The notes: generated by a model from the letters alone, not told the origin. 43,089 nucleotides of DNA from Candidatus Zymogenaceae bacterium (GCA_016931225.1 JAFGFE010000041.1:1-43089); one strand, 5' to 3'. Counted from the stretch's first letter, positions 1 to 43,089 are shown. Program-made: numbers and translations.

Positions 1-59
1 CTCCTTCAACTTTTTGAGTTGTTTGCCAGGAGGTATCTGACCACCTTTCTTTTCAACTG

Positions 60-1178
60 TCAAGTCAAGTTAATCTTGTCACACATAGCAGGACTCTCAA
101 AGTTTCCCTTCCTTCTCATTTCCATTTCGCCGATGTAAAAGTCCCCAGCTTCAAAATATCTTCCGGTTTCCTCGTAATTCATGCGAAGCTGTGTATACAG
201 CCTGTAAACTTCGTAATGATAATTTTCCTTATTATTTTTGAGTTTCTCTAAACCGCGGGCAATCCAGTTTTTTATCTTGCTCCTTCTGCTCATTAATTTA
301 TCTATAATCCATCTCAATGTATTTTGGAATACACCACACTGAAACGTGTCATCATACACCATGCACGGCTTCTTATGCCTGATGGAGCCGTATTCCCTGT
401 TGGTCCAGTAGACTTCATGAAAATTGATCCATCTTAAATCAGTTCTGAGAAAACGAGTTTTCCCAAGATTAACTCCATCAAAAGTAATGCTGTCTCTATT
501 TTCATAACTTACATTTATAAAAATAACCTTTGAATCGTTGGAAAAGTTTTTCTCTATAAATGCGATGCTGCCACCAGAAAGTACTTTAATACCGTAAAAA
601 CGTACACATTTTTCAAACAGAGTTCCTTTGTTGAAATATGTTTTTCCGTGGAAAGAAACCTCAGAGAAGCGTGCATTGCCTTTAAAACGTGTATGAGCAA
701 AATGAGCTGTTTTTAAAAAACTGGCTTTGAAAAAGTCAACATCTTCCGAAAAATGTGTATCTCCAAAATAAGCGTCTCCATTGAAAAATACGTTTTCGAA
801 ATCAACTCTTCTGATAAACTGAGCTCCTTCAAAAGAAACATATTCATTGAATTTATATTTCTGAAATTTTGCCTCGCAATAAAATTTTGATTTTACAAAG
901 AAAGTTCTAGAATGAATAGATCGGACTGATTCATCAAGTTCTTCAAACTTGAAATTTTCAGGAAAAATGAAGCCGCAAAACTCATTGTCACCGTCTGAAA
1001 AGAATAATTCTAAAAAAAGTCTGGTGAATCTTTCACAGTCTTTATTTTTATCGTCAAAATGAAAGAAACAAAGTGTTTCCCCTTCGGAGTTTGTTTGTTC
1101 GTCAAACTGATGTGGGCATCTACGTATAACGCTGTGATCATTTTCGTTATCCCAGTATTCCATTCTGTAATCACACAT
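60..1178 (-). CDS. pentapeptide-repeat protein with N-terminal Cys/His motif
   Basis: The 372-residue product has a central stretch (about residues 90-195) of degenerate pentapeptide repeats. Phenylalanine recurs every five residues, with small residues or Asn/Asp between, as in VSFEGAQF, VDFENVFF and AYFGDTHF. These repeats fold as a right-handed quadrilateral beta-helix. The N-terminus has a C-P-H ... C-F-F-H arrangement, often seen ahead of pentapeptide repeats and perhaps metal-binding. The C-terminal third contains YTQLRMNYEETGRYFEAGDFY, a segment common in this family before membrane helices, but the protein stops about 25 residues later and I see no transmembrane segment, so it may be a shortened version. 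The start at 1178 has a GGATGG ribosome-binding-site candidate. The gene is much more AT-rich than its neighbours, suggesting transfer. The function is unknown. Confidence 0.82.
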   Translation of the reverse strand: MCDYRMEYWDNENDHSVIRRCPHQFDEQTNSEGETLCFFHFDDKNKDCERFTRLFLELFFSDGDNEFCGFIFPENFKFEELDESVRSIHSRTFFVKSKFYCEAKFQKYKFNEYVSFEGAQFIRRVDFENVFFNGDAYFGDTHFSEDVDFFKASFLKTAHFAHTRFKGNARFSEVSFHGKTYFNKGTLFEKCVRFYGIKVLSGGSIAFIEKNFSNDSKVIFINVSYENRDSITFDGVNLGKTRFLRTDLRWINFHEVYWTNREYGSIRHKKPCMVYDDTFQCGVFQNTLRWIIDKLMSRRSKIKNWIARGLEKLKNNKENYHYEVYRLYTQLRMNYEETGRYFEAGDFYIGEMEMRRKGNFESPAMCDKINLT

Positions 1179-1371
1179 ATCAATCCATCCACTATTTAAG
1201 GATGTTGAATGCTATTTCGGCTTAAATAATCCACCCCCTGAGCGACACGTCCCTTCGATCATGTACTCCCCCGAGAATTTCTCACTATGGGGAGGGGAAA
1301 AATGCAATGCTCATGCAATACTGTTAATCAAGATATTTCTCTCTGTTTTGTAAAATTAAGCAATTCATTTG

Positions 1372-1398
1372 TCAAGCATTTTATACACAAATGCTTGA
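1372..1398. promoter_or_regulatory. inverted repeat, candidate operator
   Basis: Two perfect 10-bp arms, TCAAGCATTT and AAATGCTTGA, flank a 7-nt spacer (TATACAC). Two-fold symmetry of this size suits a dimeric DNA-binding protein. It lies about 175 bp upstream of the GntR/FCD regulator gene, so autoregulation by that protein is the simplest guess. An RNA hairpin is also possible. The role is inferred from position and symmetry only. Confidence 0.45.
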
Positions 1399-1501
1399 TT
1401 ATTTATATGACTTATACCTGGACGGTTTTCTCGAAGAAAAGAGAGCGGAATCGAAGCCCTCCGCTGGGCGCTCGGAAAAAACAAGCGTTATAAAATATCC
1501 C

Positions 1502-1530
1502 TTGACACGGAGAAGAAAGTCCGGTAAGAG
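1502..1530 (+). promoter_or_regulatory. candidate sigma70-type promoter of the GntR gene
   Basis: A consensus -35 hexamer TTGACA (1502-1507) is followed after 17 nt by TAAGAG (1525-1530), a poor -10 match. It sits about 40 bp before the GntR start codon. The -35 is convincing and the -10 is not. Confidence 0.3.
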
Positions 1531-1572
1531 AAGAAGAAACATCAGACCATATGACCATTAGCGTGGAGCACC

Positions 1573-2265
1573 ATGGAACCGATCAGCAGAACCAATATAT
1601 CAAAATCGATCGTCGACCAGGTTGTCGATCTTATCGCCAGCGGTGAATACCGCCCGGGGCAGCGGCTTCCGTCGGAACGGGAGCTGATGGAGACCCTGGG
1701 CGTGGGGCGGTCCTCCATCCGGGAGGCCTTCCAGGCGTTAGCGATCATGGGCCTCATCGACATCCGCCCAGGCCAGGGGACCTTCGTCCGGGAGATCACC
1801 ACCGATGTGATCATCCGAAGCAACGTCTTTGCGCCACTGCTGACCCCCGAGGCAACCGGCGAGCTGGTGGAGGCCCGCCTGGCGGTCGAGCCGACCATCG
1901 CCGCACTAGCGGCCCAGCGGCACACGGAAGAGGAGCTCTCGGCCGTCGACGACATTCTCTCCCACTGCGAGCGGGCGCTTGCCTCGGGGGAGCCGGTCTA
2001 CAGCCTCTCCGCCTCGTTTCACCTGTTGATCGCCCGGGCGTCGCACAATACCGTCTTTATCCGCTTCATGGAGACCCTCGCCACCCTGATGGCCGCCCGG
2101 GGCGCCCGCATAGAGGAGCACACGGACTTCATACATTGGGAGCTGGAATCCCACCGGACGGTGCGGGACGCGGTGGCGGCAAGGGACGGCGATGCGGCAC
2201 GAAAGGTGATGGAGGAGCATATCATTGAATCGTCACGCTTCTACTTCGAGGTGGGGGGCGTGTAG
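1573..2265 (+). CDS. GntR-family transcriptional regulator, FadR/FCD type
   Basis: The 230-residue protein has the layout of FadR-subfamily GntR regulators. A winged helix-turn-helix fills about residues 8-75, with RLPSERELMETLGVGRSSIR and a wing ending RPGQGTFVRE. An all-helical FCD ligand domain (about 90-225) follows. The FCD domain keeps histidines in FHLLIARASHN and the C-terminal VMEEHI segment; in this family such residues bind a metal that contacts carboxylate ligands. The start has a GGAG element 5 nt upstream. FCD regulators usually respond to organic or sugar acids and control the adjacent genes, so the likely target is the symporter-to-symporter run downstream, and perhaps its own promoter through the inverted repeat at 1372-1398. 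The effector cannot be told from sequence. Confidence 0.93.
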   Translation: MEPISRTNISKSIVDQVVDLIASGEYRPGQRLPSERELMETLGVGRSSIREAFQALAIMGLIDIRPGQGTFVREITTDVIIRSNVFAPLLTPEATGELVEARLAVEPTIAALAAQRHTEEELSAVDDILSHCERALASGEPVYSLSASFHLLIARASHNTVFIRFMETLATLMAARGARIEEHTDFIHWELESHRTVRDAVAARDGDAARKVMEEHIIESSRFYFEVGGV

Positions 2266-2603
2266 CACCGTTTCGGGGCGGGCCCCTTCGGACGCCCGGC
2301 CGGATGAGTCAAGTGGCTGGGCGAAGCGTTGGGTTTTCCCTGCGGGATTCCCTCGGTATGCGTGACAACGGTCCCGCACGCAGGGCCCCTTTCACGAATG
2401 CCCGTTCTCGCCGCCGGGCGTGTTAACCGAGGCCGGATTTGTCCTCGGCGTTGCCGCCTGTTAGCCCGTCCCCGGCAAAAAGCCGGCGGGGCGGCAGGGC
2501 CGGGTCGAGCAGGGAGCGGTGAGTGAGTACGCATCATTTATAAAATATATGACGTGATAGAAAACCGTATTCCGCCTTACCTGCACAGAGGAGGGATCGA
2601 CTC
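2266..2603. other. 338-nt GC-rich intergenic region with AT-rich box
   Basis: No credible gene is seen. Open frames on both strands here are short and arginine/proline-rich, as expected from chance in GC-rich DNA. The gap ends in an AT-rich patch (TATAAAATATATGACG, about 2540-2555) that stands out from its surroundings and may be the promoter of the downstream symporter. No convincing terminator follows the GntR gene. Confidence 0.5.
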
Positions 2604-3974
2604 ATGAGCGCTCACACATCCATCGCCTCGTCCGAGCGGCTTTCCGCATGGACGAAGATAAAGTACGCGTTCGCCGGCCTGGGCGGCGGCATGACCGACC
2701 TGCCCCTGGATATTCTCCTGCTCCCCTTTTATACCGAGGTGCTGGGCGTGCCCACGGCCATCGCCGGGTGGGTCGCCCTGGCTGCGGGCGTCTGGGACGC
2801 CGTCACCGACCCGGTCATGGGTACCCTGTCGGACGCAACCCGCACGCGCATGGGGCGGCGCAGGGTCTATTTCCTCATCGGCGCCGTGCCTCTCGGGTTC
2901 AGCTTCTGGTGGCTGTTCAACCCGTTCATGTCTAACTTCGCGGCGTCGTTTTTGGCGGCGTTTTTGATCTTCCGCCTGTCACTGACGATGGTGCTCATCC
3001 CTCACTTTGCCCTGGGGGCGGAGCTCTCCCCCAACTACGACGAGCGCACCAGCATCATGGGGTACAACCGGGGGTTCTGGATTTTGGGGCTGCTGTTCGG
3101 GGTGTTCATCCCGGTGGCGCTGATGGAGGTCTATACCGATGATCCCCACAAGCCCTACGCCATGATGGGCCTGATCATGGGGATCTTCATCATATTCAGC
3201 GTCCTGGTTACCTTCTTCGGCACGAAGGAGAATCCGGAGTGCTGGCGTGAGACCAGGCGGGTGTCCTACCTCCAGGGTCTAAAAATACTGTTCAAAAACA
3301 AACCCTATGTGATCGTCCAGGTGGCCTACCTCCTGTACCACACCGCCCAGGCGATCCCGGTGACCCTCCTGTTCTACTACGCGGTTCACTGGCTGCACAT
3401 TTCAGAATCGGACATGCTGCTCTCCATTCCCTTCTATCTGGTTCTCGCCATCGTCAGCGTGCCGCTGTGGGTAAAATTTACTCAGAAGACCAATAAGAAG
3501 CTGGCGTTCGGCGCGGCCCTGTTCGTCTCAACCATGGGCGCGCTGTTGTTCCTGACCGTGCCCGAGGGCGGGGCCGCCGTCCTCTTCTACTGCCTGATGG
3601 GATTCATGGGCGTCGGCTACGGCGGCATGATGACGATCCCCAGCTCCATCCTGGCCGACGTGGTGGACGTGGACGAGCTGAAGACCGGCGAGCGGCGGGA
3701 GGGGCTCTACTTCGGCACCTGGGACTTCATCCGCAAGCTGGCCTCGAACCTGGGCAAGTGGGCGCCGATGATGGGGCTTGCGCTCCTGGGATACATCGAG
3801 GGGGCGGAGGATCAGCTCCCGTCGGTGCGGGAGGGCATCAGGCTGATGTTCTCCGTCGGTCCGGCGATCGTGTTTCTCATCGGTGTTGCGGTGATGCTGA
3901 AGTTCCCCATAACCCGGGCGGAGCACGACGACATCAGAAAACAGCTCGACGAGATGAGACGAAAGGGGGAATAG
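2604..3974 (+). CDS. GPH-family sugar:cation symporter (MFS), copy 1
   Basis: The 456-residue polytopic membrane protein has about 12 hydrophobic segments. It carries the GPH (glycoside-pentoside-hexuronide:cation symporter) signature near residues 65-90, D-A-V-T-D-P-V-M-G ... S-D-x-T-R-T-x-x-G-R-R-R. It also has the family's cytoplasmic loop DVVDVDELKTGERREG before the eleventh or so helix. The family moves sugars, glycosides or uronides across the inner membrane with H+ or Na+. The start has AGGAGG upstream (about 2588). The next gene begins only 4 nt after the stop, so the two are surely co-transcribed. It is closely similar along its length to the symporter at 7320-8669, so the two look like paralogues with related substrates. 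The substrate is unknown. Confidence 0.93.
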   Translation: MSAHTSIASSERLSAWTKIKYAFAGLGGGMTDLPLDILLLPFYTEVLGVPTAIAGWVALAAGVWDAVTDPVMGTLSDATRTRMGRRRVYFLIGAVPLGFSFWWLFNPFMSNFAASFLAAFLIFRLSLTMVLIPHFALGAELSPNYDERTSIMGYNRGFWILGLLFGVFIPVALMEVYTDDPHKPYAMMGLIMGIFIIFSVLVTFFGTKENPECWRETRRVSYLQGLKILFKNKPYVIVQVAYLLYHTAQAIPVTLLFYYAVHWLHISESDMLLSIPFYLVLAIVSVPLWVKFTQKTNKKLAFGAALFVSTMGALLFLTVPEGGAAVLFYCLMGFMGVGYGGMMTIPSSILADVVDVDELKTGERREGLYFGTWDFIRKLASNLGKWAPMMGLALLGYIEGAEDQLPSVREGIRLMFSVGPAIVFLIGVAVMLKFPITRAEHDDIRKQLDEMRRKGE

Positions 3975-3978
3975 ACCA

Positions 3979-4764
3979 ATGAGATACCTGGTTGTAGAGG
4001 CCCACCCCGACGACATGGTCTTTTTCTGCGGCGGAACCGTGGCCCGGCTCATCGAGAAGGGCCACGAGATATTCGTCCTGACAATCACCGATGGTCAGCA
4101 GGGTACCCTGAATCCGACGTACGATACGACCCAAAAACTCGCAGACATCATGCGAGCCGAGCACGCAAGGGCGTGCACATCCCTGGGGGTGAAAGATGTG
4201 ACGTTCACAGGGCTCATGAATCATTTTCTGGAGAACACCCACGAGCTTCGGGAGATCATCGTCCGACACGTCCGGGAGGTGCAGCCCGGCGCGGTCTTCA
4301 CCCTGGATCCGTGGAATCAGGACGAGAACCCGGACCACCGGGCCGTGGGCATGGCGACCCTGGAGGCCTGCTCGTTTTCCCACATGCACCTGTTTCACCC
4401 GGAGCATCTCGACCAGGGACTGAAAACGGCGATGGTCGCGAAGGTGATCCTCTACAAGACCGACCGGCCCAACAGCTACTACGATATCTCAAGCACCCTC
4501 GCAAGGAAGGTCGAGGCGGCGCTGGCCTATGAGAGCCAGATCGAGCTGATGCGGGACGAGGGGATACGCCGCCTCGAGGTATTGGGGAAGAGCCATCCGC
4601 TTTTCGAGGGGGATTTCGCACAGATCGTCGGCGGCGGCGTGCAGGGCATGGCCGCCGAGGCCGGAATGAGTGCGGGCCTCGAGGCGGCGGAGGCATTCCA
4701 CGTGCGGGGCCTGGGCATCCTTGAGAACATCAAGGAGCTCATCGGCGGCCTCGACGTCGAATAA
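3979..4764 (+). CDS. PIG-L (LmbE-like) family deacetylase
   Basis: The 261-residue protein begins with a Rossmann-like strand and the PIG-L motif AHPDD (residues 8-12). The second conserved histidine lies in DENPDHRAVG (His120). His9, Asp12 and His120 are the expected zinc ligands and Asp11 the general base. Known members remove N-acetyl groups from amino sugars such as GlcNAc-inositol, GlcNAc-malate or diacetylchitobiose, or act on related amides. No signal peptide is present, so it should act in the cytoplasm on an imported substrate, consistent with the symporter gene ending 4 nt upstream. The likely role here is removing an acetyl or other acyl group from an amino-bearing sugar or conjugate. 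The exact substrate is not visible. Confidence 0.9.
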   Translation: MRYLVVEAHPDDMVFFCGGTVARLIEKGHEIFVLTITDGQQGTLNPTYDTTQKLADIMRAEHARACTSLGVKDVTFTGLMNHFLENTHELREIIVRHVREVQPGAVFTLDPWNQDENPDHRAVGMATLEACSFSHMHLFHPEHLDQGLKTAMVAKVILYKTDRPNSYYDISSTLARKVEAALAYESQIELMRDEGIRRLEVLGKSHPLFEGDFAQIVGGGVQGMAAEAGMSAGLEAAEAFHVRGLGILENIKELIGGLDVE

Positions 4765-4794
4765 CGGATTGACCGCAACGGGGAGATACGCACC

Positions 4795-6036
4795 ATGACA
4801 TACACCTATCGATGCACAGGCTGCGGCGGCGTTTTCGGGGGGGAGAAGTTTCTCTCCCGCTGCGCCGAATGCAACGGCGTGCTGCTCATCGAGCCGGACT
4901 TTTCGGGGAGGGAGAAGGAGCTGCGGGAGCTTTTCGACGGGACTGTTTCCGACATGTGGAAATACGTCCCCCTGCTCCCGGTTTCGGCCCCCGCCCCCGG
5001 AGAGGGGCTTTTTGAGGGGGGAACGCCGCTGATCGAGTCCCGGCGGATCGCGGGGGAGTGCCGCGTCTCCCCCCTTGTCTTCAAGGTGGAGATACCGAAT
5101 CCCACAGGCTCGTTTAAGGATCGCCAGGTCGCCGTGGGGATTCAGAAGGCGAGGGAGGTCGGCGCGGATACGGTGGCGGTGATTTCCTCCGGGAACGTGG
5201 CGGCGGCGGCGTCGGCACTGGCGGCGAGATACGGACTTCGGTGCCTGGTCTTCGTCCCCTCCACGGCGCCCGTGGAAAAGCTCACCCAGTCGGGGGTCAC
5301 GGGCGCCCGGGTCATCCGGGTGGATACCGAGTCGTCGTCCGTGGTCATGGGGCTTGTGGACGATGCCTGCAAAGAGCGGGGGTGGATGCACCTCTCCACC
5401 GCCGGGAGCATCAATCCCTTCGCGGTGGAGGGGTCGAAGACCATCGCCTACGAGCTGTTCGACCAGACGGGCGGGCGGCTTCCCGAGGTGATCTTCGTTC
5501 CGGTGGGGGGAGGGGGGCTCTTGGGGGGGCTCTATCGGGGATTCTGCGATCTCATTGCACTGGGCCTGATCGAGAAATCCCCCAGGCTGGTGGGTGTTCA
5601 GGCCGAGGGGTGCGCACCCCTGGTGCGGGCGATCACCGACGGGCTGGACGCCGATCGCATCATGGCTGAACCCTGGAAGAATCCGAAGACCGTCGCCGGC
5701 GGAATCGCCGACGATATCCTCTTCGACGCCCACCGGGCGCTGCCGGCGGTGCGGGAGTCCAAAGGCTCCGCCGTCGCCGTGACCGATTCGGAGATCATGG
5801 ACGCCGTGTCCCTCTTGGCGTCGAGGGAGGGGATATTCGCGGAACCCTCCGGCGCCGCCTCCCTGGCGGGATTCATGCGGATGGCCGTCGGGGAAGGCAG
5901 AGATAAGTATAAGAATGCATGCTGCCTGATCACCGGCTCCGGGTTGAAAGACATGGACGCCGCCGGTCGGATCGGCGCACGGATTACCCCCGTTAAACCG
6001 GAACTCAAAGACATTCTGGATATAGCCTTGATATGA
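4795..6036 (+). CDS. threonine-synthase-like PLP-dependent enzyme with zinc ribbon
   Basis: The 413-residue protein belongs to fold-type II PLP enzymes (threonine synthase, threonine/serine dehydratase, diaminopropionate lyase). The N-terminus has a zinc-ribbon-like pair of C-x2-C motifs (Cys7, Cys10, Cys23, Cys26), as in many archaeal-type threonine synthases. The PLP lysine is Lys108 in NPTGSFKDR, SSGNVAAAAS binds the substrate carboxylate, and the phosphate-binding loop is VGGGGLLGG (about 236-244). This resembles threonine synthase more than dehydratases, but the catabolic setting (symporters, PIG-L deacetylase, M20 hydrolase) suggests beta-elimination or replacement on another amino acid or amino sugar acid. 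A housekeeping threonine synthase would normally sit with hom and thrB. Its last codons overlap the next gene by 4 nt. Confidence 0.88.
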   Translation: MTYTYRCTGCGGVFGGEKFLSRCAECNGVLLIEPDFSGREKELRELFDGTVSDMWKYVPLLPVSAPAPGEGLFEGGTPLIESRRIAGECRVSPLVFKVEIPNPTGSFKDRQVAVGIQKAREVGADTVAVISSGNVAAAASALAARYGLRCLVFVPSTAPVEKLTQSGVTGARVIRVDTESSSVVMGLVDDACKERGWMHLSTAGSINPFAVEGSKTIAYELFDQTGGRLPEVIFVPVGGGGLLGGLYRGFCDLIALGLIEKSPRLVGVQAEGCAPLVRAITDGLDADRIMAEPWKNPKTVAGGIADDILFDAHRALPAVRESKGSAVAVTDSEIMDAVSLLASREGIFAEPSGAASLAGFMRMAVGEGRDKYKNACCLITGSGLKDMDAAGRIGARITPVKPELKDILDIALI

Positions 6037-7259
6037 AAGACAAAACGCCGAAAGCTGGGAAGGGCGCCGCTGCGAGCGGCGCCGGGAAATTTGCGATCGA
6101 TCCCGATACTGTCATCGACTTTCTCCGATCGATTCTCGTCATCAACACGGAAAATCCCCCGGGAAACGAGGAGCCGGTGGCCCGGGTGATCGCGGGTCGC
6201 CTGATGCCCCTGGGATTCGAGGTTGAATTTTTTGAGCCGGAACCGAAGCGAACAAGCCTTTTGGCGGTGCTCCGGGGGGAGGGGGGCGGCAGGTCGCTTT
6301 TGATGAACGGTCACATCGATATCGGCCCCATCGGTGAGGGATGGACGAAGGACCCCCTCGCGGGAGAAATAGAGGACGGGAAGATATACGGTCGGGGCAC
6401 CGGAGACATGAAGTCCGGCGTCGCCGCGATGGTCTGCGCCGCCGAGGCGGTTGTCGCATCAAGACTGAAGCGACGGGGAGATCTCTACCTGACATTCGTT
6501 GCCGACGAAAGCTCCGGCGGACACAAGGGAAGCGGCTATCTAATCCGCCGGGCGAAGATCGATGCGGATATGGGGGTTATCTGTGAACCCAGCGGCGGCC
6601 ACATCGGCATCGCTCATCGGGGTACGGTCTGGGTATCGGTGGAGGTAATCGGAAAATCGGGTCAGGCCACGAAACCGAACTCCGGCGTAAACGCCATTTC
6701 CTGTGCCGCCGGGGTGATTGCCGCCCTGGACCGAGAGCTGCCGCCCATTCTGAAAGAGATACGTCATCCCATTCTCCCCGAACCGTGCTTCAACTTCGGG
6801 ACCATCGCCGGCGGGATAAAGACAAATGTCATCGCCGATCGATGCTCCTTCACCATCGACAGGCGGACGATCCCGGGAGAACGCACGGAAGAGGTGATCG
6901 AGCAGGTGCGCACCATCGCCGATCGGGCGCTTCTGGGCACCGGGGCGCAGGTTACGGTGAAAGCCGAGATGGTGGTGGAGGCCTCGGAGGTGTCGCCCGA
7001 TCTGCCGATCATCGACGAGTGCAAAAGGGCGATGGCGAAGGTGGTGGACATGGAGCCGCTGTTGGGCGGAGGCGGCGGATTCACCGACGCACACTGGTTT
7101 ACGAACGACCTGGGCATCCCGACGGTCATCTTCGGCCCCTGGTATCTCCACTTCGGAGACGGGAGCATCTCGGACATTCCGGACGAGTATAATTATATCG
7201 AGGATATCATTACGGGTACCACCGTGTACGCGCATTTGATTGCAAATATCATCGGATAG
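6033..7259 (+). CDS. M20-family (ArgE/DapE-like) hydrolase, noncanonical metal site
   Basis: The 408-residue protein has the M20 two-domain plan: catalytic domain, dimerisation insert (about 190-300), catalytic domain. Relative to Haemophilus DapE it keeps His94 and Asp96 (NGHIDIG), bridging Asp125 (GRGTGDMKSG), general base Glu159 and Glu185 (CEPSGG). The usual second glutamate of the Glu-Glu pair is Ser160. The usual C-terminal ligand histidine aligns with Asp381, before PDEYNYIEDI. The usual active-site histidine of the dimerisation domain aligns with Gln211. Both ligands of one metal site thus appear replaced. Family members cleave N-acyl or peptide bonds of amino acids. The start overlaps the upstream stop (ATGA), giving translational coupling. 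The replaced positions come from a by-eye alignment. Confidence 0.88.
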   Translation: MKDKTPKAGKGAAASGAGKFAIDPDTVIDFLRSILVINTENPPGNEEPVARVIAGRLMPLGFEVEFFEPEPKRTSLLAVLRGEGGGRSLLMNGHIDIGPIGEGWTKDPLAGEIEDGKIYGRGTGDMKSGVAAMVCAAEAVVASRLKRRGDLYLTFVADESSGGHKGSGYLIRRAKIDADMGVICEPSGGHIGIAHRGTVWVSVEVIGKSGQATKPNSGVNAISCAAGVIAALDRELPPILKEIRHPILPEPCFNFGTIAGGIKTNVIADRCSFTIDRRTIPGERTEEVIEQVRTIADRALLGTGAQVTVKAEMVVEASEVSPDLPIIDECKRAMAKVVDMEPLLGGGGGFTDAHWFTNDLGIPTVIFGPWYLHFGDGSISDIPDEYNYIEDIITGTTVYAHLIANIIG

Positions 7260-7260
7260 C

Positions 7261-7319
7261 GTTAAAATCAGATAAATAATAGTCAAATAAATATTATAAT
7301 AGTATAGGTGAGGACGGCA
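7261..7319 (+). promoter_or_regulatory. AT-rich promoter-like box before symporter copy 2
   Basis: A 48-nt stretch almost lacking G and C separates the M20 stop from the symporter. It includes TATAAT at 7295-7300, but no clear -35 lies 17 nt upstream. AGGTGAGG (7306-7313) is a good ribosome-binding site for the ATG at 7320. An internal promoter here would let the second symporter be expressed separately. Confidence 0.4.
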
Positions 7320-8669
7320 ATGACTGAAGAAAAGAAGGGCGGCATCCTGTCCCGCTGGCTGCTGATCAAGTATGCCTGTGCGGATCTAGGCGGCGGCATG
7401 ACCGATTTTCCCATTGCGATTTTTCTCATACCATTCTATACCGAGGTGATCGGCTTGGGACCGGCCCTGGTGGGGTGGATCGCCCTGGCTGCGGGTATCT
7501 ATGATATCTTCACCGATCCGTTTATGGGGGCCATTTCGGATCGCACCCGCACCCGGTTCGGCAGGCGCAGGATATATTTCCTCGTGGGCGCCGTGCCGCT
7601 GGGGCTGTCGTTCTGGTGGCTCTTTTCCCCCATCTCCGGCATGGAGGCAGCGAGCTTTCTCATCGCCTACCTGGTGTTCTATACCTGCATGGATGTCGTC
7701 TTCATCCCGCATTTCTCCATGAGCGCGGAGCTGACCCCGGACTACGACGATCGAACCCGGGTACAGGGATACAACCGAAGCTTCTGGATCATCGGCCTGC
7801 TTCTGGGCGTCGCCATTCCTCTGGTGCTCATGGAATTTGTTTCCACGGATCGATCATATTATTCTCTTGTGGGCCTCATCCTGGGCGGCATCATGACGGC
7901 GTCGGTGTTCATGACGTTCTTCGGTACGAAGGAAAATCCGGAATTCTGGCGGGATGAGAAGGTCTCCCTGAAGGAGGGCATCAAAGCCATTTGTTCCAAT
8001 AAAAATTACCTCCTTCTCGCCGTGGCGAATCTCCTCTACAGCGCCGGCTGTTCCATTCCGAACACGCTCCTGATCTATTATGCCATCCACTGGCTCGGGG
8101 TTGAGGAGGACAAGGTGATCGCCGCTGTGCCCATCTACCTGGTCTTCAGCATGATATCGGTGCCGATATGGGTGAAGATATCGAAGAAGCTCGAAAAGAA
8201 GCCGACGTATATTCTGGCGTTTCTGGTCGCCGCCGCCGGGGGATTCTTATCGCTGCTCATACAGCCCGGACAGTTCTATTTTCTGTACGCGGTGTTCGCC
8301 GTCGCCGGCATCGGCTACGCCGGACTGATGGCCGTTCCCGGATCGATGGTGGCCGATGTGATCGATCTCGACGAGTACCATACCGGCGAGCGCCGGGAGG
8401 GGACCTTCTTCGGCGTGTGGGAGTTCTTCCGCAAGGCCTCCAACAACACCTCGATCTGGCTGGTGCTGCAGCTTCTGGCCCTGGCGGGATTCGTGCAGCA
8501 GCAGGAGATTCAGGCCCCCGGTGTGGACAACGTGATCCGCCTGATGTTCGGCGGCCTGGCGGGGTTGGTGTACCTGGCGGGGGCCGTGGTGATGTTGTTT
8601 TATAAATACGACAAGAAGGCCGTGGCCGAGATTCAAAGAAAACTCAGGGAAAAGAGGCTGCCGGTGTAA
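7320..8669 (+). CDS. GPH-family sugar:cation symporter (MFS), copy 2
   Basis: This is a 12-helix GPH symporter, 449 residues from the ATG at 7320. I prefer this start to the in-frame GTG at 7308 because AGGTGAGG lies about 6 nt before the ATG. The signature D-I-F-T-D-P-F-M-G ... S-D-R-T-R-T-x-F-G-R-R-R begins at residue 62, and the late loop reads DVIDLDEYHTGERREG. It is similar to the symporter at 2604-3974 from end to end, including an unusual LGGGMTD in the first helix. It is therefore a tandem paralogue bracketing the three enzyme genes. It may import a second form of the same substrate or export a product. The run of genes ends here at a strong palindrome. Confidence 0.93.
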   Translation: MTEEKKGGILSRWLLIKYACADLGGGMTDFPIAIFLIPFYTEVIGLGPALVGWIALAAGIYDIFTDPFMGAISDRTRTRFGRRRIYFLVGAVPLGLSFWWLFSPISGMEAASFLIAYLVFYTCMDVVFIPHFSMSAELTPDYDDRTRVQGYNRSFWIIGLLLGVAIPLVLMEFVSTDRSYYSLVGLILGGIMTASVFMTFFGTKENPEFWRDEKVSLKEGIKAICSNKNYLLLAVANLLYSAGCSIPNTLLIYYAIHWLGVEEDKVIAAVPIYLVFSMISVPIWVKISKKLEKKPTYILAFLVAAAGGFLSLLIQPGQFYFLYAVFAVAGIGYAGLMAVPGSMVADVIDLDEYHTGERREGTFFGVWEFFRKASNNTSIWLVLQLLALAGFVQQQEIQAPGVDNVIRLMFGGLAGLVYLAGAVVMLFYKYDKKAVAEIQRKLREKRLPV

Positions 8670-8670
8670 T

Positions 8671-8875
8671 ACACATCCCCCTGGTATAGAGAGCGTATCT
8701 TAAAAAATCAGATATGTCTTAATCCGCTTCGTTAAAGGCCGGGGGGGAGTGATATCACTCCCCCCCGGCCTCGTTGTCTCCAGCGGCTTCGAGAGGCGGG
8801 TTGAGGACGACCATCGTCGCCCGGATTCCCGGGCGGGACCCGCCCACGTGGACGGGGTCACACATCCCCCTGGTA
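8671..8875. repeat. 16-nt direct repeat flanking palindromic intergenic segment
   Basis: The 16-mer ACACATCCCCCTGGTA occurs at 8671-8686, directly after the symporter stop, and again at 8860-8875, just beyond the ridA-like stop. Between the copies lie the 34-bp palindrome at 8737-8770 and a shorter inverted repeat, GGGCGGGACCCGCCC (8831-8845). The arrangement could be a small insertion flanked by duplicated ends, or simple duplication of 3'-end sequence. Confidence 0.5.
8737..8770. terminator. 34-bp perfect palindrome, likely bidirectional terminator
   Basis: The two 17-nt halves are exact reverse complements: GGCCGGGGGGGAGTGAT followed directly by its complement. The segment lies between convergent genes (symporter on plus, ridA-like on minus), the expected place for a terminator serving both strands. 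There is no run of T on the plus side and only TTTAACG on the minus side, so it is not a textbook intrinsic terminator. With no spare loop bases, the innermost pairs must open. Confidence 0.65.
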
Positions 8876-8890
8876 GAAATCGCTCGCGGA

Positions 8891-9268
8891 TTAGTCCGCC
8901 AGGGCGATTACTTCTATCTCGATGTCGAAATCCATCGGAAGCTGTTTGACGGCCACGCAGCTTCGGGCAGGGGGATTTTCTGTGAAGAATTCCTTGTAGG
9001 CCTCGTTCATGACGGGGAAATTCGCCATGTCGGTCAAAAACACGGTGGTCTTGACCGCTTTCGAAAGGTCCGAACCCGCCGCCTTCAGGATGGTGTCGAT
9101 ATTTTTCAGGATGATCCGTGTGGCCCGGGGAATGTCCCCCCGAACCTGTTCGCCGGATTCGGGATCAACGGCGACGTTTCCCGAAACGAAGACGAATCCA
9201 TTCGCCTTGACAGCGTGGGAATAGGGACCGCCCTTGCCGAAGGCGTCAACATCGATACAGATTTTCAT
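8891..9268 (-). CDS. ridA: RidA-family (YjgF/YER057c/UK114) reactive-imine deaminase
   Basis: The 125-residue product matches the compact RidA fold: GPYSHAVKANGFVFVSG near the N-terminus, then PARSCVAV with the catalytic arginine (Arg102), and IEIEVIAL with the conserved glutamate (Glu119). RidA hydrolyses enamine/imine intermediates released by PLP-dependent dehydratases before they damage other enzymes; some family members are catabolic deaminases. Its place just beyond the cluster with the threonine-synthase-like PLP enzyme fits either role. It is convergent with the symporter and divergent from the OYE-like gene. Orthology to housekeeping ridA as opposed to a specialised Rid subgroup cannot be settled by eye. 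Confidence 0.92.
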   Translation of the reverse strand: MKICIDVDAFGKGGPYSHAVKANGFVFVSGNVAVDPESGEQVRGDIPRATRIILKNIDTILKAAGSDLSKAVKTTVFLTDMANFPVMNEAYKEFFTENPPARSCVAVKQLPMDFDIEIEVIALAD

Positions 9269-9388
9269 GACCGCTCCATTGTTGTGTGGATAAAAAAGGA
9301 AAGAATTCAGTCGTTTGTTTCATATATCATACCGGGGTGATGTCTGCAAGGGCGATGATACCGGTAAAAGGGGGCGTGATGGAAAAAG

Positions 9389-9420
9389 TTCTTGCATTTA
9401 TTGCATGAATGAGATACAAA
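9389..9420 (+). promoter_or_regulatory. candidate promoter and imperfect inverted repeat
   Basis: TTGCAT (9392-9397) followed after 17 nt by TACAAA is a plausible but weak sigma70 promoter for the OYE-like gene. The -35 overlaps an imperfect inverted repeat, TTCTTGCA/TGCATGAA with a 5-nt spacer (9389-9409), which could bind a regulator. Confidence 0.3.
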
Positions 9421-9456
9421 AAGATGACATTGCAACAGTGAAGAGGAACACACATC

Positions 9457-10584
9457 ATGCTCGATACGCTCGCCCGGCCGTACGACTTTTCCGAAAAAAG
9501 AGCCCCCAATCGGCTTGTGGCCCAGGCCATGGAAATAAACAGCGCCACCGAAGACGGGCGCGTTACCCCAGAGATCATCCATCGCTACGAAGAACTGGCT
9601 CGGGGGGGGTGGGGCATCGTGTTTGTGGAGGCGATATCCATCACCCCGGACCATATGGCGAGGAAGCACGGCCTGGTGATCTCGGAAGACCGCCTGGACG
9701 GATACAAACGGCTTGTGGAGCGCTTCAAGGAGAGAAACGATCGATCCCTCATCCTCTTTCAGCTGACCCACTCGGGACGCATGAGCGGAAAATTTTCCCG
9801 GCCGGTCAGGGCGTACGGCGGGGACGACTCCGACCTGCCGGTGCTGACTGAGGGAGAGCTGGACGATGTCGCCCGGTCGTTCGTTTCGGCGTGCGCCCTC
9901 GCCCGGGAGGCCGGGGCAGACGGGGTGGATTTGAAGTCCTGTCACGGCTACCTGGGGGGGGAGCTCCTTCGGCCCGGGAATACCCGCAATGATTCCTACG
10001 GCGGGAGCGCCGAGAACCGCGCCCGGATGATATCCGAGACCGTCCGGGAGGTGAAGGGGCGCTATCCGGATTTTCTGGTCGGGAGCCGGATCTCGCTCTT
10101 CGAGGGGGTTCGGGGGGGATGCGGCACGGCCGGGCCTGATGAGATCATCGAGGATCTGTCGGACATCCTGTTGGTGCTGAAATACATCGTGGACGCCGGG
10201 GCGGATTTCATCAACGTCTCCGCCGGGATCCCGGCGATTCATCCCCAGCTCACGAGGCCGGAGAACAAGTGCCTCTTCAATTTCTATCACCACTTCAGGT
10301 ACGCGAAGAAAGTGGTCGATCGCTTCCCCGGCCTCGCGGTCATCGGCTCTGCCTACTCGGCGGGGAAGGAGACGGCCGTCTATTGGGCTTCTGAAAACAT
10401 AGAAAGGGGGTACGTCCACTTCGCCGGATTCGGGCGGCAGAACCTGGCGGACCCCGGCTTTGCGGGGAAGATCCTCAAGGGAAGCTCAAATATCCACCGC
10501 TGCATCCTGTGCGGCGGGTGCTCAAGGCTTTTGGGAAACCAGGAGAGAGTCAGATGCATCCAGTATGACAAAGAGAACGGATAA
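9457..10584 (+). CDS. Old Yellow Enzyme-like FMN oxidoreductase with C-terminal Cys cluster
   Basis: The 375-residue protein is a TIM-barrel flavin oxidoreductase of the OYE/2,4-dienoyl-CoA reductase group. Seen motifs are QLTHSGRMS (about 107-115), HGYLGGELL with the catalytic-type tyrosine, and NDSYGGSAENRARM. The end carries four cysteines (Cys349, 352, 355, 367) where dienoyl-CoA reductases bind a 4Fe-4S cluster, but the spacing is C-x2-C-x2-C-x11-C where C-x2-C-x3-C-x11-C is usual. The FAD/NAD(P)H domains of the long relatives are absent, so electrons must come from elsewhere. It may reduce an activated double bond in the local pathway. Substrate unknown. A 64-nt AT-rich gap separates it from the LacI gene. 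Confidence 0.88.
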   Translation: MLDTLARPYDFSEKRAPNRLVAQAMEINSATEDGRVTPEIIHRYEELARGGWGIVFVEAISITPDHMARKHGLVISEDRLDGYKRLVERFKERNDRSLILFQLTHSGRMSGKFSRPVRAYGGDDSDLPVLTEGELDDVARSFVSACALAREAGADGVDLKSCHGYLGGELLRPGNTRNDSYGGSAENRARMISETVREVKGRYPDFLVGSRISLFEGVRGGCGTAGPDEIIEDLSDILLVLKYIVDAGADFINVSAGIPAIHPQLTRPENKCLFNFYHHFRYAKKVVDRFPGLAVIGSAYSAGKETAVYWASENIERGYVHFAGFGRQNLADPGFAGKILKGSSNIHRCILCGGCSRLLGNQERVRCIQYDKENG

Positions 10585-10586
10585 CG

Positions 10587-10625
10587 GCACATAATACACA
10601 TAATATATAATATATCGTTCCGTAA
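10587..10625 (+). promoter_or_regulatory. AT-rich promoter-like box before the lacI-type gene
   Basis: ATAATACACATAATATATAA (10591-10610) continues into a further AT stretch to 10616 and includes TATAAT at 10606-10611. It sits in otherwise GC-rich DNA, about 40 nt before the LacI-type start. No clear -35 hexamer pairs with it. Confidence 0.35.
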
Positions 10626-10648
10626 AACCCATTGAATCCACCACATCC

Positions 10649-11686
10649 ATGACAAAAGAAAATCACACCGAAACCCTTCCCGTTGGTGGGGTCAAAACCC
10701 TCCAGGACATCGCTGCGCTCTGCGGGGTGTCGGCCAGCACCGTCTCCCGGGTGCTCAACAGCGAGCCGAATATCTCTCGGGAGACGACCCGCCGGGTGAT
10801 GGACGTGGTCGGGGAATACGGGTTTACTCCCGTGAAACGGAAGCGCTCCCTCGCCAGGAGCCGGGCACAGCTTTGTGTGGTCGTGCCCGACAGCACCGCG
10901 ACGGCGGACAACCCTTTTTTCGACATGGGCGAGCTCCTCCAGGCCATCGGCGGCGCCTTTGGGAATAATCGGAAGAGCATCGAGACCGTCTCCTTCTCGG
11001 AGCTGGAGACGGAAAGCGCCCCGGACCTCTCTGCGACAGACGGGGTGATCTTTGCATTCGGGCGCCCCGGCGAGCGGACGAGGAGCCTCCTGGTGGAGAA
11101 ACGGATCCCGTATATTTTTCTCAACCGGATCATGGATGACGAGAACTATGTGTCGTGCAATCACTACAAGGGCGCGCTCAGGCTCAGAAAACACCTGGAA
11201 GAGAGGGGATGCGGCCGGGTCGGGTATCTCGGATGCACGTCCATCCCGGTGAACGGTGACCGACGCCGGGGATACGAAACCGGCACTCGGGAGGCGGGAG
11301 TATACAGTGACGATGAGGTCGTCTGTGAGGTTGCGGGCATCGGGGATGTCGGCGCGGATACGGCGGCCTTCTTTGTAAAGCGAGGGTGTGACGGGGTGAT
11401 GTGCTTCAACGACAACTTCGCCATCCGGTTTGTCGCCGCCCTTAGCAATGCCGGAGTGTCGGTCCCCGGGGACATGAAGGTCACCGGGTTCGACGACTCG
11501 CCCCAGAGGCGCGTCTTCACCCCGACCATCACCACCATCAGCCTCTCCACCTTCGAGATGGGCTTTTTCGCCGCCCGGTGGCTGCGGGACAACATCCAGC
11601 ATCGAGAGACGAGAAGACTCCGCCTGGAGGTGGAGGGGAGCCTGCTTACCGGGGAGACCACCATGGGGGGGAATCGGCATGACTGA
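10649..11686 (+). CDS. LacI-family transcriptional regulator
   Basis: The 345-residue protein has an N-terminal LacI helix-turn-helix and hinge, TLQDIAALCGVSASTVSRVL (about residues 17-36), then a periplasmic-binding-protein-like domain. That domain includes GFDDSPQRRVFTPTITTI near the C-terminus, the usual LacI effector-domain ending. Such proteins repress sugar genes until a sugar or sugar phosphate binds. It heads a run of overlapping or nearly overlapping genes (SDR, flavoprotein, ThuA-like, Gfo/Idh/MocA), so it most likely controls these and perhaps the symporter operon at 16222. No good ribosome-binding site precedes the ATG. The effector is unknown; a uronate or KDG-like compound would suit the neighbours. 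Confidence 0.93.
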   Translation: MTKENHTETLPVGGVKTLQDIAALCGVSASTVSRVLNSEPNISRETTRRVMDVVGEYGFTPVKRKRSLARSRAQLCVVVPDSTATADNPFFDMGELLQAIGGAFGNNRKSIETVSFSELETESAPDLSATDGVIFAFGRPGERTRSLLVEKRIPYIFLNRIMDDENYVSCNHYKGALRLRKHLEERGCGRVGYLGCTSIPVNGDRRRGYETGTREAGVYSDDEVVCEVAGIGDVGADTAAFFVKRGCDGVMCFNDNFAIRFVAALSNAGVSVPGDMKVTGFDDSPQRRVFTPTITTISLSTFEMGFFAARWLRDNIQHRETRRLRLEVEGSLLTGETTMGGNRHD

Positions 11687-11699
11687 GGGAGAAAAACAG

Positions 11700-12458
11700 A
11701 TGAAAACGGCCCTGGTGACCGGGGGAAGCGCGGGCATCGGGAGTGCGATCGCTCTGGGGCTTGCCGGGGAGGGCTTTTCCGTGATCATCTCCGGACGCCG
11801 GCCCGGGGGGGAGGTGGCGGGATTACTTGAATCCCTGAACGAACGGGCGGGACGGAGTGGTGCCCGCTACGTCCGGGGAGACCTGGCCGACGAGGCGACC
11901 AGGGATGAGCTGGTCCGGGTGATCAAGGAGGAGTACGGAATGCTCTCGGTCCTGGTGAACAACGCCGGGGTCACAACGAGGGGGAGAAAGGACATGCTCG
12001 AGCTTACCGAGGACGACATGTTGTGGCTGTTGAGGATCAATCTCATCGCCCCCTTCCTCTTGTCCTCGGCCCTGGCGCAGCTTTTGGGGGGAGGGGATGA
12101 GCCGGGATACATCGTCAATATATCGTCCATTTCCGCCTATACGGCGTCGGTCAACCGGGCCGACTACTGTATCTCCAAGGCGGGCCTCTCGATGATGACC
12201 CTCCTCTTCGCGGAAAGGCTCGCGGCGATGAACGTGCGGGTGTTCGAAGTGCGGCCGGGCATCATCAGGACCGACATGACGGAGGGAGTCGCCGGGAAAT
12301 ATGATCGGATGATCGAAGGGGGACTCCTCCCCATAAAAAGGTGGGGGGAGCCGGATGATGTGGCGAGGGCGGTATTGGGGGTCGTCCTGGGGTATCATCC
12401 CTACAGCACCGGCACCGTGATCAACGTGGACGGCGGGTTTCACATCAGGAGGCTCTGA
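11700..12458 (+). CDS. short-chain dehydrogenase/reductase (SDR)
   Basis: This is a classical SDR of 252 residues from the ATG at 11700. An in-frame ATG at 11679 would overlap the LacI gene by 8 nt, but the later start gives the normal SDR N-terminus. The cofactor loop is TGGSAGIG (7-14), NNAG follows the fourth strand, and the catalytic Ser-Tyr-Lys set lies in NISSISAY and YCISK. The C-terminal GTVINVDGGF is typical of the FabG/KduD-like group. In a locus with KDG kinase and KDPG aldolase, reduction of a 5-keto uronate intermediate to 2-keto-3-deoxygluconate (KduD-like or DEH-reductase role) is the most useful hypothesis. Sequence alone does not distinguish it from other sugar or polyol SDRs. 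Confidence 0.9.
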   Translation: MKTALVTGGSAGIGSAIALGLAGEGFSVIISGRRPGGEVAGLLESLNERAGRSGARYVRGDLADEATRDELVRVIKEEYGMLSVLVNNAGVTTRGRKDMLELTEDDMLWLLRINLIAPFLLSSALAQLLGGGDEPGYIVNISSISAYTASVNRADYCISKAGLSMMTLLFAERLAAMNVRVFEVRPGIIRTDMTEGVAGKYDRMIEGGLLPIKRWGEPDDVARAVLGVVLGYHPYSTGTVINVDGGFHIRRL

Positions 12459-12462
12459 GGGT

Positions 12463-14460
12463 ATGGAGAGGGGATCCATCATCGTAGACGGTATCGATGT
12501 GCCGGTGATCGCGTGCCGGGTCTGTGTGGTCGGCTCCGGGGCGGCGTCGCTCAACGGCGCGGTGCATCTGAAGCGGATGGGGGTGGATGATGTGGTCGTC
12601 GTTACGGAAAGACTGGGGGGCGGCACGTCCGCCAACGCCGGCTCGGACAAACAGACATACTGCCGGACGAATCCCGCGGCGGAGGGCGGGGACGGCGTGC
12701 TCTCATTCGCCCGGGATCTCTTTTCCGGCGGCGCCATGCACGGCGACATCGCCCTGGTGGAGGCGGCCCTGTCCCAGCGGGAGTTCTTCCACCTGGTGGA
12801 GCTGGGGGTCCCCTTTCCCCACGATCGATACGGGGTCTACCCCGGATACCGGACCGACCACGATTCTGTGGGGCGGGGGATCTCGGCGGGACCGCGGACG
12901 TCCATCGAGATGTTCCAGCACCTGTATGATGAGGTCCGGCGGCTTTCCGTCCCGATCGTAGATAATGTTCGGGTGATCGGCTTGATCGTCGCGGAAGATT
13001 CGGACGGGCGGCGAATCCGGGGCGTGGCGGGGATCCGGGAGGACGGAGACGAGAACGACCCGGCGATGGGCCTGGTGGCGATCCGGGCCGATTACGTGAT
13101 TTTCGGCGTGGGTGGGCCCGCGGGGCTCTATCGAGACAGCGTCTATCCAAAGGTACAGATCGGCGGGCTGGGGGCGCCGCTTCTGGCGGGGGCCCGGGCG
13201 AGAAACCTCACAGAATCCCAGTTCGGCATCGCGTCGGTCGGGTTCCGGTGGAACCTCTCGGGCAGCTACCAGCAGGTGCTGCCCCGATATCTCTCTACGG
13301 AGCCGGACGGGACCGATCCGAGGGAGTTTTTGGCCGACGTGTTCCCCGCAGCCGATGAGCTTTTTGCCGCCCAGTTCCTGAAGGGATACCAGTGGCCCTT
13401 CGACGTACGCCGGGTGAAGGACGGCGGGTCGTCGCTGATCGATCTCGCCGTCTTCCGGGAGACGCATATCCGAAAGCGGCGGGTGTATCTGGATTTTACC
13501 GAAAACCCGCGGACGGCCGCGGGCGGCGCCTTCGACTCCGACACGGCCCCGCCCGAGGTCCGGGATTACCTCTTCGCCTCCGGGGCGACGGGCGGACGTC
13601 CCGTCGATCGCCTGCGGGCCATGAACGAGCCGGCATACCGATTGTTTCTGGATAACGACGTAGACCTCGCCCGGGAGCGGCTCCCCGTGGCCGTCTGCCA
13701 CCAGCACGTCAACGGGGGACTGGCGGGATCATCCTGGTGGGAGTCGAACATACGGAACTTTTTCCCGGTTGGGGAGGCGAGCGGCACACACGGCGTCAAC
13801 CGCCCCGGCGGCAGCGCCCTGAACGCGGGGCAGGTGGGATCGCTCCGGGCTGCGCAGATGATCGCCCATCGGATTCGCTCGGCGGGGGGCGACTCCGGGT
13901 CGCTCTCCCTCGACGGGGCCGACCGGCGGTTTCTCGCCGAGACGCTTGATCTGTGCCGCGGCTTTCTTGGGGACGGCCCGGCCGTCGATCCGGCGGCCGA
14001 GCTGCAAACGCTTCAGGGGCGCATGTCCCGACACATGGGGATCATCAGGGACAGAGAGGGAGTCGCCCGTGCGATGACGGAAAACAGAGAGATGCTCGCG
14101 CGAAACATGGGGGGATCCCTCGCCGACCGAAATCAACTGACGGCGCATCTTGTGACCCTGGACCTCCTCCGGACGGAAGCGGCGGCGCTGTCATCCATGG
14201 CGTGTCTCCTGGAGGAGCTCAAGGGGCCCCGGGGGTCGTTTCTGCTGGGCCGCGGGGACGCCGTTCTTGACGGCGTCATCGAGGGGCGGGAGAGGGGTGT
14301 TGTGCCGGACACGCACCTTGACGATCGGGCGGTGGAGTGCGTTCTCGGGGAGGACGGTCGATTTCGGGCGGAGCTCGTCCGTGTGCGGCCGATCCCCGAG
14401 GAAGATCGCTGGTTTGAAACGGTGTGGTCTGCATATCGGAAGTATGATATATTTTCATGA
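12463..14460 (+). CDS. FAD-dependent oxidoreductase, fumarate reductase/aspartate oxidase-like
   Basis: The 665-residue flavoprotein starts with the dinucleotide-binding motif CVVGSGAASLNGAVHLKRMG (about 21-40) and has VTERLGGGTSANAGSD, where such enzymes attach or cradle FAD. Near the C-terminus is FFPVGEASGTHGVNRPGGSA, the second FAD-contact region of the succinate dehydrogenase/fumarate reductase/L-aspartate oxidase superfamily. No signal peptide, haem motif or iron-sulfur subunit gene accompanies it. It starts 4 nt after the SDR stop with AGGAGG 10 nt upstream, and runs into the ThuA-like gene. The role may be oxidation of a sugar-derived alcohol or reduction of an enoate intermediate; the substrate is not recognisable. 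Confidence 0.87.
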   Translation: MERGSIIVDGIDVPVIACRVCVVGSGAASLNGAVHLKRMGVDDVVVVTERLGGGTSANAGSDKQTYCRTNPAAEGGDGVLSFARDLFSGGAMHGDIALVEAALSQREFFHLVELGVPFPHDRYGVYPGYRTDHDSVGRGISAGPRTSIEMFQHLYDEVRRLSVPIVDNVRVIGLIVAEDSDGRRIRGVAGIREDGDENDPAMGLVAIRADYVIFGVGGPAGLYRDSVYPKVQIGGLGAPLLAGARARNLTESQFGIASVGFRWNLSGSYQQVLPRYLSTEPDGTDPREFLADVFPAADELFAAQFLKGYQWPFDVRRVKDGGSSLIDLAVFRETHIRKRRVYLDFTENPRTAAGGAFDSDTAPPEVRDYLFASGATGGRPVDRLRAMNEPAYRLFLDNDVDLARERLPVAVCHQHVNGGLAGSSWWESNIRNFFPVGEASGTHGVNRPGGSALNAGQVGSLRAAQMIAHRIRSAGGDSGSLSLDGADRRFLAETLDLCRGFLGDGPAVDPAAELQTLQGRMSRHMGIIRDREGVARAMTENREMLARNMGGSLADRNQLTAHLVTLDLLRTEAAALSSMACLLEELKGPRGSFLLGRGDAVLDGVIEGRERGVVPDTHLDDRAVECVLGEDGRFRAELVRVRPIPEEDRWFETVWSAYRKYDIFS

Positions 14461-14480
14461 ACCGTGAAGGGGAGATCGAC

Positions 14481-15116
14481 ATGACCGAGCGGGTATTGGC
14501 GGTATCGGCGGGGCTGATTCACCCGAATTGTGCGGCGCGGGGGAGATTGCGCCGCATCATTGAGGGCATACCGGACATACAGGCGGCCTGGACGGGCGAC
14601 GTTGCGGATCTTGCGGCCCTGGACGGGGGGGGATACGACGGCGTGATCCTCTATTTTCAGCGAAAGACCATCGATGACGAAACCCTTGACGCCCTCGATC
14701 GATTCGTCACGGGTGGTGGGGGGCTTCTGGCGATACATTCCGCCTCGGCGTCGTTCAAGGAGGTCCCCCGATATTTCGACATCCTGGGGGGGCGGTTCGT
14801 CACCCACGGGAAGATCGAGCCCTTTACGGTGAGGCGGACAGACAAGGCGGCGCCCTTCTTTTCCGTGACCGATCCCTTCACGGTCACCGACGAGCTCTAT
14901 ATTCATCGGTATGATAATGATGTCACCGTCCACTACGCTGCGGAGGCGCCGAACGGTCCGGAGCCGGTGGTCTGGACGAAGGAATATGGGAAGGGTCGAA
15001 TCTGTTATCTCTCCCTGGGCCACCGGGCGGGGATCTATCGCGAAGAGGCGGTCCGCCGGATCATCGTCGAGGGGCTTCTCTGGACCCTCGGGCGGGAGAG
15101 GGGGAGGGTGTCATGA
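14481..15116 (+). CDS. ThuA-like (glutamine-amidotransferase-fold) protein
   Basis: The protein is 211 residues from the ATG at 14481, preferred because AAGGGGAG lies 6 nt upstream. An in-frame ATG at 14457 overlaps the previous stop and would add 8 residues. ThuA-family features include GGGGLLAIHSASASF (about 84-98), ILGGRFVTHG, VTDELY and a late YGKGRICYLSLGH. ThuA proteins share the class I glutamine-amidotransferase fold and occur with Gfo/Idh/MocA dehydrogenases in disaccharide catabolism through 3-keto sugars, where ThuA has been proposed to process 3-keto-glycosides. The next gene is such a dehydrogenase, overlapping by 4 nt (ATGA), which supports a shared pathway step. Confidence 0.88.
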   Translation: MTERVLAVSAGLIHPNCAARGRLRRIIEGIPDIQAAWTGDVADLAALDGGGYDGVILYFQRKTIDDETLDALDRFVTGGGGLLAIHSASASFKEVPRYFDILGGRFVTHGKIEPFTVRRTDKAAPFFSVTDPFTVTDELYIHRYDNDVTVHYAAEAPNGPEPVVWTKEYGKGRICYLSLGHRAGIYREEAVRRIIVEGLLWTLGRERGRVS

Positions 15117-16135
15117 AAAGGTGCAGAATGGCGATTATCGGCTGCGGGGATATCGCCCGCTTCACCGCCCTGGGGTGCCTTTTGAACAGGAAGATGAAGG
15201 CGGTCGCCTGCATGGATATAGACGGTGAGAGGTCCCGTGCCTTCGCCCGGCGGTTTCGCATCCCGAATGCGTATGACGACTTTGATACGCTCCTCGGCCG
15301 GGACGATCTCGACGCGGTCTACCTGGCCGTCCCCCACAACCTCCACCGACCGATGATCGAGAAGGCGATTGCCCGGGGGCTGCCGGTGTTGTGTGAAAAG
15401 CCCGTCGCCGCCGACATGGACGACGCCGTGGCCATCTGCGAGCTGTCCCAAAAGAGTAAGATCCCGGTGGGGATCAACTATCAGTACCGCTACGACTCCG
15501 CGTGTTACGCCCTGGTGGAGGCGTGTCGTGAGGGGGCGCTGGGGGAGGGTCGGTACGGACGAGTAAACGTGCCCTGGAACCGAAAACGCACGTATTTCGA
15601 CGGCTCCCCCTGGCACAAGAGCATGGCCCACTCCGGCGGCGGGACGCTTTTGACCCAGGCGAGCCACGTGATCGATATCGCCCTCAGCGCCCTGGGGGGA
15701 CGACCCGTCACCGCGATGGGGATGACGGGTCGAAAGGTCTTTACCGACGTGGAGGTGGAGGATTTCGGGACGGGGCTGATCGAGATGGAGGGGGGTGCGG
15801 TGCTTTCCGTCACCAGCTCCATGGTCGCCGTTCCGGAGCGGAAAATCCTCATGGAAATCTACGGGTCCGGCGGCACCGTGACGTATGAGGGACCGGATTT
15901 TCCGAAGGTGCGGTTTTACGGGACGAAGGTGACAAAGAGGCGTCCCCCGATCCGGGGGGTGCACGCGCTGTTTCGCAGCATCGAGGGATTCCGTCGCTGG
16001 ATCACGGGCGGGGAACAATACCTGACTCCCGCGGCCTCGGCCCTCTCGGTGCTGGCGGCGGTAAAGGCGCTGTATCGATCGGCGGAGAGCGGGAAGAGGG
16101 AGCCTGTGGACGACAGATATGTGAAATATATATAA
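15113..16135 (+). CDS. Gfo/Idh/MocA-family NAD(P)-dependent oxidoreductase
   Basis: The 340-residue protein has an N-terminal Rossmann domain (AIIGCGDIARF, about 8-18), the family motif VLCEKPVAADMDDA (catalytic-type Lys in EKP) and the substrate-binding segment GGGTLLTQASHVIDIAL with the conserved Asp-x3-His-like pairing. Members oxidise or reduce sugar hydroxyls, often making or using 3-keto sugars. Translation is coupled to the ThuA-like gene by a 4-nt overlap. It ends the LacI-led run, followed by an AT-rich gap before the third symporter. Substrate unknown. Confidence 0.92.
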   Translation: MKRCRMAIIGCGDIARFTALGCLLNRKMKAVACMDIDGERSRAFARRFRIPNAYDDFDTLLGRDDLDAVYLAVPHNLHRPMIEKAIARGLPVLCEKPVAADMDDAVAICELSQKSKIPVGINYQYRYDSACYALVEACREGALGEGRYGRVNVPWNRKRTYFDGSPWHKSMAHSGGGTLLTQASHVIDIALSALGGRPVTAMGMTGRKVFTDVEVEDFGTGLIEMEGGAVLSVTSSMVAVPERKILMEIYGSGGTVTYEGPDFPKVRFYGTKVTKRRPPIRGVHALFRSIEGFRRWITGGEQYLTPAASALSVLAAVKALYRSAESGKREPVDDRYVKYI

Positions 16136-16215
16136 ATAAGCCACGGGATGTGGGAGGCCGTTTTCAAGGGCGCGCATATCGTATATATAAAAAACCAGTA
16201 TTTTAAAATGCGGGG
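16127..16215 (+). promoter_or_regulatory. AT-rich intergenic segment, candidate promoter
   Basis: Two AT patches (ATATATATAAATAAG near 16127 and GTATATATAAAAAA near 16180) lie in GC-rich DNA just before the third symporter gene. They resemble the boxes before 2604, 7320 and 10649, suggesting a new transcript starts here. No good -35/-10 pair is evident. Confidence 0.35.
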
Positions 16216-16221
16216 TCTCGT

Positions 16222-17658
16222 ATGAATGAGAACGGAAGCGGGAAGCTGAAGCTTTCCACGAAGCTGGGCTTCGGCGTCGGAGATATCTTCGGCGGCGGTG
16301 CCATGATGATCATCGGATTTTATTATCTCTATTTCCTCACCGACGTGGTGCTGCTGACGCCGAAGCTTGCGGGAATCGTCTTTCTGATCAGCAAGGCGTG
16401 GGACGCGGTCACCGATCCGCTGATGGGGGTGATCTCCGACCGGACCCGCACCCGCTGGGGGCGGCGGCGGCCCTATTTCCTGGCCGGCGTGGTCCTGATC
16501 TTCCTCTCGTTTGTCGCCATGTGGTTTCCGGTGGACTTCGGCCGGGAGATGCACCGGTTCATCTTCATCCTTGTGGCCTACGTATTCTTCTCCACCGTCA
16601 TCACCATGGTGATGATCCCCTACAATGCACTGGTGCCGGAATTGACCCCGGACTATGACGAGCGAACGGCCCTGACCACCTTTCGCATCGCGTTTTCCGG
16701 CTTCTCGTCTCTCTTGTGCGCCGTAATCCCCTGGGAGATCGTCAAGGCCTTCGATCCGGACATCCGCCAGGGATTCATCGTCATGGCGGTGGCGTTCGGG
16801 CTCCTGTTCGCCCTGCCGTTCATCGCGGTCTTTTTCACCACCCGCGAGCGGATGGAGTTCCAGACCAAGCCGGAGCGGATCGATTTCAAGAAGAACTTCC
16901 TGGAGCCGTTTAAGACGCCGACCTTCGTCAACGTGCTGTTGATGTATCTCTTCGCCTTCGTGGCGATGGACGTGGTAATGTCCATCGTTATCTATTTCAT
17001 GACCTACTATCTGAATCAGGGCGACGCCACCAACTACGTCCTGGGAACGCTTTTGGTGGTGCAGCTTGCGGTGATACCGCTCTATTACCTCCTCAGCAAG
17101 AAAACCAGCAAGAAGACGTCCTTTACCACTGCGGCGGTATTCTGGATCGCTTCGATGGGGTTCAGTTTTCTCATCGGGCCGGATTCGCCGGTCTATTTCG
17201 TCTACCTGTTCGGCGGACTGGTGGGGGTGGGAACCGGCGGGATCGTCATCATGATTTATTCGATATTCGCGGACGTCCCGGACGTGGACGAGCTGTACTC
17301 CGGCGAGCGGCGGGAGGGAATCTATTCGGGGATGTTCATGTTCATGAGGAAGCTCAGCTCCGCCCTGGGGATCTTCCTCGTCTCCACCCTGATCGACTGG
17401 GCGGGGTACCTGGCGCCGATCGGCGGCGTCCAGCAGGACCAGACGAACAATTTCATCCTGGTGCTTCGCGTCATCTTCATGGTGATCCCCGTCGTCTTTC
17501 TTGCGCTCTGTATTTATAACGCTGTCCGCTACGTCATGACGCCAGCGTTGCACCAGCGGCTCAAGGCGTTCCTGGAGCGGCGCCGGGATGCGGATGTGAT
17601 GACCGACGAGCTTTCGCAGGAAGAGGCCGAGATCAAGCGTCTTTTTCAAAGGACGTAG
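16222..17658 (+). CDS. GPH-family sugar:cation symporter (MFS), divergent third copy
   Basis: The 478-residue membrane protein has about 12 hydrophobic helices and the GPH signature D-A-V-T-D-P-L-M-G ... S-D-R-T-R-T-x-W-G-R-R-R, plus the late loop DVPDVDELYSGERREG. It is clearly more distant from the other two symporters than they are from each other; its first helix reads GVGDIFGGGAMMII, closer to MelB/GusB-like proteins. A charged cytoplasmic tail of about 45 residues follows the last helix. The 688-residue gene begins 4 nt after its stop, with its ribosome-binding site inside this gene. Import of oligosaccharides or glycosides released by the exported lyase-like protein is the likely job. 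Confidence 0.93.
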   Translation: MNENGSGKLKLSTKLGFGVGDIFGGGAMMIIGFYYLYFLTDVVLLTPKLAGIVFLISKAWDAVTDPLMGVISDRTRTRWGRRRPYFLAGVVLIFLSFVAMWFPVDFGREMHRFIFILVAYVFFSTVITMVMIPYNALVPELTPDYDERTALTTFRIAFSGFSSLLCAVIPWEIVKAFDPDIRQGFIVMAVAFGLLFALPFIAVFFTTRERMEFQTKPERIDFKKNFLEPFKTPTFVNVLLMYLFAFVAMDVVMSIVIYFMTYYLNQGDATNYVLGTLLVVQLAVIPLYYLLSKKTSKKTSFTTAAVFWIASMGFSFLIGPDSPVYFVYLFGGLVGVGTGGIVIMIYSIFADVPDVDELYSGERREGIYSGMFMFMRKLSSALGIFLVSTLIDWAGYLAPIGGVQQDQTNNFILVLRVIFMVIPVVFLALCIYNAVRYVMTPALHQRLKAFLERRRDADVMTDELSQEEAEIKRLFQRT

Positions 17659-17661
17659 ACG

Positions 17662-19728
17662 ATGAGTGAGAATGAAAAGAATACGGGAGCGGAACAGGCC
17701 TTCGTCCACGAATTTGCGGATACCACCGGTGTGGCCGATTTCACCTTTAAAAACGTGGACCCTCCGCCCGCCGGATACCCCTCTCCCTCTCCCGACGAGT
17801 ACAGTTTTTTGCCCTTTGCGGAGTCTTTCGAGGATCGAAAAAAGGCCTTTGTGACCCACTGCCTGAACAATCCGGCCTGCGACCACATCAAGGGCTACTA
17901 CTACGAGCTGATCCGCATCAGTGAGGGGAAGGGGCCGGTGTATGAGTCCCTCATCGACGCCGCCCTCACCTACATCGATCAGCGGTTCGACTGCTCCGAC
18001 TTCGTCATGCTGGGCATCATCAGGCTTCTGTATCAACTGGCGGAAAATGAGCTCGTCTCGCAGGACCTCCTGGATCACGCAAGAAAGACGATCCTCGATT
18101 TCAAGTACATGCCCGACGAGCCGGGGATAGACTCCATGTGCTACTGGACGGAGAACCACGTCATCATGTTCGCCGTCAACGAATACCTGGCGGGGCAGCT
18201 CTACCCGGAGAGGGTTTTCACCAATTCCGGCATGACCGGACACGAGAAGATGACCGTTGCCAGAAAGCGTATCGAGAAATGGCTGGAGCTGAGGTTTCAG
18301 ACCGGGTTTTCCGAGTGGCTCTCCCACATCTACTACGACGAGAACGTGACGGCGCTCATCAACCTCGTCGACTTCGCGAAAGACCCCCAACTGGTACGGG
18401 GGGCGGAAATCGTCCTCGATCTCCTTTTTCTGGACATGGCCCTCAACTCGTTTCACGGCACCTTCGGCTCGAGCCACGGGAGGAGCTATGCCGAGGAAAA
18501 GAGGGACGGGACGGTTGAATCCACCACCGATATCCAGAAGCTGATGTTCGGCATGGGGAGATACGCCGGGGCGGACAACATGGGGGCGGTGTGCCTTGCC
18601 CTCTCCGATTCGTATCGGCTGCCCCGGGCGATCCAACAGATCGTCCTGGATACGGGCCGGGATGAGGTCGAGAACCGACAGCGCATGGGCATCCGCCTGG
18701 ATCAGGCGAAACGGTGGGGCCTCTCCTATGACGACTTCGACAGCGGCATACACTTCCTCTCCCTGGAGGCGTACCTGCATCCGCTGACCGTGAACCTGGT
18801 CATGAGGATGTTCGACGCCTACCGCTGGTGGGACAACCAGTTTTTTTCACCGTTCAAGCCCTTTCGGGGACTCATCCGGGCTCTTCGCTCCCTGGGGTTG
18901 ATGCCCGCCCTCGCGTGGCTGGTGAAAAAAGACGCCTGCCGCAACACCCGGGAGGAGGTGAACCTCTATACCTATCGCACCCCGGACTACCAGCTTGCCT
19001 GCGCCCAGGATTACCGCAAAGGCTACGGCGGTGACCAGCAGCATATCTGGCAGGCCACGCTCTCGCCGAAGGCGGTCTGTTTTACCACCCATCCGGGCCA
19101 CGAGGAGAACACCAGCGGGGGATACTGGGTGGGCTCCGGGACGCTGCCCCGGGTCGCCCAGGAAAAGAGTGTGCTTGTCGCCTGCTACAGGGCCTCGAAG
19201 ATGCCGGGGCTGTATATGACCAACAAGCTCTTCTTCACCCACGCCTGGTTCCCGAGAAAAGAGTTCGACGAGGTCCGGGAGGAGGGTGGATGGATATTCG
19301 GCCGGAAAGGCGACGGGTACATCGCCCTTTATTCGAGAAACGGCTACCGATGGCAAGATGAGGGGGAGGATAAAGGCTGTGAGGTCATCGCCGACGGCCG
19401 AAAGAACATCTGGATATGCCAGATGGGCAGGCGGGCCGTGGACGACACGTTCGATGAATTTATTTCTAAGGTGGCATCCGCCCCCCTTCGCTTTCGGGGA
19501 TTGTCGGTCGTCTTCGAATCCCCCACGGAGGGGAGCATCCGGTTCGGATGGCGGGGGGCCTTCCAAGTGAAGGGAAAGAGGGTATCCCTTTTTGACTATC
19601 CGAGGTATGATAATCGATACGTCGACGCCCCGTTCCCGCCGGATACCGTCGAGGTGGGGGCGGGGGGGCATTCGGTGACACTGAATCTGAAGCGGGGGAT
19701 ACGACGGGTCAGCGAATACTGCGGGTAG
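17662..19728 (+). CDS. uncharacterised 688-residue cytoplasmic protein, possible toroid-type lyase or hydrolase
   Basis: I do not recognise this family by name. The first about 430 residues are helix-rich, with aromatic and acidic clusters such as CYWTENHVIMFAVNEYLAG and FGSSHGRSYAEEKRDG. The last about 250 are strand-rich, including DQQHIWQATLSPKAV, ENTSGGYWVGSG and a final VEVGAGGHSVTLNL. An alpha/alpha-toroid followed by a beta-sandwich is the layout of several polysaccharide lyases and heparinase II/III-like proteins, and conserved-looking Asn-His, His-Gly-Arg and Tyr positions would suit such chemistry. There is no signal peptide, so it should act on imported oligosaccharide. It is coupled to the symporter upstream (AAAGGA inside that gene, 8 nt from ATG) and followed by the KDPG-aldolase-like gene. 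Function inferred, not shown. Confidence 0.85.
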   Translation: MSENEKNTGAEQAFVHEFADTTGVADFTFKNVDPPPAGYPSPSPDEYSFLPFAESFEDRKKAFVTHCLNNPACDHIKGYYYELIRISEGKGPVYESLIDAALTYIDQRFDCSDFVMLGIIRLLYQLAENELVSQDLLDHARKTILDFKYMPDEPGIDSMCYWTENHVIMFAVNEYLAGQLYPERVFTNSGMTGHEKMTVARKRIEKWLELRFQTGFSEWLSHIYYDENVTALINLVDFAKDPQLVRGAEIVLDLLFLDMALNSFHGTFGSSHGRSYAEEKRDGTVESTTDIQKLMFGMGRYAGADNMGAVCLALSDSYRLPRAIQQIVLDTGRDEVENRQRMGIRLDQAKRWGLSYDDFDSGIHFLSLEAYLHPLTVNLVMRMFDAYRWWDNQFFSPFKPFRGLIRALRSLGLMPALAWLVKKDACRNTREEVNLYTYRTPDYQLACAQDYRKGYGGDQQHIWQATLSPKAVCFTTHPGHEENTSGGYWVGSGTLPRVAQEKSVLVACYRASKMPGLYMTNKLFFTHAWFPRKEFDEVREEGGWIFGRKGDGYIALYSRNGYRWQDEGEDKGCEVIADGRKNIWICQMGRRAVDDTFDEFISKVASAPLRFRGLSVVFESPTEGSIRFGWRGAFQVKGKRVSLFDYPRYDNRYVDAPFPPDTVEVGAGGHSVTLNLKRGIRRVSEYCG

Positions 19729-19806
19729 GGGCATTGGATCGAAGACGAAGCGCCCGCCCGGGGAGGGGCGTATGAATGAAAAAACAAAAACAGTACGGAG
19801 GTCTGC

Positions 19807-20484
19807 ATGGCGAGATTCAGTCGCCTTCACACCCTCACGGCCATGAAAGATACCGGACTGGTGCCGGTGTTTTACCACTCGAATGTGGATACGGCGGTGA
19901 AGATCGTCGATGCGTGCGCCCGGGGAGGGGCGGTGACGCTGGAATTCACAAACCGGGGGGACGGGGCCGTGTCGGTGTTCGAGAAGCTGGAGGAATACTG
20001 CCGGGAGAGGATTCCCGAAGTCATCCTGGGTGTGGGATCGGTGGTGGACGCCCCCACGTCGGCCCAGTATATCAACGCGGGCGCGAACTTTGTGGTGGGG
20101 CCGGTGCTGGACGAGGAGACGGCGTTTGTGTGCAACGCCCGCAAGGTGCCCTACAGCCCCGGCTGCGGCAGCGCCACGGAGATCGCCCGTGCGCACCAGT
20201 TGGGTGTTGAGATATGCAAGATATTTCCCGGCGATCTCGTGGGGGGACCCGGATTCGTAAAGGCGGTGCGGGGCCCCATGCCCTGGACGGAGCTTATGCC
20301 CACCGGCGGGGTTGACCCCACCGAAGAATCACTTACGGCATGGTTTTCCGCCGGGGTGTGCTGCGTGGGGATCGGCTCGAAGCTGCTGACGAAGGAATTG
20401 ATACAGCAGGGGGACTTCGACGGGATACGAAAGAACGTGCATACGACGATAGATATTATCAAGAAGATCAGAGGCGCGGCGTAA
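19807..20484 (+). CDS. eda: KDPG/KHG aldolase family protein
   Basis: The 225-residue protein has the short TIM-barrel plan of 2-keto-3-deoxy-6-phosphogluconate aldolase. The general-base glutamate lies in LEFTNR (Glu46, with Arg50), GVGSV follows, and the Schiff-base lysine is Lys138 in EICKIFPGD. The family cleaves KDPG to pyruvate and glyceraldehyde 3-phosphate; related members use KDPGal or 4-hydroxy-2-oxoglutarate. ACGGAGGTCTGC directly before the ATG supports this start. The KDG-kinase-like gene lies 29 nt downstream, so phosphorylation then cleavage can be read directly from gene order. The LEFTNR and FPGD details differ from the Escherichia coli enzyme (LEVTLR, FPAE), so a variant substrate is possible. 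Confidence 0.88.
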   Translation: MARFSRLHTLTAMKDTGLVPVFYHSNVDTAVKIVDACARGGAVTLEFTNRGDGAVSVFEKLEEYCRERIPEVILGVGSVVDAPTSAQYINAGANFVVGPVLDEETAFVCNARKVPYSPGCGSATEIARAHQLGVEICKIFPGDLVGGPGFVKAVRGPMPWTELMPTGGVDPTEESLTAWFSAGVCCVGIGSKLLTKELIQQGDFDGIRKNVHTTIDIIKKIRGAA

Positions 20485-20513
20485 TCCGCGTCCGACAAGG
20501 GGAATCGATACCG

Positions 20514-21575
20514 ATGAAAAAATTGGATGTATCAAGCGCCGCGCAAAAACCGGTGGCCGCCTTCGGCGAGATCATGCTGAGGCTCGCCGCCCCAAACTTC
20601 GAGCGGTTTTTTCAGTCTCCCGTGTTGTCGGCCACCTTCGGCGGGGGGGAGGCGAATGTCCTGTCGAGCCTGGCGCTCCTGGGGATGAGGGCGAGATTTC
20701 TCTCGGTCCTTCCGGACAACGACATCGGAAGGGGCGCGATTCGGGTTCTCAGGGGCCTGGGGGTCGATATGGACCATGTGACGATAACTCCGGGATCCCG
20801 GATGGGGATATATTTCCTGGAGCGGGGCGCCAACCAGCGGCCGTCCAAGGTGATCTACGACCGCACCGGCTCCGCCATCGCCGAAGTCGCCCCCGGCATG
20901 ATAGACTGGGAGGCGGTGCTGTCCGGCTGCGGGTGGTTTCACGTCACCGGCATCACGCCGGCCCTCTCGGAAGGGGCGGCCCGGGAGACGAAGACGGCCC
21001 TTGCGACCGCCCGAAAGCTGGGTTTGATCGTCTCCATGGATCTCAACTACCGCTCAAAGCTCTGGAAGTGGGGGAAGAGTGCCCCGGAGGTGATGGGAGA
21101 GCTGGTGCGGTATGTCGACGTGGTGGTCGCCAACGAGGAGGATTGCCAGAAATCCCTGGGCGTCGGCACGGACATCGACCCCACCGGCGGGGAGATCGAC
21201 GCAGCACACTACGAGAAACTTTCGAAAAAGATGTTCGCCGCATATCCGGACATCAAGATTCTGGCGATCACGCTGAGGGAGAGCATCTCCGCCTCGGCAA
21301 ACCGGTGGGGGGCGCTGATCAGTGACGGGTCTGAGGTTCATTTTTCCCGGAAATACGACATCACCCATATCGTCGATCGGGTGGGCGGGGGAGACAGCTT
21401 CGCCGCGGGCCTCATCTACGGGCTCTGTCACCTGGATGGTCCGAAAGAAGCCCTGGAATTCGCCGTCGCGGCATCGTGCCTGGCCCACTCCGTCGAGGGA
21501 GATATGAATCTCTCGACCCTCGACGAGGTGATAAACCTCTATTCAGGAGACGCCACCGGGAGGATCAAGCGGTGA
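20514..21575 (+). CDS. kdgK: PfkB-family sugar kinase, 2-keto-3-deoxygluconate kinase-like
   Basis: The 353-residue ribokinase-fold protein has FGEIMLRLAAP at the start, FGGGEANVLSSLALLG (PfkB signature 1) and DRVGGGDSFAAGLIYG (signature 2, catalytic Asp294). The middle segment RMGIYFLERGANQRPSKVIY with YDRTGSA resembles KDG kinases, where it contacts the keto-deoxy acid. It should make KDPG from KDG and ATP for the aldolase encoded just upstream. I start it at the ATG at 20514, after AAGGGGA; a longer in-frame reading from 20340 would lie inside the aldolase gene and is rejected. Related activities such as KDGal or other hexonate kinases cannot be excluded. Confidence 0.9.
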   Translation: MKKLDVSSAAQKPVAAFGEIMLRLAAPNFERFFQSPVLSATFGGGEANVLSSLALLGMRARFLSVLPDNDIGRGAIRVLRGLGVDMDHVTITPGSRMGIYFLERGANQRPSKVIYDRTGSAIAEVAPGMIDWEAVLSGCGWFHVTGITPALSEGAARETKTALATARKLGLIVSMDLNYRSKLWKWGKSAPEVMGELVRYVDVVVANEEDCQKSLGVGTDIDPTGGEIDAAHYEKLSKKMFAAYPDIKILAITLRESISASANRWGALISDGSEVHFSRKYDITHIVDRVGGGDSFAAGLIYGLCHLDGPKEALEFAVAASCLAHSVEGDMNLSTLDEVINLYSGDATGRIKR

Positions 21576-21705
21576 GGTGACGGGGGACTCATCGAGGCGC
21601 TTCATACACGCCCCCCCCTACACCCCGTCGGATTCCGTGAAATGTAACCCGGCCGCAATCGGTGCGGCCCGAACCATATCGTCGATACAGATTCGGGAGG
21701 ACGTC

Positions 21706-24399
21706 ATGGGTGTGATGAAACGTGTCCGCAAGAACGGGATCGTGATTTCCTCGGTCTTTTTCTGCCTGACGGTCACGGTCGCAATCGGCTTGGATGCCCG
21801 GGCCGCGGACCTGGACGTAACGCTGCGGGTGAAAAACACTCTTTCCGTCCCCCGGGCGGGGGAGCCGGTCACCTCCGGGGTGCCGATTCCCGAATCTATC
21901 GGGCTGATGGACGCGGGCGATGTGGTGCTCCTGGGTCCCGACGGTATGCCTCTGCCTCTGCAGGCCGTACCCCTGGCCCGGTGGGGCGGCGGTCCCGACG
22001 ATCCAAATCGCCCCATACGCTGGCTGTTATTGGATTTTCAGGCGGACGTACCGACCCACGGGATATCGTCGTATCGCCTGACGACCGGTGAAGCGCCGCC
22101 TGCGCCCGCACATGCTGTGACGGTGACCGACGCCGGGAATACCGTGACGATCGACACCGGGGCGGGTACGTTTATCGTCAGCCGTGAAGACGGCTCGGTG
22201 AGCGGCCCCGGTATCGCCTCTCCGGTGCGCCCGGTCCTGGCGGACGGAAATGGCGTCCGGCGTTATCCCGACGGGCCGGTGACTGTTGATACCGTTATGT
22301 CCGGTCCCCTACGGGTGTCAATACACGTCTCCGGGAGCTTCCCCGACGCCGGGGAGGGTTCCGTGGATTTCACCGCCCGGTGGTGGTTTTATGCGGGCAC
22401 AACCACGGCACGGCTCTTTGTGACGATCGAGAACAACACCCCCTCGCCGCTGGTCGAATACGGCCAGATCGACTGCTACGATATCGGTTCTTCGGGATCG
22501 GTGACGTTTGCCGACTTCTCCCTGGTGACGACGGGCGATGTGGGGAAGGGCCTCACGTATCTCGTCGCCGGAGACGACCCGAATCCGGCACCCTGGGCCG
22601 CCCCGGCGGGAGGGGGGGAGGCACCCATGACCGGGCCGCTGACGGATGAGCTGGTGCTCTATCAGGATTCCAGCGGCACGGATGAGTGGGATCACTACAT
22701 CACGTTCACCGACTGGGACGGAAACTCCCTCGATACCCGTCCCCGAATGCAGGCATACGTGGGCTTTCGGGGATACATCGTCACGGAGGGCGGTGGGACC
22801 ATCGCCGCCGGGGACCACTCCGGGGGGTGGGTCTCCATTTCGGGGGATAAAGGATCGCTGACCGCAGGAATCGCGGACTTCTGGCAGAGCTTCCCAAAGG
22901 CGATTCGGGCCTTTCCCGACGGGACGGTGGAGATTGGGCTCTTTCCCGATGAATACGCCGAAGGGTACGGGGGCGGCCGGGGGGGCGCATACCTCCACAC
23001 CCTGAGGCCCGGCGAGCACAAGACCCACGAGGTGGCGCTGGCCTTTGTCCCGAAAGGGACATCGCCCCCCTCGGGCGACGCATTGTGTGCCCCCCTCTTC
23101 GCCGCGGCGGCGCCCTCGTGGTATGTAAAAAGCAAAGCCTTCGGCCCGACGGCCCTGCCGGACAGGGGCCGATACCCCGATTACGAGACGTACCTGGACT
23201 ACCAGCTTTCTCCGTCGCCGGAAAAGGTTGGCATGGAGGAGTTGTTCGACACCCTCTTCGACGCGATATCCGGCACCGACTTTTTCGGGATATATGATTT
23301 CGGCGATTGGCCCATCGACTACGAGGGATACGAGGCGGCCCCCCTCAACGGAAAGTACGACAACGACTACGGCCTGTGGCTCCAGTACCTGCGTCGGGGA
23401 GATGTACGCTGGTTCGAGCTCGCCCGAGCGCTCGATCGGCACGTCGCCGATATCGACATCCTCCACACCCTCCACACCCCCCGGCACTGGAGCGACGGCA
23501 TCGCCTTCGGACACAGCCATCACGACGAGGACGGTTTTACCAATCCCCACAGAAACGGCGGCGGCAACCATCCGGACACCGCATACGGCATGAAGGGGAT
23601 GCTGCTTCTCTATTATCTGACCGGGTATGAAAAGGCGTATGAATCCGCGATGGAGCTGGCCGACTGCGTCGCCTATCGGGTGGAGAACGACGCCAACGTC
23701 TGTCATCTCATCACCGGTGCCGTATGCAGCGGAGAGGGCTACGCGCTGCCGGACGGGATGTACGATTCCGGCTGCCGTCCCGCCGCCAACTGCCTTTCAA
23801 TCCTGACCCAGGCGTACCGGGCCACGGGAGATGATCGATACCTCGGGCTTGCCCGGACGGTGGTGACCTGGGCCGATCCCGGGGCCCAGCCCTATATCCA
23901 CGGGGAGACGGGGGGTGACCTCTATGTGAAGCCGTGGCAGTTGAACATGTACCTTTCAGCCCTGGCGGATTACCTGGAGATGCACCGGGAGTTCAGTCTT
24001 GCCGACACCGCCGGGGGGCGCACGGCGTATCTCGCCTATGCCGACTGGCTTGTCGATTATGCGCTTCTGGAGCTTGTACCTCTGGACGGCACATCCCGGG
24101 CGGCGTATCCCTACGAGTGGTGGCTGGACGGCCGCACCGGCGATCCCGCCGATGAATGGTCCAGCGGCAACAACGTCCCCTCTATAAATAACTGGCTCCT
24201 TCTGGGTGCGGACGTCATGGCGTATGCGTACGCATTGGGCGGCGATACGAAGCACCGCGATGCGGCCGGGGCCCTCTTTTTTACCGGCAGTCGGGATCCC
24301 TGGTTCGAAGGGGATTACTCCGGCTATTCGGAATCGAAACAGGCGGTCAACGGCATCGCGTTCGGCCATCTTTTTCTCTTCGTGGAGGCGAGAAAATAG
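21706..24399 (+). CDS. exported PcRGLX/YetA-like (exo-rhamnogalacturonan lyase-like) protein
   Basis: The protein is 897 residues from the ATG at 21706, chosen because GGGAGG lies 5 nt upstream and a Sec signal peptide follows at once (basic MKRVRK, hydrophobic core, cleavage likely after ARA at 33). Three regions match the PcRGLX/YetA layout. First, a beta-barrel-like domain (about 35-210) with GVPIPESIGLMDAGDVVLLG. Second, a beta-sandwich (about 220-500) with TARWWFYAGTTTARLFVTIE and GTVEIGLFPDEYAEGYGGG. Third, an alpha/alpha-toroid (about 520-890) with FGHSHHDEDGFTNPHRNGGG. The fungal namesake is an exo-acting rhamnogalacturonan lyase (PL26). Periplasmic or surface breakdown of a glycan is likely. 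It is the last gene of the symporter-kdgK run. The exact polysaccharide is unproven. Confidence 0.85.
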   Translation: MGVMKRVRKNGIVISSVFFCLTVTVAIGLDARAADLDVTLRVKNTLSVPRAGEPVTSGVPIPESIGLMDAGDVVLLGPDGMPLPLQAVPLARWGGGPDDPNRPIRWLLLDFQADVPTHGISSYRLTTGEAPPAPAHAVTVTDAGNTVTIDTGAGTFIVSREDGSVSGPGIASPVRPVLADGNGVRRYPDGPVTVDTVMSGPLRVSIHVSGSFPDAGEGSVDFTARWWFYAGTTTARLFVTIENNTPSPLVEYGQIDCYDIGSSGSVTFADFSLVTTGDVGKGLTYLVAGDDPNPAPWAAPAGGGEAPMTGPLTDELVLYQDSSGTDEWDHYITFTDWDGNSLDTRPRMQAYVGFRGYIVTEGGGTIAAGDHSGGWVSISGDKGSLTAGIADFWQSFPKAIRAFPDGTVEIGLFPDEYAEGYGGGRGGAYLHTLRPGEHKTHEVALAFVPKGTSPPSGDALCAPLFAAAAPSWYVKSKAFGPTALPDRGRYPDYETYLDYQLSPSPEKVGMEELFDTLFDAISGTDFFGIYDFGDWPIDYEGYEAAPLNGKYDNDYGLWLQYLRRGDVRWFELARALDRHVADIDILHTLHTPRHWSDGIAFGHSHHDEDGFTNPHRNGGGNHPDTAYGMKGMLLLYYLTGYEKAYESAMELADCVAYRVENDANVCHLITGAVCSGEGYALPDGMYDSGCRPAANCLSILTQAYRATGDDRYLGLARTVVTWADPGAQPYIHGETGGDLYVKPWQLNMYLSALADYLEMHREFSLADTAGGRTAYLAYADWLVDYALLELVPLDGTSRAAYPYEWWLDGRTGDPADEWSSGNNVPSINNWLLLGADVMAYAYALGGDTKHRDAAGALFFTGSRDPWFEGDYSGYSESKQAVNGIAFGHLFLFVEARK

Positions 24400-24499
24400 C
24401 ACAGATCGGGTGCAGGCCGCACAGATTTGGTACGTACCTCCTTCAAAATTAAAAAAAAACCCTTATGAACATTTTTATGAAGTTTGTGTAAAGAAAAGC

Positions 24500-24528
24500 T
24501 TGAAATCTCAGTAAGGCTTTGTTATATA
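24500..24528 (+). promoter_or_regulatory. candidate sigma70 promoter of the liv operon
   Basis: TTGAAA (24500-24505) and TATATA (24523-24528) are separated by exactly 17 nt, a good sigma70-type match in an AT-rich gap. The transcript would have a leader of about 125 nt before livM. A 10-bp palindrome, GGTACGTACC, lies upstream at 24429-24438. Confidence 0.55.
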
Positions 24529-24661
24529 ACACTCAATATATTCATATCAATCGCGTATCCGCTTTCTCTTTCACACGGGAAATACTTAACACACCCTTTC
24601 CTACTCACGATCACGCTGACCATACCGCGCCTTTTAACGGAACAATCCGCACAGGAGCCTT

Positions 24662-25678
24662 ATGGATCTCAAGCGATCGTATTTCGAAGATATCAAGCTG
24701 TTCGAGAGCGGCGTCGTTCTGTTTTGGAGCGTCGTCCTCTTGGCCCTCCTCATTGCCTTCCCGCTGTTTGCAAAAACGTACTACATCTACATCGCAAGTC
24801 TCCTCTTAATCAACATCATCGTCGCTATCGGCCTGAACCTGCTGGTGGGCTATACCGGTCAGGTATCCCTGGGACATGCGGGATTCCTCGCCATCGGGGC
24901 GTACACGTCGGTGTTGCTGATGCTCAAGCTCGGATTCCCGTTCCTTGTGGCCCTGCCGCTGGCGGGATTGGTGTCGGCCCTGTTTGGATTCATCCTGGGG
25001 CTTCCCGCCCTGAGGATGGAGGGGCCGTATCTGGCCATCGCCACCCTGGGGTTTGGGATATCCGTCGAGCAGATCCTGGGTTTGATGGAGAAGGTGACCG
25101 GGGGCCGCATGGGGCTGGAGACGCCGCCGTTTCGGGTATTCGGGCACACCCTCAAGGGCGACCTGGTTGTCGGGTCATTCGCCCTGGGAGAAGAGCAGCA
25201 GATATATTTTCTCATCATGATCGTCACCGTGATCATGACGTTCTTGGCGATCAACCTGGTGCGCTCCCGCATCGGCCGGGCCTTCATCGCCATCCGGGAC
25301 AGCGACATCGCCGCGGAGAGCATGGGCGTCAACCTGACCTACTACAAGACCCTGGCCTTCGCCGTTTCCGCTTTTTTTGTGGGGGTGGCCGGCGCACTTC
25401 AGGCCCATATGATCACCTTCATCGCCCCGGTGCAGTACAACCTTATCCAGTCCATCTATATGCTGGCTATGGTGGTGGTGGGGGGGCTGGGATCGATACT
25501 CGGTTCCATCCTGGGGGCGATACTCTTTACCATGCTGCCCCAGCTTCTTGCGGAGTTGGGCTGGCTCAATTCGGTCATCACCGGCGCCATCATGGTTCTC
25601 ATCATCGTCTTCGAGCCCCTGGGACTTCGGGGACGATGGATAAAGATAAAAATCTACTGGAAGATGTGGCCGTTTTAA
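24662..25678 (+). CDS. livM: branched-chain amino acid-type ABC transporter permease LivM
   Basis: The 338-residue integral membrane protein has about nine hydrophobic segments and the LivM-family stretches IGLNLLVGYTGQVSLGHAGF (early helices) and MVVVGGLGSILGSILGAI. The cytoplasmic coupling region RSRIGRAFIAIRDSDIAAES contacts the ATPase. It forms the permease with LivH. AGGAG sits 4 nt before the ATG. The HAAT transporter family moves branched-chain amino acids, but relatives carry urea, amides, aromatic acids or other small carboxylates. The following acyl-CoA ligase gene hints at a carboxylic acid substrate. Confidence 0.93.
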   Translation: MDLKRSYFEDIKLFESGVVLFWSVVLLALLIAFPLFAKTYYIYIASLLLINIIVAIGLNLLVGYTGQVSLGHAGFLAIGAYTSVLLMLKLGFPFLVALPLAGLVSALFGFILGLPALRMEGPYLAIATLGFGISVEQILGLMEKVTGGRMGLETPPFRVFGHTLKGDLVVGSFALGEEQQIYFLIMIVTVIMTFLAINLVRSRIGRAFIAIRDSDIAAESMGVNLTYYKTLAFAVSAFFVGVAGALQAHMITFIAPVQYNLIQSIYMLAMVVVGGLGSILGSILGAILFTMLPQLLAELGWLNSVITGAIMVLIIVFEPLGLRGRWIKIKIYWKMWPF

Positions 25679-25701
25679 CGGGACCGTTTGGATAGGGATA
25701 T

Positions 25702-26667
25702 ATGAGCGAATTTGAAAAGATACTGTTTATCGTGCTCCAGGGGCTGGCCACGGGCAGCCTCTACGGGCTGATCGCCCTGGGGATCGTGATGATCTACAAG
25801 ACGTCCGAGGTCCTCAATTTCGCCCACGGCAACATGGGGATGGTCATCGCCTTTGTGAGCTATCGGCTGATGGAGAAATTCATGGCTCCCCTGACCGAAA
25901 TCGTTCATGGGACGATATCGACGGTCCCGTTTCTCTCGTGGATGGGGGAGGGATTCATCGTCTCGGCCATCTTTGCGTGCGTGCTTATTGTCAGCTTCAT
26001 CGCGGCGTTCGTGCTGGGCATGATCATCGAGTTGACCATCCGCGCGGCGGAGGAGCCGAATATGCTGGGTCTCATCGTCATCACCATCGGCTGGTGGCTG
26101 ATGCTGGACGGCGCCGCCATCCCGATCTTCGGCACCCAGGATCACCGCATGCCGGAGCCGCTTTCCCATTTTAAAATATACAAGCTGGGCAACGTCCCCC
26201 TCAACCAGCTCGACGTGATCATCTTCGCCATTACCGTCATCATTATCGTCATCATGTTTCTGTTCTTCCGCTACGCCCGGGTGGGCGTCGCCATGCGGGC
26301 CACGTCACAAAACGTGGACGCCGCCCGGCTGATGGCCATCAACACAAACCGGGTCTTTGCCCTCACCTGGGGGATCAGCTCCATGCTCGGGGCGTTGGCG
26401 GGGATTCTGACGGCGTCCAAGTTCTTTCTCAACAACAGCATGATGCTCTATCCGTTCTTAAAGGCCTTCGCCGCCGCCACCCTGGGGGGACTCACGAGCC
26501 TCCCCGGCGCCATCGTGGGAGGGTGGATACTGGGGGTGTCGGAAAACCTCTTCGGCCGCTACGTCTCCATGGATTTGAAGACGCCGTTTGCCTTTCTGGT
26601 GATCGTCCTCGTTCTGGCGATACGCCCCAGCGGGCTTCTGGCCCGGCATTACGAAAAGAAGGTGTGA
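25702..26667 (+). CDS. livH: branched-chain amino acid-type ABC transporter permease LivH
   Basis: The 321-residue membrane protein has the LivH pattern GLATGSLYGLIALGIVMIYK, LNFAHGNMGM near the N-terminus, the cytoplasmic EAA-like loop ARVGVAMRATSQNVDAARLM and a late TLGGLTSLPGAIVGGWILG. It is the partner permease of LivM. It begins 23 nt after livM with AGGGAT upstream. Order here is livM then livH, the reverse of the common LivK-H-M-G-F order. Confidence 0.93.
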   Translation: MSEFEKILFIVLQGLATGSLYGLIALGIVMIYKTSEVLNFAHGNMGMVIAFVSYRLMEKFMAPLTEIVHGTISTVPFLSWMGEGFIVSAIFACVLIVSFIAAFVLGMIIELTIRAAEEPNMLGLIVITIGWWLMLDGAAIPIFGTQDHRMPEPLSHFKIYKLGNVPLNQLDVIIFAITVIIIVIMFLFFRYARVGVAMRATSQNVDAARLMAINTNRVFALTWGISSMLGALAGILTASKFFLNNSMMLYPFLKAFAAATLGGLTSLPGAIVGGWILGVSENLFGRYVSMDLKTPFAFLVIVLVLAIRPSGLLARHYEKKV

Positions 26668-26744
26668 GGGATGTCATTTAAAATCGCATGTAACTCTGAA
26701 GTAGACTGCCGCGATCATCGATACTCATCATAACCATTTTTTAA

Positions 26745-26766
26745 CCTCATAAAAACATGAGGAGGG
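26745..26766 (+). promoter_or_regulatory. stem-loop overlapping the livK ribosome-binding site
   Basis: CCTCAT (26745-26750) pairs perfectly with ATGAGG (26757-26762) across a 6-nt loop. The second arm overlaps the strong ribosome-binding sequence GAGGAGGG (26759-26766), 4 nt before the livK ATG. Folding could hide part of the site, so translation control is possible, though six pairs, four of them A/T-poor at one end only, make a modest stem. Confidence 0.35.
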
Positions 26767-26770
26767 AACA

Positions 26771-27955
26771 ATGAGAGCAATCAAAATCATTTTTGTATGT
26801 GCGCTGGTCATCGGCCTGTTCTGTGCGGTGGCATCGGCCCAGGAGGTTCCCGGCGTGACCGAGGATACCATCCTCATCGGCACCACCGGCCCTCAGACCG
26901 GTCCGGCCAACGCTTGGGGCGCGGTCCAGCGGGCTATGTGGACCTACTTTCAGGCACTGAACGACGCCGGGGGGATAAACGGCAGGAAGCTAGAGCTGAT
27001 CATCCTGGATGACGGCTACTACCCGCCAAACGCCCTGGCCAACGTCAAGCGGCTGGTGGAGGAAGAGGAAGTGTTCTGTATCGTGGGCGTTCTGGGCGCG
27101 GCCAACGCCGAGGCGGTCAAGGAATATCTGGATGAGAGCGACGTGCCCTGGATGGGCGTCATCGCCGGTCATCGGGGCATCTCCGAGCCGCCCCTCGATA
27201 ATGTCTTCGTGGGTTATCCCCAGTATTATCTCGGCTCCCAGGCGCTGACTTACTACGCCGTGGAGGAGCTGGGCATCGAGAAGATCGGCGTGTTTTACCA
27301 GAACGACGAGTTCGGCGGCGACGGCAAGGCCGGCGCGGAGGAGGCACTGGCGGACCTGGGACTGGAAGTTGTGGCGGCGGTTCCCTATGAGGTGTCCGAC
27401 ACCGACTTTTCAAACCACGCTCTAACGATGATGGAGTCCGAAGCCGAGGCGGTGGTGCTCTACGGCACCGCCAAGCACTGCGCCCTGTTTGTGGGAAGCT
27501 GTGCCGCCCTGGGATACCTGCCCCAGTGGCTCGGCACCAGCGCCATTTCCGACCCGGTGATGATCAGTCTCTTGGGTGAGGCGTGGGACGGCGCCATAGT
27601 GGCAAATTTCGCCCCCAACCCACAGGATGATTCCGAGGCGTCCGTCTGGTATCGGGAACAGCTGGAAAAATACGCCGAGGGTGAGGCCGATACGGCTCCG
27701 GGGACTTTTACCATTGCAGGATTTTATTTCGCCGAGTACCTGGTCGAGGCCCTCAAGCGTGCGGAGGAACCGCTGACGAGGGAGGGCCTCATAGAGGCCC
27801 TGGATTCCTTCGAGAACGTCACCGGTATGTTTATCCATGACGTCACCTATACCGACGACGACCATCGGGGACAGACTACCTTCTATCTGATGCGGGCCGA
27901 CGCCGAGACGGGCGAGCTGGTCAAGATCACAGATTGGATATACCCCAGGGAATAG
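26771..27955 (+). CDS. livK: periplasmic binding protein of the Liv ABC importer
   Basis: The 394-residue protein starts with a clear Sec signal peptide (MRAIK, hydrophobic core, cleavage after ASA at 23). The mature part is a type 1 periplasmic binding protein with ILIGTTGPQTGPANAWG at the ligand cleft, ALNDAGGINGRKLELIILDD and a late GTFTIAGFYFAEYLVEAL. There is no lipobox, so it should be free in the periplasm. It has the strongest ribosome-binding site in the operon and is followed by a stable hairpin, as is usual for binding-protein genes that must be made in excess. Ligand unknown; the family binds branched-chain amino acids, amides and various carboxylates. Confidence 0.93.
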   Translation: MRAIKIIFVCALVIGLFCAVASAQEVPGVTEDTILIGTTGPQTGPANAWGAVQRAMWTYFQALNDAGGINGRKLELIILDDGYYPPNALANVKRLVEEEEVFCIVGVLGAANAEAVKEYLDESDVPWMGVIAGHRGISEPPLDNVFVGYPQYYLGSQALTYYAVEELGIEKIGVFYQNDEFGGDGKAGAEEALADLGLEVVAAVPYEVSDTDFSNHALTMMESEAEAVVLYGTAKHCALFVGSCAALGYLPQWLGTSAISDPVMISLLGEAWDGAIVANFAPNPQDDSEASVWYREQLEKYAEGEADTAPGTFTIAGFYFAEYLVEALKRAEEPLTREGLIEALDSFENVTGMFIHDVTYTDDDHRGQTTFYLMRADAETGELVKITDWIYPRE

Positions 27956-27973
27956 AATCACAGAACAACATAT

Positions 27974-27998
27974 GGGACGGGGCGAAACGCCCCGTCCC
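27974..27998 (+). terminator. stable hairpin after livK
   Basis: An 11-bp GC-rich stem (GGGACGGGGCG/CGCCCCGTCCC) with an AAA loop begins 18 nt after the livK stop. There is no T-run, so it is more likely a transcript-stabilising or attenuating hairpin than a full terminator, giving more binding-protein mRNA than ATPase mRNA. Confidence 0.65.
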
Positions 27999-28020
27999 GA
28001 ACGTGTGAGGTGAGGGGAAA

Positions 28021-28040
28021 AAACCGGTGGAATCCGGTTT
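28021..28040 (+). terminator. second stem-loop between livK and the ATPase gene
   Basis: AAACCGG and CCGGTTT form a perfect 7-bp stem around a 6-nt loop (TGGAAT), with an A-run before and CTT after. It is a weaker partner of the hairpin at 27974-27998 in the same gap. Confidence 0.4.
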
Positions 28041-28105
28041 CTTGAAGAAAGACAGTACGGCCGACGAAAGCCGGGCGTGCATGATTACAGGTATGCGGGC
28101 GGCAT

Positions 28106-29716
<1,611 letters not shown>

Positions 29717-29797
29717 TGATACCGGTCACTGGCCCGCGTGCGATGATGTCATAGTATAGGCATTGAAAAGATATCTCGAAAACAGCGAGGTGTTTTT

Positions 29798-31630
29798 GTG
29801 AGTACGGCACAGACACGACAATCGGCACACACCATCAATACGGTGCCGGATCTGTTTTTTTCCCAGGCGGAAAAGTACGGCGGCAGGGTTGCCATGCGTA
29901 CGAAGGAATTCGGCATCTGGCGGGAGATCGGCTGGGACGAGTACGCCCGGCACGTTCGTGAGGTGGCCGGTGGGCTTCTGGCCCTGGGGCACGAACCGGG
30001 AGAGCGGGTCGCCCTGATCTGCGAAAACCGCCCGGAATTTCTGTATATTGACCTGGGTATCCAGTCCGTCTCCGGCATTACCACCGCCATCTACACCACA
30101 AACGCCGCCAGCGAGGTGCACTACATACTGGATCACTCCGAGGCCCGGTTCTATTTCGTTGAGGACCAGGAGCAGCTCGACAAGGCGCTGGAGGTGGTCG
30201 ATGAGCTCCCGAGGCTCGAGAAAATCATCGTCATCGATATGACCGGGCTTCGCGGCTTTCAGGATGAAAAGGTAATAAGCTTCGGTGATTTCATGGAGAT
30301 GGGGCGGGAATATATACAGGAACATTCGGACGCCCTCTCCCGACGCCTGAACGCCATGAAAACCGATGACCCTGCCCTGATCGTGTACACCTCCGGCACC
30401 ACCGGCCCGCCCAAGGGGGCGATGCTGTCCCACGGGAATATCCTGTGGACCGTGGATTCTTTGGGAAAGTCCAACCGTATCTATGAAAACGACGAGGTAT
30501 TGTCCTACCTGCCGCTCTCTCATATCGCCGAGCGGGTCATGACGGTGTTCAACGGCATCCATTTCGGTTACACCATCAACTTCATCGAGAACCTCGACAC
30601 CGTCACGGACAACATGCGGGAGGTCTCCCCCACGGTGATCTTCGGCGTTCCCCGCATCTGGGAAAAATACCACTCCGCGGTACTGCTCAGGATGAAGGAC
30701 GCCACCTGGTTCAAGCGCGTCCTGTTCGCGGTCGCTTTGATGGTGGGGAACCGGTATGTACAGCAGAAGTTTTCCCGTTCGGGTGTCACACTTCCGATGA
30801 AGATCCTGTACGCACTTTTCAATTTCACCGTGTTCAGAAAACTCCGAGAGAGACTGGGAATGGATCGGGCGCGGCTGGTAATTTCCGGCGCGGCTCCCAT
30901 CTCTCCCGCGGTGTTGGAGTTTTTTCACGCCATCGGAGTTCCCATACGGGAGGTATACGGTCAGACAGAGGATTCCGGTCCCGCCACGATTCACCACGAG
31001 GGCGATATCAAGCTGGGCACCGTGGGAAAACCGCTGCCCGGCGTGGAGCTGGATATCGCCGACGACGGTGAGATACTGGTGAAGGGCGGGAACGTGTTTC
31101 TCGGCTATTTCAAGAATCCCGCCGCTACGGAAGAAACACTGAAGAACGGCTGGCTCCATACCGGAGATGTGGGTGTCATCGACAATAAGGGATACCTGAT
31201 TATTACCGACCGAAAAAAGGATATTCTCATCACCGCCGGCGGAAAGAACGTCGCCCCGCAGTTTATCGAAAACAAACTCAAGTCATCTCCCTACATCAAC
31301 GACGCCATCGTCATCGGCGAGGGGAAGAAATATCTCACGGCGCTCATCCTCATCGACGAGGAAAATGTGACGAAATACGCCCAGGAGAAGCGCATCCCCT
31401 TTACCACGTACGCCAACCTTTCGAAGAATCCGGAGATACATGCGCTTATCCATCGGGAGGTGGAACTGGTGAATAATGATCTGGCCCAGGTGGAAACCAT
31501 AAAAAAATTCACCATACTTGACAAGCGCCTTGACCAGGAGGACGGCGAGCTGACCCCCACCATGAAGGTCAAGCGCAAGAAGATCAGTGAGATGTATGAG
31601 GACATCATAGAAAAGATGTACGCTTCGTAA
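29798..31630 (+). CDS. long-chain fatty acid-CoA ligase-like AMP-binding enzyme
   Basis: The 610-residue adenylate-forming enzyme has the AMP-binding motif YTSGTTGPPKG (197-207), REVYGQTEDSGPATIH (A5 region), GWLHTGDVGVIDNKGYL and TDRKKDILITAGGKNVAP. The lysine in the C-terminal domain expected for adenylation is replaced by the long-chain-synthetase arrangement. It resembles the FAA1/FadD15 group that activates long-chain acids, but size of the acyl pocket is not readable by eye. It starts with GTG preceded by CGAGG at 7 nt. It follows the Liv genes by about 80 nt, and CoA activation of whatever acid that importer brings in is a reasonable link. Confidence 0.9.
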   Translation: MSTAQTRQSAHTINTVPDLFFSQAEKYGGRVAMRTKEFGIWREIGWDEYARHVREVAGGLLALGHEPGERVALICENRPEFLYIDLGIQSVSGITTAIYTTNAASEVHYILDHSEARFYFVEDQEQLDKALEVVDELPRLEKIIVIDMTGLRGFQDEKVISFGDFMEMGREYIQEHSDALSRRLNAMKTDDPALIVYTSGTTGPPKGAMLSHGNILWTVDSLGKSNRIYENDEVLSYLPLSHIAERVMTVFNGIHFGYTINFIENLDTVTDNMREVSPTVIFGVPRIWEKYHSAVLLRMKDATWFKRVLFAVALMVGNRYVQQKFSRSGVTLPMKILYALFNFTVFRKLRERLGMDRARLVISGAAPISPAVLEFFHAIGVPIREVYGQTEDSGPATIHHEGDIKLGTVGKPLPGVELDIADDGEILVKGGNVFLGYFKNPAATEETLKNGWLHTGDVGVIDNKGYLIITDRKKDILITAGGKNVAPQFIENKLKSSPYINDAIVIGEGKKYLTALILIDEENVTKYAQEKRIPFTTYANLSKNPEIHALIHREVELVNNDLAQVETIKKFTILDKRLDQEDGELTPTMKVKRKKISEMYEDIIEKMYAS

Positions 31631-32137
31631 TGTCGGGGGGGCATACACAGATGACAGAGAGAAACAGTGCGATTCGCCGTCCGATACTGCCAGCATTCCG
31701 TCCGCCGCCGGATTCACACACTCAAGACGGACGTTTCCGGTGATTCTTCGGCGGCTAATGGTAAGAAATTATATGTCTATGTGTATTAAAATATGGATAA
31801 TTAAGTATCATATTGAGAAATTTGAATATAATCTGAATACAGATTTAAAGGTTTTTTGTGTTGACTTCTCTTCTGAAAAAATTTAAAATATTTTACGAAG
31901 AATGTGTGCATTGTACAAAGAAATACTTCATCGCCGGGATTGTTTCAAGTGTTCGGGATAATTAAAAAAATTGCTCCGGCATGAGGTGAGCGGACATGGC
32001 GGTGAATGAACAGGCATGACATAAAACACGGGCTGACAATGATCAAATTTTAATAGGATTCGCTCATTCGGATGCTGCATGTCTGGCTGATTCTCAATGT
32101 GAGTTACTCCTGTTTTCTATATTAGTTCTGGTAGATT
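31631..32137. other. 507-nt AT-rich intergenic region
   Basis: No gene is seen. The first 110 nt are GC-rich and the rest is AT-rich. A perfect small inverted repeat AATCTG-AATA-CAGATT (31830-31845) lies just before a strong promoter candidate (31861-31889). A seven-codon frame near 31997 is too short to call. The region separates the liv/ligase genes from the surface-protein operon, and no clear terminator was found after the ligase. Confidence 0.55.
31861..31889 (+). promoter_or_regulatory. candidate sigma70 promoter of the surface-protein operon
   Basis: TTGACT (31861-31866) and TAAAAT (31884-31889) lie exactly 17 nt apart, close to consensus. Initiation here would leave a leader of about 240 nt before the barrel gene. 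The inverted repeat 16 nt upstream (31830-31845) could be an activator or repressor site. Confidence 0.5.
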
Positions 32138-34570
32138 GTGTTGAAAAAAAACATCGTTCTGAGGTCTCTACTGCTTTTATGCAGTATTCTTTTTATTATC
32201 CCCGTCAACGTCTTTTCCATCCTCATAGAAGACGAAGAGTCAGGAACCGATCTATTTTTGATGGGACTCGGGATCGTTCGGGTGAATTATTCCTCGATCG
32301 GGGGGAACGAAGTCGATTTTGAGGAAAGCGATCGGGGGCTCCCGGATTATTTCTCCAACACCACCACCGTGGATATCCTTGCCGACGGGGTGCTCTATCA
32401 CTATTACGACGTGGAGGGATATCTCCACTACCGGGAAAGAACGTACAACTACGAGCCGAACCTCGAATTCTACCTAAAAATTCAGCGGGATAAAAATTAT
32501 CTGTCGGCGGGCGACCATGATATGGGAGTCTTCACCGACACCCTCTTCACCAGGTTTGAACCGGAATTTCGAGGCGGCACCATTCACCTTGAGGGCGAAA
32601 AGTACGGCCTTGAATTGGTCGGTGGCGCGGTGCGAGGCGAACAGGCCGAGGAGGAGATCGCCGCCGACGGCTCATCCGGACCCTACTACCTGTCCAATTT
32701 CCCTCTCGTTGAGGGGAGCGAGACGATCTATCTCCGAGTCAGGGACAAGAACAATCCCTCGCGCATCGTCAAGGACCAGAAGATGCGCCGGGGTGTTGAC
32801 TACCGCATCGATTACGACGACGGAGAGATCACCTTCACCCGCAGGGTTGACGCCACGAATTTTGCGGGAAATCCGGTGTATATCCGCGCCACATATGATT
32901 ACGACGATCCAAACGGCGGATACAACCGGTACATCTCCGGCTCACGCCTGTGGGTTCAGCCCCACGAATATGTCCGGCTGGGAGTGACCTACCTCAACAA
33001 CATGCCGGATAGTTCCAGTCTTTCCACCATGTGGGATGAGAGGCTCCAGGTATACGGAACAGACCTGAATATCAATGTCAACGATGAATTTCTCCTTCAG
33101 GGCGAGATGGCAATCAGCGAGGTGCCCAATTCCGCCGATGACCTGAGGCGCTACGCCTATCGGGCCAATCTGCTCTGGCGGCCCGACGACCGATTCCAAC
33201 TGTGGGGAAACTACTACCGTGTCGAGCGGGATTTTCTCACCTTCGGTACCACAAGCCTCTCGATGGACAGCGTGGTGGAGGAGATATTGTTCGACAATCC
33301 CTTCACGTTCAAATCGGGCACGGCGGATTACGATTTGAACCCGGAAATCGAGATCGGACTGGGGACCGACGAGGAATCATGGAATCTGGGCGCCCAGTAT
33401 GAGTTTATACTGGATCATACTCTCACCGCCGGATATACCGAAACCCGGGACAACATTCCCCACGATACCCTGCTTCCCACGACCACCAGCAGGGACATGT
33501 ATATCAATTACACCTACACGCCCGCGGGGAAATTCCACTATATCGCGGGATTTGAGATGCTCATGGAAGAGGACGACTCCAATCCCCAGAGCTTGGACGA
33601 TCGCACCTGGCGGGCGCTTTTGGGGGCGCGGGGGATGCTGGGCGAAACCGGCGTGACGGGCCCGGTGCACCTGGAAACGGTGTATATTTTTGAAAACTAT
33701 CAAAACCGCATCGATTCCCTGGATGACACCAGGACACATTACATTCTCGCCAGGGTGGATATGGAGCCGGTCCCCGATTTTCGTCTGTATCTCGAGCAGG
33801 ATGAACTCCTGACGGACGGCGAGGACCGGAGCGGACTGACGCTTCGGGAGGACACCACCTACTTTGGATTTGCCTACGATAAAGAGAATTTCTCCATTGG
33901 AGTCGATTACAAGTTCGCACAAATGGACGACTATGTTGCGGGGTATGTCACCGACCGGGAGCATGTGGTCTCCACCATTATCACATACCGACCCATGACG
34001 ACGATAGTATCCCGGTTCAAGTTCGAGCTGGGTCTTTCCGAGGATATGACGACCGATCCCCGGACCGAAACATATGATTACCTGACCCAGGCGGAGATCA
34101 TCTGGGATATTACTCCCAACCTCATCCTGAGTCTCTTGTACGAGATGGAAATGACTCAGGATATCTCCGGCCCCGCCCGGGATGAGACATATGAGGATGA
34201 GGGAACGGTGATACTTGAGTATTCATCCGAGAGCGATATCGTGGCCTTCTATCTGGAATATACCCATGACCGAAGCCGGATCAGGACCTACCCGTTGGAC
34301 ACCATCACCACCGATACCGACACCATCATTGCGGGGGGGAAATATCGTTTTATCGAGGACTGGGAGCTGGTGGGCGGCTATAAATATGCTATCACCCACG
34401 GCGAAGTGGACAATCACAAGATGGACGGCTTTGTGGAAGTCGGGTATGAGCCCTGGGAATTTCTCAAACTGTCGGTGGGGTACGAATATCAGGAGTATTA
34501 CGACCGTGAAGATCATTCCAATGACTTCGACGCACATATCGGGTACTTCAAGGCGACGGGCAAGTTCTAA
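32138..34570 (+). CDS. predicted outer-membrane beta-barrel protein
   Basis: The 810-residue protein opens with a hydrophobic signal sequence (MLKKNIVLRSLLLLCSILFI). After an N-terminal segment, a compact strand-rich domain (about 190-255) contains GSETIYLRVRDKNNPSR and GVDYRIDYDDGEITF, a pattern I associate with large surface proteins carrying DUF11 repeats. From about residue 265 to the end, alternating polar/aromatic strands such as RFQLWGNYYRVER, NFSIGVDYKFAQMD and LKLSVGYEYQEYY recur, as in 20-plus-strand barrels. The last residue is Phe (YFKATGKF), the classic BAM-recognition ending. The GTG start lacks a visible ribosome-binding site; TTG at 32141 is an alternative. It is followed 16 nt later by the SdrD-B/DUF11 gene, so it may anchor or export those proteins. 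It has no TonB box or plug that I can see. Confidence 0.82.
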   Translation: MLKKNIVLRSLLLLCSILFIIPVNVFSILIEDEESGTDLFLMGLGIVRVNYSSIGGNEVDFEESDRGLPDYFSNTTTVDILADGVLYHYYDVEGYLHYRERTYNYEPNLEFYLKIQRDKNYLSAGDHDMGVFTDTLFTRFEPEFRGGTIHLEGEKYGLELVGGAVRGEQAEEEIAADGSSGPYYLSNFPLVEGSETIYLRVRDKNNPSRIVKDQKMRRGVDYRIDYDDGEITFTRRVDATNFAGNPVYIRATYDYDDPNGGYNRYISGSRLWVQPHEYVRLGVTYLNNMPDSSSLSTMWDERLQVYGTDLNINVNDEFLLQGEMAISEVPNSADDLRRYAYRANLLWRPDDRFQLWGNYYRVERDFLTFGTTSLSMDSVVEEILFDNPFTFKSGTADYDLNPEIEIGLGTDEESWNLGAQYEFILDHTLTAGYTETRDNIPHDTLLPTTTSRDMYINYTYTPAGKFHYIAGFEMLMEEDDSNPQSLDDRTWRALLGARGMLGETGVTGPVHLETVYIFENYQNRIDSLDDTRTHYILARVDMEPVPDFRLYLEQDELLTDGEDRSGLTLREDTTYFGFAYDKENFSIGVDYKFAQMDDYVAGYVTDREHVVSTIITYRPMTTIVSRFKFELGLSEDMTTDPRTETYDYLTQAEIIWDITPNLILSLLYEMEMTQDISGPARDETYEDEGTVILEYSSESDIVAFYLEYTHDRSRIRTYPLDTITTDTDTIIAGGKYRFIEDWELVGGYKYAITHGEVDNHKMDGFVEVGYEPWEFLKLSVGYEYQEYYDREDHSNDFDAHIGYFKATGKF

Positions 34571-34586
34571 ACGGCGGTGAATAAAA

Positions 34587-36833
34587 ATGAAAACCACACT
34601 TAAAATTACAGCACTGATTCTGATACTGACGGCCCCGGCGCTGGGTGTTTTCGGCCTTCCCCACGACCTGGGAATTGCCGGATCTCCGTCGATCTCGATG
34701 GTGGCGGTGGGTGACTTCGACATCCACGCCGCGCCGCCCAGGCGGACCGTGGACGCCGGCGACAACACCTTCTACACCGTTGTGGTCAAGTTTCACAATT
34801 TCGACGGCCCGGTGAGCCTCTCTGTTGAGGGGCTTCCCGCCGGCGCCGACTGGTCCTTCGATAAGAATCCGGTTGAGCCGAACGGACAATGTGAAAGCTG
34901 CGGCAACGCCGAGACAAAGCTCCGCATCAGCACGGAAAAAACCGCGCCCGCGGGTACCTATACCCTTACCATCGTCGGTGAAAGCGATGAGGTGGGCAGG
35001 CGCACCGACACGGTGACGCTGGTCATCGAGGGAGGGCAACAGGGCGACTTCGACATTCAGGCGTCCCCGTCCTCGAGGACCGTCGACGCCGGCACCGGCA
35101 CCTTCTATGCTGTTGTGGTCACGTTCGATGATTTTGACGACCCGGTGAGCCTCTCGGTTCGGGGGCTGCCCACGGGTACCGACGGGTCCTTCGACGACAA
35201 CCCGGTTGCACCGGATAAAAACTGCGGTTGTGATAAGACCGAAACGAAGCTCCGGATCACCACGGAGAAGACCGCGCCCGCGGGTACCTATACCCTGACC
35301 ATTGTCGGCGAAAGCGAGGGGGTGGGCACACGCAGCGACACGGTGACGCTGGTTATCAAAGGAGAGGAGCCCGAGGGGCATCTCGTCGCCGATCCGACGA
35401 CCAATACCATCGACCCGGGTGACGCCGCCCGATACACCGTCACCGGCAGGTCCAATGCCGACTTCGAGGCGGAGCTCTCGGTTTCGGGGCTTGTCGCCGG
35501 GATGAGCGCCTCATTTGAGCCGACGGCGGTGATCACGTCTCAATCTCCCTCTACCGTGCTTGTCGTGAAGACAGATGCGTCCGTCGCCGCGGGCACATAC
35601 AAGCTGGATGTGAAGGCGAGCGGCGGCATAGACGACGGCGTCACCGTTACCCTGATCGTGGGCGACGGTCCGGTTGAGGAGGAGTCGGGGAATCTCTCGG
35701 TGAGAAAATCGGCGACGCCAACCAGCGTCAAGGTCGGTAGCGTCGTCATCTATACCCTGCATATCGATAACACGGGACGGGGGGCCGTCTCGGATGTCGT
35801 GATCAGGGACACCCTGCCCACGGGCGTCGGATATGTCTCCGGCAGCACCATCAAGGACGGTAAGTTTTTCTCCGATCCGACGGGATCGTCCACGCTTCTG
35901 TGGCGGCTGGGAGAGCTTGCCGCGGGGGAATCGATTACGCTGAAGTATCACGTGACGGTCAAGGGGAACGCCTCACGGGGCCTGATGACCAACAGGGTGG
36001 TCGTTACCGGTACGGATCGTCGGGGTGTGAAGCTCTCGGATACCGACACCGCGGACATCTCACTTTCCGGGGACGTGATGGAGAGAAAGGGAAAAATAAA
36101 GGGAAGCGTCTTTGTGGACGCCAATGAAAACGGGATGAAGAACGCGGACGAGACCGGTCTGGGGGGCGTCACCCTGGTGATGGAAAACGGAGAGCGGGTG
36201 ACGTCTGAAGAAGATGGTTCGTTCCTGTTCGATGAAGTCAAGCCGGGTGAGCACCTGGTCGCCCTGGACGAGAGAAAGCTTCCCGACGACTATTTCCTGA
36301 TTGGGGAGTCATCGATCATCGTATCCGTTTTCTGGGGGGGGACCTCCCGGGTGGAGTTTTCCCTGGGATACATCCCGCCGCCCCCGCCGCCGCCCACCGC
36401 CGAGGAAATGCTTGCGTTGAGGGAGGCGGAAAAGAAGGCGCTGGAGGAAAAGAAGAAACAAGAGGAAGAGAAGAAAAAACAGGAAGAGAAAAATAAAGAA
36501 TCCACAGGCAAGGTATCCGGCCGAGTGTATGTCGATTCTAATGATAACGGAGTGTACGATCGCGGTGAAACGGGGGCGGAGGGAGTTGTGGTGCTTTTGG
36601 ACGGAACGAAAACCGCGACGACGGATCGAAGAGGGAACTTTGCCTTCGACAATATTTCCCCCGGTGCCCACGTGGTCTCCCTGCTCACCGACAGCGAGTT
36701 TTCCGATTCATTCCGACCGGGGAAGAAAGATCGCGAGCGGGTGACGGTTACAAGCAACGTGACTCATCTGGTTGAGCTGGCGGTGTTTGAGGTACACAAA
36801 CTCACGGTGGAAATAGAGTTAGATATTCAATAA
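34587..36833 (+). CDS. secreted surface protein with tandem beta-sandwich repeats, DUF11 and two SdrD-B-like domains
   Basis: The 748-residue protein begins with a Sec signal peptide (MKTTLKITALILILTAPALG). Three repeats of about 105-111 residues follow, at 42-152, 153-263 and 264-367; the first two are very alike and each carries a cysteine pair at the same offset (102/105 and 213/215). A DUF11-type domain (368-490) includes LHIDNTGRGAVSDVVIRDTL. Two SdrD-B/Cna-B-like domains (503-595 and 641-748) each have the calcium-site-like pattern VFVDANENG or VYVDSNDNG. Between them lie seven prolines (597-603) and a highly charged Glu/Lys helix (604-640). No LPXTG or C-terminal membrane segment is present. 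It probably sits in an operon with the barrel upstream and the giant DUF11 protein downstream. Confidence 0.88.
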   Translation: MKTTLKITALILILTAPALGVFGLPHDLGIAGSPSISMVAVGDFDIHAAPPRRTVDAGDNTFYTVVVKFHNFDGPVSLSVEGLPAGADWSFDKNPVEPNGQCESCGNAETKLRISTEKTAPAGTYTLTIVGESDEVGRRTDTVTLVIEGGQQGDFDIQASPSSRTVDAGTGTFYAVVVTFDDFDDPVSLSVRGLPTGTDGSFDDNPVAPDKNCGCDKTETKLRITTEKTAPAGTYTLTIVGESEGVGTRSDTVTLVIKGEEPEGHLVADPTTNTIDPGDAARYTVTGRSNADFEAELSVSGLVAGMSASFEPTAVITSQSPSTVLVVKTDASVAAGTYKLDVKASGGIDDGVTVTLIVGDGPVEEESGNLSVRKSATPTSVKVGSVVIYTLHIDNTGRGAVSDVVIRDTLPTGVGYVSGSTIKDGKFFSDPTGSSTLLWRLGELAAGESITLKYHVTVKGNASRGLMTNRVVVTGTDRRGVKLSDTDTADISLSGDVMERKGKIKGSVFVDANENGMKNADETGLGGVTLVMENGERVTSEEDGSFLFDEVKPGEHLVALDERKLPDDYFLIGESSIIVSVFWGGTSRVEFSLGYIPPPPPPPTAEEMLALREAEKKALEEKKKQEEEKKKQEEKNKESTGKVSGRVYVDSNDNGVYDRGETGAEGVVVLLDGTKTATTDRRGNFAFDNISPGAHVVSLLTDSEFSDSFRPGKKDRERVTVTSNVTHLVELAVFEVHKLTVEIELDIQ
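34710..35375 (+). repeat. tandem 330-nt coding repeat (two units)
   Basis: Units start at 34710 and 35043 and encode similar 111-residue domains. A 26-nt stretch is identical at 34941-34966 and 35271-35296 (330 nt apart), and the flanking DNA is also close, so the duplication is fairly recent or kept alike by gene conversion. A third, more diverged unit follows from 35376. Confidence 0.75.
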
Positions 36834-36851
36834 CATAAAACTTCGAGCGGT

Positions 36852-39800
36852 ATGGTCATGGTTGCCAGGTATATTCGGGTAATAACGGTTCTTTTATGTC
36901 TGTGTGTCGGGGCGTTCGTTCTCGCTCAGGATGTGGGGCTGGTTTCGCCGCCCTCAATCGAGGTCTGCGGCGAGGGTACGTTCACCATCACCGTGAACAA
37001 TCCGGGGGCGACACCAACTGACGATATCACAAATGTCGTGGTAACCGCCACACTGCCGGCGAATTATGAGTATTATTCCGCCTCCGGTTCGCCGAGTACT
37101 GCGGGCCTCCCGGACGTGGTATGGACCGTCGGAGACATGGCGGGCGGAGCCTCATGGTCGGAGACGCTCACCATCGGCCCGAACTGTTTTGCCACTACCG
37201 GGGGCACACTTGATGTAACGGTTACCTATACCGACTCCCTCTTAAACCCCCAGTCAATCAGCGACAATTCTCCCTCAATACTGGTTACCGAGCCGAACCT
37301 GGTGATCGAACTGACCGACGGCATCGGCGGGTCCACCCTGGTTCAGGAGCGGGAGGTGGGGGACACCGCCGAGTGGTACATCAGGGTCATCAACACCGGG
37401 CCGGGCCGCCTGAATAACGTGGAACTGGACGCGTCCTTCGGTGCGGGACTTACCGACACCAGCGGAATCGTATGGCCGGTGACCATCGGCGATATCGACG
37501 GATACACCACATACGATTTCTCGACGGCGCATGGGACCGTCACCGCAACGGTGGATGCGTGTTTGGACATCGCCACGATATTTACCGCCGAGTATGACGG
37601 ATGCGACGGCGCCACCGCCCCATGTACCCGGGTGACCGAAGAGGTGGAGGGGAGCGTGGAGCTCCTCTACAACACTCCGAACCTCCAGTATGATTTTTAC
37701 GACGCCGCGGGGGCGACGGTTCTTTCGAGCGTGGATATTCCCTACTGCGGCTCCTATACCGTCAGGGTTATCGTTGAGAATCCCGGGGCCGACGCAGGGA
37801 ACATCAGAAACCTCACATTCGAGGCGTCTTTTCCCGAACAGTTGATCCTCCTCAATGTATACGACACCGATGGTGCGTATAACGTGACTTTTGGTCCTCC
37901 CGGCGGTACGTATGATCCCGCCATATACGCATATGTATATACTATTTCGGTGGAGAATAACAATCCCGCCCTGGATTACGTCATCGCCCCCAATGGTACG
38001 GTGGAGTTCTTCTTCGAGATGGAATGGGAAAACCGCTGTTTTCCCGCCGACTGTGAGGCTCTGGTCTTCGAGCCGTACTTTTACGACGACTGCGGCGAGC
38101 CCTTCTATCCCCCGGTGAAGGAGCTGGCGGTGGGAGACGCGCCGACGGCGCCCTACTTTACCGTGGTGAAAACAGGGCCCGACAACTTGTCCGAGGGCGA
38201 TACAGACACCTACACCGTTACCGTCACCCTCGATGCTGACGCCATCGCATCGGTGGACGCCCAGGTCCAGGATACGTTTCCGGAAAGCTTCACCGCCAGC
38301 AATGCGGATCGTTCCGGAGTAATCGATAACAGCTCAGGAGTGAAAACCGTTACCTGGCCCGTGGTTTCATTCGCTCCAGGCGTGCCGGAGGTCTTCACCT
38401 TCGATCTCACCGCCAGTTACCTGGGAACCGATTGTACCGTCGGCGTGGAAAATTATGTTGAGCTGATAAACGTTGTGCCCATCTGTTACATCCCCGGCGC
38501 CCCTCCAATACCCTGCCCGGTGACACCGGACGATGATTACCTGAACCTGGTGGGAGACGATCTTTTAACCATCGAGAAGACTGACCCGAACGGTGACGGC
38601 GACTCGCTCTATATGGACGGCAGTGCGGCCACCTACCGGGTGACCGTGGGTTACGACGGCCCCCTGTGCGATTTCGGCGGCACCCTGCAGACCCCGCCCA
38701 TAACGGTGGTCGACACCTATCCCGCCGGCGGAATTATTTCTAATCTCGTCACGCCCGCAACCGTTATTGCAAATGTAGATCATACCTCCCGGACGATCAC
38801 CTGGGATATCCCCGTGGGATATACGGGCGCCTTTCCGGTCGTCCTGGAATACGACATGGCGATCGGTACCGCCGGTGACGGGTATTCGGCGGATTTGTGT
38901 ATCTGCGGTACCGTCGTGTCAAACAGTGTGACGGCGGAGTTGGCCGACACAGACTGCATTATCTGTAATGCGTCGGAGACCGCCGCGTCATTCAACCTCG
39001 GCGTCGATTGCGACGATGAACTGATAGCCCCGTTTACCTCATTAAAGGTCGCCAATCCGGGGATCGAGGACCTGTGCGACTGTGTTACCTACACCAATAC
39101 CCTGACGTTCAACGCCTCGATCGATACAGCGGGATCCACCTGGGCTGATATTTTCTTTACCGAAAACGGCGACAACAATCAGCTTTTCGACAACGCGGGC
39201 TCGTATGAGACAATCGGCCCGGCCACATTCACCCTGAACAGCGGTGCACCGATAACACAAAACATAACCCTGGGGTCTCCGATAGACCTCAGTTTTCTCC
39301 CCGGCACACCCGACGCCGGCGATGTGCTCGAGATCGAGTATACCATCTGTTTTACCGGCGGAGCCACACCCAGCGTACCCGGTGACTTCGTCGATTGGTC
39401 GGATTTTATCGTTTCCGGCTTTCCCAACAGCGTATGTACTACCAGCGACGAGTTTCACGAGGGCTGCTGGGTGACGGCCCGGGATCTTCCCCCCAACCTG
39501 GCTGTGTCCACATTCTGCCATTACCAGGGCGGCGTCTGTTCGTCGGTTATCCGTCGGTGCGAGGAATCCCTCTTCACCTTCCATCTCAACCAGACTAATC
39601 CCTCCTACGGGGTGCGCATCGAGGTGGATCTCGATGGTGATTTTTCCACCACCGGCGGATCGAATTACGATTATGTAGATTACGTGGGCCCCATACCGGC
39701 GAGTGCCGACACCGGCATCCTGGATGGATACTACGGCGCCCTGGACACCTCTGTTGCCGGGAGGCTCATTTGGGATATCGGCGATCTGACCGGCTCGGGC

Positions 39801-42800
39801 GACGGGAGCTTCAGCTTCTACCTCCAGAAGAACTGTGACGACGAAAATCGTGTTGAAGCACGGGTAATTTACTATGACACCTGCGGCGTCGAGTCGATAG
39901 ACGCCATGTCATACGAGGCCGGCCGAACATGGGGAGGGGACATCCTGATCAAGAAGACCCCGGAGGTTATCTTTGTCACCGATCGCATCACTCCCCCGGA
40001 GTGGGTGTTGTACGTGACAAACCGGGGCAGCGGGCCCGCCTTTTCTGTGGATGTGGTTGACGTGCTGGGCGAGGGTCTGGAATACGACCCCGGAAATCCC
40101 TATACGATCTCCGGCGTTGCCGCGGGGGAATCGGTGCTCTTTACCCAGACCAACGACTACCCGAATCCGGGGGAGACCACCTTGGAGTGGATCGTCAGCA
40201 AAATCCCCCCGGGTGAGACGGTGGAAATCACGTTGCCCGCGTATATCGTCGATTGCAACAATCGCACGAACAGCGTCATGGCGCTCTGGGGATGTGGTCC
40301 CACGGGCTATTGTGATGACACCGCTCCGGTGTACTCACATGTAGAGGAGCTCACCACAAAGGTGACCATCACCCAGCACTCCAGCACCGATGTTGACCTG
40401 TGTAAAAACAACGTGAGCACCGGCACCATCAAGTTCCAAAACATCGGGGAGTCAAACGCCTACAGCCTGGTGGTGACCGAACAGCTTCCCGACGGGCTTG
40501 AATATATTCCGGGTTCCTACACGATAGACTGCGACACCGACTGCGGCGTCGGCGTCAATTGCTGCGAAAACCCCGCGAGCTTCAGCTACAACGCCGGCAC
40601 CCGCACCCTGACCTGGGAGTTCTGGAACCAGCCGGGAGACGCCGGCATGAGCCCGGGGGCGGAATATACCATCACCTTCGACTACGAGCTTTCCACCACC
40701 GGCTGCGTCGATTATGTCGACGGCAGCACCATGTTACTGAACCTGGAGTATGAAACCGTCTGCGGCGACGCAAAGACCGTCGCCACAAACTCACTGAGCT
40801 CCCAGGAGGGGAATCCCGAGATCGAAGTGACCAAATCCCCGGACCCGGTATACGGTGAGCCGGGTGATTCGGTATCCTGGACGATCGTGCTGGAAAACAC
40901 CGGGAACATGACCGCGTATGACGTGGTGATGACCGATGATCTCCCAGACAACACCACGTTTTTCAGTATTACCCCGGTTGCAAGTCCCGCCCTCACTCCG
41001 GTCAGCGTGGTCGATCCCTATTCCTGGGAAGTGGTCGATATGAATCCCGGCGATTCGTTCACCTATACGCTCACGGCGACCATTATTGCCGGCGGGTGTG
41101 ACGTCCCGCTGGACAACGTGGCGGGGGTGGACTGGGGCTGCTGCTCCGGGGAGAGCGATTCGGCGAACGCGGGACTGGTAACCCAACCGGATGTTTCCCG
41201 CAATGTTTCGGCGAGCGGCATTGTCACCACATGCGGGGCGGGAATCGAAATAGTATTTACCAATGGGGCCACTTCCGCATACCATCCCCAAATTGACAGT
41301 ACGCTTCCAGCCGGGTATTCACATGTTGACGGCAATACTTCTATCGTCAGCGACCTGCGCGGGCCGCTGACCAACACATCCGGAATAGATGAGCCCATCA
41401 ACGCGGGATCGGACGGCCCCGTTACCCTGACTTGGGACGAGGACTATTTCGGCGGCGAAATTTTACAGAACGAGACCATCACCATCACCTACGATCTGGT
41501 CAGCAGTCCCGGCACCTGCGGCATAGACAAGACCGGTTCCAACAGTGTGGTGGTCACCTACGATGACTATTGCGGCACCGGGCCGATCGTCATGGCTCCG
41601 GCAACCGTTGATCTCACGGCCACCGCTCCGTCGCTGACCATAGACAAGGATCCCAATTTTCAGACTGTCCCCCCCGGTGGATATGCCGAGTGGACCATCG
41701 AGATAGACGAAACCGGCGGAGGAACGGCCGACGATTCCGTTATCATCACCGACGAGTTGGGATCAGATTACGTCCTTGGCACCATCATGGCCCCGAACAT
41801 TACCGACTATACCGGTTATACGGCGACGCCGACCATCACGCAGCCGGGCGGGGCGGGCAATCCCATATTCGTTGAGTGGACCGGGCTTTCACTGGACGCC
41901 AACGGCGATATCGACTTCACCCTGAGGGCGTATCCCGATTCCGGCTCACTGGAGGCGAACCTTTACAATACCGTCACCGTCACGATAGAGTGCGGGGCCT
42001 GTACGGCGGCGTCCGCCGTCGATACGGTCTATACCGGGTATTCCAATATTTCAAAGGACATCATTCCCGTAACCGCCACCATCGGCGAGATCGTGCCCAT
42101 CGAGATTGTCACCACATATTACGGCAGCACGACCGGATACACGAATGTGATCGTTGAGGATGTCCTGCCCGCCGATATGACATACGCGGGTTCGTGGAGT
42201 GTCTCGTATGTTGGCACGGACACGGAACCCACCGTCACCTTCGACAGCTATAACGCCGGTACGAACACCGTTAGATGGAACCTCTCGGGTTTCACCGGGC
42301 CCACCGACGATATCCATATACTTTTTGATGCGATGGTCCTCAACACCGCCACAAGCGACGACGGTGACACCCTGACAAACACCGGGAGGACATCATACGA
42401 CGCCGCCGGCTCTTCTTTTACGGACACCGCCACCGACACCATCGATCTTGTAGAGTCGCTGTTGACCATCACCAAGGATGACGGCACCGGCGGGATAGAC
42501 GTAAACGCCGGGGATGTGATCACCTATACCATCACCCTTGAGAACACCGGCAATTCCACGGCGTACGATGTTGAGGTGACGGACGTGATCCCGACGGGAC
42601 TTGAGTACGTTACGGGATCGATCTCCGGAACCGGCGCGGACGACAGCCTGGCTCCTGACCTCTCGTGGAGTATACCGAGTATCGCGGTGGGACCCGCCAA
42701 TGCGGTTGTGTTGTCCTACCAGGTAACAGTGGGCGACGACGTACAGCCTGCGGAGGTCCTCTGGAACGACGCCAATGTGACCTGGAGAAGTCTCGATACC

Positions 42801-43089
42801 ACAAACGGCGAGGAGCGGGAAGGCAGCGGAACGCCTGCGTATAACGATTATTTTGACAGCGCCCAGGATTCGCTCACCATCGCCACCGCCCACAACATCA
42901 CGAAGACGTTGATCGATCCTCCCGGCGGGAACGTGACGGTCGGCTCGGAGGTAACGTATCATATTGTCTACGAGCTTCCTGACGCGACGATACCGAGGGT
43001 TATCATTACCGACACCATCGGTGAGGGGCTGAGGTATTACAGCGGGATCAATTACGCCGAGGTGACGTTCCCGAACGGGAGCACGGCGA
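36852..43089 (+). CDS. giant secreted DUF11-repeat protein, partial (runs off the window end)
   Basis: The frame from ATG at 36852 stays open for 2,079 codons to the window edge, so the 3' end is missing. Residues 1-25 are a signal peptide (hydrophobic VLLCLCVGAFVLA, cleavage before QDVG). The rest is a chain of roughly 120-150-residue Ig-like/DUF11 repeats with the hallmark V-x-Y-T-I-x-x-x-N-T-G ... D-V-x-x-x-D-x-L-P, for example ITYTITLENTGNSTAYDVEV. Up to residue 1717 the repeats hold about 45 cysteines, often as CGAC, CC or CxxC near repeat ends. The last 360 residues seen have none. It follows the SdrD-B/DUF11 gene by 18 nt and so is probably its operon partner. DUF11 proteins are typically surface adhesins or sheath components; no function is provable here. 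Confidence 0.9.
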   Translation, partial: MVMVARYIRVITVLLCLCVGAFVLAQDVGLVSPPSIEVCGEGTFTITVNNPGATPTDDITNVVVTATLPANYEYYSASGSPSTAGLPDVVWTVGDMAGGASWSETLTIGPNCFATTGGTLDVTVTYTDSLLNPQSISDNSPSILVTEPNLVIELTDGIGGSTLVQEREVGDTAEWYIRVINTGPGRLNNVELDASFGAGLTDTSGIVWPVTIGDIDGYTTYDFSTAHGTVTATVDACLDIATIFTAEYDGCDGATAPCTRVTEEVEGSVELLYNTPNLQYDFYDAAGATVLSSVDIPYCGSYTVRVIVENPGADAGNIRNLTFEASFPEQLILLNVYDTDGAYNVTFGPPGGTYDPAIYAYVYTISVENNNPALDYVIAPNGTVEFFFEMEWENRCFPADCEALVFEPYFYDDCGEPFYPPVKELAVGDAPTAPYFTVVKTGPDNLSEGDTDTYTVTVTLDADAIASVDAQVQDTFPESFTASNADRSGVIDNSSGVKTVTWPVVSFAPGVPEVFTFDLTASYLGTDCTVGVENYVELINVVPICYIPGAPPIPCPVTPDDDYLNLVGDDLLTIEKTDPNGDGDSLYMDGSAATYRVTVGYDGPLCDFGGTLQTPPITVVDTYPAGGIISNLVTPATVIANVDHTSRTITWDIPVGYTGAFPVVLEYDMAIGTAGDGYSADLCICGTVVSNSVTAELADTDCIICNASETAASFNLGVDCDDELIAPFTSLKVANPGIEDLCDCVTYTNTLTFNASIDTAGSTWADIFFTENGDNNQLFDNAGSYETIGPATFTLNSGAPITQNITLGSPIDLSFLPGTPDAGDVLEIEYTICFTGGATPSVPGDFVDWSDFIVSGFPNSVCTTSDEFHEGCWVTARDLPPNLAVSTFCHYQGGVCSSVIRRCEESLFTFHLNQTNPSYGVRIEVDLDGDFSTTGGSNYDYVDYVGPIPASADTGILDGYYGALDTSVAGRLIWDIGDLTGSGDGSFSFYLQKNCDDENRVEARVIYYDTCGVESIDAMSYEAGRTWGGDILIKKTPEVIFVTDRITPPEWVLYVTNRGSGPAFSVDVVDVLGEGLEYDPGNPYTISGVAAGESVLFTQTNDYPNPGETTLEWIVSKIPPGETVEITLPAYIVDCNNRTNSVMALWGCGPTGYCDDTAPVYSHVEELTTKVTITQHSSTDVDLCKNNVSTGTIKFQNIGESNAYSLVVTEQLPDGLEYIPGSYTIDCDTDCGVGVNCCENPASFSYNAGTRTLTWEFWNQPGDAGMSPGAEYTITFDYELSTTGCVDYVDGSTMLLNLEYETVCGDAKTVATNSLSSQEGNPEIEVTKSPDPVYGEPGDSVSWTIVLENTGNMTAYDVVMTDDLPDNTTFFSITPVASPALTPVSVVDPYSWEVVDMNPGDSFTYTLTATIIAGGCDVPLDNVAGVDWGCCSGESDSANAGLVTQPDVSRNVSASGIVTTCGAGIEIVFTNGATSAYHPQIDSTLPAGYSHVDGNTSIVSDLRGPLTNTSGIDEPINAGSDGPVTLTWDEDYFGGEILQNETITITYDLVSSPGTCGIDKTGSNSVVVTYDDYCGTGPIVMAPATVDLTATAPSLTIDKDPNFQTVPPGGYAEWTIEIDETGGGTADDSVIITDELGSDYVLGTIMAPNITDYTGYTATPTITQPGGAGNPIFVEWTGLSLDANGDIDFTLRAYPDSGSLEANLYNTVTVTIECGACTAASAVDTVYTGYSNISKDIIPVTATIGEIVPIEIVTTYYGSTTGYTNVIVEDVLPADMTYAGSWSVSYVGTDTEPTVTFDSYNAGTNTVRWNLSGFTGPTDDIHILFDAMVLNTATSDDGDTLTNTGRTSYDAAGSSFTDTATDTIDLVESLLTITKDDGTGGIDVNAGDVITYTITLENTGNSTAYDVEVTDVIPTGLEYVTGSISGTGADDSLAPDLSWSIPSIAVGPANAVVLSYQVTVGDDVQPAEVLWNDANVTWRSLDTTNGEEREGSGTPAYNDYFDSAQDSLTIATAHNITKTLIDPPGGNVTVGSEVTYHIVYELPDATIPRVIITDTIGEGLRYYSGINYAEVTFPNGSTA

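Follow-up and report, generated by a model that had tools for sequence, protein, structure and literature searches.

Three tandem genes of a Candidatus Zymogenaceae bacterium (GCA_016931225.1, JAFGFE010000041.1:1-43089) encode a predicted outer-membrane barrel, a DUF11/SdrD_B protein and a giant DUF11 protein. We propose that the first two specify a split, two-part outer-membrane anchor (barrel plus DUF11/SdrD_B stalk) that holds the fibre encoded by the third at the envelope, probably reaching outside the cell. We give this reading an even chance of being correct. The window, that is, the whole stretch of 43,089 nucleotides analysed, is the entire contig C41 of a 3.7-Mb genome (G000) and contains the following features.

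31861..31889, + strand: promoter-like TTGACT-17-TAAAAT, intergenic, matching at 10 of 12 positions, no better than chance for the region
32138..34570, + strand: gene 1, predicted outer-membrane beta-barrel, 810 aa, GTG start, signal peptide, C-terminal Phe
32438..33127, + strand: best conserved barrel segment (aa ~101-330), common to the fused relatives
34587..36833, + strand: gene 2, exported candidate stalk protein, 748 aa, with Ig-like repeats, DUF11, SdrD_B, charged linker and SdrD_B
35694..36020, + strand: DUF11 domain of gene 2 (Pfam, E 3e-19)
36093..36371, + strand: first SdrD_B-like domain of gene 2, bounds approximate; DUF11-SdrD_B order as in the fused relatives
36372..36518, + strand: linker of gene 2, Pro-rich then Glu/Lys-rich, holding an 18-bp tandem repeat (36444-36499)
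36519..36737, + strand: second SdrD_B domain of gene 2 (Pfam)
36852..43088, + strand: gene 3, N-terminal 2,079 aa of the giant DUF11 protein; frame still open where the contig ends

The three open reading frames (barrel-like, 810 aa; DUF11/SdrD_B, 748 aa; giant DUF11) are separated by 16 nt between genes 1 and 2 and 18 nt between genes 2 and 3, and each opens with a Sec-type hydrophobic signal peptide read from the sequence. The initial annotation of three exported proteins in tandem with these gaps was therefore upheld. It had also named one good promoter candidate for the operon. Four promoter-like matches were observed in the region against 4.1 expected by chance, that at 31861-31889 being the best of the four. 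As the number of matches equals chance, the idea of a dedicated promoter was set aside.

The three exported proteins

No Pfam or NCBIfam family describes the gene 1 barrel, and its profile matched no sequence in the PDB. Pfam returned weak barrel matches alone (SlpA_C, 3e-4; Porin_4, 5e-4). By a crude count over the entire chain, 35 amphipathic strand-like segments were present, compared with 21.2 +/- 3.3 in shuffles. The mature chain contains no Cys and 8% Tyr, and the protein terminates in ...KATGKF. AlphaFold2, run on a two-sequence alignment that was too shallow, yielded a pLDDT of 27. The weak family matches, the excess of strands over shuffles and the C-terminal Phe are the basis for the predicted barrel topology; the assignment of gene 1 as a barrel is supported, not proved. 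Of the initial description of gene 1 as ending in the Phe of a barrel, the residue stands and the barrel is retained at this strength.

Gene 2 had been described as a mixture of repeats, DUF11, SdrD_B and a Pro/charged linker. This was borne out by its Pfam domains, with SdrD_B recognised in two stretches (2.7e-18), and by the linker with its 18-bp repeat. Family scans of genes 1 to 3 revealed no wall-binding OmpA or SPOR domain. In a related genus, G002 (contig C25, ~15,420), the gene 2 homologue is interrupted close to its start by an in-frame stop, which may reflect a sequencing error or decay of the copy.

DUF11 was matched along the whole of the part of gene 3 in the window (Pfam, 2.9e-54). 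The isopeptide-forming fimbrial domain TIGR04226 scored 90.7 and 125.8 bits in the giant against a curated cut-off of 30, and the fibre is perhaps stabilised by isopeptide bonds. Its first 2,079 aa include 48 Cys, and Pfam gave a weak match to Chlamydia OMP6. The protein resumes on contig C25 (L014:2-6697) as a frame of 2,231 aa. G002 encodes an intact giant of 4,389 aa directly behind its homologues of genes 1 and 2. Alignment to this protein places the window part at residues 6-2061 and the C25 part at residues 2141-4389, so that ~80 aa are absent between contigs C41 and C25. We put the full length at about 4,390 aa, the C41-C25 join being drawn from collinearity with the intact G002 relative and not from DNA. 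The earlier view of gene 3 as a giant repeat protein agrees with this length and with the presence of DUF11 throughout.

Towards its C-terminus the giant passes from the last DUF11 block into a region of ~1,090 aa, after which come a further DUF11-like domain and a tail that contains Cys. The ~1,090-aa region (L014:2909-6181 on G000 contig C25; L019:6830-10621 in G002) is 57-58% conserved in G002 and was itself present only in G000 and G002 among the 395 genomes of the phylum. Weak, sub-cut-off matches were obtained to (alpha/alpha) toroid sugar enzymes (GH88, AGE, C5-epimerase and GH127). Since no toroid sugar-enzyme family passed its cut-off in the region, we do not claim an enzyme. The motifs LYDHASMLWGL and LFDHVSLIWAM possibly denote two tandem toroids. 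In a giant DUF11/CARDB protein of another family (G115, L102:3-5111), the last DUF11-like domains are separated by a long stretch that appears helical and has a similar CCL start. No homology of its helical region to that of the Zymogenaceae was detectable, a weak match covering the last DUF11-like domain alone.

Gene order and fused relatives

A family relative, also named Candidatus Zymogenaceae bacterium (JAFGAS010000059.1), is placed by NCBI in the deltaproteobacterial lineage; in the GTDB scheme we take the phylum to be Desulfobacterota. The barrel was found in three of four family genomes (G000, G001 and G002), in each of which it is followed by a DUF11/SdrD_B gene and then a giant DUF11 gene. 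G052, from a different family, has the same three-gene order. The initial annotation had proposed looking for this order across genomes, and it is kept in all four: every free-standing barrel (4/4, from four genera and two families) has both partner genes downstream. An order kept in four genera would not be expected by chance. Every DUF11 match in G000, G001 and G002 falls inside the operon. Full-length homologues of gene 1 matched it at 50-55% in two genera and at 28% in G052, the fused proteins reaching 15-21%, and the four free-standing barrels formed a single group with support of 100/100 in an unrooted tree with long branches.

Phylum-wide, the barrel was present in 27 of 395 genomes. 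Outside the four free-standing cases, and with few exceptions, it makes up the last ~800 aa of chains ~1,500-2,700 aa long. Such fused forms, typically of ~2,000 aa, occur in ~20 other Desulfobacterota. Their alignment with gene 1 spans the full barrel, and DUF11-SdrD_B lies in their N-terminal half, arranged as in gene 2. A profile of the gene 2 DUF11-SdrD_B tandem matched 21 of 24 barrel proteins in the same chain, often as a continuous stretch. Among 17 fused proteins scanned, DUF11 was found in 14, SdrD_B in 13, CarboxypepD_reg in 15, OmpA in nine and SPOR in one; OmpA or SPOR is thus common, in at most 10 of the 17. Further same-strand DUF11 ORFs were present at 20 of the 24 barrel loci, and at some of these a DUF11 gene of 1,000-1,700 aa lies directly downstream. 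Homologous barrels that never neighbour DUF11 genes had been envisaged as evidence against a dedicated system. In fact, the free-standing barrels adjoin DUF11 genes in four cases out of four, and nearly all others are fused to DUF11/SdrD_B. A weak barrel-like match lacking DUF11 neighbours (G259:C95, L098) was rejected as a different, shorter protein.

Because the relatives carry the barrel and DUF11-SdrD_B as one protein, we read genes 1 and 2 as the split form. The fusion in relatives, combined with the strict order elsewhere, argues that the two gene products work together. Together with the negative secretion searches given below, these observations lend support to the earlier suggestion that the barrel may be dedicated to the other two proteins and anchor them.

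Several additional features of these loci were recorded. A recurrent opening of the fused loci (L056-L072 and others) is a DUF11 protein of ~165 aa plus one of 390-630 aa, ending in a similar strand, ...GxVxFKVxVK; several of the small partners match DUF11 weakly. By eye, the fused proteins of L065 and L062 have extended C-termini, with an OmpA-like end after the barrel rather than before it. Upstream of the operon (window 24662-31630) lie genes for an acyl-CoA synthetase and for an ABC transporter of branched-chain amino acids, whose LivG and LivF ATPases share a single 536-aa ORF. ABC transporter/acyl-CoA synthetase-like genes also adjoin the fused barrel loci of G388 and G038 (L057, L100); none were seen adjoining the operon in G001, G002 or G052.

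Anchor, export pore or envelope matrix

OmpA and SPOR domains bind peptidoglycan, and the N-terminal half of the fused forms should therefore be at least partly periplasmic. Their occurrence in the relatives is more in keeping with an anchor or stalk than with the passenger of an autotransporter. In a split anchor, the gene 1 barrel would sit in the outer membrane, the gene 2 stalk would occupy the periplasm or the face of the outer membrane, and all three proteins would interact. The giant, an acidic, Cys-containing chain of ~4,390 aa with DUF11/isopeptide-type Ig domains, would be held at the envelope and exposed at the surface, where the toroid region near its C-terminus may bind or act on glycans. 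If extended, its ~30 Ig-size domains would be longer than the periplasm is wide, which favours display with a barrel-stalk anchor. Counting against this reading, gene 2 carries neither OmpA nor SPOR, and Zymogenaceae encode other OmpA-domain proteins, so that their tethering need not depend on this operon. A more elaborate version gives the barrel and its separate DUF11/SdrD_B stalk both tasks, export and anchoring, for an isopeptide-stabilised fibre of ~4,400 aa with a glycan-acting toroid at its tip; we regard it as unlikely.

The initial annotation had seen neither a TpsB partner nor a type I or type IX tail, and had named a type I, II or IX signal in the then missing C-terminus of the giant as evidence against a dedicated system. 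The TpsB barrel (PF03865) had no match in the three Zymogenaceae, gene 1 included, and the end of the giant contains neither an RTX motif nor a match to a type IX sorting-domain model. The C-terminus holds instead the helical, toroid-like region together with DUF11. SprA_N was also without a match, but this search was blank in every control genome.

It is possible, if unlikely, that gene 1 acts as a dedicated, two-partner-like export pore for the giant, and perhaps also for gene 2, across the outer membrane. Tight linkage to a giant cargo in four genera would suit such a role, as would the size of the barrel protein, with some 35 strand-like segments on the crude whole-chain count. In addition, the three Zymogenaceae lack not only TpsB but any GspD over cut-off, their secretin matches all being sub-cut-off; G052 has one GspD secretin match over cut-off. 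However, no POTRA or TPS-like domain was found in the Pfam scans, and scans of the giant detected no TPS domain. The relatives, moreover, fuse the barrel to the stalk and not to the long DUF11 protein, and the OmpA domains among them point to an N-terminal half that is at least partly periplasmic. The end of the giant also appears to be a large, folded domain, which is awkward for a pore of this kind.

Alternatively, the whole set might form a periplasmic/outer-membrane matrix, a scaffold resembling SlpA/OmpM or OmcB in which the giant is coiled or cross-linked and not displayed. The peptidoglycan-binding domains of the relatives, the weak SlpA_C match of gene 1, and the Cys content and OMP6 match of the giant are consistent with this arrangement. 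We nevertheless consider it unlikely, as a ~4,390-aa protein is hard to fit in the periplasm and the glycan-enzyme-like toroid similarity near its end better suits an outward-facing tip. A reading of the barrel as an ordinary porin or channel lying by chance upstream of unrelated adhesin genes, with the giant exiting otherwise (for example by type I), accords with the weak Porin_4 match and with the TolC-type OEP proteins encoded elsewhere in the genome. We regard it as very improbable, since an order conserved across four genera, along with the fusion in ~20 others, leaves chance linkage untenable, and the N-terminal signal peptide and lack of an RTX motif argue against type I export of the giant.

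Relation to known systems

The split anchor that we favour has parallels in two described systems. In SlpA of Deinococcus radiodurans (PMC9388160), a large C-terminal outer-membrane barrel is joined to an N-terminal periplasmic stalk that connects outer membrane and wall; OmpM of diderm Firmicutes (PMC10628300) likewise combines a large barrel with a periplasmic stalk linking the two. The proposed plan of large barrel plus stalk, the weak SlpA_C match and the OmpA/SPOR domains of the fused relatives are points of likeness. In contrast, no SLH domain was found by Pfam/NCBIfam in genes 1 to 3 or among the families listed for the fused relatives. A coiled-coil stalk of the SlpA type was likewise not found here by family scans, which are not specific for coiled coils. 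The candidate stalk of the Zymogenaceae is instead DUF11/SdrD_B, encoded by its own gene with the giant fibre gene downstream of it.

The fused DUF11-SdrD_B-(OmpA)-barrel proteins of other Desulfobacterota share full-length barrel homology, DUF11-SdrD_B order and neighbouring DUF11 genes with the operon. They differ in being one polypeptide rather than two genes and in often carrying OmpA, and the partner DUF11 proteins at their loci measure 600-1,700 aa compared with ~4,400 aa in the operon. The giant resembles PF01345/TIGR04226 proteins in matching both models well over cut-off, and gene 2 shares DUF11 with them. Isopeptide pilins known so far come from Gram-positive bacteria and are linked by sortase, whereas the giant described here is accompanied by a Gram-negative barrel protein and includes a region resembling a toroid. 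An outer-membrane barrel gene adjoining that of a giant exported repeat protein also recalls two-partner secretion (TpsB/TpsA), from which the operon departs in the absence of PF03865 from the Zymogenaceae and of a TPS domain from the giant.

No description of the barrel family turned up in open PMC papers when the literature was searched for DUF11 barrels, SdrD B-like proteins of the outer membrane and Zymogenia; a paper on T11SS cargo mentions DUF11 in passing only. The family thus appears undescribed, in the sense of not being found in open PMC papers. With its modular DUF11/SdrD_B stalk it recurs in many Desulfobacterota without a Pfam or NCBIfam model, and its natural split into separate genes makes the parts easy to test. 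Such work would show by what means giant repeat fibres are held by Gram-negative bacteria that have neither TpsB nor type II secretion, and would extend the barrel-plus-stalk plan of SlpA and OmpM to another lineage.
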